Positions 1 through 64,000 of a stretch of DNA of 64,000 bases are shown here, in pieces. The DNA comes from Aquimarina sp. ERC-38. Its GTDB lineage: Bacteria > Bacteroidota > Bacteroidia > Flavobacteriales > Flavobacteriaceae. The translations under genes and the position numbers were made by a program. The first letter of the stretch is position 1, and every line of letters begins with the position of its first letter. The notes beneath the pieces were generated by a model that was given only the letters and a program-made list of their open reading frames with translations, was not told the DNA's origin and made no database searches. The stretch lies in the NCBI RefSeq assembly GCF_026222555.1, contig NZ_CP098511.1:3639501-3703500 (forward strand), in the 5' to 3' direction.

Positions 1-518
1 GCTTGTAATAACTTTTCTATTTTTTCCTTCTGAAAAGAATTTCCGGTGGGGTTATTCGGCGAACATAAAAAAATAATTTTGGTATGTTTATCAATCGTAT
101 TTAATATTGCGTCAACATCCGGCTGAAAATCAAGAGTTAATAAAACTTCACGTTCGTTAACAATATTGATTTCAGACAGAACTTTATACATGCCGTAGGT
201 AGGAGGTAACGTAATAATGTTATCTACCTTAGGTTCGCAAAATGCCCGAAAAATCAAATCTAACACTTCATCACTTCCATTTCCTAACAAAATATTTTCC
301 GGTTGTATACCTTTTTGATCAGCAATTACTTCTTTTAAACTACGTTGTTGCGGATCCGGATATCGGTTTACCCCGTTTTCAAACGGATTCTCGTTAGCAT
401 CCAAAAATACCATCTCCGAACCATCCGAAACATATTCATCCCTCGCTGAAGAATAGGGCTTTAGTTTTTTTACGTTGTCCCGGACTAGTTGGTTAATATT
501 GAAGTTTTGTGTTGTCAT
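1..518 (-). CDS. hisC: Histidinol-phosphate aminotransferase, 5' part only
   Basis: A PLP-dependent aminotransferase that makes L-histidinol phosphate from imidazole-acetol phosphate in histidine synthesis. The minus-strand frame opens at an ATG at 516-518 and stays open for about 172 codons to the window edge, so the catalytic lysine is outside. Visible family motifs are LDANENPF near the N-terminus, the stretch around NRYPDPQQ, LGNGSDE, and SPNNPTGN close to the edge. It begins 8 bases after the stop of the DUF3667 gene and is the last visible gene of the his operon. Identity is firm for this half; only the missing C-terminal half is untested. Confidence 0.93.
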   Translation of the reverse strand, partial: MTTQNFNINQLVRDNVKKLKPYSSARDEYVSDGSEMVFLDANENPFENGVNRYPDPQQRSLKEVIADQKGIQPENILLGNGSDEVLDLIFRAFCEPKVDNIITLPPTYGMYKVLSEINIVNEREVLLTLDFQPDVDAILNTIDKHTKIIFLCSPNNPTGNSFQKEKIEKLLQ

Positions 519-526
519 TATTACAT

Positions 527-1405
527 TTAAAATGTTCCTTTAAATAGGAGCGTTCCTATGATACCGATTATCATTATGATTAAAAAAACACCTACAGTTA
601 TTATAGGAAACTTTAATAATTTTAAAAAAGTTTTACCCCAGGATAATTTTAGTAATTGTTTGTAGGTAACTAAATAGTAAATCATTAAAAATGGTACATT
701 AAAATAAATTCCATTCACTTTTAATAAAGGAGATAATGTAAACATTAGAGTCATAGTAATCATAGAAAAACCTTGTAGATAACAGTTAATTACCAGATGT
801 TCTCCATAATTTAATTTTTTCCAACCAAAGACTAAAAATGCAATAAAAGTATACATTGGAATGGTCAAAAAAGCTATTAGATTAAAATGCTTTAAAACTG
901 TAGCATTTTGAGACTTCATAGTTGCAATCTGCTGTTCTTTATATTCTGTATATTCCTTTAAATAATTGGGAGTTCCTATTAATTCTGGAGTTTTGGCATA
1001 TTTCGCATCAAATGTGATTTTATAAAATGACTCCGGAAAAATAGAAGATTGCATTGTTAAATATTGGTTAGGAAAAAAATTAAATACAAGAATACTTACG
1101 GTTAATCCAATTGCCAAAAAAGAAAAAGGCGATAAATATTTTTTACGAACTCCTGCAATAAATTCCTGGCATACCAATCCGGGGGATTTTAAAAAAGTAA
1201 AAAAGGTCTGAAAATATCGATTATCCCAACCAATATAGTCTTGTAAAAAATCATTAGTAATCTTACGAACTGTTAGCCTATAATCCACAAATTTTGCTCC
1301 GCATTGATGACAAAACGTTGCAGATTCTTCAATCGCATTTTTACAATTTTTACATTTTACTTCGCTAATCTCTAAAGATTCTCCTATCGTTGGTTGTAAT
1401 TCCAT
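527..1405 (-). CDS. DUF3667-type zinc-ribbon membrane protein
   Basis: A 292-residue protein of unknown function. The N-terminus carries a zinc ribbon with two CxxC knuckles (Cys18/Cys21 and Cys32/Cys35). A soluble stretch rich in aromatic residues follows, then about five hydrophobic segments in the second two thirds (around residues 95-115, 175-195, 205-235 and 265-290). This matches the DUF3667 family common in Flavobacteriia. It lies between hisD and hisC on the same strand, 8 bases before hisC, although nothing in it points to histidine synthesis. The 166-base gap upstream holds palindromes, so it may have its own promoter. The start is the ATG just before the zinc ribbon. Confidence 0.75.
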   Translation of the reverse strand: MELQPTIGESLEISEVKCKNCKNAIEESATFCHQCGAKFVDYRLTVRKITNDFLQDYIGWDNRYFQTFFTFLKSPGLVCQEFIAGVRKKYLSPFSFLAIGLTVSILVFNFFPNQYLTMQSSIFPESFYKITFDAKYAKTPELIGTPNYLKEYTEYKEQQIATMKSQNATVLKHFNLIAFLTIPMYTFIAFLVFGWKKLNYGEHLVINCYLQGFSMITMTLMFTLSPLLKVNGIYFNVPFLMIYYLVTYKQLLKLSWGKTFLKLLKFPIITVGVFLIIMIIGIIGTLLFKGTF

Positions 1406-1453
1406 ATTACTCTAATTAATCAAAGACTTCCCTTTTAAATCTCCTTTACAGTT

Positions 1454-1494
1454 ATTACTAATTTCGTTTCTATTTTATTAGTAATGGTCATTAC
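1454..1494. promoter_or_regulatory. Overlapping palindromes upstream of the DUF3667 gene
   Basis: ATTACTAAT at 1454-1462 is the inverse of ATTAGTAAT at 1477-1485. The second arm overlaps another dyad, GTAATG-GT-CATTAC, at 1481-1494. The shared half-sites look like a repressor operator or competing hairpins inside the his operon. Nearby at 1540-1547 a minus-strand TAAATTTG matches the Bacteroidota -7 box, but no TTG sits at the right distance. Function is inference. Confidence 0.35.
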
Positions 1495-1571
1495 CATATT
1501 GTTACATTAAATTCTAAAAAGTTTTAGTCCATTCTAAAACAAATTTAAAATTGTCTTGTTTCATCGAATTT

Positions 1572-2855
1572 CTACTTTAAACTATCCAACCGCAAGGTTA
1601 CCGCATTTTTATGTGCTTGTAAACCTTCGGCTTCTGCCATAATTTCTATAGCCTCCCCAATTTCTTTAATACCCTCTTTACTAATTTTCTGAAAGGTCAT
1701 AGCTTTCATAAAACTATCCAGATGTACCCCACTGTATTGTTTGGCATATCCATTGGTTGGTAAAGTGTGATTGGTTCCGGAGGCGTAATCCCCGGCACTT
1801 TCCGGCGTATAATTTCCTATAAAAACCGAACCTGCATTTTCAATATGACTTATATAATAATTTTCATCTTCAACACAAACGATAAAATGCTCCGGCCCAT
1901 ATTCATTAATCAACTCTAGGGCAATCTGATCATTTTCTACATAAACCAATTTTGAATTTTTAATAGCTGCTTTAGCAATTTCCATACGGGGTAATTGCTG
2001 TAATTGAGCGTCAACTTCTTTTTCAACTTCGGCTATCAATTCTTTTGAAGTGGATACTAAAATAACCTGGCTATCCTTACCATGTTCTGCCTGGCTTAAT
2101 AAATCCGAAGCAACAAAAGCTGCATTTGCAGATGTATCTGCAACTACCAATAATTCACTGGGGCCTGCTGGCATATCGATTGCTACTCCAAATTGGGTTG
2201 CCAATTGTTTAGCTACCGTGACATATTGATTTCCCGGACCAAAAATTTTATAAACCTTAGGAATGCTATCGGTACCAAAAGTAAGTCCGGCTACTGCCTG
2301 AATCCCTCCTACTTTACAAATTTTGGTAACTCCACAAAGATTAGCCGTATATAAAATTGCCGGATGTATCTTACCTTCATTATTCGGTGGCGAACATAAA
2401 ACAATTTCGCTACAACCTGCAATGTTAGCAGGTATAGCCAACATTAATATGGTTGAAAACAAGGGTGCGGTTCCTCCTGGAATATATAATCCCACCTTTT
2501 GAATCGGACGTTTTTCCTGCCAGCAATCCACTCCGGTAGTAGTTTCTACCCGTACCTGAGTAGTTTTTTGAGCTTCGTGAAAGCGTTCGATATTACCTTT
2601 AGCTACCTGAATAGCATTTTTTAATTCTTCGCTAACCAGCGTGTTTGCGGTACTTAATTCTTCTTGCGAAACGACAATTTGATCAGTACGGACACCATCA
2701 AATTTTTTCGTATACTTTTGAATGGCCTGATCTCCATCTTTTTGAACTTCTTTAAAAACTTCCAAAACCGTAGCTTCAATATCCGCCACCGTTTTAGTAG
2801 GACGTTTCAAAATCTCTGCCCAGGATTCCCGGTTTGGATTATATATCTTTTTCAT
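1572..2855 (-). CDS. hisD: Histidinol dehydrogenase
   Basis: Catalyses the last two steps of histidine synthesis, L-histidinol to L-histidine, with two NAD+ and a zinc ion. The 427 residues are full length for the family. Conserved blocks are FGPGNQYVTVAKQ near 205-217, DMPAGPSELLV near 227-237 and HTLPTNG near 363. By position relative to the E. coli enzyme, zinc ligands would be Gln255, His258, Asp356 and His415, and the catalytic Glu-His pair is Glu322-His323 in the PEHF motif. It lies downstream of hisG, separated by a gap holding two GC-rich hairpins. Confidence 0.97.
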   Translation of the reverse strand: MKKIYNPNRESWAEILKRPTKTVADIEATVLEVFKEVQKDGDQAIQKYTKKFDGVRTDQIVVSQEELSTANTLVSEELKNAIQVAKGNIERFHEAQKTTQVRVETTTGVDCWQEKRPIQKVGLYIPGGTAPLFSTILMLAIPANIAGCSEIVLCSPPNNEGKIHPAILYTANLCGVTKICKVGGIQAVAGLTFGTDSIPKVYKIFGPGNQYVTVAKQLATQFGVAIDMPAGPSELLVVADTSANAAFVASDLLSQAEHGKDSQVILVSTSKELIAEVEKEVDAQLQQLPRMEIAKAAIKNSKLVYVENDQIALELINEYGPEHFIVCVEDENYYISHIENAGSVFIGNYTPESAGDYASGTNHTLPTNGYAKQYSGVHLDSFMKAMTFQKISKEGIKEIGEAIEIMAEAEGLQAHKNAVTLRLDSLK

Positions 2856-2872
2856 AGTCCTCTGCCTTTTGC

Positions 2873-2989
2873 ATCTCCCCCAATTGGGGAGATACCGTAG
2901 AATTTCTTTAAAATTTTTATTATCTCTTTTTTAATTATAAATATCACTCTTCAGTAATAAAAACACTTCCCCTTTTGGGGTTAGGGGGC
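2873..2989. repeat. GC-rich double-hairpin element between hisG and hisD
   Basis: The gap between the hisG stop and the hisD start holds two G/C hairpins in otherwise A/T-rich DNA. ATCTCCCC and GGGGAGAT at 2873-2893 face each other around a 5-base loop. CCCC-TTTT-GGGG at 2969-2980 is followed by TTAGGGGGC. The element starts directly beside the hisG stop codon. It resembles a class of dispersed intergenic repeats I know from Flavobacteriia; a second element of similar design lies at 55909-55985. It could tune hisG:hisD expression or processing. Confidence 0.5.
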
Positions 2990-3847
2990 TTATAAAACCA
3001 TCTTCTCAATTGGGCAAACCAGAATCCCCTCTGCCCCGGCTTGTTTTAATTCATCCAGAATTTCCCAAAACCTATTTTTTTCTACTACGGTATGTATCGA
3101 ACTCCACCCCTTTTCGGCTAATGGTAATACTGTTGGACTTCGCATCCCCGGTAAAATCTTCACAATTTGATCAATATTCTCATTGGGTGCATTTAATAAT
3201 ACATATTTAGAAGCTCTTGCTTTTAAAACAGACTGAATCCTAAACTGTAATTTCTCCAACAATTGCTTGTTTTCCGAATCAATTTTAGGAGATACTGCCA
3301 GTACCGCCTCAGAAGTTAACATTACTTCTACTTCCTTTAAATTATTTTTAAACAACGTACTCCCACTAGAAACTATATCGCAAATGGCATCTGCTAACCC
3401 AATATTCGGAGCAATTTCTACCGAACCCGAAATTTGATGTAACTCAGCTTTTATCCCTTTTTTCTCCAAGTACTGATTTACCGTGTTTGGGTAGGATGTT
3501 GCAATTTTTTTACCGTCCAGATCTTTAATGGAATGGTATTCAAACTCTTTTGGTACCGCTAGAGAGACTTTACATTTAGAAAAATTTAACCGTTCAGCAA
3601 TACTAATATCTTCTCCTTTTTCGACTAAAACATTTTCTCCGATAATAGCAATATCAACTACGCCATCACGTAGATATTGAGGAATATCACCATTTCGTAA
3701 AAACATAACTTCCATTGGAAAGTTTCGGGTGGCTGCTTTAAGCTGGTCTTTCCCATTATCAATTGAAATTCCGCAATCTTTTAAAATCTGAACCGAATCT
3801 TCGTTCAGCCTGCCACTTTTTTGAATGGCAATTTTAATTTTTGACAT
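2990..3847 (-). CDS. hisG: ATP phosphoribosyltransferase, long form
   Basis: First committed enzyme of histidine synthesis: condenses ATP and PRPP to phosphoribosyl-ATP. The 285-residue length fits the long HisG type, with a catalytic part (about 1-210) and a C-terminal ACT-like regulatory domain that binds histidine (about 210-285). Visible motifs include IAIQKSGRLNEDS at the N-terminus, GVVDIAIIGENV near 61-72, and the loop around DIVSSGSTL near 157-165 that binds the PRPP phosphate. It is the first structural gene of the operon, 126 bases downstream of the attenuator terminator. Confidence 0.96.
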   Translation of the reverse strand: MSKIKIAIQKSGRLNEDSVQILKDCGISIDNGKDQLKAATRNFPMEVMFLRNGDIPQYLRDGVVDIAIIGENVLVEKGEDISIAERLNFSKCKVSLAVPKEFEYHSIKDLDGKKIATSYPNTVNQYLEKKGIKAELHQISGSVEIAPNIGLADAICDIVSSGSTLFKNNLKEVEVMLTSEAVLAVSPKIDSENKQLLEKLQFRIQSVLKARASKYVLLNAPNENIDQIVKILPGMRSPTVLPLAEKGWSSIHTVVEKNRFWEILDELKQAGAEGILVCPIEKMVL

Positions 3848-3972
3848 GTATGTTTAATTTGTGTCTAAGCCTTTTTTACAACAAGTTTGAACTACATTTA
3901 AAGTCCTTACCTGAGCAGAGTCTATTTGTAAAAATCAACTACTGCGTTTCGTTTGTACAAACAGGTTCTCAT

Positions 3973-4006
3973 TAAAAAAACCCGTTTGATAGCTCAAACG
4001 GGTTTT
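3973..4006 (-). terminator. Intrinsic terminator of the his attenuator
   Basis: On the minus strand a perfect 13-base-pair stem (arms at 3994-4006 and 3977-3989, loop at 3990-3993) is followed by an unbroken T run. The GC core of the stem is CCCG/CGGG. It lies between the leader peptide and hisG, as expected for a premature terminator rather than the end of another gene. Confidence 0.85.
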
Positions 4007-4037
4007 AAAATATGATTACTTTTTACGCATATCTCTT

Positions 4038-4094
4038 TTACCTCGCCTGAACGATTCCGTAAAAATGATGATGATGTAAAAAGATAAAATTCAT
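4038..4094 (-). CDS. hisL: his operon leader peptide
   Basis: An 18-codon ORF reads MNFIFLHHHHFYGIVQAR and stops with TAA. Codons 7-10 are four consecutive CAT histidine codons, the sensing element of a his leader. Codons 15-18 overlap the proposed antiterminator arm. The ORF lies just upstream of an intrinsic terminator and hisG. I use the hisL symbol by analogy of role, since the sequence is not otherwise like the enterobacterial leader. Confidence 0.75.
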   Translation of the reverse strand: MNFIFLHHHHFYGIVQAR

Positions 4095-4110
4095 TTTCTT
4101 ATTTTCACTG

Positions 4111-4208
4111 CGAATGTATAAAAATAAATTGAATTTCTAAATTACTTTTAAATTTTACTTTTTAGATATTTATTGTTGCACTTCCGTTGACTTTTGTTAC
4201 CAAACTTA
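4111..4208 (-). promoter_or_regulatory. Candidate -7 boxes for the his leader transcript
   Basis: Two minus-strand matches to TAnnTTTG lie upstream of the leader: TACATTCG at 4111-4118 (7 of 8) and TAAGTTTG at 4201-4208 (exact). Neither has a TTG at 17-23 bases upstream, so the promoter is not settled. The first would give a very short 5' leader, the second about 100 bases. Confidence 0.3.
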
Positions 4209-4267
4209 AACCTGTATTCACTTTCATTTAAAAACAGTAGATTTACTTTAAGTTATAAATTGTTTAT

Positions 4268-6046
4268 ATGTCATTATCAGTATTAGATTGGGGTATCATT
4301 GCTTCCTTTTTTATCATTTTTGCTATTATCGGAATTAAGGTATCCAAACAATCCGGAAAAAACGCGCAGGAATTTTTTCTTTCCGGACGTAATATGCCTT
4401 GGTGGTTGTTAGGTATTTCCATGGTTGCCACCACTTTTTCAGCAGATACCCCTAATCTGGTCACTGATATAATTCGGCAAAACGGAATTTCTGGTAATTG
4501 GGTTTGGTGGGCTTTTTTACTTACGGGGATGCTCACTGTTTTTGTATATGCAAAATTGTGGAGACGTTCTGAAGTTTTAACGGATTTGGAATTCTATGAA
4601 ATACGCTATAGTGGTAAAGCTGCTGCTTTTTTAAGAGGTTTTCGAGCCATCTATTTAGGAGTTTTTTTTAACGTAATGATTATGGCTTCGGTTTGCCTGG
4701 CCGCCATAAAAATCGGCGGAATCCTTTTTGGATTGCAACCCTGGGAGTGTGTCACCTATGCGTCTATCATTACTGTGCTCTATAGTGCTTTGGGCGGATT
4801 ACGAGGGGTCATATTTACCGATTTTCTACAGTTTATCGTAGCCATGGTAGGTTCTATCTGGGCGGCGTACTACTTAGTTAACTTACCGGAAATCGGAGGA
4901 TTACAACAACTATTAACCCATGATAAAGTGGCGAATAAATTAAACTTTCTACCGGACTTTAAAGATACAAAAACCCTGATTCCGTTGTTAGTAATTCCCT
5001 TGGCGGTACAGTGGTGGAGCGTTTGGTATCCGGGTGCCGAACCCGGTGGCGGGGGTTATATTGCTCAAAGAATGCTATCGGCTAAAGATGAAAAACATGC
5101 GGTAGGTGCTACATTATTATTTAACATTGCGCATTACGCATTACGACCCTGGCCCTGGATTTTAATTGCGCTAGCATCCCTGGTTGCTTTTCCGGAATTG
5201 AGTACGATACAGGCGGCGTTTCCGGAAGTAAATGCTTCCATCATAGGACATGATTTGGCTTATCCCGCTATGTTAACGAAACTACCTAGCGGATTATTAG
5301 GTATCGTGGCTGCTTCGTTAATTGCAGCATTTATGAGTACCATCTCAACGCATTTAAATTGGGGTTCTTCTTATATCGCCATTGACTTTTACAAACGTTT
5401 TGTAAATCCAAATAGTGAAGAAAAAACCCTGGTCAATGTAGGAAGGCTAAGTACCGTTTTGTTGATGGTATTTGCAGCGCTTCTTGCTTTGGTTTTAGAA
5501 AGTGCACTAAGTACGTTTAATATTTTATTACAAATTGGTGCCGGAACCGGATTGATTTTTATTTTACGTTGGTTCTGGTGGCGTATCAATGCTTATAGCG
5601 AAATCACCGGAATGATTGTTTCTTTTCTATTTGCCGTATATTTTGAATTTGTACACGAAGCAATTTTTGGTAGTCGGATGGAAAATTACCAGGAATTAAT
5701 TATTGGAGTAATTTTTACTACCCTGTCCTGGATTGTAGTTACCCTCCTCACCCCTCCTACCGAAAATTTGGTGTTACTGGAATTTTACAAAAAAGTAAAA
5801 CCATATGGTATGGGGTGGAATGGTTTTAAAAAAATAGTAGCGGCTCAAACGGAAGCTAAACTGGAAGAAAGTCCGGATCAATTTACTATAGATTTAGCAT
5901 CTATGTTACTGGGAGTATTACTGGTCTATTGTGCCCTTTTTGCTACAGGATACTTTATTTATGGCAACTGGATTGGTACCTTAGTTTTAAGTACGGTAAC
6001 CGCATTAGCGATTGTATTGTTGATTCGGATCCAGAAAAGCAGGTAA
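4268..6046 (+). CDS. Sodium:solute symporter (SSS family)
   Basis: A 592-residue inner-membrane transporter with about 13-15 hydrophobic segments. The N-terminus shows the SSS pattern: a first helix, then a conserved loop with EFFLSGRNMPWW near residues 37-48 and the second helix with GISMVATTFSADTPN, where the sodium site is formed. The substrate cannot be read from the sequence. The nearby GH116/sulfatase cassette suggests, without proving, uptake of a sugar or sugar derivative. It is divergent from the his operon and is followed by a palindromic terminator. Confidence 0.88.
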   Translation: MSLSVLDWGIIASFFIIFAIIGIKVSKQSGKNAQEFFLSGRNMPWWLLGISMVATTFSADTPNLVTDIIRQNGISGNWVWWAFLLTGMLTVFVYAKLWRRSEVLTDLEFYEIRYSGKAAAFLRGFRAIYLGVFFNVMIMASVCLAAIKIGGILFGLQPWECVTYASIITVLYSALGGLRGVIFTDFLQFIVAMVGSIWAAYYLVNLPEIGGLQQLLTHDKVANKLNFLPDFKDTKTLIPLLVIPLAVQWWSVWYPGAEPGGGGYIAQRMLSAKDEKHAVGATLLFNIAHYALRPWPWILIALASLVAFPELSTIQAAFPEVNASIIGHDLAYPAMLTKLPSGLLGIVAASLIAAFMSTISTHLNWGSSYIAIDFYKRFVNPNSEEKTLVNVGRLSTVLLMVFAALLALVLESALSTFNILLQIGAGTGLIFILRWFWWRINAYSEITGMIVSFLFAVYFEFVHEAIFGSRMENYQELIIGVIFTTLSWIVVTLLTPPTENLVLLEFYKKVKPYGMGWNGFKKIVAAQTEAKLEESPDQFTIDLASMLLGVLLVYCALFATGYFIYGNWIGTLVLSTVTALAIVLLIRIQKSR

Positions 6047-6072
6047 ATGTTCTTCAGAAATATAAGTTTAAG

Positions 6073-6100
6073 ACCCCAAAGGTTTTAAAACCTTTGAGGT
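6073..6100 (+). terminator. Terminator-like palindrome after the symporter gene
   Basis: A 28-base dyad, ACCCCAAAGGTTTT facing AAAACCTTTGAGGT with one mismatch, starts 27 bases after the symporter stop. There is no long T run, so termination is probable rather than certain. The sequence type is common in intergenic DNA of this phylum. Confidence 0.5.
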
Positions 6101-7116
6101 ATTTACTTTAGTAATTGAATTACTCATTTGCAATTAGAAGAATAGGTAATTGAAAATTTTGGTAATAATTAGGCAAAACATATTGGACAAAGCAAATTGT
6201 ATCCAACTGTATTAAATTGTAAAATACTTAATTGATAGTCGATGTATTAGTATTTAATTTTAAAAATATAATATGGTAAATGACTATAACTATTACGCTA
6301 TCTTAGCTTTATATTCATTTTTATCCCTTTCTTTTTAAAAGTGAAAATAGCAATTTTTACCACGCTTATTTGGTAGTCTTTGATTAGAACTATTCCTATT
6401 TTACGGATTTAATAAATTTTTTGTTATGTTTCTTAATTCTTATTTTCGGACTAGGCGAATTGCATATATTTATCCTAACTAAGCTTACAAATTACTATGG
6501 ATTTAGATAAAATTGTTTCACATTCAATCAAAGAATTTTTAAACGTTGAGGTACATCGGGACACTGAAGATTTGGATTATTTATCCAAAATTGAAATTGT
6601 AAAAAGAAAAATTAGTAGAAAAGTACGGCAAAACCCGGATTTATTTTCAGCAACTACTCTTGAAGAAGAATAGTTTTTACTAATAGAAGTCTCACACTAA
6701 CTTTCTTAAAACAAAATTTAGGGATTGACATAAATAATTTTTATGTCGATCCCGAATTGGTATGAAATTTATAATGTAAAATATTATATTTTCCTCGTCT
6801 TAATCTTCAAAAATTCTATTTACTTTTCTTCTTCATTAGTTTTTAATAAAGTTGACTTTTATTCCAACCTTATTCTCAATCACAGATGACCCTTTACTCG
6901 TGTTTGTAATTTTATTGAAATTTAATAAGCTAAAGATGAAAGCTATCATTCTCCTATCTTCCTTCCATTCTTTACATTAACCAAACAGTACAAATTACTT
7001 TATAATCAAAAATACAAGTACATAATGTTATAAAATGCAGAATAGTAGTACGAAATAAGACAAATGTGCTATTTATCTCAATAGAGAACTACTACATTTC
7101 CAAAAAATTAAGTAAA
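6101..7116. other. Long AT-rich gap with one small ORF
   Basis: Apart from the 58-codon ORF at 6497-6673, I see no coding signal, RNA gene or strong dyad in this kilobase. The stretch next to the sulfatase fragment suggests a region that has lost genes. Confidence 0.4.
6497..6673 (+). CDS. Small hypothetical protein, 58 residues
   Basis: An ATG-started ORF encodes an acidic/basic, probably helical small protein beginning MDLDKIVSHSIKEFLNV and ending in LEEE. It has no signal peptide or membrane segment. Composition looks like coding sequence, since charged residues are balanced and codons resemble neighbouring genes, but I do not recognise a family. It stands alone between the symporter and the sulfatase remnant. 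Confidence 0.4.
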   Translation: MDLDKIVSHSIKEFLNVEVHRDTEDLDYLSKIEIVKRKISRKVRQNPDLFSATTLEEE

Positions 7117-7480
7117 ATGAGATTACGGATTACTTTATTAAAAATCCAAACTGTCATTGCGATAATCCTATCCATGAATACAGGTTGGACGCAAACTTCT
7201 AAAAAACTAAATGGCGGTTTTATTTTAATCGATGACTTTAGCTGGAATGAGGTAGGATATGACAGCTCTACCATCTATGAAACTCCCTACTTGGACCAAC
7301 TGTCTAAAGAATTCATGCATTTTGACAGATACTATACGCCCAGTCCTATATGTTCGCCTACACATGTAAATATTATTACCGGTAAAAAACATGGCAAGAT
7401 ATGGCGCCAAGTTATGGTTACCGGGACGAGCTAACTGACCGGGGAAACCAAAACACTTCAAAAGATAGGTTCTTGTATCT
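7117..7480 (+). pseudogene. Sulfatase N-terminal fragment, decayed duplicate
   Basis: The open frame from the ATG at 7117 to 7434 reproduces the first 100 or so residues of the intact sulfatase at 10874, including the signal peptide and the FILIDDF metal-binding start. Sequence similarity continues in DNA to about 7480 and then stops. The key motif CSPTR is changed to CSPTH, so the arginine of the formylglycine signature is lost. An extra base in the ITGKK region causes a frameshift, and the old frame then meets a TGA where the intact copy has TGG. It is a truncated paralogue remnant and not functional. Confidence 0.85.
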
Positions 7481-7530
7481 TACTAGCTTTCTTTATATTA
7501 ACATTACTATCATAAAATCACAAATTCACC

Positions 7531-10299
7531 ATGAACATAAAAAAGTTGTTTTTTAACTATTATATTGTAGTAGTATTGCTTTCAATTTCAAGTGTAGCAT
7601 TCGCTCAAAAAGATCGGGATAAAGCTTATATCCCTTTAGAAAAGAATATATCAGATGACTATATAAATTCACTATTTAAAAAAGGGGATCAAAAAATATA
7701 TTCAAAAGAAGAATTAAAGCATATTTCAATGCCTTGTGGGGGTATAGGTACGGGGCAGGTAGAAGTTACTGGTTATGGTGAGTTGATTTTTTCAGAATCT
7801 ATTTATAACCAACAACAACAACCCAATGCAGGTTTTGGACTTTCGACAGGTTATCAATATATACATCCTCAAGAATTACAGCAGAAGTTACCGAATGAAT
7901 TTACAGTGATTATTAAACCAAAAGGAGCAGAAGCAATTGTCAAACCTTTAAACGACAAGGGGTTTGATGCTATTGAATTTATAGGGGAATATCCTATAGC
8001 TCAAATCGCATATCGTAACACTGATACGCAAATACCCGTAGATATAAAATCCGAAGTGTTCTCTCCCTTTGTTCCGCATGATTTACGAAGTTCATCAAAC
8101 CCGGTGACTATACTTAAATACGCTATAACTAATAATAGTAAAACAAAAGTTGAAGTAACCTTGGCAGGTTGGCTAAAAAATGCCGATTTTCCGGTGGAAG
8201 GAGCAGTTAACCAGACTAATACGCTGAAAAAGTCAAAAGGATTAAGTGCTGTCTCTTTAGAAATGCAAACTTTAAAAAATATTGATTCCATAAATAAACA
8301 TCCTGGATTAGGTGGTGTCTCTATTGGTGTTATGGACTCAAAAGCTATATACTCAGTTGCAAGTGAATCATCGGAAGAATTTATTAAACAATTAGTAAAG
8401 GGGAATGTAAGTCAAGCAAAAAAGTATACATCAGATAAAGCTATAGGATCAGGCTTAAGTTCAACCGTATCTTTAACTCCAAATGAAACTAAAGAAATTA
8501 CTTTTTTAATATCCTGGTATTTTCCGAATTATTACGAAAATGGCCGGCGATATGAGCAACTTATGAATGAAGCTCCAGGGTTAGTAGGGCACTTGTATAA
8601 TAATTGGTATCAACATTCTTTTGATGTTGCTACTTATGTCACAAATAATTTTGATAGCTTATATAATAATACTAAGCTTTATAGAGACACCTATTTTGAT
8701 ACTACATTGCCGTATTGGTTAGCGAATCGTATATCTATGCCACTATCTACCCTAGCAGCAGGTAACATTGCAATTTGGCAAAACGGACGCATGTACGGAT
8801 ATGAAGGAATTGGATTTTGCCAGGGAACTTGCGGACATGTATATAATTTTGTAGTTCCTATTTCCAAATTATTTCCGGAATTAGAACGATCTGTGAGGCT
8901 TCAACAGGATTTTAATAGTTCCGGTTCTTACAGTGCCTATAGTAAATCAGGGCGTATTAACTTTAGAGGTTATGGTGTGGATGACCCAAATGCTAAACAT
9001 GCTTACGCTTCTGATGCACAAAGTGGTTATGTTTTAAAAGCATATAGAGAACATTTAATGTCAACGGATAATACTTTCCTAAATAAAGTTTGGGAGCAGG
9101 TCAAAGGTGCAATCGGCTACCAAATTTATAAAGACGGAGCGGAAATAGGACTTGAACCTAATGGTGTTCTTGAAGGAATTCAAACCTTTTGGGATCCGAT
9201 GTGGTATGGACCAAATCCGTATAACAATTCCCTATACCTTGCAGCTTTAAGAGCAGTAGAAGAAATGGCAAAAATTCAGGGTGAATTTGACTTAGCCAAA
9301 CGTTATCGTTCCTTATTTGAGAAAGGACAAGCATTTATGGAAGAACAATTATGGAACGGAGAATTTTATATGCATTTATACCCTAACGGATTCAGAGCAA
9401 AAAAAGCAGGTAACGGTTTTATTGCGCCTGAAAATACTGAAATTAATGCAGAAAGATTCATCAAAAATTTTAATAGTGGCGGTGCTAATTATTATGAAGG
9501 TGGGGGTTGTGACGCACAACAACTATTCGGTCAAAACTGGGCTCGTCAATTAGGTTTGGGTTATATTTTACCTAAAGAACATTGTGCCATAGCAGCAGCG
9601 AATATTTTCAAGTATAATTGGACACCGGATATAAGTACTATATATGATTACTTTGAGCCAAATGCCAGAAAATTAGCCGACAAAGGAGAGGCAGCGATGG
9701 TAAATGGTAGCTGGCCCCATAAAAAATCATTATGGTTTGAAAACAGACATGATAAATACAATATTTGGTCAGGATTAGAGTATGAAGCCAGTTGTGATAT
9801 GATTAATGAAGGATTAGTCAAAGAAGGTCTTATCATTATACGTTCGATTCATGATCGATATGACGGGGTAAAGCGTAACCCCTGGAATGAAATAGAAGGT
9901 TCCGACCACTATTCCAGAGCTATGCAATCCTGGAATGTACTACTTTCTTTAAGTGGGTTTACTTATAACGGACCTGCCATGGAAATAGGATTTACCCCTA
10001 AATTTAAACCGGAAGATTTCAAAACCTTTTTTTCTGCTGCAGAGGGCTGGGGAACTTTTGAACAAAAAAGAGAAAATAAACAACAGAAAAATAAAATTAC
10101 GCTTCGTTTCGGATCGCTTAAACTAAAAAAAATAAATCTAGATATGGATAGCACCCAAAAATTTCAGAAGGCTCAAGTATTACTAAATGGTAAAAAAATC
10201 AAAAGTGAATTTGAATCAGAAGATACAAATGCTTTTATTAGATTTCAATCTCCACTTCAAATTAAAAAAGACGATGAGCTTTTAATAACACTTCTATGA
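7531..10299 (+). CDS. Secreted GH116-type beta-glucosidase/glucosylceramidase-like enzyme
   Basis: A 922-residue protein with a signal peptide ending near VAFAQ. The N-terminal half has the GGIGTG and GYGELIF motifs of the GH116 N-terminal domain. The C-terminal half, from about residue 390, is an (alpha/alpha)6-type domain with FCQGTCGHVYNF, DAQSGYVLKAYREH and TFWDPMWYGPN; Asp555 in the last motif aligns with the acid/base aspartate of the family. GH116 members cleave beta-glucosides, xylosides or glucosylceramide. The gene overlaps the next by ATGA, so it is translationally coupled to the RbsD/FucU-like lipoprotein and then a sulfatase. The natural substrate is unknown. Confidence 0.8.
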   Translation: MNIKKLFFNYYIVVVLLSISSVAFAQKDRDKAYIPLEKNISDDYINSLFKKGDQKIYSKEELKHISMPCGGIGTGQVEVTGYGELIFSESIYNQQQQPNAGFGLSTGYQYIHPQELQQKLPNEFTVIIKPKGAEAIVKPLNDKGFDAIEFIGEYPIAQIAYRNTDTQIPVDIKSEVFSPFVPHDLRSSSNPVTILKYAITNNSKTKVEVTLAGWLKNADFPVEGAVNQTNTLKKSKGLSAVSLEMQTLKNIDSINKHPGLGGVSIGVMDSKAIYSVASESSEEFIKQLVKGNVSQAKKYTSDKAIGSGLSSTVSLTPNETKEITFLISWYFPNYYENGRRYEQLMNEAPGLVGHLYNNWYQHSFDVATYVTNNFDSLYNNTKLYRDTYFDTTLPYWLANRISMPLSTLAAGNIAIWQNGRMYGYEGIGFCQGTCGHVYNFVVPISKLFPELERSVRLQQDFNSSGSYSAYSKSGRINFRGYGVDDPNAKHAYASDAQSGYVLKAYREHLMSTDNTFLNKVWEQVKGAIGYQIYKDGAEIGLEPNGVLEGIQTFWDPMWYGPNPYNNSLYLAALRAVEEMAKIQGEFDLAKRYRSLFEKGQAFMEEQLWNGEFYMHLYPNGFRAKKAGNGFIAPENTEINAERFIKNFNSGGANYYEGGGCDAQQLFGQNWARQLGLGYILPKEHCAIAAANIFKYNWTPDISTIYDYFEPNARKLADKGEAAMVNGSWPHKKSLWFENRHDKYNIWSGLEYEASCDMINEGLVKEGLIIIRSIHDRYDGVKRNPWNEIEGSDHYSRAMQSWNVLLSLSGFTYNGPAMEIGFTPKFKPEDFKTFFSAAEGWGTFEQKRENKQQKNKITLRFGSLKLKKINLDMDSTQKFQKAQVLLNGKKIKSEFESEDTNAFIRFQSPLQIKKDDELLITLL

Positions 10300-10877
10300 A
10301 TTTAAATAAACTTATTCTTTTAAGCCTATTTATTCTAACGACAGTATCCTGTGACGAACAAAAGCCAATTATCCAGAATATTGAGGTCACTAAAAAGGAT
10401 AATTGGAAGGATGTACTAGAAGATCAAATCAAGCTTTTAGGGCATAGGAACTGGATAGTTGTTGTAGATAAAGCCTATCCGTTACAAAGTAATACAGGAA
10501 TTACAACCTTATTGAGTGATACCGGACAATTAGAAACTTTAAAGTATGTGGCGGATGTAATTGATAGGCAACAACATATCAAACCTATTATTTACGTTGA
10601 TAAAGAAATAGATTTTATAGAAGAAAGTGCTGCACCAGGAATTTCTAAATATCGCGAAAGTCTACGTAATTTATTAGAAAAAGAAAGCTTCAATAAAATC
10701 ATTCATGAAGATATTATCACCATGTTAGATAAAGCAGCAGATCAATTTAAAATTATCATCATCAAAACTGATTTTACCATTCCATATACATCAGTATTTT
10801 TTCAATTGGATTGTAAATATTGGAATACCGAATCTGAACTACTATTAAGAAAAAAGATTATAAATTCTAAAGAATGA
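10296..10877 (+). CDS. Lipoprotein with RbsD/FucU-like mutarotase domain
   Basis: A 193-residue protein with a signal peptide and lipobox-like end, TVSC with Cys19, so probably anchored to a membrane from the periplasmic side. Residues 48-62 read LGHRNWIVVVDKAYP, matching the catalytic start of the RbsD/FucU fold (GH...I...D..FP in FucU); His50 and Asp58 would be the active-site residues. Classical members act in the cytosol, so an exported version is unusual. It overlaps the GH116 gene by 4 bases at its start and the sulfatase by 4 at its end. A role in interconverting the released sugar's anomers is inference; the fold call rests on motif reading only. Confidence 0.6.
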   Translation: MNLNKLILLSLFILTTVSCDEQKPIIQNIEVTKKDNWKDVLEDQIKLLGHRNWIVVVDKAYPLQSNTGITTLLSDTGQLETLKYVADVIDRQQHIKPIIYVDKEIDFIEESAAPGISKYRESLRNLLEKESFNKIIHEDIITMLDKAADQFKIIIIKTDFTIPYTSVFFQLDCKYWNTESELLLRKKIINSKE

Positions 10878-12361
10878 AAACATTTAAAATGTTAGTCCAT
10901 TTAGCAAAAATTCAAACCGTTGTTGCAGTCATCCTTTCAATAAATACAGGTTGGACCCAAACTTCTAAAAAACCAAATGTTGTTTTTATCCTGATTGATG
11001 ACTTTGGCTGGAATGATGTAGGTTACAACGGCTCTACCTTCTATGAAACTCCCCATTTAGACCAACTGTCTAAAGAATTTATGCGTTTCGACAGATGTTA
11101 TACGCCTAGTCCGATGTGTTCACCTACACGTGTGAGTATAATAACCGGTAAAAACCCGGCTAGACATGGAGTCACGCAATGGCTACCGGGACGAGCCAAC
11201 TGGCCGGGAAAACCAAAAACACTACAAAAGGTCTTGTGCCCCGCTCCACAAGTTAGTGGTATCAATCGTAACGAAACCACACTTGCGGAAGCACTACAAA
11301 AAGTTGGCTATGACACTGGTTTTTTTGGAAAATGGCACATGGGTAAGTTTAGTGAAACGGGAGATCCTTCTGCACACGGATTTGCTACGCAAAAAGCAGT
11401 CATTGAAGAAAATAGTTGTGCTATGTTCTACCCGTTTAAAGACCATAAAGAATATTTTCCAGAGGCGGTACCAGGTGATAATTTCACGGATTTACTAACG
11501 GAGAGTGCCATTGAATTTATAGATAAAAAACGTTCGGAACCCTTCTTTCTTTACTTATCTCATTTCGCAATGCACGCCCCTATTGCTTCAAAAAAAGAGG
11601 AATTACAGAAGTTCACAGAAAAAGCCAAATTACTTCCAAACCTTTCAAAAGAAGAGAAAAAAATCAAGGATCCTTATGCGCATAAACCCTATAACAGTCG
11701 CCAGGACTCCCCTGATTATGCAGGTGAACTAGCTACCCTAGATGAGAATATTGGGAAACTTGTTCAACATTTAAAAGATAGTAATCAGTTTGAAAATACG
11801 ATCATTATCATTACGGGTGATAATGGTGGCAGAACTTCGTTCTTTCACTCTCCACCCACAGCGGTAATGCCTCTAAGGGGGGGTAAAACTTTTAATTTTG
11901 ACGGCGGATTACGAACCCCTTTGTTAATACATTGTCCGGGGATTACCAGGCCCAATCAGCAGGATAGTACCGTAATTACAAGTATTGATTTTTATCCGAC
12001 GATCTTAGAGATGATCGGTCAACCATTATTGCCTAATCAACATCAGGACGGTGTAAGTCTTGTACCTTTGATGAAAGATAAAACTATTGAAAAGCGTAAC
12101 GTATATTGGCATTTTCCTCATTATCAAGGCGAAGGAAGCTACCCTACCAGCGCTATAATGGACGGAGCATATAAATTAATTGTAAATTATCATCAAGAGG
12201 ACGTTCTGCTATTTAATGTTTTTGAAGATATTGGTGAAACTCACAACCTTGCAAAATCAATGCCTGACAAAGTGTTAGAAATGCAAAAAAACCTTTCTGA
12301 ATACCTTAAAAGTACAAATGCTTTGATCCCAAAAGCCAATCCTGATTATGTACATCAATAA
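10874..12361 (+). CDS. Secreted type I sulfatase
   Basis: A 495-residue arylsulfatase-type hydrolase with an N-terminal signal peptide ending around GWTQ. The formylglycine signature CSPTR begins at Cys82, which an anaerobic or aerobic maturase would convert. Calcium ligands Asp41-Asp42 lie in FILIDDFGWND, and Lys153 and His155 in GKWHMGK fit the active site. A later ITGDNGG motif supplies further metal ligands. The start codon overlaps the stop of the lipoprotein gene (ATGA). It is the intact paralogue of the fragment at 7117. It presumably removes sulfate from the glycoside attacked by the GH116 enzyme. Confidence 0.93.
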   Translation: MKTFKMLVHLAKIQTVVAVILSINTGWTQTSKKPNVVFILIDDFGWNDVGYNGSTFYETPHLDQLSKEFMRFDRCYTPSPMCSPTRVSIITGKNPARHGVTQWLPGRANWPGKPKTLQKVLCPAPQVSGINRNETTLAEALQKVGYDTGFFGKWHMGKFSETGDPSAHGFATQKAVIEENSCAMFYPFKDHKEYFPEAVPGDNFTDLLTESAIEFIDKKRSEPFFLYLSHFAMHAPIASKKEELQKFTEKAKLLPNLSKEEKKIKDPYAHKPYNSRQDSPDYAGELATLDENIGKLVQHLKDSNQFENTIIIITGDNGGRTSFFHSPPTAVMPLRGGKTFNFDGGLRTPLLIHCPGITRPNQQDSTVITSIDFYPTILEMIGQPLLPNQHQDGVSLVPLMKDKTIEKRNVYWHFPHYQGEGSYPTSAIMDGAYKLIVNYHQEDVLLFNVFEDIGETHNLAKSMPDKVLEMQKNLSEYLKSTNALIPKANPDYVHQ

Positions 12362-12387
12362 AGGTAGGTTTAATTTAAAAGCTTGGA

Positions 12388-15318
12388 TTATTCGATGGCT
12401 TCATAGATTATACGCTGTATTTCCGATCGAATATCATTTACAATTAATTTCCGGTTAGAAGCATCAGGAAAAGTACGGTTACTAAGAAATACGTATACTA
12501 TTTCTTCTTCGGGGTCCGCCCAGGTAAAAGTACCGGTAAAGCCACTATGACCAAAACTTGTATCTGACACACACCCGCAGGTAGGTCCTACGCTTCCTAA
12601 TTGAGGTTTATCAAACCCAATGCCCCTTCTTACTTTTTTATAACAATACGTACAGGTATTAAATGCTTCTATAGTTTCTTTTTTAAGGTATTGCTTCCCT
12701 CCGTAACTTCCTCCGTTCAGGTACATTTGCATTATTTTAGCCACATCATTGGCATTAGAAAACAGACCGGCATGTCCGCCTACTCCTCCCATCATCGCAG
12801 CTCCCTGATCGTGTACATACCCATGAACTATCTGATTCCTAAAAGTGACGTCATCTTCTGATGGAACAATTTCTTTTTTATTAAATCGTTGCAATGGCAG
12901 GTAGCCCATACGATAGGCACCCAAAGGCTGGTAGAAATGATTTGCTGTTAATTCGCTTAAAGAACCATCATAGTGTTTTTCTATAAACGTTTTTAAAATA
13001 TAATAAGGTAGATCACTGTATTTATATTGCAACCTCTTTCTAAGTTCGCTATCTTTAATTTGTAATAGTAAGGAATCCTTCATATCCTCCCTTAAATATA
13101 AATTATTAGTCACCTCCACATTAAACTCTTTATTCAACTTATTTCGATAATATCTTTTATCCGGTTTTGCAGTTATTGAGTCCATTGTTTTTAAGTAAAA
13201 CGGAATCCAGGCTTTTAACCTTGCATAGTGCGATAGCATAGATCGTACGGTGATATACTCTTTATTAGAACCCTTAAAAGAAGGTAGCAATTCACCTACT
13301 CTTGTTTTTAAATCAATAACCCCCTGATCTACCAGTTCCATAACTAAAGGTAACGTACCTAAAATCTTAGTTAAAGAAGCCAAATCATAAATATCCGTAT
13401 TTTTTACCGGGCGTTTTTTATCATACGTATGAAAACCGTAACTTTTGTTAAAAACCACTTTACCCTTTCGGGCTACCAGTAATTGTAAACCCGGTGCCAT
13501 TTTTTCGTTTAACACCCGGTATACTACAGAATCAATACGTTTTAAACCAATACTATTCAATCCAACTGTTTCCGGTACTCCGTAAGAAAGCCGATTCATA
13601 GCCCGGGTTTCTAACCCATGGTTAATCTGAAATTCCTTATTAACACTCACGGGTAATTTACCTTTAGCATCAATGGCTCCGAAAAGAAGCTGAGCCGATT
13701 TTTGCTGTGCTAGTACACTATTTTGATAAGATACTAAAACTCCTTCGTAATTTTTAAAAGATTTAAAGTCCAGCAATGCATACGGACTGGCAAATAAAGT
13801 AAAAATGGTGGTATTAAGCTTTGCAATTTCCTGTACCCAGTCTAATTCTTTTTCACTTAATTGATATTTAGTCCAGGGCGAAGTATTTAAAGAATGATGT
13901 CCTATGATGACGTGATTATACTCCCGCAGTTTTTTAGTCAAATCATTTAATTGCCCTGATTTTACCCAATCTACTTTAGCATATTTATTTAATTCTTCAT
14001 AGAAAGGTTGTGCATCCCCTTTCCCAAAAGATACATAAGCGATCTTTTTAATATCTAAATTTTTAACCGGTAAAACGGATTTGTAATTTTTAACCAAAGT
14101 CAAGGATGCCTCGTAAAGCTGATCTCTTAAGGCAGCATCTTTAAAAGAATTTAAATCATTTGTAAGATTAAATAAAGAAACCGGTTGGTACTTATTTAAT
14201 CCCACTTTATATTTTGCTTTTAGAATTTTCTTCACTGAAATAGATAAGCGCTCCTCTGTTATCTGTCCTGCATAGTAAGCGGATACTATTTTTTGCGAAG
14301 CCAAAGGGACATCTTCAGAAATTAACAGGATATCGTTACCTGCCATAAAAGTAGCTAAGTCTAGTTCGCCCGGAGTTTTAAAATCCGAAGCTCCTTTCAT
14401 ATTAAGAGCATCCGTTATAATCAGGCCTTTAAACTCAAGCTGTTTTTTTAAAATATCCGTAACAATTTTATCTGATGCAGATGAAGGAAACCCGACGCGA
14501 GATTCCAGCGAAGGAATATTTAAATGTGCGGTCATCACGCTTTCTAACCCATTTTTAAATAGTTCTTTGTAGGGATATAACTCTACTTCATTAATACGCT
14601 TGGAATCAAAATTAATGGTAGGTAAGGTTTTATGCGAATCCTGATCCGTATCTCCATGTCCGGGAAAATGCTTTGCACTTGCCAAAACACCCTGGGATTG
14701 CATTCCTTGTAAAAAGGCCAAAGACTTTTGGGTAACACCTTCTTTATCTTCTCCAAAAGAGCGGTTACCAATAATTGGATTTTGAGGGTTAGTATTGATA
14801 TCTACTACCGGAGCAAAGTTGATATGAACCCCCAGGCGTTTACAGTTTTGGGCAATATGCTGACCGGTTTGTTTAATCAATTCCAGATCCTGAATGGCGC
14901 CCAGAGTCATATTCCAAGGAAATGGCTGTACGGAATCCAAACGCATAGCAAGCCCCCATTCTGCGTCCATACCGATTAGTAGGGGAATCGTACTTTTTTC
15001 CTGAAATTGATTGGTTAATCGAGCTTGACGTCCGGGTCCTCCCTTAGAAAAGATAATACCTCCAATATAAAAATCTTTAATTAATTTTTGAACATTAGCA
15101 AAGTCTTCTTTAGTACCTGAAGAGAAAACATCTACCATAAATAGTTGTCCTACCTTTTGTTTTAGGTTCATCGTATTGTAAATACTATCTACCCAGAACT
15201 GTTGTTGATCTTCTTTTCCTTTGACTAAAAGGGGATCTTCCTGCTGACCATACGTGGGGGCCACCAAAAGGAAAAATACAAATACAGGAATAGAAAAAAC
15301 TTTAAAATGTTGCCACAC
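12388..15318 (-). CDS. GH3 beta-N-acetylhexosaminidase fused to serine beta-lactamase-like domain
   Basis: A 976-residue exported two-domain protein. A signal peptide ends near TYGQ. Residues 40-560 form a NagZ-type GH3 unit with KHFPGHGDTDQDSH at 216-229, the catalytic His loop typical of N-acetylglucosaminidases, and the nucleophile Asp303 in ITDALNMKG. Residues 580-970 form a class C beta-lactamase/esterase-type domain with the SxxK motif Ser648-Lys651. This fusion is familiar in Bacteroidota. It probably trims peptidoglycan fragments in the periplasm; the substrate of the second domain is not known. It converges on the sulfatase gene with a 26-base gap. Confidence 0.9.
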   Translation of the reverse strand: MWQHFKVFSIPVFVFFLLVAPTYGQQEDPLLVKGKEDQQQFWVDSIYNTMNLKQKVGQLFMVDVFSSGTKEDFANVQKLIKDFYIGGIIFSKGGPGRQARLTNQFQEKSTIPLLIGMDAEWGLAMRLDSVQPFPWNMTLGAIQDLELIKQTGQHIAQNCKRLGVHINFAPVVDINTNPQNPIIGNRSFGEDKEGVTQKSLAFLQGMQSQGVLASAKHFPGHGDTDQDSHKTLPTINFDSKRINEVELYPYKELFKNGLESVMTAHLNIPSLESRVGFPSSASDKIVTDILKKQLEFKGLIITDALNMKGASDFKTPGELDLATFMAGNDILLISEDVPLASQKIVSAYYAGQITEERLSISVKKILKAKYKVGLNKYQPVSLFNLTNDLNSFKDAALRDQLYEASLTLVKNYKSVLPVKNLDIKKIAYVSFGKGDAQPFYEELNKYAKVDWVKSGQLNDLTKKLREYNHVIIGHHSLNTSPWTKYQLSEKELDWVQEIAKLNTTIFTLFASPYALLDFKSFKNYEGVLVSYQNSVLAQQKSAQLLFGAIDAKGKLPVSVNKEFQINHGLETRAMNRLSYGVPETVGLNSIGLKRIDSVVYRVLNEKMAPGLQLLVARKGKVVFNKSYGFHTYDKKRPVKNTDIYDLASLTKILGTLPLVMELVDQGVIDLKTRVGELLPSFKGSNKEYITVRSMLSHYARLKAWIPFYLKTMDSITAKPDKRYYRNKLNKEFNVEVTNNLYLREDMKDSLLLQIKDSELRKRLQYKYSDLPYYILKTFIEKHYDGSLSELTANHFYQPLGAYRMGYLPLQRFNKKEIVPSEDDVTFRNQIVHGYVHDQGAAMMGGVGGHAGLFSNANDVAKIMQMYLNGGSYGGKQYLKKETIEAFNTCTYCYKKVRRGIGFDKPQLGSVGPTCGCVSDTSFGHSGFTGTFTWADPEEEIVYVFLSNRTFPDASNRKLIVNDIRSEIQRIIYEAIE

Positions 15319-15326
15319 AAATAATT

Positions 15327-15812
15327 TTAGTTTAAAAAACGGTTATGCCAACTATCCTTTGCCGGGACTTCCCAGTTGGAAAGATATTCCCCTTTGTTGG
15401 TAACCAAGTTGTTAAATACAATAGTGTTTGGGGAAACAGAACGGTTTTTAGCCATTTTTTTAAAATCAGTAAGTGTTTTATAGGCAACGAATTCTCCTTG
15501 TTTAAAGGAAACATTCATTTTATCCAATAAATTAATCCGGTAATCCTTTTCTAATTGTTGGATAAAGTGAACGGATGCATCGATAGAACATCCTGTAGCA
15601 TTTGCTACTTCTTGATCCAAACCAATAGTGATAAATCGTTTATACTTAATGTCATAACCTGCCTGTAGATGAGCTCCGTGTGCAGTCCAGCTTTCAATAA
15701 AAGTGTCTAATTTCTCTTTTATCTCTTGCAGTTCAACCGGGCTTAAAGAACGATCTGCCTGGTAAATCCATATTCTGGAAGAATTCGGTAATTGTTCAAA
15801 ATCAACAAGCAT
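15327..15812 (-). CDS. Conserved flavobacterial protein of unknown function
   Basis: A 161-residue soluble protein with no signal peptide or membrane segment. Similar proteins are, as I recall, labelled 'ABC transporter ATPase' in flavobacterial genomes, but I see no Walker A, Walker B or ABC signature, so that name is not supported. It is 8 bases upstream of the GH3/beta-lactamase fusion and probably co-transcribed with it. Confidence 0.75.
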   Translation of the reverse strand: MLVDFEQLPNSSRIWIYQADRSLSPVELQEIKEKLDTFIESWTAHGAHLQAGYDIKYKRFITIGLDQEVANATGCSIDASVHFIQQLEKDYRINLLDKMNVSFKQGEFVAYKTLTDFKKMAKNRSVSPNTIVFNNLVTNKGEYLSNWEVPAKDSWHNRFLN

Positions 15813-15883
15813 ATTCTGTTTTATTTAGGGAAACTTAAAATAACGAAAAGTATTCCGAATTTGTACGATTTTTCGGATAAAAT

Positions 15884-16675
15884 TTATAAATCTTTTGCAG
15901 TAGCAATCATTTCGGCCACGTCAAGTACTTCTATCGTGTCTTCTTTCTCTTTGTTTTTAATTCCGTCAGTCATCATAGTATTACAAAAAGGACAACCTGC
16001 CGCAATTACCTGGGGTTTTGTTTCCAGGGCATCTTCAGTACGCTCGATATTAACGTCTTTATTTCCGGGTTCGGGTTCTTTAAACATTTGTGCCCCACCG
16101 GCTCCGCAACATAATCCGTTACGTTTACTACGTTTCATCTCTATAAGTTCTACCTCTAGTTTTTCCAGTAGCTCCCTAGGGGCTTCATATACATTATTAG
16201 CTCGTCCTAAATAACAAGGATCATGAAAGGTAATACGTTTTCCTTTAAATTTACCTCCCGCCACCTTTAAACGGCCTTCTTCTAAAAGAGATTTTAAAAA
16301 TTGCGTATGATGTACCACTTCGTAGGAACCTCCCAATCCGGGATATTCATTTTTGATGGTGTTAAAACAATGTGGGCAGGCGGTTACTACTTTCTTTATT
16401 TCATATGCATTCATTACTTCGATATTAGTAACCGCTTGCATTTGAAATAAAAATTCATTTCCTGTCCTTTTTGCCGGATCTCCGGTACAACTTTCTTCGG
16501 TACCTAATACGGCAAAATCCACTCCAGCATGATGCAACAATTTGACAAAAGCCTTAGTTATCTTTTTTGCTCTATCATCAAAACTACCAGCGCACCCTAC
16601 CCAAAATAATACTTCAGGTTGTTTACCCGCGGCCATATATTCTGCCATTGTTGGCACTTTGATTGTTTCACTCAT
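15884..16675 (-). CDS. CCG-domain iron-sulfur protein, HdrB/LutA-like
   Basis: A 263-residue cytosolic protein built of two cysteine-rich CCG domains, as in heterodisulfide reductase subunit B, LutA and GlpC. The first has GCAGSFDDRAKK near residue 28 and CPHCFNTIKNEYP near 100. The second has HDPCYLGRANN near 150, CCGAGGAQMF near 190 and AAGCPFCNTM near 227. Such proteins bind Fe-S clusters and pass electrons to or from a ferredoxin-like partner. The likely partner is the 4Fe-4S membrane protein two genes upstream. Substrate unknown. Confidence 0.85.
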   Translation of the reverse strand: MSETIKVPTMAEYMAAGKQPEVLFWVGCAGSFDDRAKKITKAFVKLLHHAGVDFAVLGTEESCTGDPAKRTGNEFLFQMQAVTNIEVMNAYEIKKVVTACPHCFNTIKNEYPGLGGSYEVVHHTQFLKSLLEEGRLKVAGGKFKGKRITFHDPCYLGRANNVYEAPRELLEKLEVELIEMKRSKRNGLCCGAGGAQMFKEPEPGNKDVNIERTEDALETKPQVIAAGCPFCNTMMTDGIKNKEKEDTIEVLDVAEMIATAKDL

Positions 16676-16724
16676 TGCGTATGTGCTTCTACATTAAATA
16701 GACCTTTATTTTAAGGTCAAATTA

Positions 16725-17171
16725 TCAATCGTGTTTACCATCGTCAAAAACTTCGATAGTAACCACCCGCTCTACCAATTCTGTAAATTTACCAGTATAA
16801 CGAGTTGCTTTTACCAGGTGATTATCAATCCAATGATAATTTCCACCTCTTGGTTTTCCCATTAATAAACTATGGTATTTAAAATCGTGCTTTTGTAACC
16901 ATTTTTCTGTTACTTCTCTGTGTTCTTCTGTTCTAGAAGTAAAAAAACAAATTCTATGCCCTTCATCATACCATTTATTCAGAGTATGTAAAGCATCCGG
17001 GAAAGGGATACAGGTTTCCATACGTTCCGGCTCTTCGTTAGGAACATCCTCAGTGATGGTACCATCAATATCAATCAGGTAATTTTTTACTCCTTCGGGT
17101 AATACGGGGCTGATACTTTCTCCATCTTCAATTTTTTTACTCAACAATTTGTCTACATCCTCTTTTTTCAT
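16725..17171 (-). CDS. HAD-family phosphatase-like protein
   Basis: A 148-residue protein with the HAD motif I IDIDGTI near residues 33-39 (nucleophile Asp34, Asp36), motif II FFTSR near 75-79 and a C-terminal acidic stretch. I recall the family often being annotated as phosphoheptose isomerase in Flavobacteriia, which the sequence does not support; a small phosphatase is more likely. It sits between the genes for the two Fe-S proteins on the same strand with short gaps. Confidence 0.7.
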   Translation of the reverse strand: MKKEDVDKLLSKKIEDGESISPVLPEGVKNYLIDIDGTITEDVPNEEPERMETCIPFPDALHTLNKWYDEGHRICFFTSRTEEHREVTEKWLQKHDFKYHSLLMGKPRGGNYHWIDNHLVKATRYTGKFTELVERVVTIEVFDDGKHD

Positions 17172-17210
17172 GTGTGTTTTTATAGTTATTAATAGGGTAT
17201 ATTTATTTTA

Positions 17211-18530
17211 TTAGTCCTTACTCCAGTTTAATCGATCCATTTGATTAAACGGCCAGGGAGCTCCATTATTTTCTATATTGGACATCATATTATTTAAATC
17301 TCCCGGGGCAGCACTCTGCTCCATTACCAGGTATCGCCTTAAATCAACAATAATAGATAGCGGATTGATACTTACCGGACATGCTTCAACACAGGCATTG
17401 CAGGTAGTACAGGCCCAAAGTTCTTCCGGGGTAATGTAATCATTTAATAATTTTTTTCCATCATCCTGAAAAGAACCGTTTTTGTCAATATTCTCCCCCA
17501 CTTCTACCAGGCGATCTCGGGTATCCATCATGATTTTACGTGGAGATAGCTTTTTACCCGTCTGATTTGCCGGACATTCACTGGTACAACGCCCACATTC
17601 CGTACAGGTATATGCATTTAACAATTGTGCCCAATTTAAATCCGTTACATCAGAGGCTCCGAAAGATTCGGGAATTGCTTCGGCATCTCCTTCTGCCGGA
17701 GCAGCAAAAGGATCTGCACTCGGGTCCATCATTAATTTAACCTCATCGGTAACCGAATCCAAGTTATCAAATTTACCCTGTGGTTTTAAATTGGCAAAAA
17801 ATGTATTTGGGAAAGCCAGTAAAATATGTAAATGTTTTGAAAAATATAAGTAATTTAAAAAAATCAAAATACCTATTATATGAAGCCACCAAGCGGTTCG
17901 CTCCACTATTATCAGGTTTTCAATGGACATCCCATCAAATAATGGTAATAAAAACTGACTGATAGGGAATGATCCAGCTCTCTGATAATGTTCTGCTCCC
18001 AGGTTTTGCAATTGTAAATCCGCAGCATTCATAGTTAAAAACAAAACCATCAACACCACTTCAAAATACAAAATGATATTTCCATCTTGCTTAGGCCAAC
18101 CTTTTAAACTTTTAAAACGATAAATATTCAACACATTTCGTCGTATCCAAAAAATTAATACGCTAACTAATACTAAAAAAGCCAAAATTTCAAAAGAACC
18201 TATTAATATATTATAAACAGTACCTAAGGGTGCAAAAATACGATGTGTACCAAAAATGCCATCAATAATAATTTCCAGGACTTCAATATTAATAATGATA
18301 AAACCTACGTAAACGATCAAATGTAAAATACCAGCAATAGGCCTACGAACCATTTTAGTCTGCCCCAAAGCGATCTTAGCCATATGCTTCCAGCGTTCCG
18401 GTTTACGATCCGTTCGGTCTACTTCTTTACCTAATTTAATGTTACGTATGACTTTACGGATATTCAAAGTGAAATACCCTATCCCTGCTACTAACAGAAG
18501 TATAAAAATAATATTAGGAATATATTGCAT
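17211..18530 (-). CDS. Membrane-bound 4Fe-4S dicluster oxidoreductase subunit
   Basis: A 439-residue protein with about five N-terminal membrane helices and a C-terminal ferredoxin-like domain. The two cluster motifs are CTECGRCTSECP and CTTCNACVEACP, in the last third. This is the HdrD/GlpC-like layout in which a membrane part exchanges electrons with quinone and the Fe-S domain with a CCG protein, here the one at 15884. The start codon shares one base with the stop of the MCE gene (TAATG), so translation is coupled. Physiological donor and acceptor are unknown. Confidence 0.85.
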   Translation of the reverse strand: MQYIPNIIFILLLVAGIGYFTLNIRKVIRNIKLGKEVDRTDRKPERWKHMAKIALGQTKMVRRPIAGILHLIVYVGFIIINIEVLEIIIDGIFGTHRIFAPLGTVYNILIGSFEILAFLVLVSVLIFWIRRNVLNIYRFKSLKGWPKQDGNIILYFEVVLMVLFLTMNAADLQLQNLGAEHYQRAGSFPISQFLLPLFDGMSIENLIIVERTAWWLHIIGILIFLNYLYFSKHLHILLAFPNTFFANLKPQGKFDNLDSVTDEVKLMMDPSADPFAAPAEGDAEAIPESFGASDVTDLNWAQLLNAYTCTECGRCTSECPANQTGKKLSPRKIMMDTRDRLVEVGENIDKNGSFQDDGKKLLNDYITPEELWACTTCNACVEACPVSINPLSIIVDLRRYLVMEQSAAPGDLNNMMSNIENNGAPWPFNQMDRLNWSKD

Positions 18531-19495
18531 TATTCGTTCTTAATTACTTGTTCAACAGGATCATCTTCCGGAAGTTCGTAAGGATCTCCTTTTTTACCAA
18601 AAACGGAAATATGTACGTAACGCTTCGGATTAAGACGTAAATCCTGAAGTAGAAATTCTAACTGCTTGGTAGATTCAGTTAAATTGTAATAAAGTTGATC
18701 ATCTTTTAGTAATTTACCTACCGTTCCCTGATCCAGGTTATTTACCGTTTTATCTAAATTATCTAATACTGTAGTTATATTTTGTTCCAAACGCTTAATA
18801 TCGACGGAAGCTAAAGAATTCGTAAATTGATTTAACTCCATTGTCATTTGGTCAAGATTGGTCATAGTACGACTTAATTTATCCTGGTTTTGATCAAAAA
18901 CCCCATTTAGCGAACCCGAAACTTTTCTAAAATTTCTTGCGGTAATACTTAAATCATTAAATATTGCGGATAGGTTTTTTTGGTTATCCAGAGATAACAC
19001 CCCATTTACCGAAGTAAGGAGCGTATCCGCATCTGTAATAGCCGATTCCAGTTTAGCTTGTAACGGAGTCAATTTTTCATTTACTAATTCTAACAATCCG
19101 GCTTCAATTCTTCCTGGTAAGGTATCCCCGTCCTTAGCTTCTTTTCCAGCTTCGTATTTAGGTATAATTGCCAGGGATTTCCCTCCAATTAATCCCCCTC
19201 CATATACTTTAGCCTCACTATTTTTAGAAAATGGAAAATCACTACTTACAATAAACTCAACGACCAGGTTTGCCTCTTGATCTGCAAAGGTAATATTAGT
19301 TACCTTACCAATATTAAGTCCGTTTATAGTGACCGGCGAAGAAGGAATTAATCCCTCCACATTTTCATATACTGCATAAAAGGTACGGTCGTCTTTAAGG
19401 AGATTATTACCTTTTAAAAATGCATATCCGAATATTAACAAAGCAATTGCTGTCAGGGCAAGTAATCCGGTCTTAACTTCTCTGGTTAGTTTCAA
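18530..19495 (-). CDS. MCE/MlaD-family lipid transport protein
   Basis: A 321-residue protein with one N-terminal membrane helix (about 9-28), an MCE domain (about 38-115, with VTINGLNIGKVTNI and the GGGLIGGK loop), then a long helical, coiled-coil-like region. MlaD-type proteins form hexameric rings in the periplasm that move phospholipids between membranes. It is coupled to the Fe-S membrane gene by a TAATG overlap, although I know no functional link. No MlaE or MlaF gene is visible in the window. Confidence 0.9.
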   Translation of the reverse strand: MKLTREVKTGLLALTAIALLIFGYAFLKGNNLLKDDRTFYAVYENVEGLIPSSPVTINGLNIGKVTNITFADQEANLVVEFIVSSDFPFSKNSEAKVYGGGLIGGKSLAIIPKYEAGKEAKDGDTLPGRIEAGLLELVNEKLTPLQAKLESAITDADTLLTSVNGVLSLDNQKNLSAIFNDLSITARNFRKVSGSLNGVFDQNQDKLSRTMTNLDQMTMELNQFTNSLASVDIKRLEQNITTVLDNLDKTVNNLDQGTVGKLLKDDQLYYNLTESTKQLEFLLQDLRLNPKRYVHISVFGKKGDPYELPEDDPVEQVIKNE

Positions 19496-19585
19496 AATTA
19501 TCTATTTAAGAAACAAATTTAGAATAAAATTCATACTTGCCATGGATATTAACGAATCATTTATGAGTCTTTATCACCAATAAGT

Positions 19586-20737
19586 CTAATTTTTCATGTC
19601 TTTTATTGCTTCTTGAAGCGAAATAGGTTTATTGTTTTTAAAGGCTACCACAAAACTTGCTTCGTAGCCTTTTGTCTTTACTTCTTCCTGTAATTCACAG
19701 GCTTCTTGATAAGAAAAAGTCTGCCCAAAATAGTACTTATACACACTACCTACTTTTTCTTTAGAAAGATGAGTAAGACCTTTAAAGTTTGACGCATCCA
19801 GTTTTAAATTTTGTGAACTTGCTGCGATTTGCACTTTAAAAAACAACTCCTTAGAAGGTAGTTCGGCTTTGTTATCATTTTTAGCTACTTCAGGAGAAAC
19901 TTCTTTTTTCTGAGCATCCGGCGCATTTTCTACAACAATTTCTTCATTCACATAAGATTCGTCCAGGCCGTCTTTATAATTGATAATAGAAGCAGTAATA
20001 GCATTTGCCATATTAGTTTGACCAATTTTCGAATTTAAATATTTACCCTCTCGATTATTGGTTAAAAAACCCAGTTCAATTAAAACACTAGGCATATAGG
20101 TTTGGTGTAAAACAATAAATCCGGCTTGTTTGACACCACGACTCTTTCTTTTTAAATTTTTAGTAAATTCTTTTTCTACTACACTTGCCAGGTGCAAACT
20201 TTGATCTAAATATTCTTCTTGTAATAAGGTGAGACCAATAATAGATTCCGGTGCATTAGGATCAAAACCGTCGTAATTTGCCTGATAATTATCCTCCAAT
20301 AAAATTACCGAGTTCTCATTTTTTGCTACTTCAAAGTTTTTGTTGTTAGCATTTAATCCTAAAACAAAAGTTTCCGTACCATAGGCTTGCGACCTGTGAG
20401 AATTGCAGTGTATGGAGACAAATAAATCCGCTTTAGCCTTATTCGCAATTTTACCTCGCTCAAATAATTCCACAAATTTATCAGATTTACGGGTGTATAT
20501 TACCTCAAACCTTCCGTCTGCTTCCAGCAACTTACCTACTGCCAATACTACTTTTAAAGCAATATCCTTTTCCTTATAACCATTTCCCCGATTGCCCGGA
20601 TCGTGCCCCCCGTGCCCGGCATCTAATACCACTACAAATTTGTCTTTAGTATCCGTTTTAAGGGCCGCGCTGACTTTTTTCTGAATTGGTAAAAGAAATA
20701 CCACAATTAGCACCACTAAAAATCTCGTTTCTCTCAT
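19586..20737 (-). CDS. N-acetylmuramoyl-L-alanine amidase with SPOR domain
   Basis: A 383-residue periplasmic zinc amidase that cleaves the peptide stem from peptidoglycan. The signal peptide is followed by an Amidase_3 domain: DAGHGGHDPG with zinc ligand His42, Glu55 in GYKEKDIA, SIHCNSH, and LIELGFLTN with the catalytic glutamate. The last 80 residues, starting at LFFKVQIAAS, look like a SPOR domain that binds denuded glycan strands at division sites. It is divergent from lptD. Confidence 0.93.
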   Translation of the reverse strand: MRETRFLVVLIVVFLLPIQKKVSAALKTDTKDKFVVVLDAGHGGHDPGNRGNGYKEKDIALKVVLAVGKLLEADGRFEVIYTRKSDKFVELFERGKIANKAKADLFVSIHCNSHRSQAYGTETFVLGLNANNKNFEVAKNENSVILLEDNYQANYDGFDPNAPESIIGLTLLQEEYLDQSLHLASVVEKEFTKNLKRKSRGVKQAGFIVLHQTYMPSVLIELGFLTNNREGKYLNSKIGQTNMANAITASIINYKDGLDESYVNEEIVVENAPDAQKKEVSPEVAKNDNKAELPSKELFFKVQIAASSQNLKLDASNFKGLTHLSKEKVGSVYKYYFGQTFSYQEACELQEEVKTKGYEASFVVAFKNNKPISLQEAIKDMKN

Positions 20738-20851
20738 ATCATCCTTATACCTGAAACATTTACTACGACCACTCGTTTGTTATACGAGAGCTTCAGCATT
20801 TTGTAAGTTCATATTATATCTGACAATTGCCTTAAAAATAAATTTATTTTA

Positions 20852-20886
20852 TTGCAACTGCTTGAACAAAAATAAATGTAATTTTG
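20852..20886 (+). promoter_or_regulatory. Promoter of lptD
   Basis: TAATTTTG at 20879-20886 is an exact TAnnTTTG -7 box. TTG at 20852-20854 lies 24 bases upstream of it, one more than the usual range. The -7 box covers the TTG that would be the farthest upstream start of lptD, so transcription would begin after that codon. Confidence 0.6.
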
Positions 20887-20934
20887 CCACTTCAAAAACT
20901 GAGCCATAGTTTTACAAAAATAGAATTAAAACCA

Positions 20935-23664
20935 TTGCAAACAAAGGTAGTTCACATACTTTATTTATTAAGTTTTTCACTTCTGTGCTGGTGCAATGTT
21001 AGCGCTCAAGAATTCGGAAAAACAAATAAAGTTCCGGTTGAAAACCCAATTGATACTACTATTCTTAAGTCACAACTTTCTAGAGACACTCTTACCAATG
21101 TTCCTGCAAATCCTGTAAATGAAAAAGTACAGGATACTGTAAAAAAAGATACGCTACCGGAACCTTCTTTATTAACGGATAATGTAAGGTATAAATCAAA
21201 AGATTACATGCGTTTGAGCCGACGGGAAAATAAGATGTACCTATATAATGAAGCCGAAATTATATACGGGGATATGCAAATCAATGCCGGATATATTATT
21301 GTAGATAACGAAAAAAACGAGGTATATGCTTACGGAATTAAAGATTCTACGGGAGTGTATACGCAAACCCCCATTTTTAAACAGGCGCAAAATGTAGTAG
21401 AACCTGATTCCATACGTTTTAATTTTGATACGGAACGTGCCCTTATCTATAATTCTCGTACCAAACAAGGAGAAATGAATATTAAAGGGGAAGTGTCCAA
21501 ACGGGTAAATGATTCGGTGATCTATATGAGTAATGTTAAGTTTACGACTTCAGAAAATGTGGATGAAGCGGATTACTATTTTTACGCCCGTAAAATCAAA
21601 TTAGTACCCAAGAAAAAAATTGTTACCGGATTGGTCAATATGTATATTGCTGATGTACCTACCCCCCTGGGGTTACCCTTTGGTTATTTTCCGTTACAGG
21701 AAAAGAGGACTTCGGGATTTATCATTCCCAGTTACGGAGAAGAAAATACGCGTGGTTATTTTTTACAAAACGGAGGTTATTATTTTGCTGTAAGCGATTA
21801 TGCGGATTTAACTGTAACCGGAGATTACTATACAAACGGAAGTTACACCTTACTTACTCAAACGCAATATGCCCTGCGTTATAAGTTTTCCGGTAATTTT
21901 AGGGTTCGATACGAGAATAATTTACAAAGTGAACGCGGATTTCCGGATTTTTCTCAAACTACCTCCTATAATATACAATGGTCCCATAGCCAGGATGCGA
22001 AATCCAATCCTAATTCACGCTTTTCAGCATCCGTAAACTTCGGGAGTAGTGATTTTTTCAGGCAATCCACTAATCAGTTAAATACTGGTAACTTTTTAAA
22101 TAATACGTTGAATTCATCTATCTCTTATGCTAGAACATTTACCGGTGATCCTCAAGTAAATGTAAATGTAGCGGCTACGCATAATTCTAATGTGAATACG
22201 GGTATTGTAAATCTTACCTTGCCTAATGTAAGTGCCAGCGTTTCCCGTGTCTTTCCGTTTGCTCCTAAAACCGGAACCAAAAAAGGAATCATACATAATA
22301 TTAATACACAATACAACTTTAGGGGAGAAAATCAAATTCAGACCCTAGATAGCCTTTTATTCACCGCACGTATGTTTGAAAATACCCGTATGGGACTACA
22401 ACATAGCGTTCCTTTGAGCACTAACTTTAAAATTTTTAAATATTTCAGTGCTTCTATGGGTACCACCTTGGAAGAAAATTGGGTTTTTGAAACTTATGAA
22501 CAACGTTTTGATGAAGAAACGGATATGGTAGTTCGAGATACTATTTCCGGATTTGAAGCCTATCGTACCTACAATTTTTCAACAAGTTTAGGGACCACTA
22601 TTTACGGTACGTTTAATTTTAAGAAAGATAAAAAAATACAGGCAATTCGTCATACGCTTCGGCCTTCTATTAGTTATAATATCAATCCTGCTTTTAATAA
22701 TTCTTACCGAACCTATACCCGACCAGTTACGGATAATCCTACAACTCCGGAAGTTGAGGAGTTTGAAGAGGTGGAGTATTCTATATTTGATGGTAGTTTT
22801 TACGGGGCTCCCAGTAACGTATTCTCAAGTAGTATTGGTTTTGGGGTAAGTAATAATCTGGAAGCTAAGGTAAAGGATAAAGATACCACTGCTACTGAAT
22901 TAAAGAAGATTGTATTTTTAAATAACCTGTCCATTCGTTCTTCTTATAACCTGGCGGGGGACTCCTTGAGGTTAAGTCCGGTTTCTATTAGTGGTAATAT
23001 ACCGATAATTACCGGAAAGCTGGATATTAATTTCTCGGCACAACTGGATCCTTATGCCCTGGATAATAATAACGTACGTATAGATACTTGGAATATAAAT
23101 AACGGCGGAAGTTTATTCAGGCTTACCCGGGCTAATGCCAATTTTGGCTATTCCTTTTCTAGTAAAGATTTCCAGAGGGTTGAAGAAGATGACCCTCTTA
23201 AAAATCAAACCTTAAGAAACGGTGGAAGAACAGACAACCTATTTGGAGGCGGAACAAATTTTGGGGACGAACAAAGTTTTGATCGGAAAAACGAGAATAA
23301 AGAAAAAAAAGAAGTAGAAAATTATAATTTTAAAGTACCCTGGACCTTAAATTTGACCTATGTAATCAATTACTCAAACAGCCGTAGAGAAAATGATATT
23401 AGTTCGCACACCCTTATGTTTACGGGAGATGTGGAACTTGCTCCCAAGTGGTCCGTAGGGGTATCCTCAGGTTATGATTTAAGAAACCCCGGGTTTACCT
23501 TTACAAATCTACGATTTCAAAGAGATTTAGATAGCTGGCGATTAAGTTTTAACTGGATTCCCTTTAGTGAACGAACTTCCTGGAACTTTTTTATTGGTAT
23601 AAAATCATCCGTATTAAGTGATATTAAATATGATAAAAGAAGGCAACCGGACCGCAGGTTGTAA
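20935..23664 (+). CDS. lptD: LPS-assembly outer-membrane protein LptD
   Basis: The large beta-barrel that inserts lipopolysaccharide into the outer leaflet of the outer membrane. Sequence order fits the flavobacterial form: signal peptide, LptA/OstA-like periplasmic domain (YNEAEIIYGDMQINAGYI), then a long barrel with many alternating aromatic strands ending near the C-terminus. The frame is open from a TTG at 20884, but that codon lies in the -7 promoter box. I prefer the TTG at 20935, which places a clean signal peptide (VVHILYLLSFSLL) at the N-terminus and gives 909 residues. The upstream start remains possible. Confidence 0.9.
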   Translation: MQTKVVHILYLLSFSLLCWCNVSAQEFGKTNKVPVENPIDTTILKSQLSRDTLTNVPANPVNEKVQDTVKKDTLPEPSLLTDNVRYKSKDYMRLSRRENKMYLYNEAEIIYGDMQINAGYIIVDNEKNEVYAYGIKDSTGVYTQTPIFKQAQNVVEPDSIRFNFDTERALIYNSRTKQGEMNIKGEVSKRVNDSVIYMSNVKFTTSENVDEADYYFYARKIKLVPKKKIVTGLVNMYIADVPTPLGLPFGYFPLQEKRTSGFIIPSYGEENTRGYFLQNGGYYFAVSDYADLTVTGDYYTNGSYTLLTQTQYALRYKFSGNFRVRYENNLQSERGFPDFSQTTSYNIQWSHSQDAKSNPNSRFSASVNFGSSDFFRQSTNQLNTGNFLNNTLNSSISYARTFTGDPQVNVNVAATHNSNVNTGIVNLTLPNVSASVSRVFPFAPKTGTKKGIIHNINTQYNFRGENQIQTLDSLLFTARMFENTRMGLQHSVPLSTNFKIFKYFSASMGTTLEENWVFETYEQRFDEETDMVVRDTISGFEAYRTYNFSTSLGTTIYGTFNFKKDKKIQAIRHTLRPSISYNINPAFNNSYRTYTRPVTDNPTTPEVEEFEEVEYSIFDGSFYGAPSNVFSSSIGFGVSNNLEAKVKDKDTTATELKKIVFLNNLSIRSSYNLAGDSLRLSPVSISGNIPIITGKLDINFSAQLDPYALDNNNVRIDTWNINNGGSLFRLTRANANFGYSFSSKDFQRVEEDDPLKNQTLRNGGRTDNLFGGGTNFGDEQSFDRKNENKEKKEVENYNFKVPWTLNLTYVINYSNSRRENDISSHTLMFTGDVELAPKWSVGVSSGYDLRNPGFTFTNLRFQRDLDSWRLSFNWIPFSERTSWNFFIGIKSSVLSDIKYDKRRQPDRRL

Positions 23665-23759
23665 AAGTTTTAAGTATTTCGACGACCAAAAGACCAGTTA
23701 TCTAATCATATCTAACTAAATCAAAATTAAATTACATTAACTTATTAAAGAAAATTATT

Positions 23760-24140
23760 TTGAAACAAATTATTAATACTAAAAAAGCCCCAGCGCCCAT
23801 TGGACCTTATAATCAGGCGGTTAAAACAGGTAATATGTTGTATACTTCGGGACAAATTGCAATCAATCCCGAAACTAACGAACTGGTTTTAGATTCAATT
23901 AAAGAAGAAACCAAACAAGTAATGCTTAATTTAAAAGCCGTATTGGCTGAGAACGATATGACGTTTGAAAATGTAATAAAAACTACCATTTTCCTTAGTG
24001 ATATGCATAATTTTACTGAGGTGAACGAAGTATACGGCTCTTATTTTAAAGAAGATACCGCTCCGGCAAGAGAAACTGTGGCCGTGGCAGCGCTTCCTAA
24101 ATTTGTTAATGTTGAAATTTCTGTTATTGCCGTAGCGTAA
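23760..24140 (+). CDS. ridA: RidA family reactive imine deaminase
   Basis: A 126-residue cytosolic trimer-forming enzyme that hydrolyses reactive 2-aminoacrylate and other imines from PLP enzymes. The start is TTG, chosen because MKQIINTKKAPAPIGPY is the usual family N-terminus. Visible motifs are YTSGQIAINPE and, near the end, APARETVAVAALP with the substrate-binding arginine. It precedes a PLP-dependent trans-sulfuration enzyme, whose product chemistry yields just such imines. Confidence 0.93.
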   Translation: MKQIINTKKAPAPIGPYNQAVKTGNMLYTSGQIAINPETNELVLDSIKEETKQVMLNLKAVLAENDMTFENVIKTTIFLSDMHNFTEVNEVYGSYFKEDTAPARETVAVAALPKFVNVEISVIAVA

Positions 24141-24262
24141 TTTCTTAATTCAACTTAGAGAGCGAATTATCTATTATGAACCTATTATGTAGATTTTTAG
24201 CCATTTTTTAAAGAAATCCCTTTATGATGTTGTATTTTTAGCCAAAAATTCCAAGCATTAAC

Positions 24263-25438
24263 ATGAACTCAAACGAAAAAGGATTTAATACCATTTGTAC
24301 TCATTACGGGGAACTAATAGATACTCAGTTTAAAGGAGCTATTTCTCCTATTTATTTATCAACCTCTTACGCATTTGACGGGGTTGATGAAAAGCGATAT
24401 CCCAGATATTTTAATACCCCAAACCAACAAGCACTTTCTAAGAAAATTGCAAAATTAGAACATGCGGAGTCAGGACTGATCTTTGGTAGCGGGATGGCTG
24501 CCATAAGTACTTCTTTATTTGCTTTTTTACAACAGGGAGATCACATTATCTTACAACGGAATCTTTACGGTGGGACTATAAATTTAGTTATTGAGGAATT
24601 TAAAAGATTTGGTATTGAACATACATTTGTAGATGCAAAAAATGGAAACGGTTTTGAAGAATATATAAAATCTAATACTAAAGTTATTTATATCGAAACC
24701 CCTTCAAATCCTTTACTAACCGTTACCGATATTGCTTCTGTAACAAAATTAGCTAAGAAACACGGTTTGATGACCATGATAGACAATACCTTTGCCTCAC
24801 CGGTCAATCAAAATCCAATTTTATTGGGCGTGGATATCGTTATTCATTCGGCTACTAAATATCTAGGCGGACATAGTGATATCCTTGCCGGTGCGGTTGT
24901 TTCTACAGAAGAGAATATGCAACGTATTTTTAAAATGGCCATTAACTTTGGAGGGAGCTTAAGTGATTTTACGGTGTGGATGCTGGAGCGGAGTATCAAA
25001 ACCTTAGGTTTACGGGTAAGACAACAAAATGAAAATGCAATGGCTTTGGCTCAGTGGCTATCTCAACATGAAGATGTGGCGCAAGTGTACTATCCAGGGC
25101 TAGAAAGCCACCCGGATCATGCTGTAGCCTCTCAACAAATGAAAGCTTACGGAGGCATGCTCTCTTTTGAATTAAAAGAAAATATAGATTCTTCACTTTT
25201 TCAAAAGAAATTACAGCTTATTAAAAGTTCAATGAGCCTTGCGGGAGTAGAAAGTACAATCCTATCCCCTACACTAACTTCACACGCCCTGCTTACGGAA
25301 GAAGAACGCTATCATCAGGGAATTCGAAACGGATTATTACGTTTTAGTTTAGGTATTGAAGAAGCAGAAGATTTAATTGAAGATATTGAGCAAGCTTTAC
25401 GAGTAGTTAAAAACCAGCAATATTCCGTACCCACTTAA
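24263..25438 (+). CDS. PLP-dependent trans-sulfuration enzyme (cystathionine/methionine gamma-lyase type)
   Basis: A 391-residue member of the Cys/Met metabolism PLP family. Hallmarks are FGSGMAAIST near residue 73, the IETPSNPLL block, and SATKYLGGHSDILAG with the PLP lysine Lys199. Members include cystathionine beta- and gamma-lyases, gamma-synthase and methionine gamma-lyase, and sequence alone does not separate them here. It ends 12 bases before bshB1, so the two are probably co-transcribed, which would suit supply of cysteine for bacillithiol. Confidence 0.88.
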   Translation: MNSNEKGFNTICTHYGELIDTQFKGAISPIYLSTSYAFDGVDEKRYPRYFNTPNQQALSKKIAKLEHAESGLIFGSGMAAISTSLFAFLQQGDHIILQRNLYGGTINLVIEEFKRFGIEHTFVDAKNGNGFEEYIKSNTKVIYIETPSNPLLTVTDIASVTKLAKKHGLMTMIDNTFASPVNQNPILLGVDIVIHSATKYLGGHSDILAGAVVSTEENMQRIFKMAINFGGSLSDFTVWMLERSIKTLGLRVRQQNENAMALAQWLSQHEDVAQVYYPGLESHPDHAVASQQMKAYGGMLSFELKENIDSSLFQKKLQLIKSSMSLAGVESTILSPTLTSHALLTEEERYHQGIRNGLLRFSLGIEEAEDLIEDIEQALRVVKNQQYSVPT

Positions 25439-25450
25439 TAGCATCCTTTT

Positions 25451-26170
25451 ATGAAACTAGATATTTTAGCTTTTGGAGCGCATCCGGATGATGTAGAATT
25501 AAGTTGTGCCGGTACGCTGGCAAAAGAAATTAGTAAGGGTAAAAAAGCAGGAATTATCGATTTAACTCGTGGGGAATTAGGAACCCGGGGTTCTGCTACC
25601 TTAAGACAACAAGAAGCCGATAAAGCAGCTAAAATTCTGGGGGTTGATGTAAGGGAGAACTTAAAATTCAGGGACGGTTTTTTTCAGAATGATGAAAAAC
25701 ATCAGTTAGAAATCATTAAAATTTTACGAAAATACCGTCCGGAGATTGTTTTTTGTAATGCTATTGAAGATCGACATATTGATCATGGTAAAGGGAGCCA
25801 ATTGGTAAGCGATGCTTGTTTTTTATCCGGACTTGAAAAAATCGTAACTGACCAGGACGGAGGACAACAGAGAAAGTGGCGTCCAAAACAGGTGTACCAT
25901 TATATCCAGTGGAAATCCATTACCCCGGATTTTGTAGTTGATATCTCGGGCTATATGGATATAAAAATAAAAAGTGTAGAGGCATATGCTTCTCAGTTTT
26001 TTACCAAAGAAGCTACGGATAAGCCGTCTACTCCCATATCTAGCCAAAATTTTAAAGATAGTATTAGCTATAGGGCAGCCGATTTTGGTAGGTTGATAGG
26101 TACGGATTATGCAGAAGGTTTTACCGCTGAACGTTATGTAGCGGTTGATTCAATTTTTGATTTAATTTAA
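25451..26170 (+). CDS. bshB1: Bacillithiol biosynthesis deacetylase
   Basis: A 239-residue zinc LmbE-type N-acetylglucosaminyl-malate deacetylase, second step of bacillithiol synthesis. The metal motif AHPDD is at residues 10-14 and the third ligand lies in the DRHIDHGKGS region near 109-118. RGELGTRGSATLRQQEA is the characteristic BshB stretch. Its operon with a trans-sulfuration enzyme suits low-molecular-weight thiol metabolism. bshA and bshC are not in the window. Confidence 0.9.
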   Translation: MKLDILAFGAHPDDVELSCAGTLAKEISKGKKAGIIDLTRGELGTRGSATLRQQEADKAAKILGVDVRENLKFRDGFFQNDEKHQLEIIKILRKYRPEIVFCNAIEDRHIDHGKGSQLVSDACFLSGLEKIVTDQDGGQQRKWRPKQVYHYIQWKSITPDFVVDISGYMDIKIKSVEAYASQFFTKEATDKPSTPISSQNFKDSISYRAADFGRLIGTDYAEGFTAERYVAVDSIFDLI

Positions 26171-26181
26171 GTTCAAAATAC

Positions 26182-26212
26182 TTGTACTAACGGTATAAAT
26201 ATTTTATTTTTG
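26182..26212 (+). promoter_or_regulatory. Promoter of tRNA-His
   Basis: TTG at 26182-26184, 20 bases of spacer, then TATTTTTG at 26205-26212, an exact match to the Bacteroidota TTG-N17-23-TAnnTTTG promoter. Transcription would begin about ten bases before the tRNA. Confidence 0.8.
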
Positions 26213-26228
26213 CATGCTCAATTTAAAT

Positions 26229-26303
26229 GGTGGTTGTAGCTCAGTTGGTTAGAGCGCCTGATTGTGGTTCAGGAGGTCGTCGGTTCGAGACCGATCTTCC
26301 ACC
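26229..26303 (+). tRNA. tRNA-His (anticodon GTG)
   Basis: A full cloverleaf can be drawn. The D arm is GCTC/GAGC, the anticodon stem CCTGA/TCAGG encloses TTGTGGT with anticodon GTG, and the T arm is GTCGG/CCGAT with loop TTCGAGA. The extra 5' G pairs with C73 as in other His tRNAs. The acceptor stem pairs at 1-4 and 7, but positions 5:68 and 6:67 are both T opposite T. The CCA end is not encoded. It has its own promoter and terminator. Confidence 0.93.
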
Positions 26304-26307
26304 CTTA

Positions 26308-26346
26308 TTAACAAAAAACCCTGCGATTTGCAGGGTTTTTTGTTAA
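26308..26346. terminator. Bidirectional terminator after tRNA-His
   Basis: A perfect 17-base-pair stem (26308-26324 with 26330-26346, loop GATTT) has a GC core CCCTGC/GCAGGG between A and T runs. It ends the tRNA transcript on the plus strand and can equally serve the prohibitin-like gene, which ends at 26367 on the minus strand. Confidence 0.92.
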
Positions 26347-26366
26347 AGCTAAGTACCGGTTTGTGA

Positions 26367-27182
26367 CTATTGATTGCCTAGTATTAAAGGCATTCCACTT
26401 TCACCTGAACCTACTACAATCACTTTTGAATTTGGTGATTTTGCTAACTCCAGGGTAGCTTCTATTCCTTTTTCCGTTAGGATTTTATCGGTAAGGGACG
26501 CGCTTAGAATTTGGTTTGCCACAGCTTTACCTTCCGCATCAATTTTTTGTCGTTCTGCTTCTTTTTTAGCTTTAGCTAACCTAAACTCATATTCTAAAGA
26601 TTCCTGTTCCTGACGTAGTTTACGTTCGATCGCATCTTTAATCGTTGGTGGTAAAGTTACGTCCCTTACAAGTATCTCATTTAGCTGAATAAACTGATTT
26701 TCCACGATTTTTTTTGTTTCTTCAAAGATTTCCTGTTGGATTACATCTCTTTTGCTTGAATATAGCTGTTCCGGGGTGTACCGCCCCACTACACTACGTG
26801 CTGCAGAACGAATGGTAGGTAAAAGTACTCGGGATTTGTATTCCTCGCCCTTCTGCTGATGCAATAAGCCAAGTTTATTATAATCAGGTTGATACCAGGC
26901 CGATGCTTCTAACTTAATTTCCAATCCGTTTGATGATAATACCTGCATTTTTTCAAATGCTTCCTGTTGTCGTACTTCGTATACAATTACTTTATTCCAG
27001 GGAGCTACCAGGTGAAAGCCTTCTCCTAGAGGGGGCGCATCGGTGACTACCCCACCACTAAAGGTTTTATATAATACCCCTGCTTCTCCGGAACTTATCG
27101 TCACCGTAGATTTTGAGATAAAAATAATTAGTAAAACAATTGCAATTAAAATCGGCACTCCGATTTTTGGTAATCTATCCAT
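26367..27182 (-). CDS. Prohibitin-like SPFH/band-7 membrane protein
   Basis: A 271-residue protein with one N-terminal membrane helix (about 9-27), an SPFH domain (about 28-190) and a helical tail with a run of charged heptad-like residues (REQESLEYEFRLAKAKKEAE). SPFH proteins form large membrane rings and influence membrane-protein turnover. It is 11 bases downstream of the VWA membrane gene, so likely in one operon with it and fabG. Confidence 0.9.
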   Translation of the reverse strand: MDRLPKIGVPILIAIVLLIIFISKSTVTISSGEAGVLYKTFSGGVVTDAPPLGEGFHLVAPWNKVIVYEVRQQEAFEKMQVLSSNGLEIKLEASAWYQPDYNKLGLLHQQKGEEYKSRVLLPTIRSAARSVVGRYTPEQLYSSKRDVIQQEIFEETKKIVENQFIQLNEILVRDVTLPPTIKDAIERKLRQEQESLEYEFRLAKAKKEAERQKIDAEGKAVANQILSASLTDKILTEKGIEATLELAKSPNSKVIVVGSGESGMPLILGNQ

Positions 27183-27193
27183 AATGATTTAAA

Positions 27194-29212
27194 TTATATT
27201 AATCCTTTGTATTTTCGAACAAACCATTCGGTTGCTAATAAGAGGAGTAACAAGGCTAATAGAATTTTCCAATCAATAATGGAAATTTGTGTTACTTTAC
27301 TTCTTTGAACGGTTTGATACCTTTTATCTGATAGCAAATCCCGAACCAAGCTATCTTTCTGATCAATAGTATATAATTTACCTTCTGTGTCAGTGGCAAG
27401 TTGTCGTAAACTTGCCAGATTAGCGGACAAGCTTTGTTTTTCCACATCAAATTCTAAAACTGAGAAGGAATCAGATACTGCTATTTCTTCACCTTTTACC
27501 GAGACCGTATATTTATAATCCCCGGGGGGAAGGTCGCTAAGTTCTACTTCATAAGTACTATCTTTTAATAGTAATGGTACACTTTTTACAAAGCTTTTAT
27601 CTTTATTGCTAATAGTGATGGTTAATCTTGCCCTTTTATCAAATTCGTAGTTTTTAGTAAAATACTCTGCTTTGATAACTACTCCTGCATTGCTATAATA
27701 AAAAGATTCGGAAAATACGTTCAACCGGCTTCTTTTTTTAGTAGATGATAAATATTGAACAATTTTAGCTATAAACAGATCAACGGATTCAAAAGACTTG
27801 TTCTGAGTATAGGCATAAGACCTCCATTTCCAAAAACCTTCTCCCAACAAAAAACCATGGCGCTGCCCTTCGGTTTCAAAAGTAACCAACAAAGGATCTT
27901 CCGTTTCAATGGAATTGATCGTTCGGTACATTAAAATATCCGAGGTTGTTAGTAAACGAACCTCTCCGAATGCCCCAACTAAAGGCGGATATTCATTAAA
28001 GATATTGGGACTCACCAGGAAGCTGTTATATAACGTATTTATTTTGGGTTGATAATATTCGGTTTGCCCGGTAAGCTCTTGCGAAATTAATTTTTGCGCG
28101 CCGTTTAAAAATCGCCAATCCGTAGATTCTCCACTTACTATTAAGTAATTCTTTTTAGCTGTTTGTAGGCTTGTCATAATACTTTTAAATGAAGCATCAG
28201 GTTGGTATAACAATATCAACTGGAAATCTTCAAAATTAGTAACTTCCCCTGGTTTTTTAATGACTACAGAACGATTCTCCTGGCTTTCAATACTTTTTTT
28301 AAACGCCCCGATATCGGGATGTATGATGTTGGAAATAATCAGGGCTTGTGTTTTTTGTTCAATTACTTCAACAGCAAAATTCTTTTGATTATTTACCGTA
28401 TTTCTTTCATCCGGATCCGGTTCCAGGACTGCACGGTATTTTTGAATCCCAGAACGGGAAGCAGGTAGGGTAAAGTTGATTATTTTTGAAGTAACTTCCG
28501 AAGAGAAAGAAAGCTTTTGCCGATAAACTACTTTTCCTTTTTGATATACTTTAAACTCGCTATCCTTTTGTACATTACTGGAAACCAAAACTTCTACCGG
28601 AAATTTATTCTTTAAAAAAGCATATCGATTTACGTTTAACCATTCAATTTTACTATCCTTAGTTTGAGCAGTATCTCCTATAACTATTGGGAAAATTTGT
28701 TGTTTATACAAAGTTCCCTTATAGGTATAATCTTTACCTACCGTTTGGTTACCATCACTAACTAATACAATAGGTGCTAACGTACCTTTATATATTTGAT
28801 CAATTTCATTCAGACTTTTTTCAATATTCGTTTGCTTATCTTTAAAACTAAGATGTAGTGAATCCAGTAGATGATTTGAAAAACTAATCAAATTAAGGTC
28901 AAACTTTTTGTTTAAATCTTCGTTAGCTTTTAATTCTGAAATGAATTGTGAAGTATTTTTATCTTCTTCAAGGTAGGCAATGGAAGCACTATTATCTACA
29001 GCTACAGTTAAAATAGGTTTAATTGACTCAAAACTACGTTTGGTAAGGGATGGATTGATTAATAAAATTAATACGATTAGTATACTTAAAAAGCGTAGTG
29101 AAGCTAAAATCCAATTGATCTTTTCTTTTTGTTTAAAGAAATATTGAAACCAGGTAATTGATAAGGCTACACATATAGCTCCTACGATCAATACCACGGT
29201 TTCTGATTGCAT
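27194..29212 (-). CDS. VWA-domain membrane protein
   Basis: A 672-residue protein with two N-terminal membrane helices (about 5-22 and 36-53), a von Willebrand A-like domain starting at ILTVAVDNSAS with the metal-site pattern DxSxS near residues 72-76, a long periplasmic beta-rich region, and one C-terminal helix (about 645-662). The layout resembles BatA-type or related flavobacterial proteins of unknown function. It lies between fabG and the prohibitin-like gene with short gaps. Confidence 0.75.
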   Translation of the reverse strand: MQSETVVLIVGAICVALSITWFQYFFKQKEKINWILASLRFLSILIVLILLINPSLTKRSFESIKPILTVAVDNSASIAYLEEDKNTSQFISELKANEDLNKKFDLNLISFSNHLLDSLHLSFKDKQTNIEKSLNEIDQIYKGTLAPIVLVSDGNQTVGKDYTYKGTLYKQQIFPIVIGDTAQTKDSKIEWLNVNRYAFLKNKFPVEVLVSSNVQKDSEFKVYQKGKVVYRQKLSFSSEVTSKIINFTLPASRSGIQKYRAVLEPDPDERNTVNNQKNFAVEVIEQKTQALIISNIIHPDIGAFKKSIESQENRSVVIKKPGEVTNFEDFQLILLYQPDASFKSIMTSLQTAKKNYLIVSGESTDWRFLNGAQKLISQELTGQTEYYQPKINTLYNSFLVSPNIFNEYPPLVGAFGEVRLLTTSDILMYRTINSIETEDPLLVTFETEGQRHGFLLGEGFWKWRSYAYTQNKSFESVDLFIAKIVQYLSSTKKRSRLNVFSESFYYSNAGVVIKAEYFTKNYEFDKRARLTITISNKDKSFVKSVPLLLKDSTYEVELSDLPPGDYKYTVSVKGEEIAVSDSFSVLEFDVEKQSLSANLASLRQLATDTEGKLYTIDQKDSLVRDLLSDKRYQTVQRSKVTQISIIDWKILLALLLLLLATEWFVRKYKGLI

Positions 29213-29244
29213 AAAATTGGCTTAGGCTTAATTAAAGAAATAAG

Positions 29245-29994
29245 TTAGGTAAGCATTCCGCCGTCTACCTGTAATACCTGACCGGTAATATAACCACTTA
29301 AATCACTCGCCATAAAAACACAGGCATCTGCGATATCTTGAGGAGTTCCTCCCCGTTTCAAAGGGATGGCTTTTCGCCATTCTTCTACTACTTTATCATC
29401 CAGTTTCCCGGTCATTTCTGTTTCAATAAAGCCGGGAGCAATCACGTTACTACGAATGTTCCGGGAACCGAGTTCGAGTGCTACGGATTTAGCAAAACCA
29501 ATAATTCCTGCTTTTGAAGCTGCATAATTAGCCTGACCCGCGTTTCCTTTAACCCCCACTACGGAACTCATAAAAATAAGACTACCTTTCCTCTGTCGTA
29601 GCATGGTTTTTTGTACAGCTTTAGTCATGTTAAAGACACTCTTTAAATTTACCTGGATTACTGCATCAAAATCATCTTCTCCCATTCGCATTAATAGATT
29701 GTCTTTAGTGATTCCGGCATTGTTTACTAATACATCAATTTTTCCATCAAAATCCCTAAGTATTTGTGCCACTAATTCCTGAGATTGCTCGTAATCTGCA
29801 GCATTACTCTGATACCCTTTTGCATTAACCCCCATTTCTTTTAATTCTTTTTCAAGCGAAATGGCCGCATCGACAGAACTACTATAAGTAAAGGCAATAT
29901 GAGCACCTTGTTTTGCAAAAGTTGTGGCTATGCCTTTTCCGATACCACGGGTTGCTCCGGTAATGATAGCAGTTTTTCCTTCTAAAAGATTCAT
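29245..29994 (-). CDS. fabG: 3-oxoacyl-[acyl-carrier-protein] reductase
   Basis: A 249-residue short-chain dehydrogenase that uses NADPH to reduce 3-oxoacyl-ACP in fatty acid elongation. Visible features are the TGATRGIGKG cofactor loop at about 13-22, the NNAG motif near 89-92, the catalytic Ser in FMSSVVGVKG and the YxxxK pair in NYAASKAG, plus the PGFIETEMT block. Length and all motifs fit FabG closely. Confidence 0.92.
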   Translation of the reverse strand: MNLLEGKTAIITGATRGIGKGIATTFAKQGAHIAFTYSSSVDAAISLEKELKEMGVNAKGYQSNAADYEQSQELVAQILRDFDGKIDVLVNNAGITKDNLLMRMGEDDFDAVIQVNLKSVFNMTKAVQKTMLRQRKGSLIFMSSVVGVKGNAGQANYAASKAGIIGFAKSVALELGSRNIRSNVIAPGFIETEMTGKLDDKVVEEWRKAIPLKRGGTPQDIADACVFMASDLSGYITGQVLQVDGGMLT

Positions 29995-30026
29995 TTGTAA
30001 ACGTAATTATTTTCTAAAGTGAGCCT

Positions 30027-30034
30027 CAAATATA
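30027..30034 (-). promoter_or_regulatory. Candidate -7 box of the fabG operon
   Basis: Minus-strand TATATTTG is an exact TAnnTTTG match 33 bases before the fabG start. The nearest TTG is 15 bases upstream, slightly too close for the consensus. Confidence 0.4.
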
Positions 30035-30129
30035 CAGATTACTATAAGGCAAAGCTATAAATTCAAATATTAAAAAGGAAATATCTTATTTTGATTTATA
30101 CGCTTTATAGATGGTTTTGAATAATAAAA

Positions 30130-30166
30130 TTGCCGAAAAACTTAGGATTACTTAGTCTTCCGGCAA
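30130..30166 (-). terminator. Terminator of the M16 peptidase gene
   Basis: An imperfect stem (30130-30145 with 30151-30166; TTGCCG/CGGCAA at its base) is followed on the minus strand by ATTTTATTATT. It lies 21 bases after the stop of the M16 gene. Confidence 0.6.
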
Positions 30167-30186
30167 CTTATTTATTTACTTTTGAT

Positions 30187-33171
30187 TTACAATTTTACGG
30201 CTTCATCACTATTTTCGTAATTAAAGAGGTAGTCAATCTCTAATTCCTGTACTTTACCTATTTTCTGTAATGCTTTTAAATCTACATCTTTTTTATTACC
30301 TATAACCAGCATGTTATACTGTTCCCCTTTAATATTTTCTTCAAAGAAACCTTTGAGATCAGACATAGTCATGGATTTGATTTGGTTATAGATTGCTTCT
30401 CTGTTATCGTTTGTGATACCTAACCTCTTTAACCTTTCATAATTCCAGAAAATATTAGCCTTGGTGATACGTTGCGCTGCTATCTTTTTTAAAGTGGCCT
30501 CTTTAGCTTGTTCAAACTGTTCCTGAGCTTCGGGCATTGTGGTCATTAAATCCATCATCGCATCTACGGCTTCCGGCATTTTATTTGCCTGTGTACCAAT
30601 ATAGGCGTATAAATAATTGCTCTTACCTTTATCTCGAGCCTGAGCATATTGTGAAAAAGCTGAATAGGCTAAAGATTTAGATTCTCTAATCTCCTGAAAA
30701 ACTATAGAAGAAAGTCCGCTACCAAAATAGGTGTTAAATAATAACGAACCAGCCATCTTCTCCGCATCAAACTCCGAACCTTTAGCAAGTAATAGCATTT
30801 CTGCCTGTACCATATCATAATTTACAAAATATACATTACCCCCGGTTTCTTTCTGTTCGTAGATAGTTTGTTCAGGATAATCTTTTAAGTTTTCCGGAAT
30901 GCTATGGTATTGATCTACTACCTTAATAGCGTTATCAACGTCTTTTCCATAATAAAATAACCGATGCTTATAATTCTTCAAATCTTTAATAGTGTTTACT
31001 AATTCCTCCGGGTTTAAATCCTTTAATTCCTGAGCGGTATAGATATTACGTAAGGGTGAGTTCTCGCCATATTTACCGTAGTTAAACAATCCATTCCATA
31101 AAATATTACCTTTTTGTGTCTTGCCATCTTCTCTACCCTTTAGGATACTATCTACATAATCTGCATAGGTTTTAGGATCTGCTTTAGCATTTTCTAGTAA
31201 ATGCTCCAGTAACTTTAAGCCTTTGTCCAGGTTTTCTTCTAATCCGGATAGTTTTATAATAGTCCGGTCAGAGGATGCGGTAACAGAATAGTTAACCCCT
31301 AATTTATAGAATTCTTTCTGTAAGTCTTCAGGAGTATACGTATCAGTACCTAGAAAATTTAGATATCCGGTGGCCAGGGAAACCTTTTTGTTGTGATCCT
31401 GCCCCATGTCCAGAATAAAATTAAGTTCAAAAAGATCGTTATTTTCATTTTTCACATAAGCAAGAGGTAATCCGGAAGTTGTGTTTGCTTTCGAAATAGC
31501 GGTTTGGTAATTTACAAACTTAGGTGATAGTTCCGGAGACTCGATTTGATTAATTTTCGTTAAAAAGATAGATTCCTTATCCCTGTTTAGGTCTACCGGA
31601 GTAATACCCGGATTATTTACTTTGATTACAGAAGGGTCTTCGCCTTTTAACTTATGAACCTCAACGTAGTTAGTTCCATATAATGTATTTGCGTATGCTA
31701 CCACTTCCTGTTTAGTAATCTCTTTCATCTTATCCAAAGTTTGCAAATATTCATCCCAGGGAAGATCGTAGATATAAGCATCCAGGTACGCATAAGCTAC
31801 AGAAGATGCATTTTCATATTCTTTGATTTTATTTACCTTTAAATCGTTAACTACGGCTTCGATTAACCAATCGTCAAAATTTCCTTTTTTTACTTGTTCC
31901 ACTTGAGCTAAAAGTAAGTCTCTTACCTCATCCAGACTTTGATTTGCTTTAGGGGTTCCATAAAGTAGGTGAAACCCATATTCTCGATCAAAATTAGTGA
32001 ATGAAGAGGCATTTTGTACTTTCTGCTTTTGGTTTAGGTTTAAATCGATCAATCCGGCTTTTGAATTTGCCAGAATCATATCGATTAAACTAACCATGAT
32101 TTCATCTTTAGTACCTTTTCCCGGAGTTCGATATGCCAGATATAAGGATTCTGAAGTAGGTCCAAATATTTCTTTTTTAATAGGTGAAGTGATGGGTTGT
32201 TCTTCAGAAAATTCAGGTTGTACCACTTCTTTCTTTTCGTAACTACCAAAAGCTTTATCTACCATTTTTATCGTAGTATCATAATCCAAATCTCCAACTA
32301 GAATGACCGCCATATTATTAGGCACATAATAGGTATTAAAATAGTTATGAATTGCCTCCATAGAAGGGTTTTTCAAATGTTCTGATTTACCTATAGTAGT
32401 TTGAGTTCCATAAGGGTGAGTAGGATACAAACCTTCCAGAACGGCATAATACTGTTTTCGACCGTCGCTATCCTGTCCGCGATTAAATTCTTCATATACC
32501 GCTTCTAATTCCGTATGAAATAAACGAAGTACAAGTTGGCTAAAACGCTCACTTTCTATCTGTAACCACTTATCAAGTTCGTTAGAAGGGATTTTATTTA
32601 CATAAACTGTCTGCTCCTGAGAGGTAAAAGCATTAGTTCCTTCTGAACCTAAGGAATTAACCAACTTATCATACTCATTAGCAATCGCTAATTTTGAAGC
32701 CTCTTTTGAAATTTGGTCAATTTCTTTATAAATGGCTTTTTTTGCAACGGAATCTGAAGTTGCTTTATGCTTTTCATATAAATCGGAAATCTGCTGAATC
32801 AGCTTATTCTCTTCTTCAAAATTTTGAGTACCCATTTCATCCGTACCTTTAAAGACCATATGTTCCAGGTAGTGTGCTAGACCGGTATTATCAGCGGGAT
32901 CATAGGTAGATCCGGCTTTTACCGCAATTAAAGTTTGGATTTTAGGTTCTTCCTGATTCTGTCCCAGGTACACCTTTAAACCGTTGTCCAATGTATACAA
33001 CCTTAGACCCGTAGGATCGTTGGCAACTTCTTGATAGGCATATCCATTGCTATCCTTTTCATTTTTAATAGCATATTCTTTTTCTACACTGGCTATTTGA
33101 TCAGATTCCTTTTTACAGGAAAAGAAAAAAACCACGCAGAGCATGTAAATTAGATAAATTTGATTTTTCAT
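30187..33171 (-). CDS. M16 family zinc metallopeptidase, lipoprotein
   Basis: A 994-residue pitrilysin/insulinase-type peptidase. The inverted zinc motif is HYLEH in GLAHYLEHMVFKG (HxxEH), with the distal glutamate in AVYEEFNRG. Two M16 halves are present, the N-terminal one active and the C-terminal one lacking HxxEH, as usual. A signal peptide ends with FFFSC, Cys19, so it is probably a periplasmic or outer-membrane lipoprotein. It degrades peptides; no specific substrate can be inferred. Confidence 0.9.
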   Translation of the reverse strand: MKNQIYLIYMLCVVFFFSCKKESDQIASVEKEYAIKNEKDSNGYAYQEVANDPTGLRLYTLDNGLKVYLGQNQEEPKIQTLIAVKAGSTYDPADNTGLAHYLEHMVFKGTDEMGTQNFEEENKLIQQISDLYEKHKATSDSVAKKAIYKEIDQISKEASKLAIANEYDKLVNSLGSEGTNAFTSQEQTVYVNKIPSNELDKWLQIESERFSQLVLRLFHTELEAVYEEFNRGQDSDGRKQYYAVLEGLYPTHPYGTQTTIGKSEHLKNPSMEAIHNYFNTYYVPNNMAVILVGDLDYDTTIKMVDKAFGSYEKKEVVQPEFSEEQPITSPIKKEIFGPTSESLYLAYRTPGKGTKDEIMVSLIDMILANSKAGLIDLNLNQKQKVQNASSFTNFDREYGFHLLYGTPKANQSLDEVRDLLLAQVEQVKKGNFDDWLIEAVVNDLKVNKIKEYENASSVAYAYLDAYIYDLPWDEYLQTLDKMKEITKQEVVAYANTLYGTNYVEVHKLKGEDPSVIKVNNPGITPVDLNRDKESIFLTKINQIESPELSPKFVNYQTAISKANTTSGLPLAYVKNENNDLFELNFILDMGQDHNKKVSLATGYLNFLGTDTYTPEDLQKEFYKLGVNYSVTASSDRTIIKLSGLEENLDKGLKLLEHLLENAKADPKTYADYVDSILKGREDGKTQKGNILWNGLFNYGKYGENSPLRNIYTAQELKDLNPEELVNTIKDLKNYKHRLFYYGKDVDNAIKVVDQYHSIPENLKDYPEQTIYEQKETGGNVYFVNYDMVQAEMLLLAKGSEFDAEKMAGSLLFNTYFGSGLSSIVFQEIRESKSLAYSAFSQYAQARDKGKSNYLYAYIGTQANKMPEAVDAMMDLMTTMPEAQEQFEQAKEATLKKIAAQRITKANIFWNYERLKRLGITNDNREAIYNQIKSMTMSDLKGFFEENIKGEQYNMLVIGNKKDVDLKALQKIGKVQELEIDYLFNYENSDEAVKL

Positions 33172-33528
33172 TTTGTAAGTAGCTTAGTTTATCGTTAAAG
33201 ATATCTTATGAGACACTTTTTAGTCAATAATGTTACTCTTTTTAATATTTATTTAACAGGGAATAACTATAATAAAAATTGATAACTGAAAAAAGTGGTA
33301 TGGATGCAACCTTTATTCTTTAGCTATATGTTGTTTTAATCTATTCTAATCTCAAAATCAAATTACTGATTAACCCTAGCCCTTTCTTTATAAATATTAA
33401 TCGATAATTGGCTAATAGAACGTGATACCTCATCATATTGCATAAAAGGATTCTAAATAAGAAGCTTTTATGATAAATTTGATAATTGTATATCATCGTA
33501 ACTTGTAATTTTAAATAAAAACTAAGAT
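33172..33528. other. Divergent intergenic region
   Basis: No coding signal. It holds the upstream regions of the minus-strand M16 gene and of the plus-strand small protein, whose promoter is listed separately. No clear dyad or repeat was seen. Confidence 0.4.
33486..33513 (+). promoter_or_regulatory. Candidate promoter of the Lacal_2735-type gene
   Basis: TTG at 33486-33488, a 17-base spacer, then TAATTTTA at 33506-33513 (7 of 8 to TAnnTTTG), ending 15 bases before the start codon. Confidence 0.45.
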
Positions 33529-33702
33529 ATGTTGGGATTATTTAAAAAAAGATCGGAAAAGGAAATTTTAGAGAAAAAATATCAAAAGTTGATGAAAGAG
33601 TCTTATGAACTTTCTCACCGTAACCGTAAGGCCAGCGATACTAAATTAGCAGAAGCAGAGGCGCTTATGAATCAAATTGAGCAATTAAAGGTTACTTCTT
33701 GA
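33529..33702 (+). CDS. Lacal_2735-family small protein
   Basis: A 57-residue, highly charged helical protein starting MLGLFKKRSEKEILEKKYQ and containing ELSHRNRKASDTK, the hallmark of the flavobacterial Lacal_2735 family. There is no signal peptide; the function is unknown. Its TGA stop overlaps the TTG start of the following CIA30 gene within TTGA, indicating coupled translation. Confidence 0.85.
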   Translation: MLGLFKKRSEKEILEKKYQKLMKESYELSHRNRKASDTKLAEAEALMNQIEQLKVTS

Positions 33703-34244
33703 AGATAGCTTTTAGTGTTTTATACATTATTTTGTTTCAGGTTTATCCAACCACTATGACTATTTTTGACTTCACCAAAAACCCTACTATGAAGCAATGG
33801 AAAGTAGTTGACGATGTAGTTATGGGAGGTAAGTCAGCCGGTTCTTTTCAGTTAGACCCAAAAGGTTTTGGTGTTTTTTCCGGTACAATTTCATTAGAAA
33901 ATAACGGTGGATTCTCTTCGGTTCGCTATGATTTTCCTTCAAAAGAAATTAAAAATTTTACATATATCTCATTGAGGGTTCGCGGAAAACCCAGTCGTTA
34001 TCAATTACGATTAAAAACGAATACAGAAGACCGACACGCCTATATTCACTATTTTGAAATTGATGAGAATTGGAAAACCGTACTTCTTAAGATTTCTGAT
34101 TTTTACCCTACCTTCAGAGGTAAAAGATTGGATATGCCTAACTTCTCAGAGGCAACTCTGGAACAGGTAGCTTTTCTACTTGCCAATAAAAAACAAGAAT
34201 CATTTAGATTGGAAATTAAAAATATACATCTAGGTTCTTACTAA
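33699..34244 (+). CDS. CIA30-family protein
   Basis: A 181-residue protein with the CIA30 (complex I intermediate-associated protein 30) beta-sandwich: QWKVVDDVVMGGKSAGSF near the start, GGFSSVRYDF and a C-terminal block RLEIKNIHLG. Bacterial members are poorly characterised. The first start, TTG at 33699 overlapping the previous stop, adds a hydrophobic leader that may be a signal peptide. An ATG at 33756 would give a cytosolic form. The TTGA overlap favours the first. Confidence 0.8.
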   Translation: MKIAFSVLYIILFQVYPTTMTIFDFTKNPTMKQWKVVDDVVMGGKSAGSFQLDPKGFGVFSGTISLENNGGFSSVRYDFPSKEIKNFTYISLRVRGKPSRYQLRLKTNTEDRHAYIHYFEIDENWKTVLLKISDFYPTFRGKRLDMPNFSEATLEQVAFLLANKKQESFRLEIKNIHLGSY

Positions 34245-34261
34245 TATAGAAATAACACCAT

Positions 34262-35269
34262 ATGAAAGTAATTAATGCATTTGCCGCGCAAAAAGCTGGC
34301 GGTTTACTAACTCCGTATTCTTATAAAATACCCGAAATCAATTATGATGAAGTTGATATTAAAATTCATTATTGTGGTATATGCCATTCGGACCTAAGTG
34401 TAATTAGTAATGACTGGGGAAACGCTCAATATCCTTTAGTTCCCGGGCATGAAATTGTAGGAGAAGTTGAAGAAGTGGGCAATCAGGTCAAACATCTTAA
34501 AAAAGGTGACCTTGTAGGTTTAGGTTGGTTCTCAGAATCATGTATGCACTGCAATCAATGCCTGAACGGAAGTCATAACCTATGTCCTAATCGAAAAGAA
34601 ACGATTATCGGGCGTCACGGAGGCTTTGCAGATAAAGTTCGCTGTCACTGGTCTTGGGCTACTCCTTTACCAAAAGGGATTGATATGAAAAAAGCAGGGC
34701 CTCTTCTATGTGGTGGTATTACTGTTTTTAACCCAATTCTAATGGCAGGAGTAAAACCTACAGATACCGTAGGGGTTATTGGTATTGGTGGATTGGGACA
34801 TATGGCTTTACAGTTTCTAAACAAATGGGGGTGTAAAGTAGTGGCTTTTACCTCCAGCATGGACAAAAAAGAACAAATTCTTAAAATGGGAGCACATGAG
34901 GTAATTAATTCAAAGGATTTATCTACTATGGAACCAATTACCGGCAGACTGGACTTTATTTTAAATACAACTAATGTATCACTCCCTTGGGATGAATACT
35001 TAAATGCACTAGCACCACAAGGCACCTTACATACCGTGGGTGCTGTATTAGAACCTATGCAAATACCGGCATTTGGGTTGATCGGTGGTGAAAAAACACT
35101 TTCCGGAAGCCCTTTGGGAAGTCCGGCACTTACCCGAACCATGTTGGACTTTTGCATTCGGCATGATATTTACCCAATCGTTGAGGAATATCCTATGGAT
35201 CAGGTCAACGACGCAATACAACACTTGAAAGAGGGTAAAGCTCGATATCGGATCGTTTTAAAAGCGTAA
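34262..35269 (+). CDS. Zinc-dependent NAD(P) alcohol dehydrogenase
   Basis: A 335-residue medium-chain dehydrogenase of the cinnamyl-alcohol/YahK-like group. The catalytic zinc site is Cys38-Gly-Ile-Cys41-His42 with GHE at 62-64. The structural zinc cysteines are in CMHCNQCLNGSHNLC. The Rossmann loop is GIGGLGHMA. Such enzymes reduce aldehydes with NADPH; the substrate is open. It follows the CIA30 gene by 17 bases. Confidence 0.9.
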   Translation: MKVINAFAAQKAGGLLTPYSYKIPEINYDEVDIKIHYCGICHSDLSVISNDWGNAQYPLVPGHEIVGEVEEVGNQVKHLKKGDLVGLGWFSESCMHCNQCLNGSHNLCPNRKETIIGRHGGFADKVRCHWSWATPLPKGIDMKKAGPLLCGGITVFNPILMAGVKPTDTVGVIGIGGLGHMALQFLNKWGCKVVAFTSSMDKKEQILKMGAHEVINSKDLSTMEPITGRLDFILNTTNVSLPWDEYLNALAPQGTLHTVGAVLEPMQIPAFGLIGGEKTLSGSPLGSPALTRTMLDFCIRHDIYPIVEEYPMDQVNDAIQHLKEGKARYRIVLKA

Positions 35270-35296
35270 TTTTTATATTACAAGAATGTAATAATA

Positions 35297-35902
35297 ATGA
35301 AAAGGCCTGATTTTGAAACTATTGCTTCCGGAGAAGAATTCAATAAATGGTATTGGTTAAAAGATGAAATGATGGCAATCTGTAAAAAATCAGGGCTTTC
35401 TTCTACGGGTTCCAAATTTAAATTACGTGACAGGATCATGTACGCTTTGGATCATAACGGAAAACAACTTCCCAAATCCAAAGTTAAAAAGAAAACTTCT
35501 TCTTTTAACTGGTCGAAGGAAACTCTTACCCTAGAAACCATTATTACTGATTCCATTTCTTTTGGTCCTAATTTTAGAAATTTTATGAAAGGTCATATTG
35601 GCAATTCTTTTTCTTGTCATGGGGATTTTATGGATTGGGTAAAGAGCAATACCGGAAAGAAGTTAGAAGATGCCATAAAACAATGGAAACTTCTTGAAGA
35701 TAGAAAAAATGACCCCGCGTTTAAAAGAGAAATTGCAGATCACAACATGTATAATCAATATCTTCGTGATTTTGCAAAGGCAAACCCTAAGGCTTCGTTG
35801 CATCAAGCTATAACCTGTTGGTTGTTAAAAAAGCAATTACCTACAAAAAATGGTTTTGTAAAATATGAAGATACAGATCTAAACTTAGGGAAATTCACAT
35901 AG
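35297..35902 (+). CDS. DUF6434/SAP-like protein
   Basis: A 201-residue basic protein with no membrane segment. Residues about 15-55 resemble a SAP-type helix-extended-helix DNA-binding motif (CKKSGLSSTGSKFKLRDRI). The C-terminal part, with the FMKGHIGNSFSCHGDFMDW block, matches the DUF6434 domain as I know it. A nucleic-acid role is inferred from the SAP-like part only. It lies 27 bases after the dehydrogenase. Confidence 0.65.
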   Translation: MKRPDFETIASGEEFNKWYWLKDEMMAICKKSGLSSTGSKFKLRDRIMYALDHNGKQLPKSKVKKKTSSFNWSKETLTLETIITDSISFGPNFRNFMKGHIGNSFSCHGDFMDWVKSNTGKKLEDAIKQWKLLEDRKNDPAFKREIADHNMYNQYLRDFAKANPKASLHQAITCWLLKKQLPTKNGFVKYEDTDLNLGKFT

Positions 35903-36006
35903 AATTGCTGCAATCTATCCTATTTTTTTATTTCTTTTCTCATTTTGTTTTTTGATAAAAATATCCGCTATTTTTCTATTAAAAGTTATATTTACATCTG
36001 TCATGA

Positions 36007-36034
36007 TTGGTATGAAGAAGTAATCCTAATTTTG
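36007..36034 (+). promoter_or_regulatory. Promoter of the thioredoxin-like gene
   Basis: TTG at 36007-36009, a 17-base spacer and TAATTTTG at 36027-36034 (exact -7 box), 30 bases before the start codon. Confidence 0.7.
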
Positions 36035-36063
36035 ATAAGTAACCTTATAATTCTTAAAAAACT

Positions 36064-36570
36064 ATGAAAAAATTTGTGCATCTTTTTCTTTTATTTCCTC
36101 TTTTGTGTAATACGATCATTGCACAATCGGAATCTTTACCTGATGTAGAAGTTACCTCGGTTGACGGTACTAAAATTAAACTACAAAAGGTTATTGATAA
36201 ATTAACAATATTAGATTTTTGGGCTACCTGGTGTACCCCTTGTATTGCAGAAAACCCTTATCTAGATAAAATATCTGATCAGTATAAAGGTAAAATAAAT
36301 ATTCTGTCCATATCCATCGATGAAAATGTGGATAAATGGAAAGCATTTTTGACTAAAACTAATAAAACTAGAAATCAGTTTTGGGTAGAGGCAAATAATG
36401 AATTGCAGGATGTCATTACTGAAAAGAAAACCAATATTAGAGGTGAAGCTTATACAGAGCTGTATATTCCAAGATTTTTCTTAATTGATAAGAATTTTAA
36501 TGTTTTATCAAGAGAACTTCCCCCTCCTTCTACCGGACAATTGCAAAAAGTATTGGATTCTTATCTATAG
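36064..36570 (+). CDS. Exported TlpA/ResA-like thioredoxin-fold protein
   Basis: A 168-residue protein with a signal peptide ending near IIAQ and a thioredoxin-fold domain. The redox motif is WCTPC, with Cys57 and Cys60 in FWATWCTPC. It probably reduces or shuffles disulfides of periplasmic proteins. It has its own promoter and is monocistronic or reads toward the pirin gene. Confidence 0.88.
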   Translation: MKKFVHLFLLFPLLCNTIIAQSESLPDVEVTSVDGTKIKLQKVIDKLTILDFWATWCTPCIAENPYLDKISDQYKGKINILSISIDENVDKWKAFLTKTNKTRNQFWVEANNELQDVITEKKTNIRGEAYTELYIPRFFLIDKNFNVLSRELPPPSTGQLQKVLDSYL

Positions 36571-36619
36571 CTATTCTAATAACTACCTTAGTTGTAAATT
36601 TCACTTGTATTTACACTTT

Positions 36620-36715
36620 ATGAACTATACTGATTTTTGGATAAAAGTTCTATCAGGTTTACAAACAGAAAAAATTAGAGAAAAAGTTTTAGGTGAAAAT
36701 GAGCAAAGCATATGA
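36620..36715 (+). CDS. Doubtful 31-residue ORF
   Basis: A short ATG ORF between the thioredoxin-like and pirin genes. It has no recognised family, and the length is within chance expectation. Recorded because the gap of about 200 bases otherwise shows nothing. Confidence 0.2.
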   Translation: MNYTDFWIKVLSGLQTEKIREKVLGENEQSI

Positions 36716-36775
36716 AAAGAAATTTCCGAGAAACGGTTGATTGTAAAGTTAACTAAGATTTATCTAAATAAAACT

Positions 36776-37774
36776 ATGGACAAAACCATCACTATTGAAC
36801 CACTAGGCTTCCCTTGGAAAACCAGCGATCCTTTTTTATTTTGTGCTTTTCATCATGACAATTATCCTAAAGGAAACGGGCAATTTGGACCTTCAGATAC
36901 TTTGCAGGGCAGGAACCTGAGGCAGGATTTTTCAGGAAAAGATGGTTGGAGTATGTATCATGGTACTAAGGTTCCTGGATTTCCAGCCCATCCGCATTGT
37001 GGTTTTGAAACCATTACTATAGCTGAAAAAGGAATGGTCGATCATTCGGATTCTTTAGGTGCCGCCGGAAGGTTCGGAAACGGTGATGTACAATGGATGA
37101 CTGCCGGAAAAGGGGTACAGCATTCGGAAATGTTTCCGTTAGTTGAAGATACTAAAGAAAATGAACTTCTACTATTCCAAATTTGGCTTAATTTACCTAA
37201 AAACAAAAAGAAAGTTCCGCCATTTTTTAAAATGTTATGGAAAGAAGACATTCCTGCGATTTATCTAGAAAATAACACTGAAATTAAATTAATTGCCGGA
37301 AGTTATAAAAATAAAACGGCTTTATCTCCTGCCCCTGAATCCTGGGCCAGTCAAACAGGTAGTGAAGTTGCCATCTGGATTATTAAATCAGCACCACATA
37401 GTTCATTTACGCTACCTAAAGTTAATGAAGGTACCAATCGATCCCTTTATTTTTACAAAGGAGAAAAAGTGGAAATAGCAAAAACTTCAGTAAATGTAAA
37501 CCTTAGGGTACATATACATTCTTATGACGAAATAACAATAAAAAATACCGGAGGTGAAGCACACTTTTTACTGTTGCAAGGAAAACCTTTGGAAGAACCT
37601 GTAGTACAACAAGGACCCTTTGTTTCAAATTCCAAAGAAGGAATTATAGAAGCAATCCGGGATTTTCAGGCTACCGAATACGGAGGTTGGCCCTGGCCAA
37701 ATAAAGATCAGGTTCACGATAAAAGTAAGGGGCGATTCGCACTATATCCAAACGGGGAGAAAACGTATAAGTAA
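36776..37774 (+). CDS. Pirin family protein
   Basis: A 332-residue bicupin. The pirin metal site is visible as PGFPAHPHCGFETIT and later the GKGVQHSE motif (His, His, His, Glu). Bacterial pirins include quercetin dioxygenases and regulators of metabolic enzymes; which applies is unclear. The frame is open from a TTG at 36737, but the ATG at 36776 puts MDKTITIEPLG at the N-terminus, which fits the family better. Confidence 0.88.
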   Translation: MDKTITIEPLGFPWKTSDPFLFCAFHHDNYPKGNGQFGPSDTLQGRNLRQDFSGKDGWSMYHGTKVPGFPAHPHCGFETITIAEKGMVDHSDSLGAAGRFGNGDVQWMTAGKGVQHSEMFPLVEDTKENELLLFQIWLNLPKNKKKVPPFFKMLWKEDIPAIYLENNTEIKLIAGSYKNKTALSPAPESWASQTGSEVAIWIIKSAPHSSFTLPKVNEGTNRSLYFYKGEKVEIAKTSVNVNLRVHIHSYDEITIKNTGGEAHFLLLQGKPLEEPVVQQGPFVSNSKEGIIEAIRDFQATEYGGWPWPNKDQVHDKSKGRFALYPNGEKTYK

Positions 37775-37875
37775 CTCAATGTTTTTCGGACAAGAGCTAA
37801 GATTGAAAGTTATAATATTAAATATTTAGCATTTATTGTACTATATTTAGAAATAAACCTTTCTAAATAGCCTTT

Positions 37876-39510
37876 ATGATCAAAAAAATGTATCTTTTTT
37901 TGATAATACCTTTATTTGTCTATAGTATCAGCTCTTGTACTCGGGAACTAAACTTAACAAAAGAAGAAAAAGCATATTTAAAAGCTACCGATAGTATAAA
38001 AGTAGGACTCTATCCTTATTATCCTCCCTATCAGTTTATCAACGAACAAGGTAAGATTGATGGAATTTTTGTAGATTACCTAAAACTGATTGAGAATAAA
38101 CTAGGATATACCTTTAAAAAAGTCCATTATATGGACTGGTCTGAGTTAATTCAAGATACCCGTACCGGACAACTTGATGTAATCCTGGAAATACAAAGTA
38201 CCAAGGAAAAAGAAAACTACCTCACCTTCTTCCCTCCTATTTTTAGTTCAGAACACGTTTTGGTAACCCATAAAGATAAAAAGGAAAAATTTTTAAAAAA
38301 TTACTTAGATAAAAAATTTATTTTACCAAAAGAATACGCATCTACCGAGATCTTATTACAGAAATATCCAAAATTATCTATTACTACGGTAAGCAATGAC
38401 TTAAAATGCCTGGAACTATTAAATGAGGGTACATATGATGCTTATATTGGTCCAAAGGCTTTGGTTTACTACTTACTAACCAATAAAAAGCTAACAAATC
38501 TGAGAATACGTTCCCGGGTCAATTTAAAATACGAACCAGGTATAGCGACGTCTAAAAGAGATCCAAAAATTAAAGAAATTCTAGAAAAAGTCATTAATTC
38601 TATCTCTAGAGAAGAAAGGGATGAAGTTATGAATAATTGGCTATTTACCTCAGTTCTTCCGTTATACGAACAACCTAAATTTTGGTTATATCTATCATTG
38701 CTTAGTATACTGGTGCTAAGTCTTATTGCTGCAACAAATCGATATCTTAAATATCAAATTCGAAAAAATGTAAAAGAATTACGTATTGCAAAGGAAAAAG
38801 CAGAACAAAGTGATCGCTTAAAAAGTAATTTCATTCAAAATATTTCTCATGAAATACGGACTCCTATGAATAGTATTATTGGGTTTTCAGAATTATTATC
38901 TGATGAAAATATTAAAAAAGAAGAAATTAATTTATACACCAGTACCATTATTAAAAACGGAGAGAATTTAATATCGATTATAGATAGTATAATTGAAATT
39001 TCAAAACTCCAATCTAAAAGTGAAACTGTCCGTCCGGTGGCGACAAGTTTAAGAGAAATTATTGATGAGATTGAAGGCTTGTATCGAACTAAAATTGAGG
39101 CTAAGGAGGTAGATTTTATCATAAATTGTAATCCTGATAAGGAATTAATTCCAATTGTTATTGACAAAATAAAGGTGCATATTATCTTGTGCAAACTATT
39201 GGATAATGCTTATAAATTTACGGATAAAGGTTTTATTAAGGTAATAGCTGTACTTGCTGATAAAAGCATTACTATGATAATTAAGGATACCGGTATTGGT
39301 ATTTCAAATGAATATATTGAACTTATTTTTAATGATTTTGAACGACTGGAAAAAGATATTTCTCAAAATTTAGGAGGATTGGGATTGGGATTAGCTATTG
39401 CACGAATGAATACGCTGCTAATCGGAGGTACGCTAACAGTTCAAAGTAATTTGGATATTGGTTCAACCTTTACGCTAACTTTTCCTTATAAGCCCATTAC
39501 TAATAAGTAA
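37876..39510 (+). CDS. Hybrid sensor: solute-binding domain plus histidine kinase
   Basis: A 544-residue protein. A lipoprotein-type signal ends at ISSC (Cys21). Residues 35-255 form a periplasmic solute-binding (SBP_bac_3-like) domain with VGLYPYYPPYQFIN. One membrane helix lies at about 266-286, followed by a coiled linker. The kinase has the H-box ISHEIRTP with phospho-acceptor His325, an N-box LLDNAYKF, and G-boxes DTGIGIS and GLGLGLA. It probably senses a small molecule such as an amino acid. No response regulator lies nearby. Confidence 0.9.
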   Translation: MIKKMYLFLIIPLFVYSISSCTRELNLTKEEKAYLKATDSIKVGLYPYYPPYQFINEQGKIDGIFVDYLKLIENKLGYTFKKVHYMDWSELIQDTRTGQLDVILEIQSTKEKENYLTFFPPIFSSEHVLVTHKDKKEKFLKNYLDKKFILPKEYASTEILLQKYPKLSITTVSNDLKCLELLNEGTYDAYIGPKALVYYLLTNKKLTNLRIRSRVNLKYEPGIATSKRDPKIKEILEKVINSISREERDEVMNNWLFTSVLPLYEQPKFWLYLSLLSILVLSLIAATNRYLKYQIRKNVKELRIAKEKAEQSDRLKSNFIQNISHEIRTPMNSIIGFSELLSDENIKKEEINLYTSTIIKNGENLISIIDSIIEISKLQSKSETVRPVATSLREIIDEIEGLYRTKIEAKEVDFIINCNPDKELIPIVIDKIKVHIILCKLLDNAYKFTDKGFIKVIAVLADKSITMIIKDTGIGISNEYIELIFNDFERLEKDISQNLGGLGLGLAIARMNTLLIGGTLTVQSNLDIGSTFTLTFPYKPITNK

Positions 39511-39658
39511 ACTTAGTATAATTAAATATACAGTAGTTTTATCCGTATGATAGTTTTTGTTCTTTAATGTACTGCTACGGAATGCGCACATTTTTATATG
39601 GTTTTCCGGTAAAGAGATTAAAGCCTAATCTTTACTTTTAAAAGATTTTCAAAATTAC

Positions 39659-40483
39659 ATGTCCTTATTAAAACAGTATCTTGGATTTCTTCAAAGTCAT
39701 ATACTTTGGAAAAATTCCAAACTTTTTGGGTTAATTGCTTTTGACCCTAAATTAAGCATTGATAAATTAGATAATATCGTCCATGTGGAAATTCCTAATT
39801 TTGAAGTATTAGGGAAACGGATAGAGTCCTTCTTTGCGGATTACCTGGAGCACTCAAATGATTTTGATATTCTTGCAAAAAACATTCAAATATTTTCAGG
39901 TACCACGACCATAGGAGAAATTGATTTTTTGTTGAAGGAAAGAATGACTGGACAGCGTATACATGTAGAGTTAGTATATAAATTTTACCTTTATAATCCT
40001 GCTCTTAGCAACGATCAATTAAAATGTTGGGTTGGTCCAAATAAAAGGGATCATCTCCTAAAGAAAATCAAGAAAATTACCGAAAAACAACTACCGCTTT
40101 TATATACGGAAGAAGCAATTTTTAAATTAAAAACCGAATACGACTTGTTAGTTGATGGCTTCGATCAGCAAGTTTGTTATTTTGCTAACCTTTTTTTACC
40201 CTTGTCAGTCAGTAAAGAAGAGCTCAAATATATTAACCCGGATTGTATTGAAGGTTTTTGGATTCGGAAAATAGATTTTACGGTAGCAAATTTTGGTAAG
40301 AATCAATATAAAATTCCGGATAAAGCAGATTGGATTATTGCTCCGGCTAGCAATCCGGATTGGCAAAGTTTTGAAAAAGTACTTTCACAAATAGACACCT
40401 ATTTGCTCAATGAATATGCACCACTTATTTGGCTAAAAACACCGGACGGGGAATTCCAAAAATTTTTTATAGTATGGTGGTAA
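39659..40483 (+). CDS. DUF1853 family protein
   Basis: A 274-residue soluble protein. The central block with GEIDFLLKE, the HVELVYKFYLY stretch and CWVGPNKRDHLLKK matches DUF1853, a family with a nuclease-like (PD-D/ExK-type) pattern of D and ExK residues. Activity is not known. It stands alone and is followed by a dispersed repeat. Confidence 0.75.
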   Translation: MSLLKQYLGFLQSHILWKNSKLFGLIAFDPKLSIDKLDNIVHVEIPNFEVLGKRIESFFADYLEHSNDFDILAKNIQIFSGTTTIGEIDFLLKERMTGQRIHVELVYKFYLYNPALSNDQLKCWVGPNKRDHLLKKIKKITEKQLPLLYTEEAIFKLKTEYDLLVDGFDQQVCYFANLFLPLSVSKEELKYINPDCIEGFWIRKIDFTVANFGKNQYKIPDKADWIIAPASNPDWQSFEKVLSQIDTYLLNEYAPLIWLKTPDGEFQKFFIVWW

Positions 40484-40513
40484 TCTAAGATAAAGAACAA
40501 ATAGTTTAATGTT

Positions 40514-40600
40514 AAAACCATTAATGTCCGGAAAAGATCCAAGATCGCTATCGCTTCTAGAATCAAGAATCAAGACTAAGTATTATAATAACCAGTGGTG
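40514..40600 (-). repeat. Dispersed intergenic repeat, copy C (inverted)
   Basis: Read on the minus strand, this block holds TATAATACTTAGTCTTGATT, then TTCTAGAAGCGATAGCGATC and TCTTTTCCGGACATTAATG, which align with copies at 44276-44460 and 61566-61752 in the opposite orientation. This copy lacks the GC-rich hairpin insert. It lies in the 298-base gap after the DUF1853 gene; the rest of that gap shows nothing. Confidence 0.65.
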
Positions 40601-40781
40601 CTTTTAAATAATAATTATTGTAAAATACGTCCGTTCGAGTCAAGGGATTTTCTATTGAAAATCATATCGAAAACATGAAATGTTTATGATAAGAAATAAC
40701 TAGAGAATGAACTATTAAAAAACACTAAACAGTTCATTTTCCAATTATTTCATCATATCATTCTAATTAGTTATTACAAGC

Positions 40782-42245
40782 CTAAAGTCCTGAAATATAG
40801 CTACCATAGATATCTTTAAACCGAAAACCTTCTGTAAGACGGTACTTGCTTAACTTTTTAAATTCTACCAATCCCCAAAGCAGAAATTCCTTTAAGAAAA
40901 ATACATCCCCAGCTGGAATGTCGTTTTGATACTTTTTAATCAAATCGTCCAGCGGTTTGATAGCATTCAATTGCTTTTTGTATTCTTCATCACTAATATC
41001 GTCTAGTAATTCAAAATTACTTTCCTCAAAAAACCAGTCAATTACCTCCTGATAGGGACTTCGTTCATTTTCCTTTTCTAATTTTTCAATTTTCGGAAAA
41101 TATTGAGGGAACAAACTTTTAATCGCATCCGTTATTAACGATTGTGCTACAAAGTCAGCTCCTTCCTGTTCTCCTTCATAAACCAATTCTACCTTACCTG
41201 TAATTGCCGGTACAATACCCATAAAATCGCTAACTCTTATTGTAGTATTTTCATCTCCGTTCATTAAAGATCGATATTCTGCCGTACTCAAGAGATTTTG
41301 AAATGCCGTAATACTCATTCTGGCACTAATACCACTTTTATGATCTATAAATTCACTATCACGTGCTTCAAAACTGATTTGTTCTAGTAAATCTCTAGCC
41401 AATTCCGGAACGTAAATCTTATCACTCTGTCGGGTATCCAGATTAGCCTCTTGTGAAGTAATGGTTTTGGCAATTTCTATAGTTTCCGGATAATGTGTTA
41501 AGATTTGTGACCCGATTCGGTCTTTTAACGGAGTAACGATACTTCCTCTATTGGTATAATCTTCAGGATTTGCCGTAAACACAAATTGAATGTCCAGAGG
41601 TAAACGCAATTTAAATCCCCTGATCTGTATATCACCTTCCTGTAGAATATTAAATAAAGCTACCTGAATCCTGGCTTGTAGATCCGGAAGTTCATTGATC
41701 ACAAAAATGCAACGGTTCGCCCGGGGGATCATTCCGAAATGAATCACCCGGTCATCTGCATAACTTAACTTTAAGTTAGCTGCTTTAATAGGATCCACAT
41801 CTCCAATAATATCCGCTACGGTTACATCTGGCGTTGCCAGTTTTTCAGCAAAGCGGTCTTCTCTGTGTAGCCAAGTAATAGGGGTTTGATCTCCTTTTTC
41901 TTTGATCAGATTAGTTGCAAACCTGGACATAGGTTGCATTGGGTCGTCATTTATTTCGGAACCTGCAACCACCGGGATGTACTCATCAAGTAGCGTTACC
42001 ATTTGACGTGCCAATCGGGTTTTTGCCTGTCCGCGTAATCCTAATAAATTGATATTATGGCGGGATAAGATGGCTCTTTCTAATTCAGGGATTACCGTGT
42101 TTTCATACCCATGAATTCCGGTAAAAGTAACATCCCCATTCTGAATTTTAGTTCTTAAATTATCCCTTAATTCATCCTTAATTGATTTGGATTGGTACCC
42201 GGAAGATTTTAATGCCCCCAGGGTTTTTATATGTTCAATATTCAT
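40782..42245 (-). CDS. MoxR/ChlI-type AAA ATPase
   Basis: A 487-residue AAA+ protein. The P-loop-like motif is GLRGQAKTR near residue 44, the Walker B region reads IFVINELPDL, and the sensor 1 region has FVFTANPEDYTNRG. This is the magnesium-chelatase I/MoxR branch, which works with VWA-domain partners. The VWA gene lies immediately upstream on the same strand. No chlorophyll or cobalamin genes are near, so chelatase function is unlikely; remodelling of a protein complex is the general role. Confidence 0.85.
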   Translation of the reverse strand: MNIEHIKTLGALKSSGYQSKSIKDELRDNLRTKIQNGDVTFTGIHGYENTVIPELERAILSRHNINLLGLRGQAKTRLARQMVTLLDEYIPVVAGSEINDDPMQPMSRFATNLIKEKGDQTPITWLHREDRFAEKLATPDVTVADIIGDVDPIKAANLKLSYADDRVIHFGMIPRANRCIFVINELPDLQARIQVALFNILQEGDIQIRGFKLRLPLDIQFVFTANPEDYTNRGSIVTPLKDRIGSQILTHYPETIEIAKTITSQEANLDTRQSDKIYVPELARDLLEQISFEARDSEFIDHKSGISARMSITAFQNLLSTAEYRSLMNGDENTTIRVSDFMGIVPAITGKVELVYEGEQEGADFVAQSLITDAIKSLFPQYFPKIEKLEKENERSPYQEVIDWFFEESNFELLDDISDEEYKKQLNAIKPLDDLIKKYQNDIPAGDVFFLKEFLLWGLVEFKKLSKYRLTEGFRFKDIYGSYISGL

Positions 42246-42384
42246 TCTTTAGTATTCAATTTTAGTTTGTTAATATATTTGTCAAACAATATAATCACGT
42301 GTAGTAAAAGCTTTACGACTGTATAGACATAAACTTACTAATGAAATTTTAAACGGAGTGCTATACTAGCAAAATCTTAGAAAT

Positions 42385-43518
42385 TTATCCTTTAATTCTC
42401 TTTTTACGATTACTTTCGTAATCTTCAAAAATCATTTCACCCAAGCCTTTTAGTCCGGTATAAAAAGCCTTGCCTTGATTAGCTTGCGTAAACTTACGAA
42501 CAAATTGCATCAAGTACGGGTCTTGTGCAATCATAAATGTAGTAATAGGTATATGTAGTTTTCTGGCTTGTTGCGCCATCATATAACATTTACCTACAAT
42601 ATGCTGATCCAGCCCGTTACTATTTTTGTAATACTGCCCGTCTGATAATTTTAAACAACTCGGTTTTCCGTCAGTAATCATAAATATTTGCTTGTTCGTA
42701 TTACGTTTACGTCGTAGCATGTCCATGGCCAACTGAAGCCCTGCCACCGTATTCGTATGATAGGGACCAACTTGTAAATAAGGTAAATCTTTAATCGCAA
42801 TCGGCCAGGCATCATTACCGAACACTAATATATCCAAAGTATCTTTTGGGTAACGAGTAGTGATGAGTTCTGCTAAGGCCATAGCCACTTTTTTTGCCGG
42901 GGTTATCCGATCTTCACCGTACAGGATCATACTATGACTAATATCTATCATGAGCACCGTACTCATTTGTGCTTTGTACTGAGTTTCTTCTACAACTAGA
43001 TCATCTTCGGTAAGGTTAAAGTCAGCCATTCCATGATTGATCTGCGCGTTTCGTAAACTTTCGGTCATAGAAATTCGCTCTAAAGCATCACCGTACTGGT
43101 AATTACGAAACTCTCCGGCATGCTCATCACCCTGTCCGGTATATTTAGTTTTATGATTTCCTGAACCGCTTCGTTTTAATCTACCAAAAATCTGATCCAA
43201 TGCACGTTGGCGTATGGCCCTTTCTGTTTTAGCAGTAATCGCCATACCCCCTCCTTTACCATCCGGTTTAATTTCTTCTCGGATGTATCCTTTCTTCTTT
43301 AAATCTTCAATAAAATCATCCATGGTATACTCATCCGTAGTCAACTTATATTCTTTGTCTAACTGATCTAACCAATCTAGTGCTTCATCCAGGTCACCAG
43401 AAGTATGTGTTATAATTTCCTGAAAAATATCAAAAAGCTTATCAAAAGGAGATTGTTCAGGGGCGGTGTACTGTTTAAAGGTGAATCCTTTTTTAAATAC
43501 ATTCTTATTCTTTTCCAT
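42385..43518 (-). CDS. VWA-domain partner of the AAA ATPase
   Basis: A 377-residue soluble protein with an N-terminal helical part and a C-terminal VWA domain (about residues 185-370). The metal site is DISHSM (DxSxS), with later T and D residues in ITDGKPS. MoxR-type ATPases and VWA proteins work as pairs. It is transcribed just ahead of the AAA gene, 139 bases apart, probably as one unit. Confidence 0.85.
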   Translation of the reverse strand: MEKNKNVFKKGFTFKQYTAPEQSPFDKLFDIFQEIITHTSGDLDEALDWLDQLDKEYKLTTDEYTMDDFIEDLKKKGYIREEIKPDGKGGGMAITAKTERAIRQRALDQIFGRLKRSGSGNHKTKYTGQGDEHAGEFRNYQYGDALERISMTESLRNAQINHGMADFNLTEDDLVVEETQYKAQMSTVLMIDISHSMILYGEDRITPAKKVAMALAELITTRYPKDTLDILVFGNDAWPIAIKDLPYLQVGPYHTNTVAGLQLAMDMLRRKRNTNKQIFMITDGKPSCLKLSDGQYYKNSNGLDQHIVGKCYMMAQQARKLHIPITTFMIAQDPYLMQFVRKFTQANQGKAFYTGLKGLGEMIFEDYESNRKKRIKG

Positions 43519-43871
43519 ACCTTAAAGTTACTATAAAATCAAGTAGATTCCCAGTATTTACAGTAGTCGAAATAAAAATTAACAAAATTTAAGAAACTAG
43601 CATTTTTTACGGATTAGTCTTTGTCTTTTAAAATCATACTATAAGGATTATATCATACTTTTATTTCCCATCGAGCTTCCTTATCATCCTTAATAGTATG
43701 CAGTCATTAAATAGTTGATAATCTATAAGTTTTATAACACTCTAACCACAATATCAACAAGGGTTTTTATCCTAAATTGCAAATTTGATAATAATCATAT
43801 TTATTACGGCATTCCCTTATTTTTTCGTATTTTTACCTTACTTATTTATTAACACATATTATACTTTACGA

Positions 43872-44210
43872 ATGCTAAAAAAACTACTCTTTATCCTGTT
43901 TCTAACAGGATCCTCTCTAATCTCACACGCTTCAATTAATAAGGAATTATCATTAGACCTTATTACATTTATAAATGATAGAAAATTAAGCGAAGAAGAG
44001 GTGCAGGAACGTGGTCTGGACGTATTGGTTGCTAAACTTCTGGAAACTGCAAATCAGGAGGTGCTCAAAAAAATGGCACGTTCCTCTATTTTTGAAACCA
44101 ATTACGGTTTTCGATGGAAAATGATCAATACGATTTCCGGCGAGATTGTAATCATAAAGGTAGATAAAGATTTTAAACTTATTGAATTAAAAAGTAAAGG
44201 CTTGTACTAA
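43872..44210 (+). CDS. Small exported protein of unknown function
   Basis: From the ATG at 43872 this is 112 residues with a textbook signal peptide (LLFILFLTGSSLISHAS) and a small soluble domain of about 90 residues. The frame is open farther upstream (TTG at 43785), but that extension is only hydrophobic residues and would place the signal peptide internally. No family recognised. Confidence 0.6.
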   Translation: MLKKLLFILFLTGSSLISHASINKELSLDLITFINDRKLSEEEVQERGLDVLVAKLLETANQEVLKKMARSSIFETNYGFRWKMINTISGEIVIIKVDKDFKLIELKSKGLY

Positions 44211-44275
44211 GCCTTACTTTATTTAATTATTTGTGTTCCTTTTAAAATAAGTAATAGTTCATTAAAGTATAGAAA

Positions 44276-44460
44276 AATAAGGTGATTTCAGACTCTAAAG
44301 TATTTGGAGGTTACTTTTTTAAAAATAATTTGCTGTTTACGGTGAATGATTATTATCATATTGATATTCAATATGATAATAATTGATCTTGATTTTTGGT
44401 TTTTAAAGCGATAGCGACCTGCCCGTCCGCAGGCGGGTCTTAAATCTTTACCGGACACAA
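44276..44460 (+). repeat. Dispersed intergenic repeat, copy A
   Basis: This block fills most of the 349-base gap before the beta-propeller gene. It aligns along its length with copy B at 61566-61752: the TCTAAAGTATTTGGAGGTTA start, the CTTGATTTTTG core, a GC-rich hairpin around CCTGCCCGTCCGCAGGCGGG (44418-44437), and TTAAATCTTTACCGGAC near the end. Inside is a perfect dyad at 44349-44383, 16-base arms around TAT. No ORF is present. Confidence 0.7.
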
Positions 44461-44559
44461 ATATCATTCAATTATAGCTTCTTGTTTTTTAACATTGCTC
44501 TAAGGTTTTGGCCTAATATCTTTAATATATTTAGCCTTTTCTAATAAGTACGTATTTCT

Positions 44560-47500
44560 ATGAAAAGGGCTTTTTTAATTCTATGCTTTTGTATAAGCTA
44601 TTCTATATTTTCCCAGGGTATTACCGATAGTATTTTTAAAGAAATTAAACCTCGTAATATTGGTCCGGGAGGAATGAGTGGCCGGGTAACTAGCATTGCT
44701 GTAGTTAATAAGAATCCGGATATTATGTATGCCGGGACTGCCTCCGGTGGCTTATGGAAATCTACTTCGGGTGGTATTAAATGGAAACCTATTTTTGAAA
44801 ATGAAGCTACTGCCTCTATTGGCGCGGTTGCCATCCAACAGAGCAACCCATCCGTTATCTGGGCTGGCACTGGTGAAGGCAATCCCCGAAATAGCCTGAA
44901 TGGCGGTTATGGTATCTATAAATCCCTGGATGCCGGTAGAACCTGGCAATTGATGGGACTTGAAAAAACCCGACATATTCACCGGGTAATCATTGATCCA
45001 ACTAATCCTGATATTGTATATGTTGCTGCAATTGGTTCCCCCTGGGGAGAACATCCGGAACGTGGCGTTTTTAAAACTACAGATGGTGGGTTGACCTGGA
45101 ACAAAATACTTTTTGCAAATAATAAAACCGGAGCGGCAGACTTGGTGATCGATCCTTCAAACCCGAATAAATTGATTGCAACCCTTTGGGAGCATAAACG
45201 AGAACCCTGGTTTTTTAAGTCAGGTGGTGAAGGCTCCGGATTATTTATAACCTATGATGGTGGAAAAACCTGGAAAGAAAAAACAAAGAAAGATGGTTTG
45301 CCAGAGGGGGAATTAGGTCGTATAGGTATTGCTATTGCACGTAATAAACCTGATATTGTTTATGCGCTGATTGAAGCCAAAAAAAATGCACTTTATAAAT
45401 CTACAGATGGTGGTTTCAGTTGGAAAAAAATAAATGATAAAAATGATATTGGAAACCGCCCATTCTATTATTCTGAAATCTACGTAGACCCACAAAATGA
45501 AAACCGGGTATATTCTATTTTTACATACGTGAATGTTTCAGAAGATGGGGGTCAAAATTTTAAGCAATTAATGCCTGCGTACGGAGTAGATAACGGGGTA
45601 CATCCGGATCATCACGCCTGGTGGATTCACCCGGAAAATGGTGATTTTATGATTGACGGTAATGATGGAGGTCTTAATATCACCAAAGATGGCGGACAGA
45701 CCTGGCGTTTTATTGGTAATCTACCGGTGGCACAATTTTATCATATTAATGTAGATAATGAGTTTCCATATAACGTATACGGAGGTATGCAGGACAATGG
45801 TAGTTGGCGTGGACCTGCTTACGTCTGGAAAGATCAGGGCATCCGAAACAGCTACTGGCAGGAAATATCTTTTGGAGATGGATTTGATGTAGTTCCCGAT
45901 AAAGAAGACTCCCGTTACGGATGGTCTATGAGTCAGCAGGGATATGTAAGTCGATACGACTGGATGACCGGTAATAATTATACCGTACGCCCTACACATC
46001 CTGATCCGGATGTTGAATTGCGATTTAACTGGAACGCAGCAATTAACATAGATCCGTTCGATAGTAAAACGCTTTATTTTGGGAGTCAGTTTGTACATAA
46101 AAGTACGGATAAAGGAAATACCTGGACTATTATCTCATCTGATCTTACCACAAATGATCTGGAAAAGCAGAAACAAGGAGAAAGTGGAGGGCTTACCATG
46201 GATGCCACCGGAGCAGAAAATTATACAACCATATTAGTAATCGAACCTTCACCTTTACAACAAGACTTACTTTGGGTAGGAACCGATGACGGCAAAATCC
46301 ATATTACCCAAAACGGAGGTGCTGATTGGACAGATGTATCCGAAAACTTAAAAGATTTACCAAAAGGTAGCTGGATTGTACAGATTAAGGCTTCTAATAA
46401 AAATAAATCCGAAGCTTTACTGGTGGCAAATGATTATCGTCGCTTTAATTACCAACCTTATGTATACCGAACTACGGACTACGGAAAATCATGGAAACGT
46501 ATCGTAGATAATGCTGATGTACAAAGTTATGCTTTAAGTATCGTAGAAGACCCCAAAGAGAAAAAACTCCTTTTTTTAGGGACGGATGATGGCCTATATG
46601 TTTCTTTTACTGCCGGAGAAAGCTGGCAAAAATGGACGAACGGTTTTCCCACGGTACCAGTCAAGGATTTAGTTATTCATCCAAGGGAAGATGACCTTGT
46701 GATCGGTACATTTGGTAGAGCAGCCTGGGTATTAGATAATATCAAGCCACTTCGGGCACTGGCAAAAAATCAGGGAATTCTTAAGAAGAAAATACACGCT
46801 TTTCCTACTACTACGGCTTATCAGGCAGCCTATCAGCAACCTTCCGGAAGCCGTTTTGGGGCAGATGCTATTTTTAACGCAAAAAACCGTCCGTACGGCG
46901 CCAGTTTATCTTATTATGTAATTCCTCAGAAAAAAGACAAAAAAAGTGAGGAAGATAATGAAAATGAAGATGATAATGCTACTGAAGAGAATGAAGAAAA
47001 GGTTGATGAAAGCGGAACGCCCAAGGTAAAATGGGACTCTATATATGTAAAAGTATATAAAGAGAATTCTTTACTACGAACCTTAAAACATAAAACACCG
47101 GACTCTACGGGAATCTATAAAATCTATTGGAACCTGGACGAAAAAGGGCCCGAGCGTCCGTCACGAACTTTATCCAAAAAGAAAAATAAGACCGAGCCTA
47201 GTGGTACGGATGTAATACCCGGAACCTATAAGGTTGTTTTTGAATATGGTAATCAGAAAGATAGTACCACAGTTACCGTTAAAAGTGACCCCAGGTTAAA
47301 AATCTCCGAACAAAACATACAAGAAGTGTATACGGCATCAAAACAGGTAGAAGAATTGATTCAAACCGCAGCTACTGCGGTAAAACAGCTGGTAGAAAGT
47401 AAAACTATAGTATCGCGGTATCAGAAGGACCTTAAAGAACTGGATAAGAAAAAATATAAAAGCGCTATCGATTCCTCAAAAGCAGTAACTAAGAAAATAG

Positions 47501-47793
47501 ATAGCTTAGTTGCTTTTTATATTGGTAAAGAAGATAAAAGACAAGGAATTACACGTACTCCGGAAGTTACTATAATGCAACGACTGAGTACTGCCAACTG
47601 GTACGTAAGTAGCAGACAAAATGGTTTGACGGCAACGGAACGTACCTTAATTAAACATGCAAAAAATGACCTTACGGAAGCTTTACAAAAAACCAATTCG
47701 TTCTATACTTCAGATTGGGAAAGTTACGAAGCACAGATCAAAGCCTTAAACCTATCACCCTTTAAAAAACCGGAATTGTTTAGCACGGAGTAA
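44560..47793 (+). CDS. Large exported VPS10/BNR-type beta-propeller protein
   Basis: A 1077-residue protein with a signal peptide ending near YSIFSQG. Residues 30-720 hold repeated Asp-box-like units (STSGGIKWK, SLDAGRTWQ, TTDGGLTWN, STDGGFSWK, TKDGGQTWR, STDKGNTWT), the mark of sortilin/VPS10 and BNR-type propellers. An acidic low-complexity stretch lies near 795-815, then a C-terminal beta and helical part. Proteins of this type are common in Bacteroidota and often labelled glycosyl hydrolase, but no catalytic residues can be named. Confidence 0.8.
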   Translation: MKRAFLILCFCISYSIFSQGITDSIFKEIKPRNIGPGGMSGRVTSIAVVNKNPDIMYAGTASGGLWKSTSGGIKWKPIFENEATASIGAVAIQQSNPSVIWAGTGEGNPRNSLNGGYGIYKSLDAGRTWQLMGLEKTRHIHRVIIDPTNPDIVYVAAIGSPWGEHPERGVFKTTDGGLTWNKILFANNKTGAADLVIDPSNPNKLIATLWEHKREPWFFKSGGEGSGLFITYDGGKTWKEKTKKDGLPEGELGRIGIAIARNKPDIVYALIEAKKNALYKSTDGGFSWKKINDKNDIGNRPFYYSEIYVDPQNENRVYSIFTYVNVSEDGGQNFKQLMPAYGVDNGVHPDHHAWWIHPENGDFMIDGNDGGLNITKDGGQTWRFIGNLPVAQFYHINVDNEFPYNVYGGMQDNGSWRGPAYVWKDQGIRNSYWQEISFGDGFDVVPDKEDSRYGWSMSQQGYVSRYDWMTGNNYTVRPTHPDPDVELRFNWNAAINIDPFDSKTLYFGSQFVHKSTDKGNTWTIISSDLTTNDLEKQKQGESGGLTMDATGAENYTTILVIEPSPLQQDLLWVGTDDGKIHITQNGGADWTDVSENLKDLPKGSWIVQIKASNKNKSEALLVANDYRRFNYQPYVYRTTDYGKSWKRIVDNADVQSYALSIVEDPKEKKLLFLGTDDGLYVSFTAGESWQKWTNGFPTVPVKDLVIHPREDDLVIGTFGRAAWVLDNIKPLRALAKNQGILKKKIHAFPTTTAYQAAYQQPSGSRFGADAIFNAKNRPYGASLSYYVIPQKKDKKSEEDNENEDDNATEENEEKVDESGTPKVKWDSIYVKVYKENSLLRTLKHKTPDSTGIYKIYWNLDEKGPERPSRTLSKKKNKTEPSGTDVIPGTYKVVFEYGNQKDSTTVTVKSDPRLKISEQNIQEVYTASKQVEELIQTAATAVKQLVESKTIVSRYQKDLKELDKKKYKSAIDSSKAVTKKIDSLVAFYIGKEDKRQGITRTPEVTIMQRLSTANWYVSSRQNGLTATERTLIKHAKNDLTEALQKTNSFYTSDWESYEAQIKALNLSPFKKPELFSTE

Positions 47794-47950
47794 CATACTA
47801 TATAAGTTTACTTTATTTATAATGATCAGGTTTTTTGATGAATCTGAGGGCATATTGCATTAACACAGTTTTAACCCCTATTTCCGTTAGTTCCATTTTT
47901 AATTTTCGACATTTAGTTCTTAAGTATTAATACGAAAATTTAAAACATTT

Positions 47951-49174
47951 ATGGGGTTGCAAAAGGTAACATTTCAGAATAAAGAAGGACATCAACTTAC
48001 AGGACGGCTTGACCTTCCGGCAGATCAGCATCCTCATAATTATGCTTTGTTTGCTCACTGTTTTACCTGTAATAAAAACCTAGGTGCCGTTCGGAATATT
48101 AGCCAGGCATTAACCAATGAAGGGTTTGGCGTACTACGCTTTGATTTTACCGGTCTGGGAGAAAGTGACGGGGATTTTGAAGACACTAATTTCTCAGGGA
48201 ATGTAGAGGACCTAATTGCCGCAGCAGCATACCTTACAAAAGAGTATCAGGCTCCTTCGCTTTTAGTTGGTCATTCCCTGGGAGGTGCCGCAGCGATCTT
48301 TGCTGCAAGCCAGTTGACATCTGTAAAAGCCGTTACTACAGTGGGAGCACCATCAAACCCAAAACATGTACAAAAGTTGCTAAAAAGCAATTTAGCTGAG
48401 ATAGAAGAGAAAGGAGTTGCCACGGTAAATTTAAGCGGGAGAGATTTTACCATTAAAAAACAGTTTCTTGAGGATCTGGAAACCAAATCTTTACCAGACG
48501 CCGTAAAAGAATTTGATAAAGCGCTGTTAGTCATGCATTCTCCACAAGATACTACGGTAGGTATTAACAATGCGGAGGAAATCTATATGGCAGCAAAACA
48601 TCCTAAAAGTTTTGTCTCCCTGGATGGTGCAGATCATTTATTAATGAATAAAAAAGACTCGTTGTATGTTGGGAAAGTAATTGCAGGTTGGTCGTCACGT
48701 TACGTTGATATGCCGGAAGAACCTAAGATTAAAACTAAACATCAGGTAGTGGCAAGCCTGGATAGTACCGAGGAATTTACTACTCAAATGAAAGCCGGAT
48801 CACACTATTTTATCGCAGATGAACCAATTGATTTCGGTGGAAACAATTTTGGTCCGACACCTTACGATTATATTTCAGCCGGATTGTCTGCTTGTACTGC
48901 AATGACTATCCAGATGTACGCCCGCCGCAAAAAATGGGAAATTAATACTGTTGAGGTACATACCAGCTATGATAAAATTCATAAAGAAGATTGTGATCAT
49001 TGTGAAGAAACTACAGCTAAAATCGATTTATTCCAACGTGAGATTAGGTTTGGCGGTAATTTAGACCAAAAACAGGTAGCTAAACTACTAGAAATTGCAG
49101 ATAAATGCCCGGTACATAAAACCTTAGCGTCCGAAACCAAAATTGAAACCAAGTTACTTACTGATAATAATTAA
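47951..49174 (+). CDS. Bifunctional alpha/beta hydrolase-OsmC protein
   Basis: A 407-residue fusion. Residues 1-255 are an alpha/beta hydrolase with the nucleophile elbow GHSLGGAA near residue 100 and a final SLDGADHLL with the catalytic His. Residues 265-400 are an OsmC-like domain with the two thiol cysteines, one in GLSACTAMT and one in ADKCPVHKTL. OsmC proteins reduce organic hydroperoxides. The fusion is known in several phyla; the ester or thioester substrate is unknown. Confidence 0.9.
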   Translation: MGLQKVTFQNKEGHQLTGRLDLPADQHPHNYALFAHCFTCNKNLGAVRNISQALTNEGFGVLRFDFTGLGESDGDFEDTNFSGNVEDLIAAAAYLTKEYQAPSLLVGHSLGGAAAIFAASQLTSVKAVTTVGAPSNPKHVQKLLKSNLAEIEEKGVATVNLSGRDFTIKKQFLEDLETKSLPDAVKEFDKALLVMHSPQDTTVGINNAEEIYMAAKHPKSFVSLDGADHLLMNKKDSLYVGKVIAGWSSRYVDMPEEPKIKTKHQVVASLDSTEEFTTQMKAGSHYFIADEPIDFGGNNFGPTPYDYISAGLSACTAMTIQMYARRKKWEINTVEVHTSYDKIHKEDCDHCEETTAKIDLFQREIRFGGNLDQKQVAKLLEIADKCPVHKTLASETKIETKLLTDNN

Positions 49175-49300
49175 ATTGCTTTTGATAAATGGTTAGTATA
49201 AGAAGAGGTTGTTTAAAGAGTTATCAAGTTTTTATGATTACCCTTTACCACCTCTTTATAAGTTAAAGAAAGATATAGTAAAGTATAAACGATAATTCTC

Positions 49301-51577
49301 TTAGCGCTTTATAAACTTACTAGTCGTTATTGCTGATCCATTTGCATCAATTACAGATAAAAAGTAAACACCGGATGATAAAGTTGCTAGCTCAATTTCC
49401 ATCTGATCTATCCCTTTTTTAGCTTCATATACTTTTTTATATACCGGTTTGCCATTTATAGTATGAATGGCAATTTTATAAGTAGAAGTACTAATAGTTG
49501 CTATTCCTTCAATCTTAATATTTTCACTAAAGGGGTTAGGGATTATAGAAATTATAGGAAATGTTCTATGGATGGGAGGTGATACTTTATTATCATTACT
49601 CTTTCTTTGATTTGAAGAAGATGAACAGTTTTCCAAATTAATCCAGGAGGTTTCCCCAAGTTCAAATAAGATATTTTGAAAGACCACCCGGTCCCCTACT
49701 TCGTAATTTATAGAACTACTCCACTTTGCTACTCCATTGCAAGGATTAGAAGAAGGATTATCAGTTCGATAGCTAATTTGCAATACAGAAGCCTTAGATA
49801 CTCCGCCTTCATAACTTTCAGCAGTTCTTTTTGCGTTCGTATTCGTCAGGCTTTTTCCAGTACCTTCTATGATAAAAGCCATACTATTGCCGGATTGCCA
49901 GTTCGGTTTATTTACGACCTGCTGTACCAGAGCTTTTACATCAGAGGTTCTCTGTGCACTGCTCCGATCATCTTTTTGCCAAGAATTTGGGTTCCAAATA
50001 CTATTTTGAGCAATTTTAGTTCTTGAAGACACATTTGCCGCATCACTAAAAGCTCTTGCATTTGAGGTATTTTCAATGCTCACTTTTAAATTTGTAGGAT
50101 CACTATGACTTTCATCTGCTGTAAACTGAAGAAATGCATTTGTAATAATAGCTCCTTTCGGTACACCTACCGTAGCAAACCGCAATCCTATTTTTTGATA
50201 ACTAAAGTCGTTAAACTGATCGTAAACCAATTCTAAGTCGCTGCTGTCTACGTATAGGTCTCCGTTTTTATCTTCTTCTACGTCATCACTACCTGATGTA
50301 ATCGGTATGGAAAGTGTTTTAATTCCCGGATTTACAATGGTATTATCATTATTAATTTCAACCACACTACCGTTTGAAGGTCTCCAAACATCCAGGTTGG
50401 ATGGAATACTAAAACGGTTATTATTGCTTACCGATCCTACTTCAAAGGCGTTATCGGTTTTTATGGTTCTGGCTTCTATTTTTGTTTTGTATACAAAAAT
50501 CCATTTAAACTGATTAAAAGATGCTGAATTTCTTGTCCAATTCTTAGCATCTCCGTTGCCACGTAAAGGGGCACCCCAGCAACCTTCACCAATATAAACC
50601 GTACCGCGATTATTATCCCTGATAAAGCCTTCATCACTTCCGGATTGAGAAGAAGGGCGTACTGGCCAGGTAGATTTTACGACATGGGCATCACACTCTA
50701 CTACCAATCGTACTTTATAGTCATAAAATAGTTGCGCCCAGTTGGTATATTGGCTATTTCCTTCACTCTTAAAAAATACATGAGGTCGCATGGGTTTATG
50801 ATACTGTGCCATTCTCCAGGAGACATCCTGATTGGCAACCAGGTCTTGTTGTAACCAACTGGTTTGATCTCCAAAGATCGAAATCTCAGTATTTAGGGTA
50901 TAAGCTCTTAATATATTATTCCCGAATGTAAGTGCATAATACACCTTAGAACTTGGAGTATCAAATAGATTGTAAATGGTACTATTGCTATCTTCATGGT
51001 TCCCCCGGGTGGCTACGATCGGAAACATACGACCATCAGAGGCTGTAGTGAGTTGCCAATCATCAAACCAGGCTCGCCATTGTGAACTGGTATCGTCATC
51101 CGTCATATCTCCACCAAAGAAAACTGCATTTGGTTTTAATTTTGATACTAATATATTCGCATTTCTACGAGGCGTACGGTTATTTCTGGAATCTCCCCCG
51201 GCAATAAAAGATAATCGGGAATCATCATTTGTTGCGGTTTTAAACCAGAATCGATCACTGGTACTATCATTATCGCGAATGACAAAGTAATAAGCGGTAT
51301 TAGGCCGTAAACCAGTTAGGCGAACAAATCTATTATTCATCCCTTTGTAGTTGATGCTCCTATCCGGAGCTTTAGCATTGGGATAAGCATTGTAGTTAGT
51401 TCCCTTATCGCTGGTTCCATAATATACGGTAGCATCTTGTCCGGAAATCTGATTCCACCCAATAGTAATAGTCGTTGCAGGGTTACTTCTTAAGGTTAAA
51501 CGATATTTATCATGCGAAGCATAGAAAACGTTGGTCAGGAAAACCAATATTAAAAATAATTTGTGTGAATATGACAT
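49301..51577 (-). CDS. T9SS-exported metallophosphoesterase with PAP-like fold, long paralogue
   Basis: From the ATG at 51577 this is 758 residues. After the signal peptide come a FN3-like domain, a calcineurin-type phosphoesterase with AGGDSRNN, FGGDMTDDD, RGNHED, QYHKP and a final ECDAH, a beta-sandwich region, a short CBM5/12-like module (ending near the NCSSS stretch) and a C-terminal T9SS type A sorting domain (PNPFSENIKI...GVYFLSV). The order of metal motifs fits purple acid phosphatases. Its frame is open to 51643, but a promoter box lies in that extension. A paralogue without the CBM-like module is at 52698. Confidence 0.85.
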   Translation of the reverse strand: MSYSHKLFLILVFLTNVFYASHDKYRLTLRSNPATTITIGWNQISGQDATVYYGTSDKGTNYNAYPNAKAPDRSINYKGMNNRFVRLTGLRPNTAYYFVIRDNDSTSDRFWFKTATNDDSRLSFIAGGDSRNNRTPRRNANILVSKLKPNAVFFGGDMTDDDTSSQWRAWFDDWQLTTASDGRMFPIVATRGNHEDSNSTIYNLFDTPSSKVYYALTFGNNILRAYTLNTEISIFGDQTSWLQQDLVANQDVSWRMAQYHKPMRPHVFFKSEGNSQYTNWAQLFYDYKVRLVVECDAHVVKSTWPVRPSSQSGSDEGFIRDNNRGTVYIGEGCWGAPLRGNGDAKNWTRNSASFNQFKWIFVYKTKIEARTIKTDNAFEVGSVSNNNRFSIPSNLDVWRPSNGSVVEINNDNTIVNPGIKTLSIPITSGSDDVEEDKNGDLYVDSSDLELVYDQFNDFSYQKIGLRFATVGVPKGAIITNAFLQFTADESHSDPTNLKVSIENTSNARAFSDAANVSSRTKIAQNSIWNPNSWQKDDRSSAQRTSDVKALVQQVVNKPNWQSGNSMAFIIEGTGKSLTNTNAKRTAESYEGGVSKASVLQISYRTDNPSSNPCNGVAKWSSSINYEVGDRVVFQNILFELGETSWINLENCSSSSNQRKSNDNKVSPPIHRTFPIISIIPNPFSENIKIEGIATISTSTYKIAIHTINGKPVYKKVYEAKKGIDQMEIELATLSSGVYFLSVIDANGSAITTSKFIKR

Positions 51578-51599
51578 GGTATAACAGCTTAGTTTACTA

Positions 51600-51607
51600 C
51601 AAAGGTA
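51600..51607 (-). promoter_or_regulatory. -7 box of the long metallophosphoesterase gene
   Basis: Minus-strand TACCTTTG is an exact TAnnTTTG match, 22 bases before the ATG at 51577. No TTG lies at the usual distance. It argues for that ATG as start. Confidence 0.45.
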
Positions 51608-51720
51608 AGTTGAAATTATTTTCGTAAATAGGTGATGATACATTGATAATGATTACATAATATTTCCCGTTATCTTATTAACATATTCTTTACAACAAAA
51701 AGTACCTTATAAAAATTAAT

Positions 51721-51728
51721 TATATTTG
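51721..51728 (+). promoter_or_regulatory. -7 box of the membrane protein gene
   Basis: TATATTTG is an exact -7 match 8 bases before the ATG; transcription would begin almost at the start codon. No TTG at the proper distance. Confidence 0.35.
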
Positions 51729-51736
51729 ATTTACAC

Positions 51737-52594
51737 ATGCAATTATCTTACCCATTTTTATTACGAGTTTTAAGACTGACTACTTTTTTTGTTTTTTTAG
51801 GCAGGGCCTATCAACATATTTTCTGGGATGCTCCACACCGATCATTTTTTTGGGATGAGTCCTTATTACAACCTTTTGTTGAAAATGTTTTTTCCATTTC
51901 TTGGCAAGACTACGTGACTAATCTACGTGTCGATGGTTTCATTCAAAGCATTATAAGAGGAGATGGGTATTTGTATTTACTGGCTGCTATTTGTACCTTA
52001 ATAATCAAAGAAAAGCAGTTTAGATTTATACAAATTCCTATTCTTATCGGAGGTATTAGTTTGTTTATTCTGGCGGTTTTACTTACTAAAGAAAAATTTT
52101 ATCATATTGCTCAATTTTTTGAACATAGTTTGCAATTTGGTATTCCTTTTGTTTTTTTAAGAATGATAAAGATGGGAACTATCCGTTCCAAAGATGTCTT
52201 AACCTTAAAAATTTTGACTGCCGTAACCTTTGCTGCGCATGGACTGTATGCTTTGGGAGTGTATCCGGTACCAGGATATTTTATTGATATGGTTATTCAA
52301 ATTTTAAACCTATCAGAATCTACGTCTATTCAATTATTATACGTAGCAGGTATTTTAGATATAGTCATTGCAATTCTTATTTTTGTACCAAAAGTAGCTG
52401 TATATGCCTTGGGTTATGCTTTTATCTGGGGGTTATTAACGGCACTGGCAAGAATAGTTTCAGGTTTTGATGTTCATTTTATAGGAACCTCTCTACATCA
52501 ATCTTTATATCTCACCGTATATCGTCTCCCTCATGCCCTGGTCCCACTATTATTATTATACTATCAAAAAAGTTCAATAGTGACAAATCAATGA
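51737..52594 (+). CDS. Multi-spanning membrane protein of unknown function
   Basis: A 285-residue protein with about seven hydrophobic segments (near 10-25, 75-90, 100-115, 130-145, 160-180, 200-220 and 225-245). No catalytic or transport motif recognised. It lies between the two T9SS-exported phosphoesterase genes, in the opposite direction, and ends in a bidirectional terminator. Confidence 0.65.
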   Translation: MQLSYPFLLRVLRLTTFFVFLGRAYQHIFWDAPHRSFFWDESLLQPFVENVFSISWQDYVTNLRVDGFIQSIIRGDGYLYLLAAICTLIIKEKQFRFIQIPILIGGISLFILAVLLTKEKFYHIAQFFEHSLQFGIPFVFLRMIKMGTIRSKDVLTLKILTAVTFAAHGLYALGVYPVPGYFIDMVIQILNLSESTSIQLLYVAGILDIVIAILIFVPKVAVYALGYAFIWGLLTALARIVSGFDVHFIGTSLHQSLYLTVYRLPHALVPLLLLYYQKSSIVTNQ

Positions 52595-52630
52595 TCAGTA
52601 AAAATATTATTCAATAAAATTACCGTTTAA

Positions 52631-52658
52631 AAAAGGCTACTAATTAAAGTAGCCTTTT
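52631..52658. terminator. Bidirectional terminator
   Basis: A perfect 11-base-pair stem AAAAGGCTACT/AGTAGCCTTTT with a 6-base loop lies between the convergent membrane protein and phosphoesterase genes. T runs flank it on both strands. Confidence 0.88.
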
Positions 52659-52697
52659 AGCAGTATTACAAACATTTCGGTAAAAGCCCCCTTTTCC

Positions 52698-54821
52698 TTA
52701 TTGCTTGAACACTTTTTCAGTAAAAACAATAGTGCCCTGATTGTCTTTTATATTTATAAAATACATTCCGGTATTCGTAATATTTGGTTTAATTTTTAGT
52801 CGACTAATAGTATTATCATTTTTTATGAAAAAACTATCTGAGTATACTTCTTTACCATTAATAGAATAGATAGCAAGATGATATCGTTCCTGCGCCTTAA
52901 ATCGCTGGAAAAGACCTGAAATTTCTATATCTTCATCAAAAGGATTAGGGGAGACTACCAGATTCGTTGCCATTATTTCTGATGATGAAATATTTAAAGT
53001 ATTAATTTTGTAACTAACAATTAATTTTGCTGCTTTGGTAACACCAGCTTCAAAACTTTCTGCTGTTCTTCTGGAAGTAGGAGAACGTAGACTATTACCC
53101 TTACCGTCAATAGTTACTACCATGCTATTTCCTTCTTTCCAAGCCTTCTTAGCTACTATTTTTTGTATTAAGTTTTTTATGTCTGGTGATTGCTGCGCTA
53201 ATCCGGCTTGGTTTGCTATCCATTCTTTGGGAAACCAGGTAACGACTTCATTTATTTGATTTCTTGACGAGACATTTTCCTGATCCGTAAATGGAAGAGC
53301 ATCTGCGGTATCTTCCATTCCTATCACTAAGGTAGTAGCTTCACTTTCGCTATCATCTGCTGTAAATTGTAGGTATGCTTCACTAATAAGGGCGTTTTGG
53401 GGTATAGAAACAGACCTGAATCGTAAGCCTATTTTTTGAACACCTGCATTATTCTGATCATTATAAATCAATTCCAGTTCATCGCTTTCTTTTAAAATTT
53501 TACCATTCTTATCTTCTTCTACATCATCTTCTCCGTAAGATACGACAACTACCGTACTGATAAGATCAGGGTCATTTCTTGTATTATTAGAATTCAGAAT
53601 AGTTACTACACTGCCATTAGAAGGTTTCCAAATATCAAGGTTAGCAGGTATAGCAAAACGATCGTCATTAGAAACAGGGATAACCTGGGTAGCATTATCA
53701 ATTTTAATGGTTCGGGCTTCCATTTTATTTTCGTCAATAAAAATCCATTTAAATTGATTAAACGAATCTGAATTACGGGTCCAGGATTTAGTATCATCAT
53801 TATTCTTAAGCGGTGCTCCCCAGCATCCTTCACCTATATATACCGTACCTTTTTGATTATCGCGAACGAATCCTTGATCATTTCCTGAGTTTGAAGATGG
53901 TTTTATAGGCCAGGTAGATTTAACCAGGTGCGAATCACATTCAACTACAAGTTGCACTTTTTGGTCATAGAACAATTGTGCCCAGTTGTTATATTGAGCA
54001 TTACCCTCAGGTTTATATGACAAATGGGGCCGGATGGGTTTGTGGTATTGAGCAATACGCCAGATGGTATTTTGACTATTTTCCAGATCCTGCGTTAACC
54101 AGTCTGTCTGATCGCCATATATAGATATTTCCGTATTAAGTGTATATGTTCTTACTACGTTATCACCAAAGGTTAAGGCATAATAAATACCGATATTTGG
54201 AGTATCGAATAAATGATAAATACTTTCATTACTTTCTTCATGATTTCCTCGGGCGGCAACTAACGGGAACATTCTACCATCATCCGCAATAGTTAGTTGC
54301 CAATCGTCAAACCACTTTTGCCATTGATCATCAGTATCATCATCGGTCATATCTCCACCGAAAAGTATGGCGTTTGGTTTAAGTTTGGAAACCATTAGAT
54401 TAGCATTTTTTCGAGGTTCTCGATTGTTTCTGGAATCACCTCCGGCAATGAAAGACAGCCTTGAACGGTCACTAGTGCATGTTTTAAACCATAAACGTCG
54501 ACTGGTTTGCTGATTATCTACGATTACAAAATAATAGGCGGTATCCGGTAATAAGTTAGTTAGACGTACAAAACGATTGTTCATCCCTTTAAAAGTAATA
54601 CTTCGATCCGCACTTTTAGTGAACCGATAACTTTGATAATCCGTACCATGATCTGTAGTATCGTAATATATCATTGCATCATTTCCGGATACCTGATTCC
54701 AACCAATAGTTATGGTCGTAGCTGGATCATCCCTTAATAATAATCTGTATTTGTCATGAGAAGCATAGGTAGTACTCCAACCAAATAAGATTAAGATTAA
54801 CAATTTCAATTTTAAAAACAT
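52698..54821 (-). CDS. T9SS-exported metallophosphoesterase with PAP-like fold, short paralogue
   Basis: A 707-residue protein, closely similar along its length to the one at 49301: signal peptide (TYASHDKYRL), FN3-like domain, phosphoesterase motifs AGGDSRNN, FGGDMTDDD, RGNHEE, QYHKP and ECDSH, a beta-sandwich region and a T9SS type A tail (SPNPFDEDIEI...MYFINI). It lacks the CBM-like module of the long copy. The two are a recent or maintained tandem duplication split by the membrane protein gene. Exact substrate is unknown. Confidence 0.85.
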   Translation of the reverse strand: MFLKLKLLILILFGWSTTYASHDKYRLLLRDDPATTITIGWNQVSGNDAMIYYDTTDHGTDYQSYRFTKSADRSITFKGMNNRFVRLTNLLPDTAYYFVIVDNQQTSRRLWFKTCTSDRSRLSFIAGGDSRNNREPRKNANLMVSKLKPNAILFGGDMTDDDTDDQWQKWFDDWQLTIADDGRMFPLVAARGNHEESNESIYHLFDTPNIGIYYALTFGDNVVRTYTLNTEISIYGDQTDWLTQDLENSQNTIWRIAQYHKPIRPHLSYKPEGNAQYNNWAQLFYDQKVQLVVECDSHLVKSTWPIKPSSNSGNDQGFVRDNQKGTVYIGEGCWGAPLKNNDDTKSWTRNSDSFNQFKWIFIDENKMEARTIKIDNATQVIPVSNDDRFAIPANLDIWKPSNGSVVTILNSNNTRNDPDLISTVVVVSYGEDDVEEDKNGKILKESDELELIYNDQNNAGVQKIGLRFRSVSIPQNALISEAYLQFTADDSESEATTLVIGMEDTADALPFTDQENVSSRNQINEVVTWFPKEWIANQAGLAQQSPDIKNLIQKIVAKKAWKEGNSMVVTIDGKGNSLRSPTSRRTAESFEAGVTKAAKLIVSYKINTLNISSSEIMATNLVVSPNPFDEDIEISGLFQRFKAQERYHLAIYSINGKEVYSDSFFIKNDNTISRLKIKPNITNTGMYFINIKDNQGTIVFTEKVFKQ

Positions 54822-54876
54822 AAAATAGGTCTTAAATAGTAATTGTAAGTATGATTTAATGCATTATTTGTAATAA

Positions 54877-54909
54877 CAAAAATATCTCATTTTTATTTCA
54901 AACTTACAA
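54877..54909 (-). promoter_or_regulatory. Promoter of the short metallophosphoesterase gene
   Basis: On the minus strand TTG (54907-54909), a 22-base spacer and TATTTTTG (54877-54884) match the consensus, 55 bases before the start codon. Confidence 0.7.
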
Positions 54910-55147
54910 GCAAAGTTATAAAAATAATGTTTACATATTATCATGAAAAATTAAACAAAATTAACTTGTAATTGAAAATCATATAGATTAAATAGCATGT
55001 AAATTCTCCGTTATTATCAATGTTATAAGGTTTAAGCAAGCATTTTATAAAGAAAAATCTTTATAAGATGATAATAGTAATTTATGTTAAAATTAACTTT
55101 TAAACTAAACTTTAACTTCTTTTATCGATATTAATTGTCTTTTTATC

Positions 55148-55155
55148 TATATTTG
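55148..55155 (+). promoter_or_regulatory. -7 box of the outer-membrane barrel gene
   Basis: TATATTTG, exact to TAnnTTTG, 25 bases before the start codon. The only nearby TTG is 10 bases upstream, too close. Confidence 0.45.
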
Positions 55156-55180
55156 CATCAAATTTAAACCCAAAATATTT

Positions 55181-55780
55181 ATGAAAAAAATTACATTAAC
55201 ATTGTTAACTTTATTTTGCACTATTGGAATATATGCGCAACAAGAGAATAAATTTAGAGTAGACTTCGGTATAGGTTATACTGCTCCTAAAGGAGGTGGC
55301 GGTATTCTGGTAAACTTAGAACCTAAATGGAATATTAAAGATAATATGGCGGTAGGAATACGTCTGGGAGCCGCAGCTATGGCAAAAGAAATTGAAATTA
55401 GTGATGATGAATCTAGTTCAGAGGCTAAACTAAGTTCAAATGGTTCATATGTAGGAACTTTTGAGTATAACTTTAATAACGGAAACTCTTCATTTGCTCC
55501 ATTTGTAGGAGCTGGTATTGGTTACTTTTCTATTGCCAATTTAGAATTTAGCAGTTCTGATACTATTGAAGGTCAAACCTCTTTAGACGCTTCCGGAAAG
55601 ATCGGAGGTATGTTAAGAACTGGTTTTGACTGGGGTAAGTTTCGGCTAGCTGCAGAATATAATTTAATACCTGAATCAGAAGTACAGAATTTAAACGGTG
55701 ATAATACCGGAGAAATAGCTAATAGCTACCTTGGTGTTTCTTTAGGCTTCTTTGTAGGCGGAGGAAAATGGGGTAGATAA
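55181..55780 (+). CDS. Small outer-membrane beta-barrel protein
   Basis: A 199-residue protein with signal peptide (LLTLFCTIGIYAQ) and eight or so amphipathic strands typical of an OmpA/OmpW-like eight-stranded barrel: VDFGIGYTAP, MAVGIRLGAAAM, FAPFVGAGIGYF, GGMLRTGFDWGKFRLAAEYN, YLGVSLGFFVGGG. It probably sits in the outer membrane. Its transcript seems to run into a structured 3' region ending at the terminator near 56089. Confidence 0.8.
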   Translation: MKKITLTLLTLFCTIGIYAQQENKFRVDFGIGYTAPKGGGGILVNLEPKWNIKDNMAVGIRLGAAAMAKEIEISDDESSSEAKLSSNGSYVGTFEYNFNNGNSSFAPFVGAGIGYFSIANLEFSSSDTIEGQTSLDASGKIGGMLRTGFDWGKFRLAAEYNLIPESEVQNLNGDNTGEIANSYLGVSLGFFVGGGKWGR

Positions 55781-55812
55781 ACGTAAAGTAGATATTTTTA
55801 TAATAAAAGAAC

Positions 55813-56024
55813 GCTCTAGTTTAAATAAGCGTTATTAATATAAGTTAGCGATATTAATATTATTACATAAAATACTGATAATCAGATTTTAAAATTAGCA
55901 TCATTAAAAACATCCTTCCCCAACCCTTCCTTCGAAGGAAGGGAGCAAAAAAGTCTCCCTTTAAAGGGAGATTTAGAGGGATGTTCAGCATTATTTTGAT
56001 AACAACGCTAATTTAAACTAGAGC
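55813..56024. repeat. Nested inverted-repeat element behind the barrel gene
   Basis: Outer arms of 21 bases (55813-55833 and 56004-56024) are inverse copies with one mismatch. Inside, AACATCC at 55909 faces GGATGTT at 55979. That unit contains two perfect palindromes, CCCTTCCTTCGAAGGAAGGG (55924-55943) and TCTCCCTTTAAAGGGAGA (55954-55971). The inner unit resembles dispersed repeats of Flavobacteriia. No ORF is present. It could be a MITE-like insertion or a large structured 3' UTR. Confidence 0.65.
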
Positions 56025-56054
56025 CTAAAAGAACTATATTTTACAATCTAAAGG

Positions 56055-56089
56055 AAGCCGTCTCATAACTCAATGAAACGGCTTTTTTT
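56055..56089 (+). terminator. Intrinsic terminator downstream of the barrel gene
   Basis: AAGCCGT (56055-56061) pairs with ACGGCTT (56078-56084) and is followed by a T run. It most likely ends the barrel gene transcript past the repeat element. Confidence 0.75.
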
Positions 56090-56279
56090 GTTGTTTTTTT
56101 CGGACTCCTATCCATGAATGGTTATCAAATACTCAATTCTCAGAAAGGTCGATTAGGTATTGAGACACTTTCCTTTTGTAATGGTATTATGTAAACTGCT
56201 TTAAAATTATATTAAATCTTTTGCACCCGTAGGAAAGAACTTTATATTAGAGGTTAATAACTAACTAATCTTCATATTT

Positions 56280-56885
56280 ATGAAATTAAGGAATATATAT
56301 TTTAGTATTGCTATAGGGATAATCTTTACTTCCTGTAAAGAAACTGTAAAAAAAGAAAATACAAATGAAACCGTAGATGAAGTTGAAGAGACTATAAATG
56401 AAGTGGATGATGTTACAGAAGTGGAAAGCGAAGCTAAAACTATTGAAATACAACTAACCCCCAAAAGTGAAAGTGACGTTACCGGAACCGTAAGCTTTAC
56501 AGAAAAAGATGGAATGGTAACTATGAGTGCTAATCTTACCGGACTTGCAGAAGGAACTCACGCTATTCATTTACATGAAAAAGCAGACTGCTCTTCGCCG
56601 GATGGTAAGTCTTCCGGAGGGCATTGGAACCCTACTAAACAACCACATGGTAAATGGGGTTCGCAAGAAGGATATCACAAAGGGGATATTGGTAATTTTA
56701 AGGCAGATGCCAGTGGTGCCGGTAGTATTACCTTTGCTACTAACGAATGGTGTATTGGTTGTGATGATGACAATGAAAACATTTTAGGAAAAGCTATTAT
56801 CGTACATCAGGGTACAGATGACTATACCTCACAACCTTCTGGTGCAGCAGGTAGTCGGGTAAGTTGTGGTGGTGTTATTCAATAG
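56280..56885 (+). CDS. sodC: Cu-Zn superoxide dismutase, lipoprotein
   Basis: A 201-residue protein with lipobox FTSC (Cys20), an acidic linker (about 25-60), then a Cu-Zn SOD domain. Copper and zinc ligands are visible in IHLHEKADC, GGHWNP, QPHG, YHKGDIGN and IIVHQG, and a disulfide is likely between the Cys after IHLHEKAD and that in RVSCGG. It removes superoxide outside the cytoplasmic membrane. An extra WCIGCDDD loop is present in the region before the last copper ligand. Confidence 0.93.
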   Translation: MKLRNIYFSIAIGIIFTSCKETVKKENTNETVDEVEETINEVDDVTEVESEAKTIEIQLTPKSESDVTGTVSFTEKDGMVTMSANLTGLAEGTHAIHLHEKADCSSPDGKSSGGHWNPTKQPHGKWGSQEGYHKGDIGNFKADASGAGSITFATNEWCIGCDDDNENILGKAIIVHQGTDDYTSQPSGAAGSRVSCGGVIQ

Positions 56886-56928
56886 TATGATCAACACGTA
56901 ACTACATTGGCGTAAGACGATATAAAAG

Positions 56929-56979
56929 CCGGTCAAGTTTGTATAAGAATATACTATATAAACTTGATCGGTTTTTTTT
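56929..56979 (+). terminator. Terminator of the SOD gene
   Basis: A 17-base-pair stem with two G-T pairs (56929-56945 with 56955-56971) is followed by eight T residues. Confidence 0.9.
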
Positions 56980-57146
56980 AAAGTTAGATATAATGAAGTG
57001 GCGCAAATTTAAAACTTAGTACCATTTACTCTAAAGCGTGTAAATCTTTATCTTTCTTACAAGCTTAATTATATAGTTAACCAAAGATTATCTTACTTCA
57101 AAAATTACCAAAGCTTAGCTATAAACTTGTATTTTTACATAAAAAA

Positions 57147-58331
57147 ATGAACCCTTCTGCCGCCGGCTGGATTATAAAATATGGTAGAGATCTGGATGCT
57201 GGTAAATTCCAAGTATTACCTCCGGACCAACTTTATTCTATTCTGTTAAGAAGCGGTTTTATCTACGGCACTTCGGTTACAACGGTTGTAGACAGTTCAC
57301 CAACCCTATCCTATTCTGAGGAAGAAATTACTAAAATAAATCTTTTTACTGCCCTTGCTTCTATCTATTACGATACTATTGAAAATAGTTCTTTCCAAAA
57401 TTTTATTGATACCCTGAATGAATTTTACGAACTTATAAACGTAAGGAAAAGTACTTTTTCTTTTTTGAAAAATTGGTCCGGAAAACCTTCTGAAAAGTTG
57501 GAAAGTATTATTCATAACCGGATACAGACTACTGAGTCACCTTTAAAAAAGAATTTTAGCCATTTAGTGACTAATGCTTTATTATTTATCGATGTACTTG
57601 CTTTTGATCATTTTCTAATGAATGAGGAGCATCCGATACAATTTGCCTCTGACCTGGAAAATCTGGTTTCTAAAACGGTTTTATTAGCTTTAGAATCCAA
57701 AATGCAAAAAAATCATTCGGATGAATTACTTATTTATTTATTTGCTAACTCTGTCAGATACACCACCACATCTTCCAATCAGAAAGTACTACTTAAAGAC
57801 CTTAATTTAAACCTGCTACAAGAAACTTTTGAAAAACAATATATATTAGACCTGGTTAGTTTAGCATTATGGACAGATACGTATCTTGATCCAAGGGAAG
57901 ATGCTTTTGTTACCACATTGGGTAAAAAACTTCAGGTTCCGCATACATGGGTTAAAGAATGTGTTGCCCACGTTGACCAATTTATTACTAAACATAAAAA
58001 TCAGATAGCGTATTTTAATTATTCTAATCCGGCTCATCATTTTTACAAGCATAGCTTACGTACCGTACGTATTCTTATCCTACGTAATAAGAAACGTCTC
58101 TTAACTGAAATTACCGAAAGTAAAGACCTGGTAATTCTATTAAAGCAATCCACCCTACGGGACTTATCTGAAGAAGAACGTAAAAAAGTACGCCAACAAC
58201 TCCTGGATATTTGTAAATCTATCCCCTCATTTGCCATATTTATAATGCCGGGAGGTAGTCTGTTACTTCCGGTACTTATCAAGTTTATCCCTAAATTATT
58301 ACCTTCTGCTTTTAATGAAAATACACACTAA
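57147..58331 (+). CDS. LETM1-related protein
   Basis: A 394-residue protein, helical throughout, with a hydrophobic segment near residues 370-385 (FAIFIMPGGSLLLPVLIKFIP). The C-terminus, with SEEERKKVRQQLLDICKSIPS and the PGG stretch, resembles the LETM1 ribosome-binding domain of mitochondrial ion-exchange proteins. In this family it is annotated, as I recall, 'LETM1-related biofilm-associated protein'. The bacterial function is unknown. Confidence 0.8.
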   Translation: MNPSAAGWIIKYGRDLDAGKFQVLPPDQLYSILLRSGFIYGTSVTTVVDSSPTLSYSEEEITKINLFTALASIYYDTIENSSFQNFIDTLNEFYELINVRKSTFSFLKNWSGKPSEKLESIIHNRIQTTESPLKKNFSHLVTNALLFIDVLAFDHFLMNEEHPIQFASDLENLVSKTVLLALESKMQKNHSDELLIYLFANSVRYTTTSSNQKVLLKDLNLNLLQETFEKQYILDLVSLALWTDTYLDPREDAFVTTLGKKLQVPHTWVKECVAHVDQFITKHKNQIAYFNYSNPAHHFYKHSLRTVRILILRNKKRLLTEITESKDLVILLKQSTLRDLSEEERKKVRQQLLDICKSIPSFAIFIMPGGSLLLPVLIKFIPKLLPSAFNENTH

Positions 58332-58395
58332 GATAGTTTAGAGTTATAGAATACATCGATTATTTGAGATGAAGTTGTTTAGTAAAATCTGTAAG

Positions 58396-59019
58396 TTACA
58401 GATCGATCTTTTCTAATTCCTGGTAATTTCTTTTTAGCTTACGGGTTAAAACTCCATAGATCATACGATAAATCAGACCGACGCCTATGGCAAAAAATGC
58501 AACTACTAATACAGCTACTGTAATATAAAATGCTACCGGAATTCTAGGGTCAATATTCTTTACAAAATATCCTTCTGAAAAGAAGGATACGTACATAATA
58601 CTAACAAAGATGGTAACTGCAACTACCGTAATATTAATAAATACATACATTTTTACGGTTTTACGGGTTTTTAAGATGGTACGCATCAAGTCCCGTACGG
58701 TATCCGTAGTCTTAATTTTATTGTAGTTTTTATAAAACTCAAATACAAAAAACAATAAAACCCCATAGGATAGTAAAGCTCCGACGATTGCAATTTTACT
58801 TTCCTTTGCAGTCATAGCTTCTTCAAACCCATCACTTAGTCTAAAAATAACATCTACAGTGGCAAAAAAGCAGAATTCTAAGATGCTGATAATTAAAATC
58901 CACCTAACCGCAGAAGATGATTTTTTTAAAAGCATTGCATAAATTTCTTTATACGATAATTTCGGAAAAATCTCCTTCTGCTGCTGCCAATCCTTTTTTA
59001 ATAATTCTAATTCGTCCAT
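58396..59019 (-). CDS. Putative sigma-factor partner, membrane protein
   Basis: A 207-residue protein with a charged N-terminus (about 1-35) and four membrane helices (about 38-58, 78-98, 123-145, 158-180). It is 2 bases after the ECF sigma gene, the position of anti-sigma factors, and the cytosolic N-terminus could bind a sigma factor. No zinc-binding anti-sigma motif is visible, so the role is inferred from place only. Confidence 0.6.
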   Translation of the reverse strand: MDELELLKKDWQQQKEIFPKLSYKEIYAMLLKKSSSAVRWILIISILEFCFFATVDVIFRLSDGFEEAMTAKESKIAIVGALLSYGVLLFFVFEFYKNYNKIKTTDTVRDLMRTILKTRKTVKMYVFINITVVAVTIFVSIMYVSFFSEGYFVKNIDPRIPVAFYITVAVLVVAFFAIGVGLIYRMIYGVLTRKLKRNYQELEKIDL

Positions 59020-59021
59020 TA

Positions 59022-59516
59022 TCAGGGGTTTATTATTTTTTTTAGCTTTATTTTTACACGGTTCATTTTGACCCGTGCATTTACTTCAGAAATCCCCATA
59101 GTTTCTGAAATCTCACAATAACTTTTATCCTCCAAATATAAGAATACTAAAGCTTTTTCAATATCATTAAGTTGTTTTACTGCTTTATATAAAATACTAA
59201 TTTGTTGATCTTCCTGATCATCATATTCGGTATCTGATATCTTAAAGGCGTAGGTTTCCCACTCTGAAGTAGGTATATTCCGCTTTGACTTTCTAAATAA
59301 GGTTATTGCCGTATTAATTGCTACCCGGTACATCCAGGTACTAAACTTGGCCTCTCCACGAAATTCCGGAAAGGCTTTCCAAAGTTGTATGGTTATCTCT
59401 TGAAATAAGTCGTTGTGTGATTCTCTGTCGTTCGTATATAAACGGCAAATTTTATGTACGAGATTTTGATTCTCTTCCAGATGAAGTACAAAAGTATGTT
59501 CTAGTTTTTTATTCAC
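59022..59516 (-). CDS. ECF-type RNA polymerase sigma factor
   Basis: A 164-residue sigma-70 family protein with region 2 (DLFQEITIQLWKAF, then FSTWMYRVAINTA) and region 4 helix-turn-helix (YCEISETMGISEVNARVKMNR). It directs RNA polymerase to a stress regulon. It overlaps nothing, and is followed after 2 bases by a membrane protein. The divergent gene is NDH-2. Confidence 0.93.
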   Translation of the reverse strand: MNKKLEHTFVLHLEENQNLVHKICRLYTNDRESHNDLFQEITIQLWKAFPEFRGEAKFSTWMYRVAINTAITLFRKSKRNIPTSEWETYAFKISDTEYDDQEDQQISILYKAVKQLNDIEKALVFLYLEDKSYCEISETMGISEVNARVKMNRVKIKLKKIINP

Positions 59517-59533
59517 AATAGTTGGTTATCACT

Positions 59534-59563
59534 ATTAGTAGCTCTCCTCATAATTTTGTTACA
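59534..59563 (-). promoter_or_regulatory. Possible autoregulated promoter of the sigma gene
   Basis: On the minus strand TGTAAC (59558-59563), 16 bases, then CTACTAAT (59534-59541). The spacing is right for an ECF promoter and the site is upstream of the sigma gene. The sequence assignment is speculative. Confidence 0.25.
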
Positions 59564-59639
59564 CTTTTTTAGAAAAAAATTTAAAATAAAAAAACGAATG
59601 AAAATACTGACAATACCGTTACGAATTTAATGCTTCAAG

Positions 59640-59670
59640 TTGGCTTTGCCTATATAGTATATTATATTTG
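59640..59670 (+). promoter_or_regulatory. Promoter of the NDH-2 gene
   Basis: TTG at 59640-59642, a 20-base spacer and TATATTTG at 59663-59670, an exact consensus match. It covers the TTG at 59668 that begins the longest open frame. Confidence 0.8.
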
Positions 59671-59685
59671 CACCATATCTCTATT

Positions 59686-60981
59686 ATGAATATTCCGTTT
59701 TCAAACTTACCCCGACTTGTGATTATTGGCGGAGGCTTTGCCGGAGTGGCATTGGCTAAAAAATTAGTAAAAAAAGATGTGCAATTGGTAGTTATCGATA
59801 AACATAACTATCACACGTTTCAACCCTTGCTTTACCAGGTATCTACTGCCTCTCTGGAACCTGATTCGATTGCTTACCCGCTTCGCAAAATTGTTAAAAA
59901 AGGTAAGAATACTTATTTCCGGATGGCAGAAGTTACTGCGGTTGATCCGGTATCTAAACGGATTTCTACAAACATCGGAGATATATCCTATAATTATCTG
60001 GTTATTGCTACGGGTGCGCGAACCAATTTTTTTGGTAATACTTCTATTGAAGCAAATGCCATGCAGATGAAAAACCTGCCGCAAGCTTTGGATTTACGGA
60101 GTTTAATGTTAGAGAACCTGGAGCAAGCCGTAATTACGGAAGACGAAGACAAACGTAAAGAATTAATGCGTTTTGTTCTTGCCGGAGCTGGTCCAACCGG
60201 AGTTGAGTTAGCCGGAGGAATCGCGGAACTTCGTCAAAATGTATTGCCCCGGGATTATCCGGATATGGATTTTAGCGAAATGGAAATACATCTTATTGAA
60301 GGCGGTGAACGAGTGCTTTCACCCATGAGTAAACATTCTTCAAAAAAAGCAACTCAATTTTTAGAAGAATTAGGAGTTACCATTCATTTAAATACCCAAG
60401 TTGCCACCTATGAAGATAACTTAGTCACTACAAATACAGATTTATCGTTACAAGCTGCTACCCTTATATGGAGTGCCGGGGTCACCGGAGCTCCTATACC
60501 CGGTTTACCGGAACAAAAATTATTTAAAGATTCTAATCGGTACAGCGTTAATCAATACAATCAGATTGAGGGATACGAAGATATTTTTGCCATTGGAGAC
60601 ATTGCTTATATGGAAACAGCGTCTTTTCCTAAAGGACATCCGATGGTAGCACAACCTGCCATACAACAAGGAAACCATCTTGCTGAAAACATTATAAGAA
60701 GTTTACATGGAAAAGCAATGGAACCTTTCTCTTATTTTGACAAGGGATCTATGGCAACGGTGGGACGGAATAAAGCCGTAGTAGATATCGGTAAATTAAA
60801 ATTTGGCGGGTTTTTTGCCTGGTTTATCTGGATGTCCGTACATCTTTTATTTTTGGTTGGTTTTAGAAATCGATTTGTTACCTTTTTTAATTGGGTATAC
60901 AATTACATAAATTTTGATAAAGCCGCCCGATTAATTGTCAGGCCTTTTAAAAAAAGACATGAATTTATAGAAAAAGTATAA
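59686..60981 (+). CDS. ndh: Type II NADH dehydrogenase
   Basis: A single-subunit flavoprotein that transfers electrons from NADH to quinone without pumping. From the ATG at 59686 it has 431 residues: FAD loop GGGFAGVAL, the HTFQPLLYQVSTASLEPD block typical of NDH-2, ATGARTNFFG, NAD loop GAGPTGVELAGG, and a C-terminal hydrophobic stretch near residues 370-400 for membrane attachment. The open frame extends six codons to a TTG inside the promoter, which is not used. Confidence 0.92.
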   Translation: MNIPFSNLPRLVIIGGGFAGVALAKKLVKKDVQLVVIDKHNYHTFQPLLYQVSTASLEPDSIAYPLRKIVKKGKNTYFRMAEVTAVDPVSKRISTNIGDISYNYLVIATGARTNFFGNTSIEANAMQMKNLPQALDLRSLMLENLEQAVITEDEDKRKELMRFVLAGAGPTGVELAGGIAELRQNVLPRDYPDMDFSEMEIHLIEGGERVLSPMSKHSSKKATQFLEELGVTIHLNTQVATYEDNLVTTNTDLSLQAATLIWSAGVTGAPIPGLPEQKLFKDSNRYSVNQYNQIEGYEDIFAIGDIAYMETASFPKGHPMVAQPAIQQGNHLAENIIRSLHGKAMEPFSYFDKGSMATVGRNKAVVDIGKLKFGGFFAWFIWMSVHLLFLVGFRNRFVTFFNWVYNYINFDKAARLIVRPFKKRHEFIEKV

Positions 60982-61012
60982 TCTTAAACCTATTTATAAC
61001 TTGAACATTGCT

Positions 61013-61435
61013 ATGAAAAAGTATCTCACAACAATATTTATCTTATTAATTACTACCATTATGTCTTCTCAGAATCAAAATAGCCGTGTGGAGGTTACTA
61101 TAGAAAATATTAAAAATGATAAAGGAATTATTCTTGTAGGTCTTTATAAAGATCCTGCAAAGTTTTTAAAGATACCTTTTAAATACGAAAAAATAAAAGC
61201 AAAAAAGGGTTCGGTAAATTGTACTTTTATGGATGTAGCGCCAGGAGAATATGCGATCTCTCTTTTTCATGATGAAAATGAAAACGGTAAATTAGATACG
61301 AATTTTATAGGTATTCCTAAAGAAGCCTACGGGGTAAGTAACAATGCAAAAAATACCTTTAGCGCACCAGAATGGAAAAATGCAAAATTTACTGTAAGTG
61401 ATGGTAAAACTGTTACGCATAATATTAAGTTGTAA
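61013..61435 (+). CDS. Exported DUF2141 protein
   Basis: A 140-residue protein with signal peptide and the DUF2141 domain: VEVTIENIKNDKGIILVGLY, the VAPGEYAISLFHDENENGKLD block and a C-terminal beta-strand. The DENENGKLD loop looks like a calcium or metal-binding turn. Function unknown. The ATG at 61013 is preferred over a TTG four codons upstream. It lies 31 bases after NDH-2 and may share its transcript. Confidence 0.88.
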   Translation: MKKYLTTIFILLITTIMSSQNQNSRVEVTIENIKNDKGIILVGLYKDPAKFLKIPFKYEKIKAKKGSVNCTFMDVAPGEYAISLFHDENENGKLDTNFIGIPKEAYGVSNNAKNTFSAPEWKNAKFTVSDGKTVTHNIKL

Positions 61436-61565
61436 TAGATAATTAGCCTGAAATTCGTAAGGATAGGTAACCTTTGGTATACCCTTGTTTGTAATTTTTA
61501 ATTGCTACTAAATTCTATTTGGTAACATTAGTATCCTGTTGAAACAAATAAATTTTTATGAAGCA

Positions 61566-61752
61566 TAGTAAAATAAGCTGACTCCGAACTTTAAAGTGTT
61601 TGAAGGTTGCTTTTTCGCTTTTTGAAAGTAATTTGTTCTTTATCGTAAGTATTGATTGTCAATATTATAATAATTAGTCTTGATTCTTGTTTCTAGGAGT
61701 AATAACGATCTGCTCGTTTGCAGGCAGGTTTTAAATCTTTACCGGACGCTAA
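61566..61752 (+). repeat. Dispersed intergenic repeat, copy B
   Basis: In the 531-base gap before the kinase, this block aligns with copy A at 44276 and the core of copy C at 40514. Shared parts are TTTAAAGTGTTTGAAGGTTG, TATTATAATAATTAGTC, TTGATTCTTGTTTCTAGGAG and TTTTAAATCTTTACCGGAC. The palindrome of copy A is partly decayed here. The rest of the gap has no coding signal. Confidence 0.7.
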
Positions 61753-61966
61753 TGTTTTAAATTTTAGTTTTTTAGCTACCCCTTCATCTTAACGCAGCTA
61801 TCGTTTAATACAGCCCATCCGTTATATTTTACAATTCGGTCATATAGTTTTACCTGGAAAGTAAAAACCTAAGATATTTGTTTTCAACAAAAACGTAAAA
61901 GTCTGAAGTAGAAAAATAACTATCTTAAACCACAGATTGATATTTAGAATTCAGCAACGTAGCAGT

Positions 61967-63307
61967 ATGGCAAATTTTATAAAACACTTAGGAAAAGCAT
62001 TTTTAATTGGAAATATTATTTTTCTGATGTTTTTGATAGTCTACTACTTTACCGGAGTTGAATTTCATTTGAATATTCATTTTTTTCTGGAATACGCACA
62101 AAATATTATTTTTTCTGTAGTAATCTATATGGCTAACGGATACCTATTTCACTATTTACAAATCTATTTTAGAGGGCAGTTTTTTAAACGTGGTAATTTT
62201 ATATTTAGTTGCGTATTATCTGTTATCACTTCTGTGACGTGTATTTTTTTAGTACGATTGTTTTTAAAAATAACTTTACATGAACAATCCATTTCTCAAT
62301 TTATTAGTAGCGAACGACCTGAATATTATATAATTGCACTGATATTATCCATCACAGTTACCGCTATTTTCTACGGAATTAACTATTATCGCTACACGCA
62401 GGAGTCTAAAATAAAAGAGCAAAAAATTATTGCCGGAACTGCTTCGGCAAAATTTGTAGCCTTAAAAAATCAGTTGGATCCTCACTTTTTATTTAATAGC
62501 CTAAATGTTCTGACCTCTCTTATTGAAGAAAATCCGCAAATGGCGCAAAAGTTTACGACTTCGCTATCAAAAGTTTACCGATACGTGCTGGAACAAAAAG
62601 ACAAAGAATTAATAACCGTTGCTGAAGAATTAAAGTTTGCTAAAACTTATATGACCTTATTAAAATTGAGGTTCGAAGATAGCATTGTATTTGAAATTAT
62701 GGAAACCTATGATGACCCGGATGCTAAAATCGTACCCTTATCCTTACAAATTCTTCTAGAAAATGCAGTAAAACACAATATTGTGACGGCAACACAACCT
62801 TTACGAATTAAAATCTACGAACGAGAAGGGTTTCTAGTAGTTGAAAATAACTTACAACCCAAAAACGTCATGGTACAAAGTAGCGGGGTAGGCCTAAGTA
62901 ATATTAAACAGCGTTACGGATTGCTTACTAAAAAGGAATTTACCATTACTAAAACCGCTAAAGTTTTTAGTGCGGAATTACCCATATTAACCAAACAAAT
63001 CTTAGCAGCACAAATGATTACAGCAAATTACAGTTTATCTTCTGATGAGAAATACATCAGGGCCCGGAAAAAAGTTCAAAAAATAAAGGAGTTTTATAGC
63101 AACCTGGCATCCTACTGCATTGTTATCCCAATCCTTGCCTTTATTAATTACCAGACGATTAGGTTTCGTTTTCCCTGGTTTCTATTTCCGCTTTTTGGTT
63201 GGGGGATCGGTTTAATTTTTCATTATATAGAAGCCTTTGACTGGCATCCTATTTTCGGAAAAAACTGGCAACAAAAACGGATTAAAAAATATATGAACGA
63301 ATTTTAA
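61967..63307 (+). CDS. LytS-type sensor histidine kinase with C-terminal 2TM domain
   Basis: From the ATG at 61967 this is 446 residues: four N-terminal helices, then a His_kinase domain with LDPHFLFNSLNVL (phospho-acceptor His) near residue 178, an ATP-binding part with LLENAVKHN and the SSGVGLSNIKQR G-box, and a last 90 residues with two more helices in the 2TM pattern (RKKVQKIKEFYSNL ... FGWGIGLIFHYIEAF ... FGKNWQQKRIKKYM). That last domain is homologous to the two following genes. The kinase core is thus framed by membrane segments on both sides. A LytTR regulator would be expected nearby. Confidence 0.88.
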   Translation: MANFIKHLGKAFLIGNIIFLMFLIVYYFTGVEFHLNIHFFLEYAQNIIFSVVIYMANGYLFHYLQIYFRGQFFKRGNFIFSCVLSVITSVTCIFLVRLFLKITLHEQSISQFISSERPEYYIIALILSITVTAIFYGINYYRYTQESKIKEQKIIAGTASAKFVALKNQLDPHFLFNSLNVLTSLIEENPQMAQKFTTSLSKVYRYVLEQKDKELITVAEELKFAKTYMTLLKLRFEDSIVFEIMETYDDPDAKIVPLSLQILLENAVKHNIVTATQPLRIKIYEREGFLVVENNLQPKNVMVQSSGVGLSNIKQRYGLLTKKEFTITKTAKVFSAELPILTKQILAAQMITANYSLSSDEKYIRARKKVQKIKEFYSNLASYCIVIPILAFINYQTIRFRFPWFLFPLFGWGIGLIFHYIEAFDWHPIFGKNWQQKRIKKYMNEF

Positions 63308-63318
63308 ACGATACTATC

Positions 63319-63621
63319 ATGGAAAATCAAATAAAAAAAGAAGCTGCTTATGCCCTGGCAAAAGAACGGGTGATTAAAGAAAAAAAATTTTACAACCACT
63401 TAATCATCTTTATAGTTATCAATATATTTATAATGCTGGTGAATTCCAAATTTGACTTTTCTAGTCAACGCTGGATGGAATGGAATTTTTATGTATCCCC
63501 GTTTTTTTGGGGGATCGGACTACTTATACATGGTTTAAGAACTTTTAATCAAAACTTATTTTTTAGTAAAAATTGGGAAGAACGAAAGATTAAACAATTT
63601 ATGGAAGAAGACACTTTGTAA
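63319..63621 (+). CDS. 2TM-domain protein, first stand-alone copy
   Basis: A 100-residue protein: charged helix (AYALAKERVIKEKKFYNHL), two membrane helices and a basic tail (FFSKNWEERKIKQFM). The pattern is the same as the C-terminal domain of the kinase 11 bases upstream. 2TM-domain proteins have no known function; position suggests that they act with the kinase. Confidence 0.85.
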   Translation: MENQIKKEAAYALAKERVIKEKKFYNHLIIFIVINIFIMLVNSKFDFSSQRWMEWNFYVSPFFWGIGLLIHGLRTFNQNLFFSKNWEERKIKQFMEEDTL

Positions 63622-63650
63622 GTAATACAAATTTTATAAATAGACATCAT

Positions 63651-63959
63651 ATGATACCACCTATCCAAAATGAAACAGAAAAATACTACCTCGCTAAAAA
63701 GAGGGTTGAAGAAGAGAAAGCGTTTTATCAAAATTTGATTTCTTATCTAATATTTACTTTTCTTTTCGGCGGTTTTAATTACTACGTAAATCAATGGGAT
63801 TACCCCTGGTTCTTGTGGGGAGCTTTAGGTTGGGGAATCGGAGTAGCCTTTCATGCTATGAAAACTTTTCAAATCCTTCCTTTTTTAGGTAAAGATTGGG
63901 AACAGCGTAAAATTAGGGAATATATGGAGCAAGAGCAGAATACGAATCTATGGGAATAG
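63651..63959 (+). CDS. 2TM-domain protein, second stand-alone copy
   Basis: A 102-residue paralogue of the previous gene: YYLAKKRVEEEKAFYQNL, two helices with LGWGIGVAFHAMKTF, and FLGKDWEQRKIREYM. It follows 29 bases after the first copy on the same strand, so the kinase and both small proteins probably form one operon continuing past the window. Confidence 0.85.
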   Translation: MIPPIQNETEKYYLAKKRVEEEKAFYQNLISYLIFTFLFGGFNYYVNQWDYPWFLWGALGWGIGVAFHAMKTFQILPFLGKDWEQRKIREYMEQEQNTNLWE

Positions 63960-64000
63960 TTGTATAACTGTTTTCCTAACAATTAGTATTCAGGTAGATA

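Follow-up and report, generated by a model that had tools for sequence, protein, structure and literature searches.

The histidine operon of the marine bacterium Aquimarina sp. ERC-38 is preceded by an element that, judged from its sequence and those of its relatives, very probably regulates the operon by ribosome-mediated transcription attenuation of the trp/his type. It is located on the minus strand of a contiguous stretch of 64,000 nucleotides (the window, to whose numbering all positions refer). As in other attenuators of this type, a series of consecutive codons for the amino acid that the pathway makes is followed by a terminator ahead of hisG, an antiterminator (helix 2:3) that excludes the terminator (helix 3:4), and a further hairpin (helix 1:2) that excludes the antiterminator. 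The leader, the terminator, the three alternative helices, their spacing and their conservation can all be read from the aligned loci. The preliminary description of this region had reported a leader of 18 codons with four CAT codons, a 13-pair terminator with a T tract, and hisG downstream, all of which is confirmed by the coordinates in Table 1.

Table 1. Features of the attenuator region and the first structural genes of the his operon
Feature	Position	Strand	Basis
Putative -7 promoter element TACATTCG	4111..4118	minus	Bacteroidota consensus TAnnTTTG, one mismatch; prediction
Leader ORF MNFIFLHHHHFYGIVQAR, 18 sense codons	4038..4094	minus	ATG 4094-4092, stop TAA 4040-4038
Four consecutive CAT (His) codons, putative sensing site	4065..4076	minus	sequence
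Arm 1 of the 1:2 hairpin, holds the His codons	4059..4083	minus	MFE and covariation
Arm 2	4019..4050	minus	TCAGGCGAGG (4050-4041) for pairing with arm 3, GGTAAAAGAGATATGCGTAAAAAG (4042-4019) for pairing with arm 1
Arm 3, shared by antiterminator (3' side) and terminator (5' side); core CCCGTTTGAG (4002-3993)	3993..4014	minus	core conservation
Arm 4, 3' side of terminator	3977..3989	minus	MFE; 13 perfect pairs, AAAACCCGTTTGA (4006-3994) with TCAAACGGGTTTT (3989-3977)
T tract of the intrinsic terminator	3974..3980	minus	sequence
hisG, ATP phosphoribosyltransferase, first structural gene	2990..3847	minus	NCBIfam TIGR00070, 192.3 bits
hisD, histidinol dehydrogenase	1572..2855	minus	TIGR00069

Conservation of the histidine leader

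A hisG protein search yielded 138 loci (the best 30 of 43 genomes, the best 80 of 557 stretches and the best 30 of 335 genomes, in overlapping sets), of which 120 are distinct over the upstream region and 116 over the segment from leader to terminator. Most of them belong to the family by title or kinship, and three are titled only 'Bacteroidia bacterium'. All 138 of these best-matching loci carry a His-run leader upstream of hisG, i.e. an ATG-initiated ORF that starts 138-273 nt before hisG and holds three or more His codons in a row. The conservation of the His run in relatives, which had been suggested as a test of the element, holds in these loci. When the identical 900-nt upstream stretches were searched, unrelated short His-rich ORFs turned up in five of the 120 distinct loci (L004, L015, L024, L105, L111). 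The segment 3960-4110 itself has an MFE z-score of -3.89, and one of 200 shuffles folded equally well. Together, this z-score and the 138 His-run leaders, set against so few unrelated His-rich ORFs, place the element beyond chance.

Examination of 50 added loci brought in 42 family-level leaders and raised the number of distinct leaders to 158. Their His runs comprise three (76 leaders), four (78), five (2) or six (2) codons, with 525 CAT and 37 CAC codons in total. Such synonymous changes and changes in length by whole codons argue for the run being translated. One of the 50, L157 (leader MINSSAHHRFYTIAQAR), is not among the 158; only two of its His codons are adjacent, and an Arg codon comes next.

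A model built without Aquimarina sequences ranked the window leader as the top match in the genome (78.7 bits; next match 34.3 bits). The second match was rejected as an attenuator, as it is an ordinary terminator that follows a tRNA-like sequence. Matches to the model at E up to 0.1 occur in 222 of 395 genomes of the order, a number that is unfit as a census because many of the weak ones are probably bare terminators.

A nearly invariant arm with two drifting partners

The antiterminator of the window is formed by TCAGGCG-A-GG with CC-CGTTTGA, nine pairs with one bulged A, and the computed fold is one pair longer. Its 5' strand TCAGGCGAGG ends with the last sense codon, and the earlier claim that the antiterminator arm lies within the last leader codons is borne out. 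The core of arm 3 is identical in 145 of the 158 distinct leaders, while both of its partners drift and retain their pairing with it: arm 2 reads mostly CAGGCG or CAAGCG, and arm 4 mainly TCAAACGGG (104) or TCAAGCGGG (38). A frozen arm 3 with two drifting partners is the pattern expected of a segment that has two alternative partners.

For counts of individual pairs we used two alignments. A1 contains all 37 Aquimarina-like sequences, and A2 contains 52 of the 78 distinct non-Aquimarina sequences (from Maribacter, Zobellia, Muricauda and others); the remaining 26, whose length differs through a fourth His codon or otherwise, entered neither the A2 covariation counts nor the model. In both alignments (37 and 52 sequences), the 10 core terminator pairs that were counted are intact in 100% of cells. 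The core 2:3 pairing is kept in 95.6% (A1) and 96.7% (A2) of cells, with drift between A-U and G-U, and one 2:3 pair of A2 (columns 57-96) is absent in 12 of the 52 sequences. Inside the family, helices 2:3 and 3:4 covary hardly at all, because arm 3 is nearly invariant. A variant arm 3, ACCGTTTGAG, occurs in six of the 158 leaders. There, arm 4 matches the variant (TCAAGCGGT in five, TCAAACGGT in one), and a matching change in arm 2 (GCGAGT or GCCAGT) was seen by eye in L227 and L232 only.

Arm 2 is conserved as RNA and not as peptide, since its sequence persists past early stop codons. The first codon of arm 2 has changed from CAG to TAG in three of the 116 distinct leaders (L052 from Kriegella, L056 and L058 from Maribacter) and from CAA to TAA in L231. 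Translation of these leaders would stop early, yet the subsequent GCGAGG or GCGAAC is retained. In L030 the usual arm 2 sequence is lost.

A hairpin over the histidine codons

According to the preliminary description, the element has no separate pause hairpin. This is contradicted by the MFE structure of the window, in which CUUUUUAC and the His-codon region are paired with GGUAAAAGAGAUAUGCGUAAAAAG, around and beyond the leader stop, and by two-sided changes in both sets of relatives. In A1, 82.2% of the cells of helix 1:2 are paired, and two-sided changes affect nine of 19 pairs (36 cells), compared with a mean of 6.0 two-sided pairs in shuffled alignments, of which 4 of 500 reach nine. In A2, 90.4% of cells are paired and two-sided changes affect seven of 14 pairs (36 cells); here the shuffles have a mean of 4.3, and 11 of 500 reach seven. 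The covariation scores (0.187 vs 0.123 for shuffles in A1, 0.293 vs 0.204 in A2, with 0 of 500 shuffles as high in either set) are strong, yet they are no probabilities, since the shuffle control keeps the relatedness among the sequences. Versions of the helix slid along the alignment score at most 0.089 in A1 and 0.180 in A2. Some of their counts come fairly close to those of the actual helix (seven two-sided pairs and 27 cells at slide +3 in A1, six pairs and 29 cells at slide +2 in A2), and the helices had been named after reading the same sequences, so that this control favours the unslid version. The compensating base changes that had been proposed as a test are thus found in the 1:2 hairpin. 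Visual inspection gave, for instance, CUUAUAC:GUAUAAG, CUUUUAC:GUAAAAG and CUAUACAU:AUGUAUAG for Aquimarina; an instance from other members of the family is UUUAUUCAAU:AUUGAAUAAA. With this hairpin present, the element takes the form of an ordinary three-helix trp/his-type attenuator.

Spacing and simulated ribosome positions

In 113 of the 116 distinct leaders, the Gln codon that opens arm 2 follows the start of the last His codon by 18 nt. By eye, the same spacing fits L025, in which the Gln codon is changed, and L082 has a spacing of 21 nt with CAA replacing a fourth His codon. Elsewhere in the family the exceptions are L225, L226 and L231, with six His codons. As the spacing is nearly fixed, it is the 5' end of the His run that varies more than its 3' end. 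A ribosome covers about 12-13 nt past the start of its A site. By this geometry, a ribosome stalled on the last His codon would just free arm 2, and one at the stop codon would cover it.

We folded the 116 distinct leaders with the ribosome-covered bases masked. The terminator forms in all 116, both in the absence of a ribosome and when one sits at the stop. When the ribosome is placed on the last His codon and the RNA ends at arm 3, at least seven pairs between arm 2 and arm 3 form in all 116. With a stalled ribosome and arm 4 present, equilibrium folding leaves the antiterminator in only 10 of 116 leaders, including that of the window. In this model the switch must therefore be kinetic, with its outcome settled at a time when arm 3 has only just been transcribed. 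If the segment is made to finish with arm 4, the window leader forms the terminator under a stalled ribosome, so that this result depends on the chosen ends. The his leader of E. coli K-12, a well-studied attenuator, also folds into its terminator in the same stalled-ribosome equilibrium calculation.

Proposed mechanism and alternative explanations

From these features we infer translation of the leader, stalling, a defined order of folding and a response to histidine. RNA polymerase would start a little upstream of the leader ORF. When enough charged tRNA-His is available, the ribosome would get to the stop at 4038 and cover arm 2, which would leave arm 3 to pair with arm 4 and transcription to terminate before hisG. 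When charged tRNA-His is short, the ribosome would be held up at the CAT codons, masking arm 1 but not quite reaching arm 2. Arm 2 could then pair with arm 3 as soon as the latter has been made, and the polymerase would continue into hisG-hisD and the remaining operon. If the leader is not translated, or if the ribosome has not yet been loaded, the 1:2 pause or protector hairpin would form, and so would the terminator. That a stall frees arm 2, and that a ribosome at the stop covers it, is suggested by geometry and simulated masking.

The arrangement originally proposed lacks a pause hairpin, and antitermination is set only by whether the ribosome covers its own last codons. Part of this proposal stands, as arm 2 overlaps the last leader codons and would be hidden by a ribosome at the stop. 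The word 'only' does not, given a 1:2 hairpin that is part of the MFE structure, covaries in two sets of relatives, and is in keeping with at least six pairs across the His run in every one of the 116 distinct leaders folded without a ribosome (counted whichever helix they form). We thus consider a switch of just two arms very unlikely. An even smaller chance falls to the idea that the leader acts mainly through reinitiation or translational coupling onto hisG, with the hairpin being a plain terminator upstream of the operon. Leader ORFs near genes have indeed been proposed to raise translation by reinitiation, but the distances given there for Bacteroidetes are 11-14 bp (PMC4833913), whereas 190 nt separate the leader stop from hisG in the window (88-219 nt in the remaining distinct loci), and the terminator lies in this interval. 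Coupling of this kind would also leave the runs of His codons, the covariation of 1:2 and the 18-nt spacing unexplained.

It is just as improbable that the terminator is switched by a protein, a small RNA, an unrecognised riboswitch or a T-box and that the His-rich ORF is incidental. This explanation could draw on weak Rfam matches to PyrR (31.7 bits, gathering score 54) and to an L10 leader (28.4 bits, gathering score 44). Both identities were rejected, as the matches are below threshold and probably stem from the terminator and runs of A and T. No Rfam family reaches its threshold in 3700-4300, and in 158 distinct leaders the His run stays in frame with exchanges between CAC and CAT. A ribosome-mediated attenuator with three helices hence remains the reading that we prefer.

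Promoter and 5' end of the transcript

The putative -7 element of the window predicts a transcription start at about 4106-4105, some 11-12 nt before the AUG. The promoter is thus predicted upstream of the leader and not downstream of 4038, where a start would have spoken against the element. In a comparison of related genera, with patterns that were chosen after looking at the sequences, 33 of the 37 Aquimarina-like leaders carry TAnnTT[TC]G at 13-24 nt upstream of the ATG, counted from the end of the motif (expected about 0.0015 per position per sequence), and TAnnTTT[GAC] ends 7 nt (62) or 8 nt (12) before the ATG in 74 of 79 distinct non-Aquimarina leaders (within L050-L138; chance expectation about 0.01 per position). 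It is important to note that 47 of these 74 motifs end in A and not in the nearly invariant G, that only 28 of the 79 have TAnnTT[TC]G in this position, and that the genera compared are related to one another. Promoters of F. johnsoniae have 4-5 nt between the -7 element and the start (PMC6847099). If this distance applies, the motifs 7-8 nt from the AUG predict starts 2-4 nt before the AUG in the sister genera. In F. psychrophilum, leaderless transcripts make up only 5.5% of the mRNAs with mapped starts (PMC9723704). In some Maribacter leaders, an upstream in-frame ATG would fall in the promoter and hence be untranscribed, if the promoter prediction holds.

Distribution beyond the family

We inspected 60 further hisG upstream regions, hand-picked with one or a few per family, under a looser rule (at least three His in five residues; ATG, GTG or TTG start). 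A short His-rich ORF precedes hisG in 51 of these 60 chosen genomes, namely in 20 of 20 from the family, which come mostly from the lower end of a listing of matches, in nine of nine from other families of the order, in 11 of 11 from the rest of the class and in 11 of 20 from the rest of the phylum. Some of the distant ORFs (L193, L194, L205, L208, L209, L212, L213) are long or lack an ATG and may be spurious. A terminator-like hairpin is found in 43 of the 51 and absent in eight, and among the 43, two hairpins weaker than -1 kcal/mol (L194 and L213) lack credibility.

Beyond the family, the arm sequences are quite different, e.g. GCGGTAGGCTG with AGGCTTACCGC in L186 and GCGCCGGA with CCCCGGCG in L206. 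For 23 non-family loci, the pairing of a locus's own arm 2 and arm 3 averages -9.8 kcal/mol, as opposed to -6.0 kcal/mol for 1408 between-family swaps (whole set). Individually, no more than two of about 41 swaps are equally good in 13 of the 23 loci. At least three are in the other 10, among which L188, L207 and L213 show no support (L188 and L213 fail outright) and seven fall in between. The arrangement thus seems to have persisted through changes of sequence, clearly so in about half of the distant loci.

Operon context

The genome is 4.43 Mb in size, and among the matches listed, its nearest named relatives by hisG are Aquimarina species. Beyond the window the operon continues with hisC-like, hisB, hisH-like, hisA, hisF and hisIE genes (ORFs of L240, named by Pfam domain and order). 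In the his operon (L240, G000:C1:3631500-3641500; window 1405-527), genes for a DUF3667 protein, a 23S-rRNA-intervening-sequence protein and a DinB-like protein are interspersed on the same strand. The spacer between terminator and hisG (3972-3848) exceeds those of the other Aquimarina loci by about 70 nt, and the palindrome GTTTGTACAAAC lies within it. An origin of this spacer from a repeat was rejected: a search with 123 nt found no full second copy in the genome and only two further matches of 16-28 nt. On the other side, at a distance of about 170 nt from the leader, begins a divergent gene of the sodium/solute symporter type (4268-6046, plus strand; TIGR00813, 147.9 bits, below the cut-off of 184).

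Relation to known attenuators

Like hisL of E. coli (RF00514), the element combines a leader peptide rich in His codons with a terminator in front of the his operon, and in both the pairing that would follow a stall begins right behind the ribosome. The his leader of E. coli has more than three alternative helices. It also has seven His codons, unlike the window with its three helices and four His codons. The window matches the RF00514 model with 28.0 bits at a gathering score of 49, and is therefore not a sequence member of this family. In the fold of E. coli hisL, the antiterminator arm starts 3 nt after the stop, and in the window it already includes the last 10 nt of the sense codons. The arm does start earlier, but to call the arrangement more compact, as had been done, overstates what is a shift and not a new principle. 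In the trp attenuator of E. coli, which alternates between helices 1:2, 2:3 and 3:4, arm 2 begins after the leader stop. The window shares the layout and order of these three helices and differs in its His codons, in having no evident Shine-Dalgarno context, and in an arm 2 that begins before the stop.

Within the phylum, Bacteroid-trp (RF01692) is likewise a leader element of Bacteroidota, although the element of the window precedes a his operon and has another sequence; a search of 3700-4300 against Rfam (E up to 10) gave no match to RF01692. The Bacteroid-trp RNA is listed in PMC2864571 and is described as similar to the trp leader of E. coli in PMC6414381. The same genome contains a Bacteroid-trp RNA above threshold (60.4 bits; L177, G000:C1:2405077-2405193, minus strand), upstream of a trpE-like ORF. 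Its leader reads MKNTLQNIWWWSFEIQNS and its terminator includes GGCTTGTC/GACAAGCC. By eye, CGTGAG over the stop of this trp leader can pair with CTCACG in the loop region of the terminator, so that there, too, an arm overlaps the leader end.

A comparative paper on attenuators by Vitreschak and colleagues from 2004 reportedly mentions Bacteroidetes/Chlorobi. In 2010, leader-peptide systems were described as known only from Proteobacteria and Actinobacteria, to which that work added the Firmicutes (PMC2965389). For B. thetaiotaomicron, sORFs resembling attenuating leader peptides are mentioned in long 5' UTRs, in passages that do not name histidine (PMC7366714). The mapping of F. psychrophilum transcripts gave strong clues for leader-peptide attenuation before amino-acid operons and revealed a 5' element of hisG that is conserved in other Flavobacteriaceae and has no Rfam match (PMC9723704). 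This is very probably the same element as that of the window; the passages concerned state no structure, covariation or mechanism for hisG. With the hisG 5' element and flavobacterial leader-peptide attenuation in print, the attenuator is not wholly new for the phylum. The earlier remark that attenuation is little described there is overstated in view of these two studies and Bacteroid-trp. In a search of main texts, mostly open-access, we found no description of the 18-nt spacing, the near-leaderless start or the 1:2 hairpin of the his leader.

Significance

The mechanism is a long-known principle, here very well conserved, and what is still of interest is how far it extends through the phylum, together with its fixed spacing and its possibly near-leaderless leader. 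Tentatively, and with somewhat more doubt than belief, we propose that the Bacteroidota use their own variant of his attenuation, in which the message has no ribosome-binding leader, the ribosome loads at the 5' end, a distance of 18 nt serves as a ruler, and the whole is ancestral to much of the phylum with changing arms. The near-leaderless 5' ends, if true, would offer a simple natural system for studies of leaderless mRNA initiation. The element has no Rfam family at threshold, is compact and easily scored, and could thus join annotation pipelines; it could also serve as a reporter of histidine starvation in flavobacteria. In known attenuators, leader-peptide attenuation works only with a ribosome closely behind RNA polymerase. 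A his attenuator conserved across a large part of the Bacteroidota, which initiate translation without a Shine-Dalgarno sequence, would therefore be indirect evidence for the coupling of transcription and translation in these bacteria, at least at the starts of transcripts.
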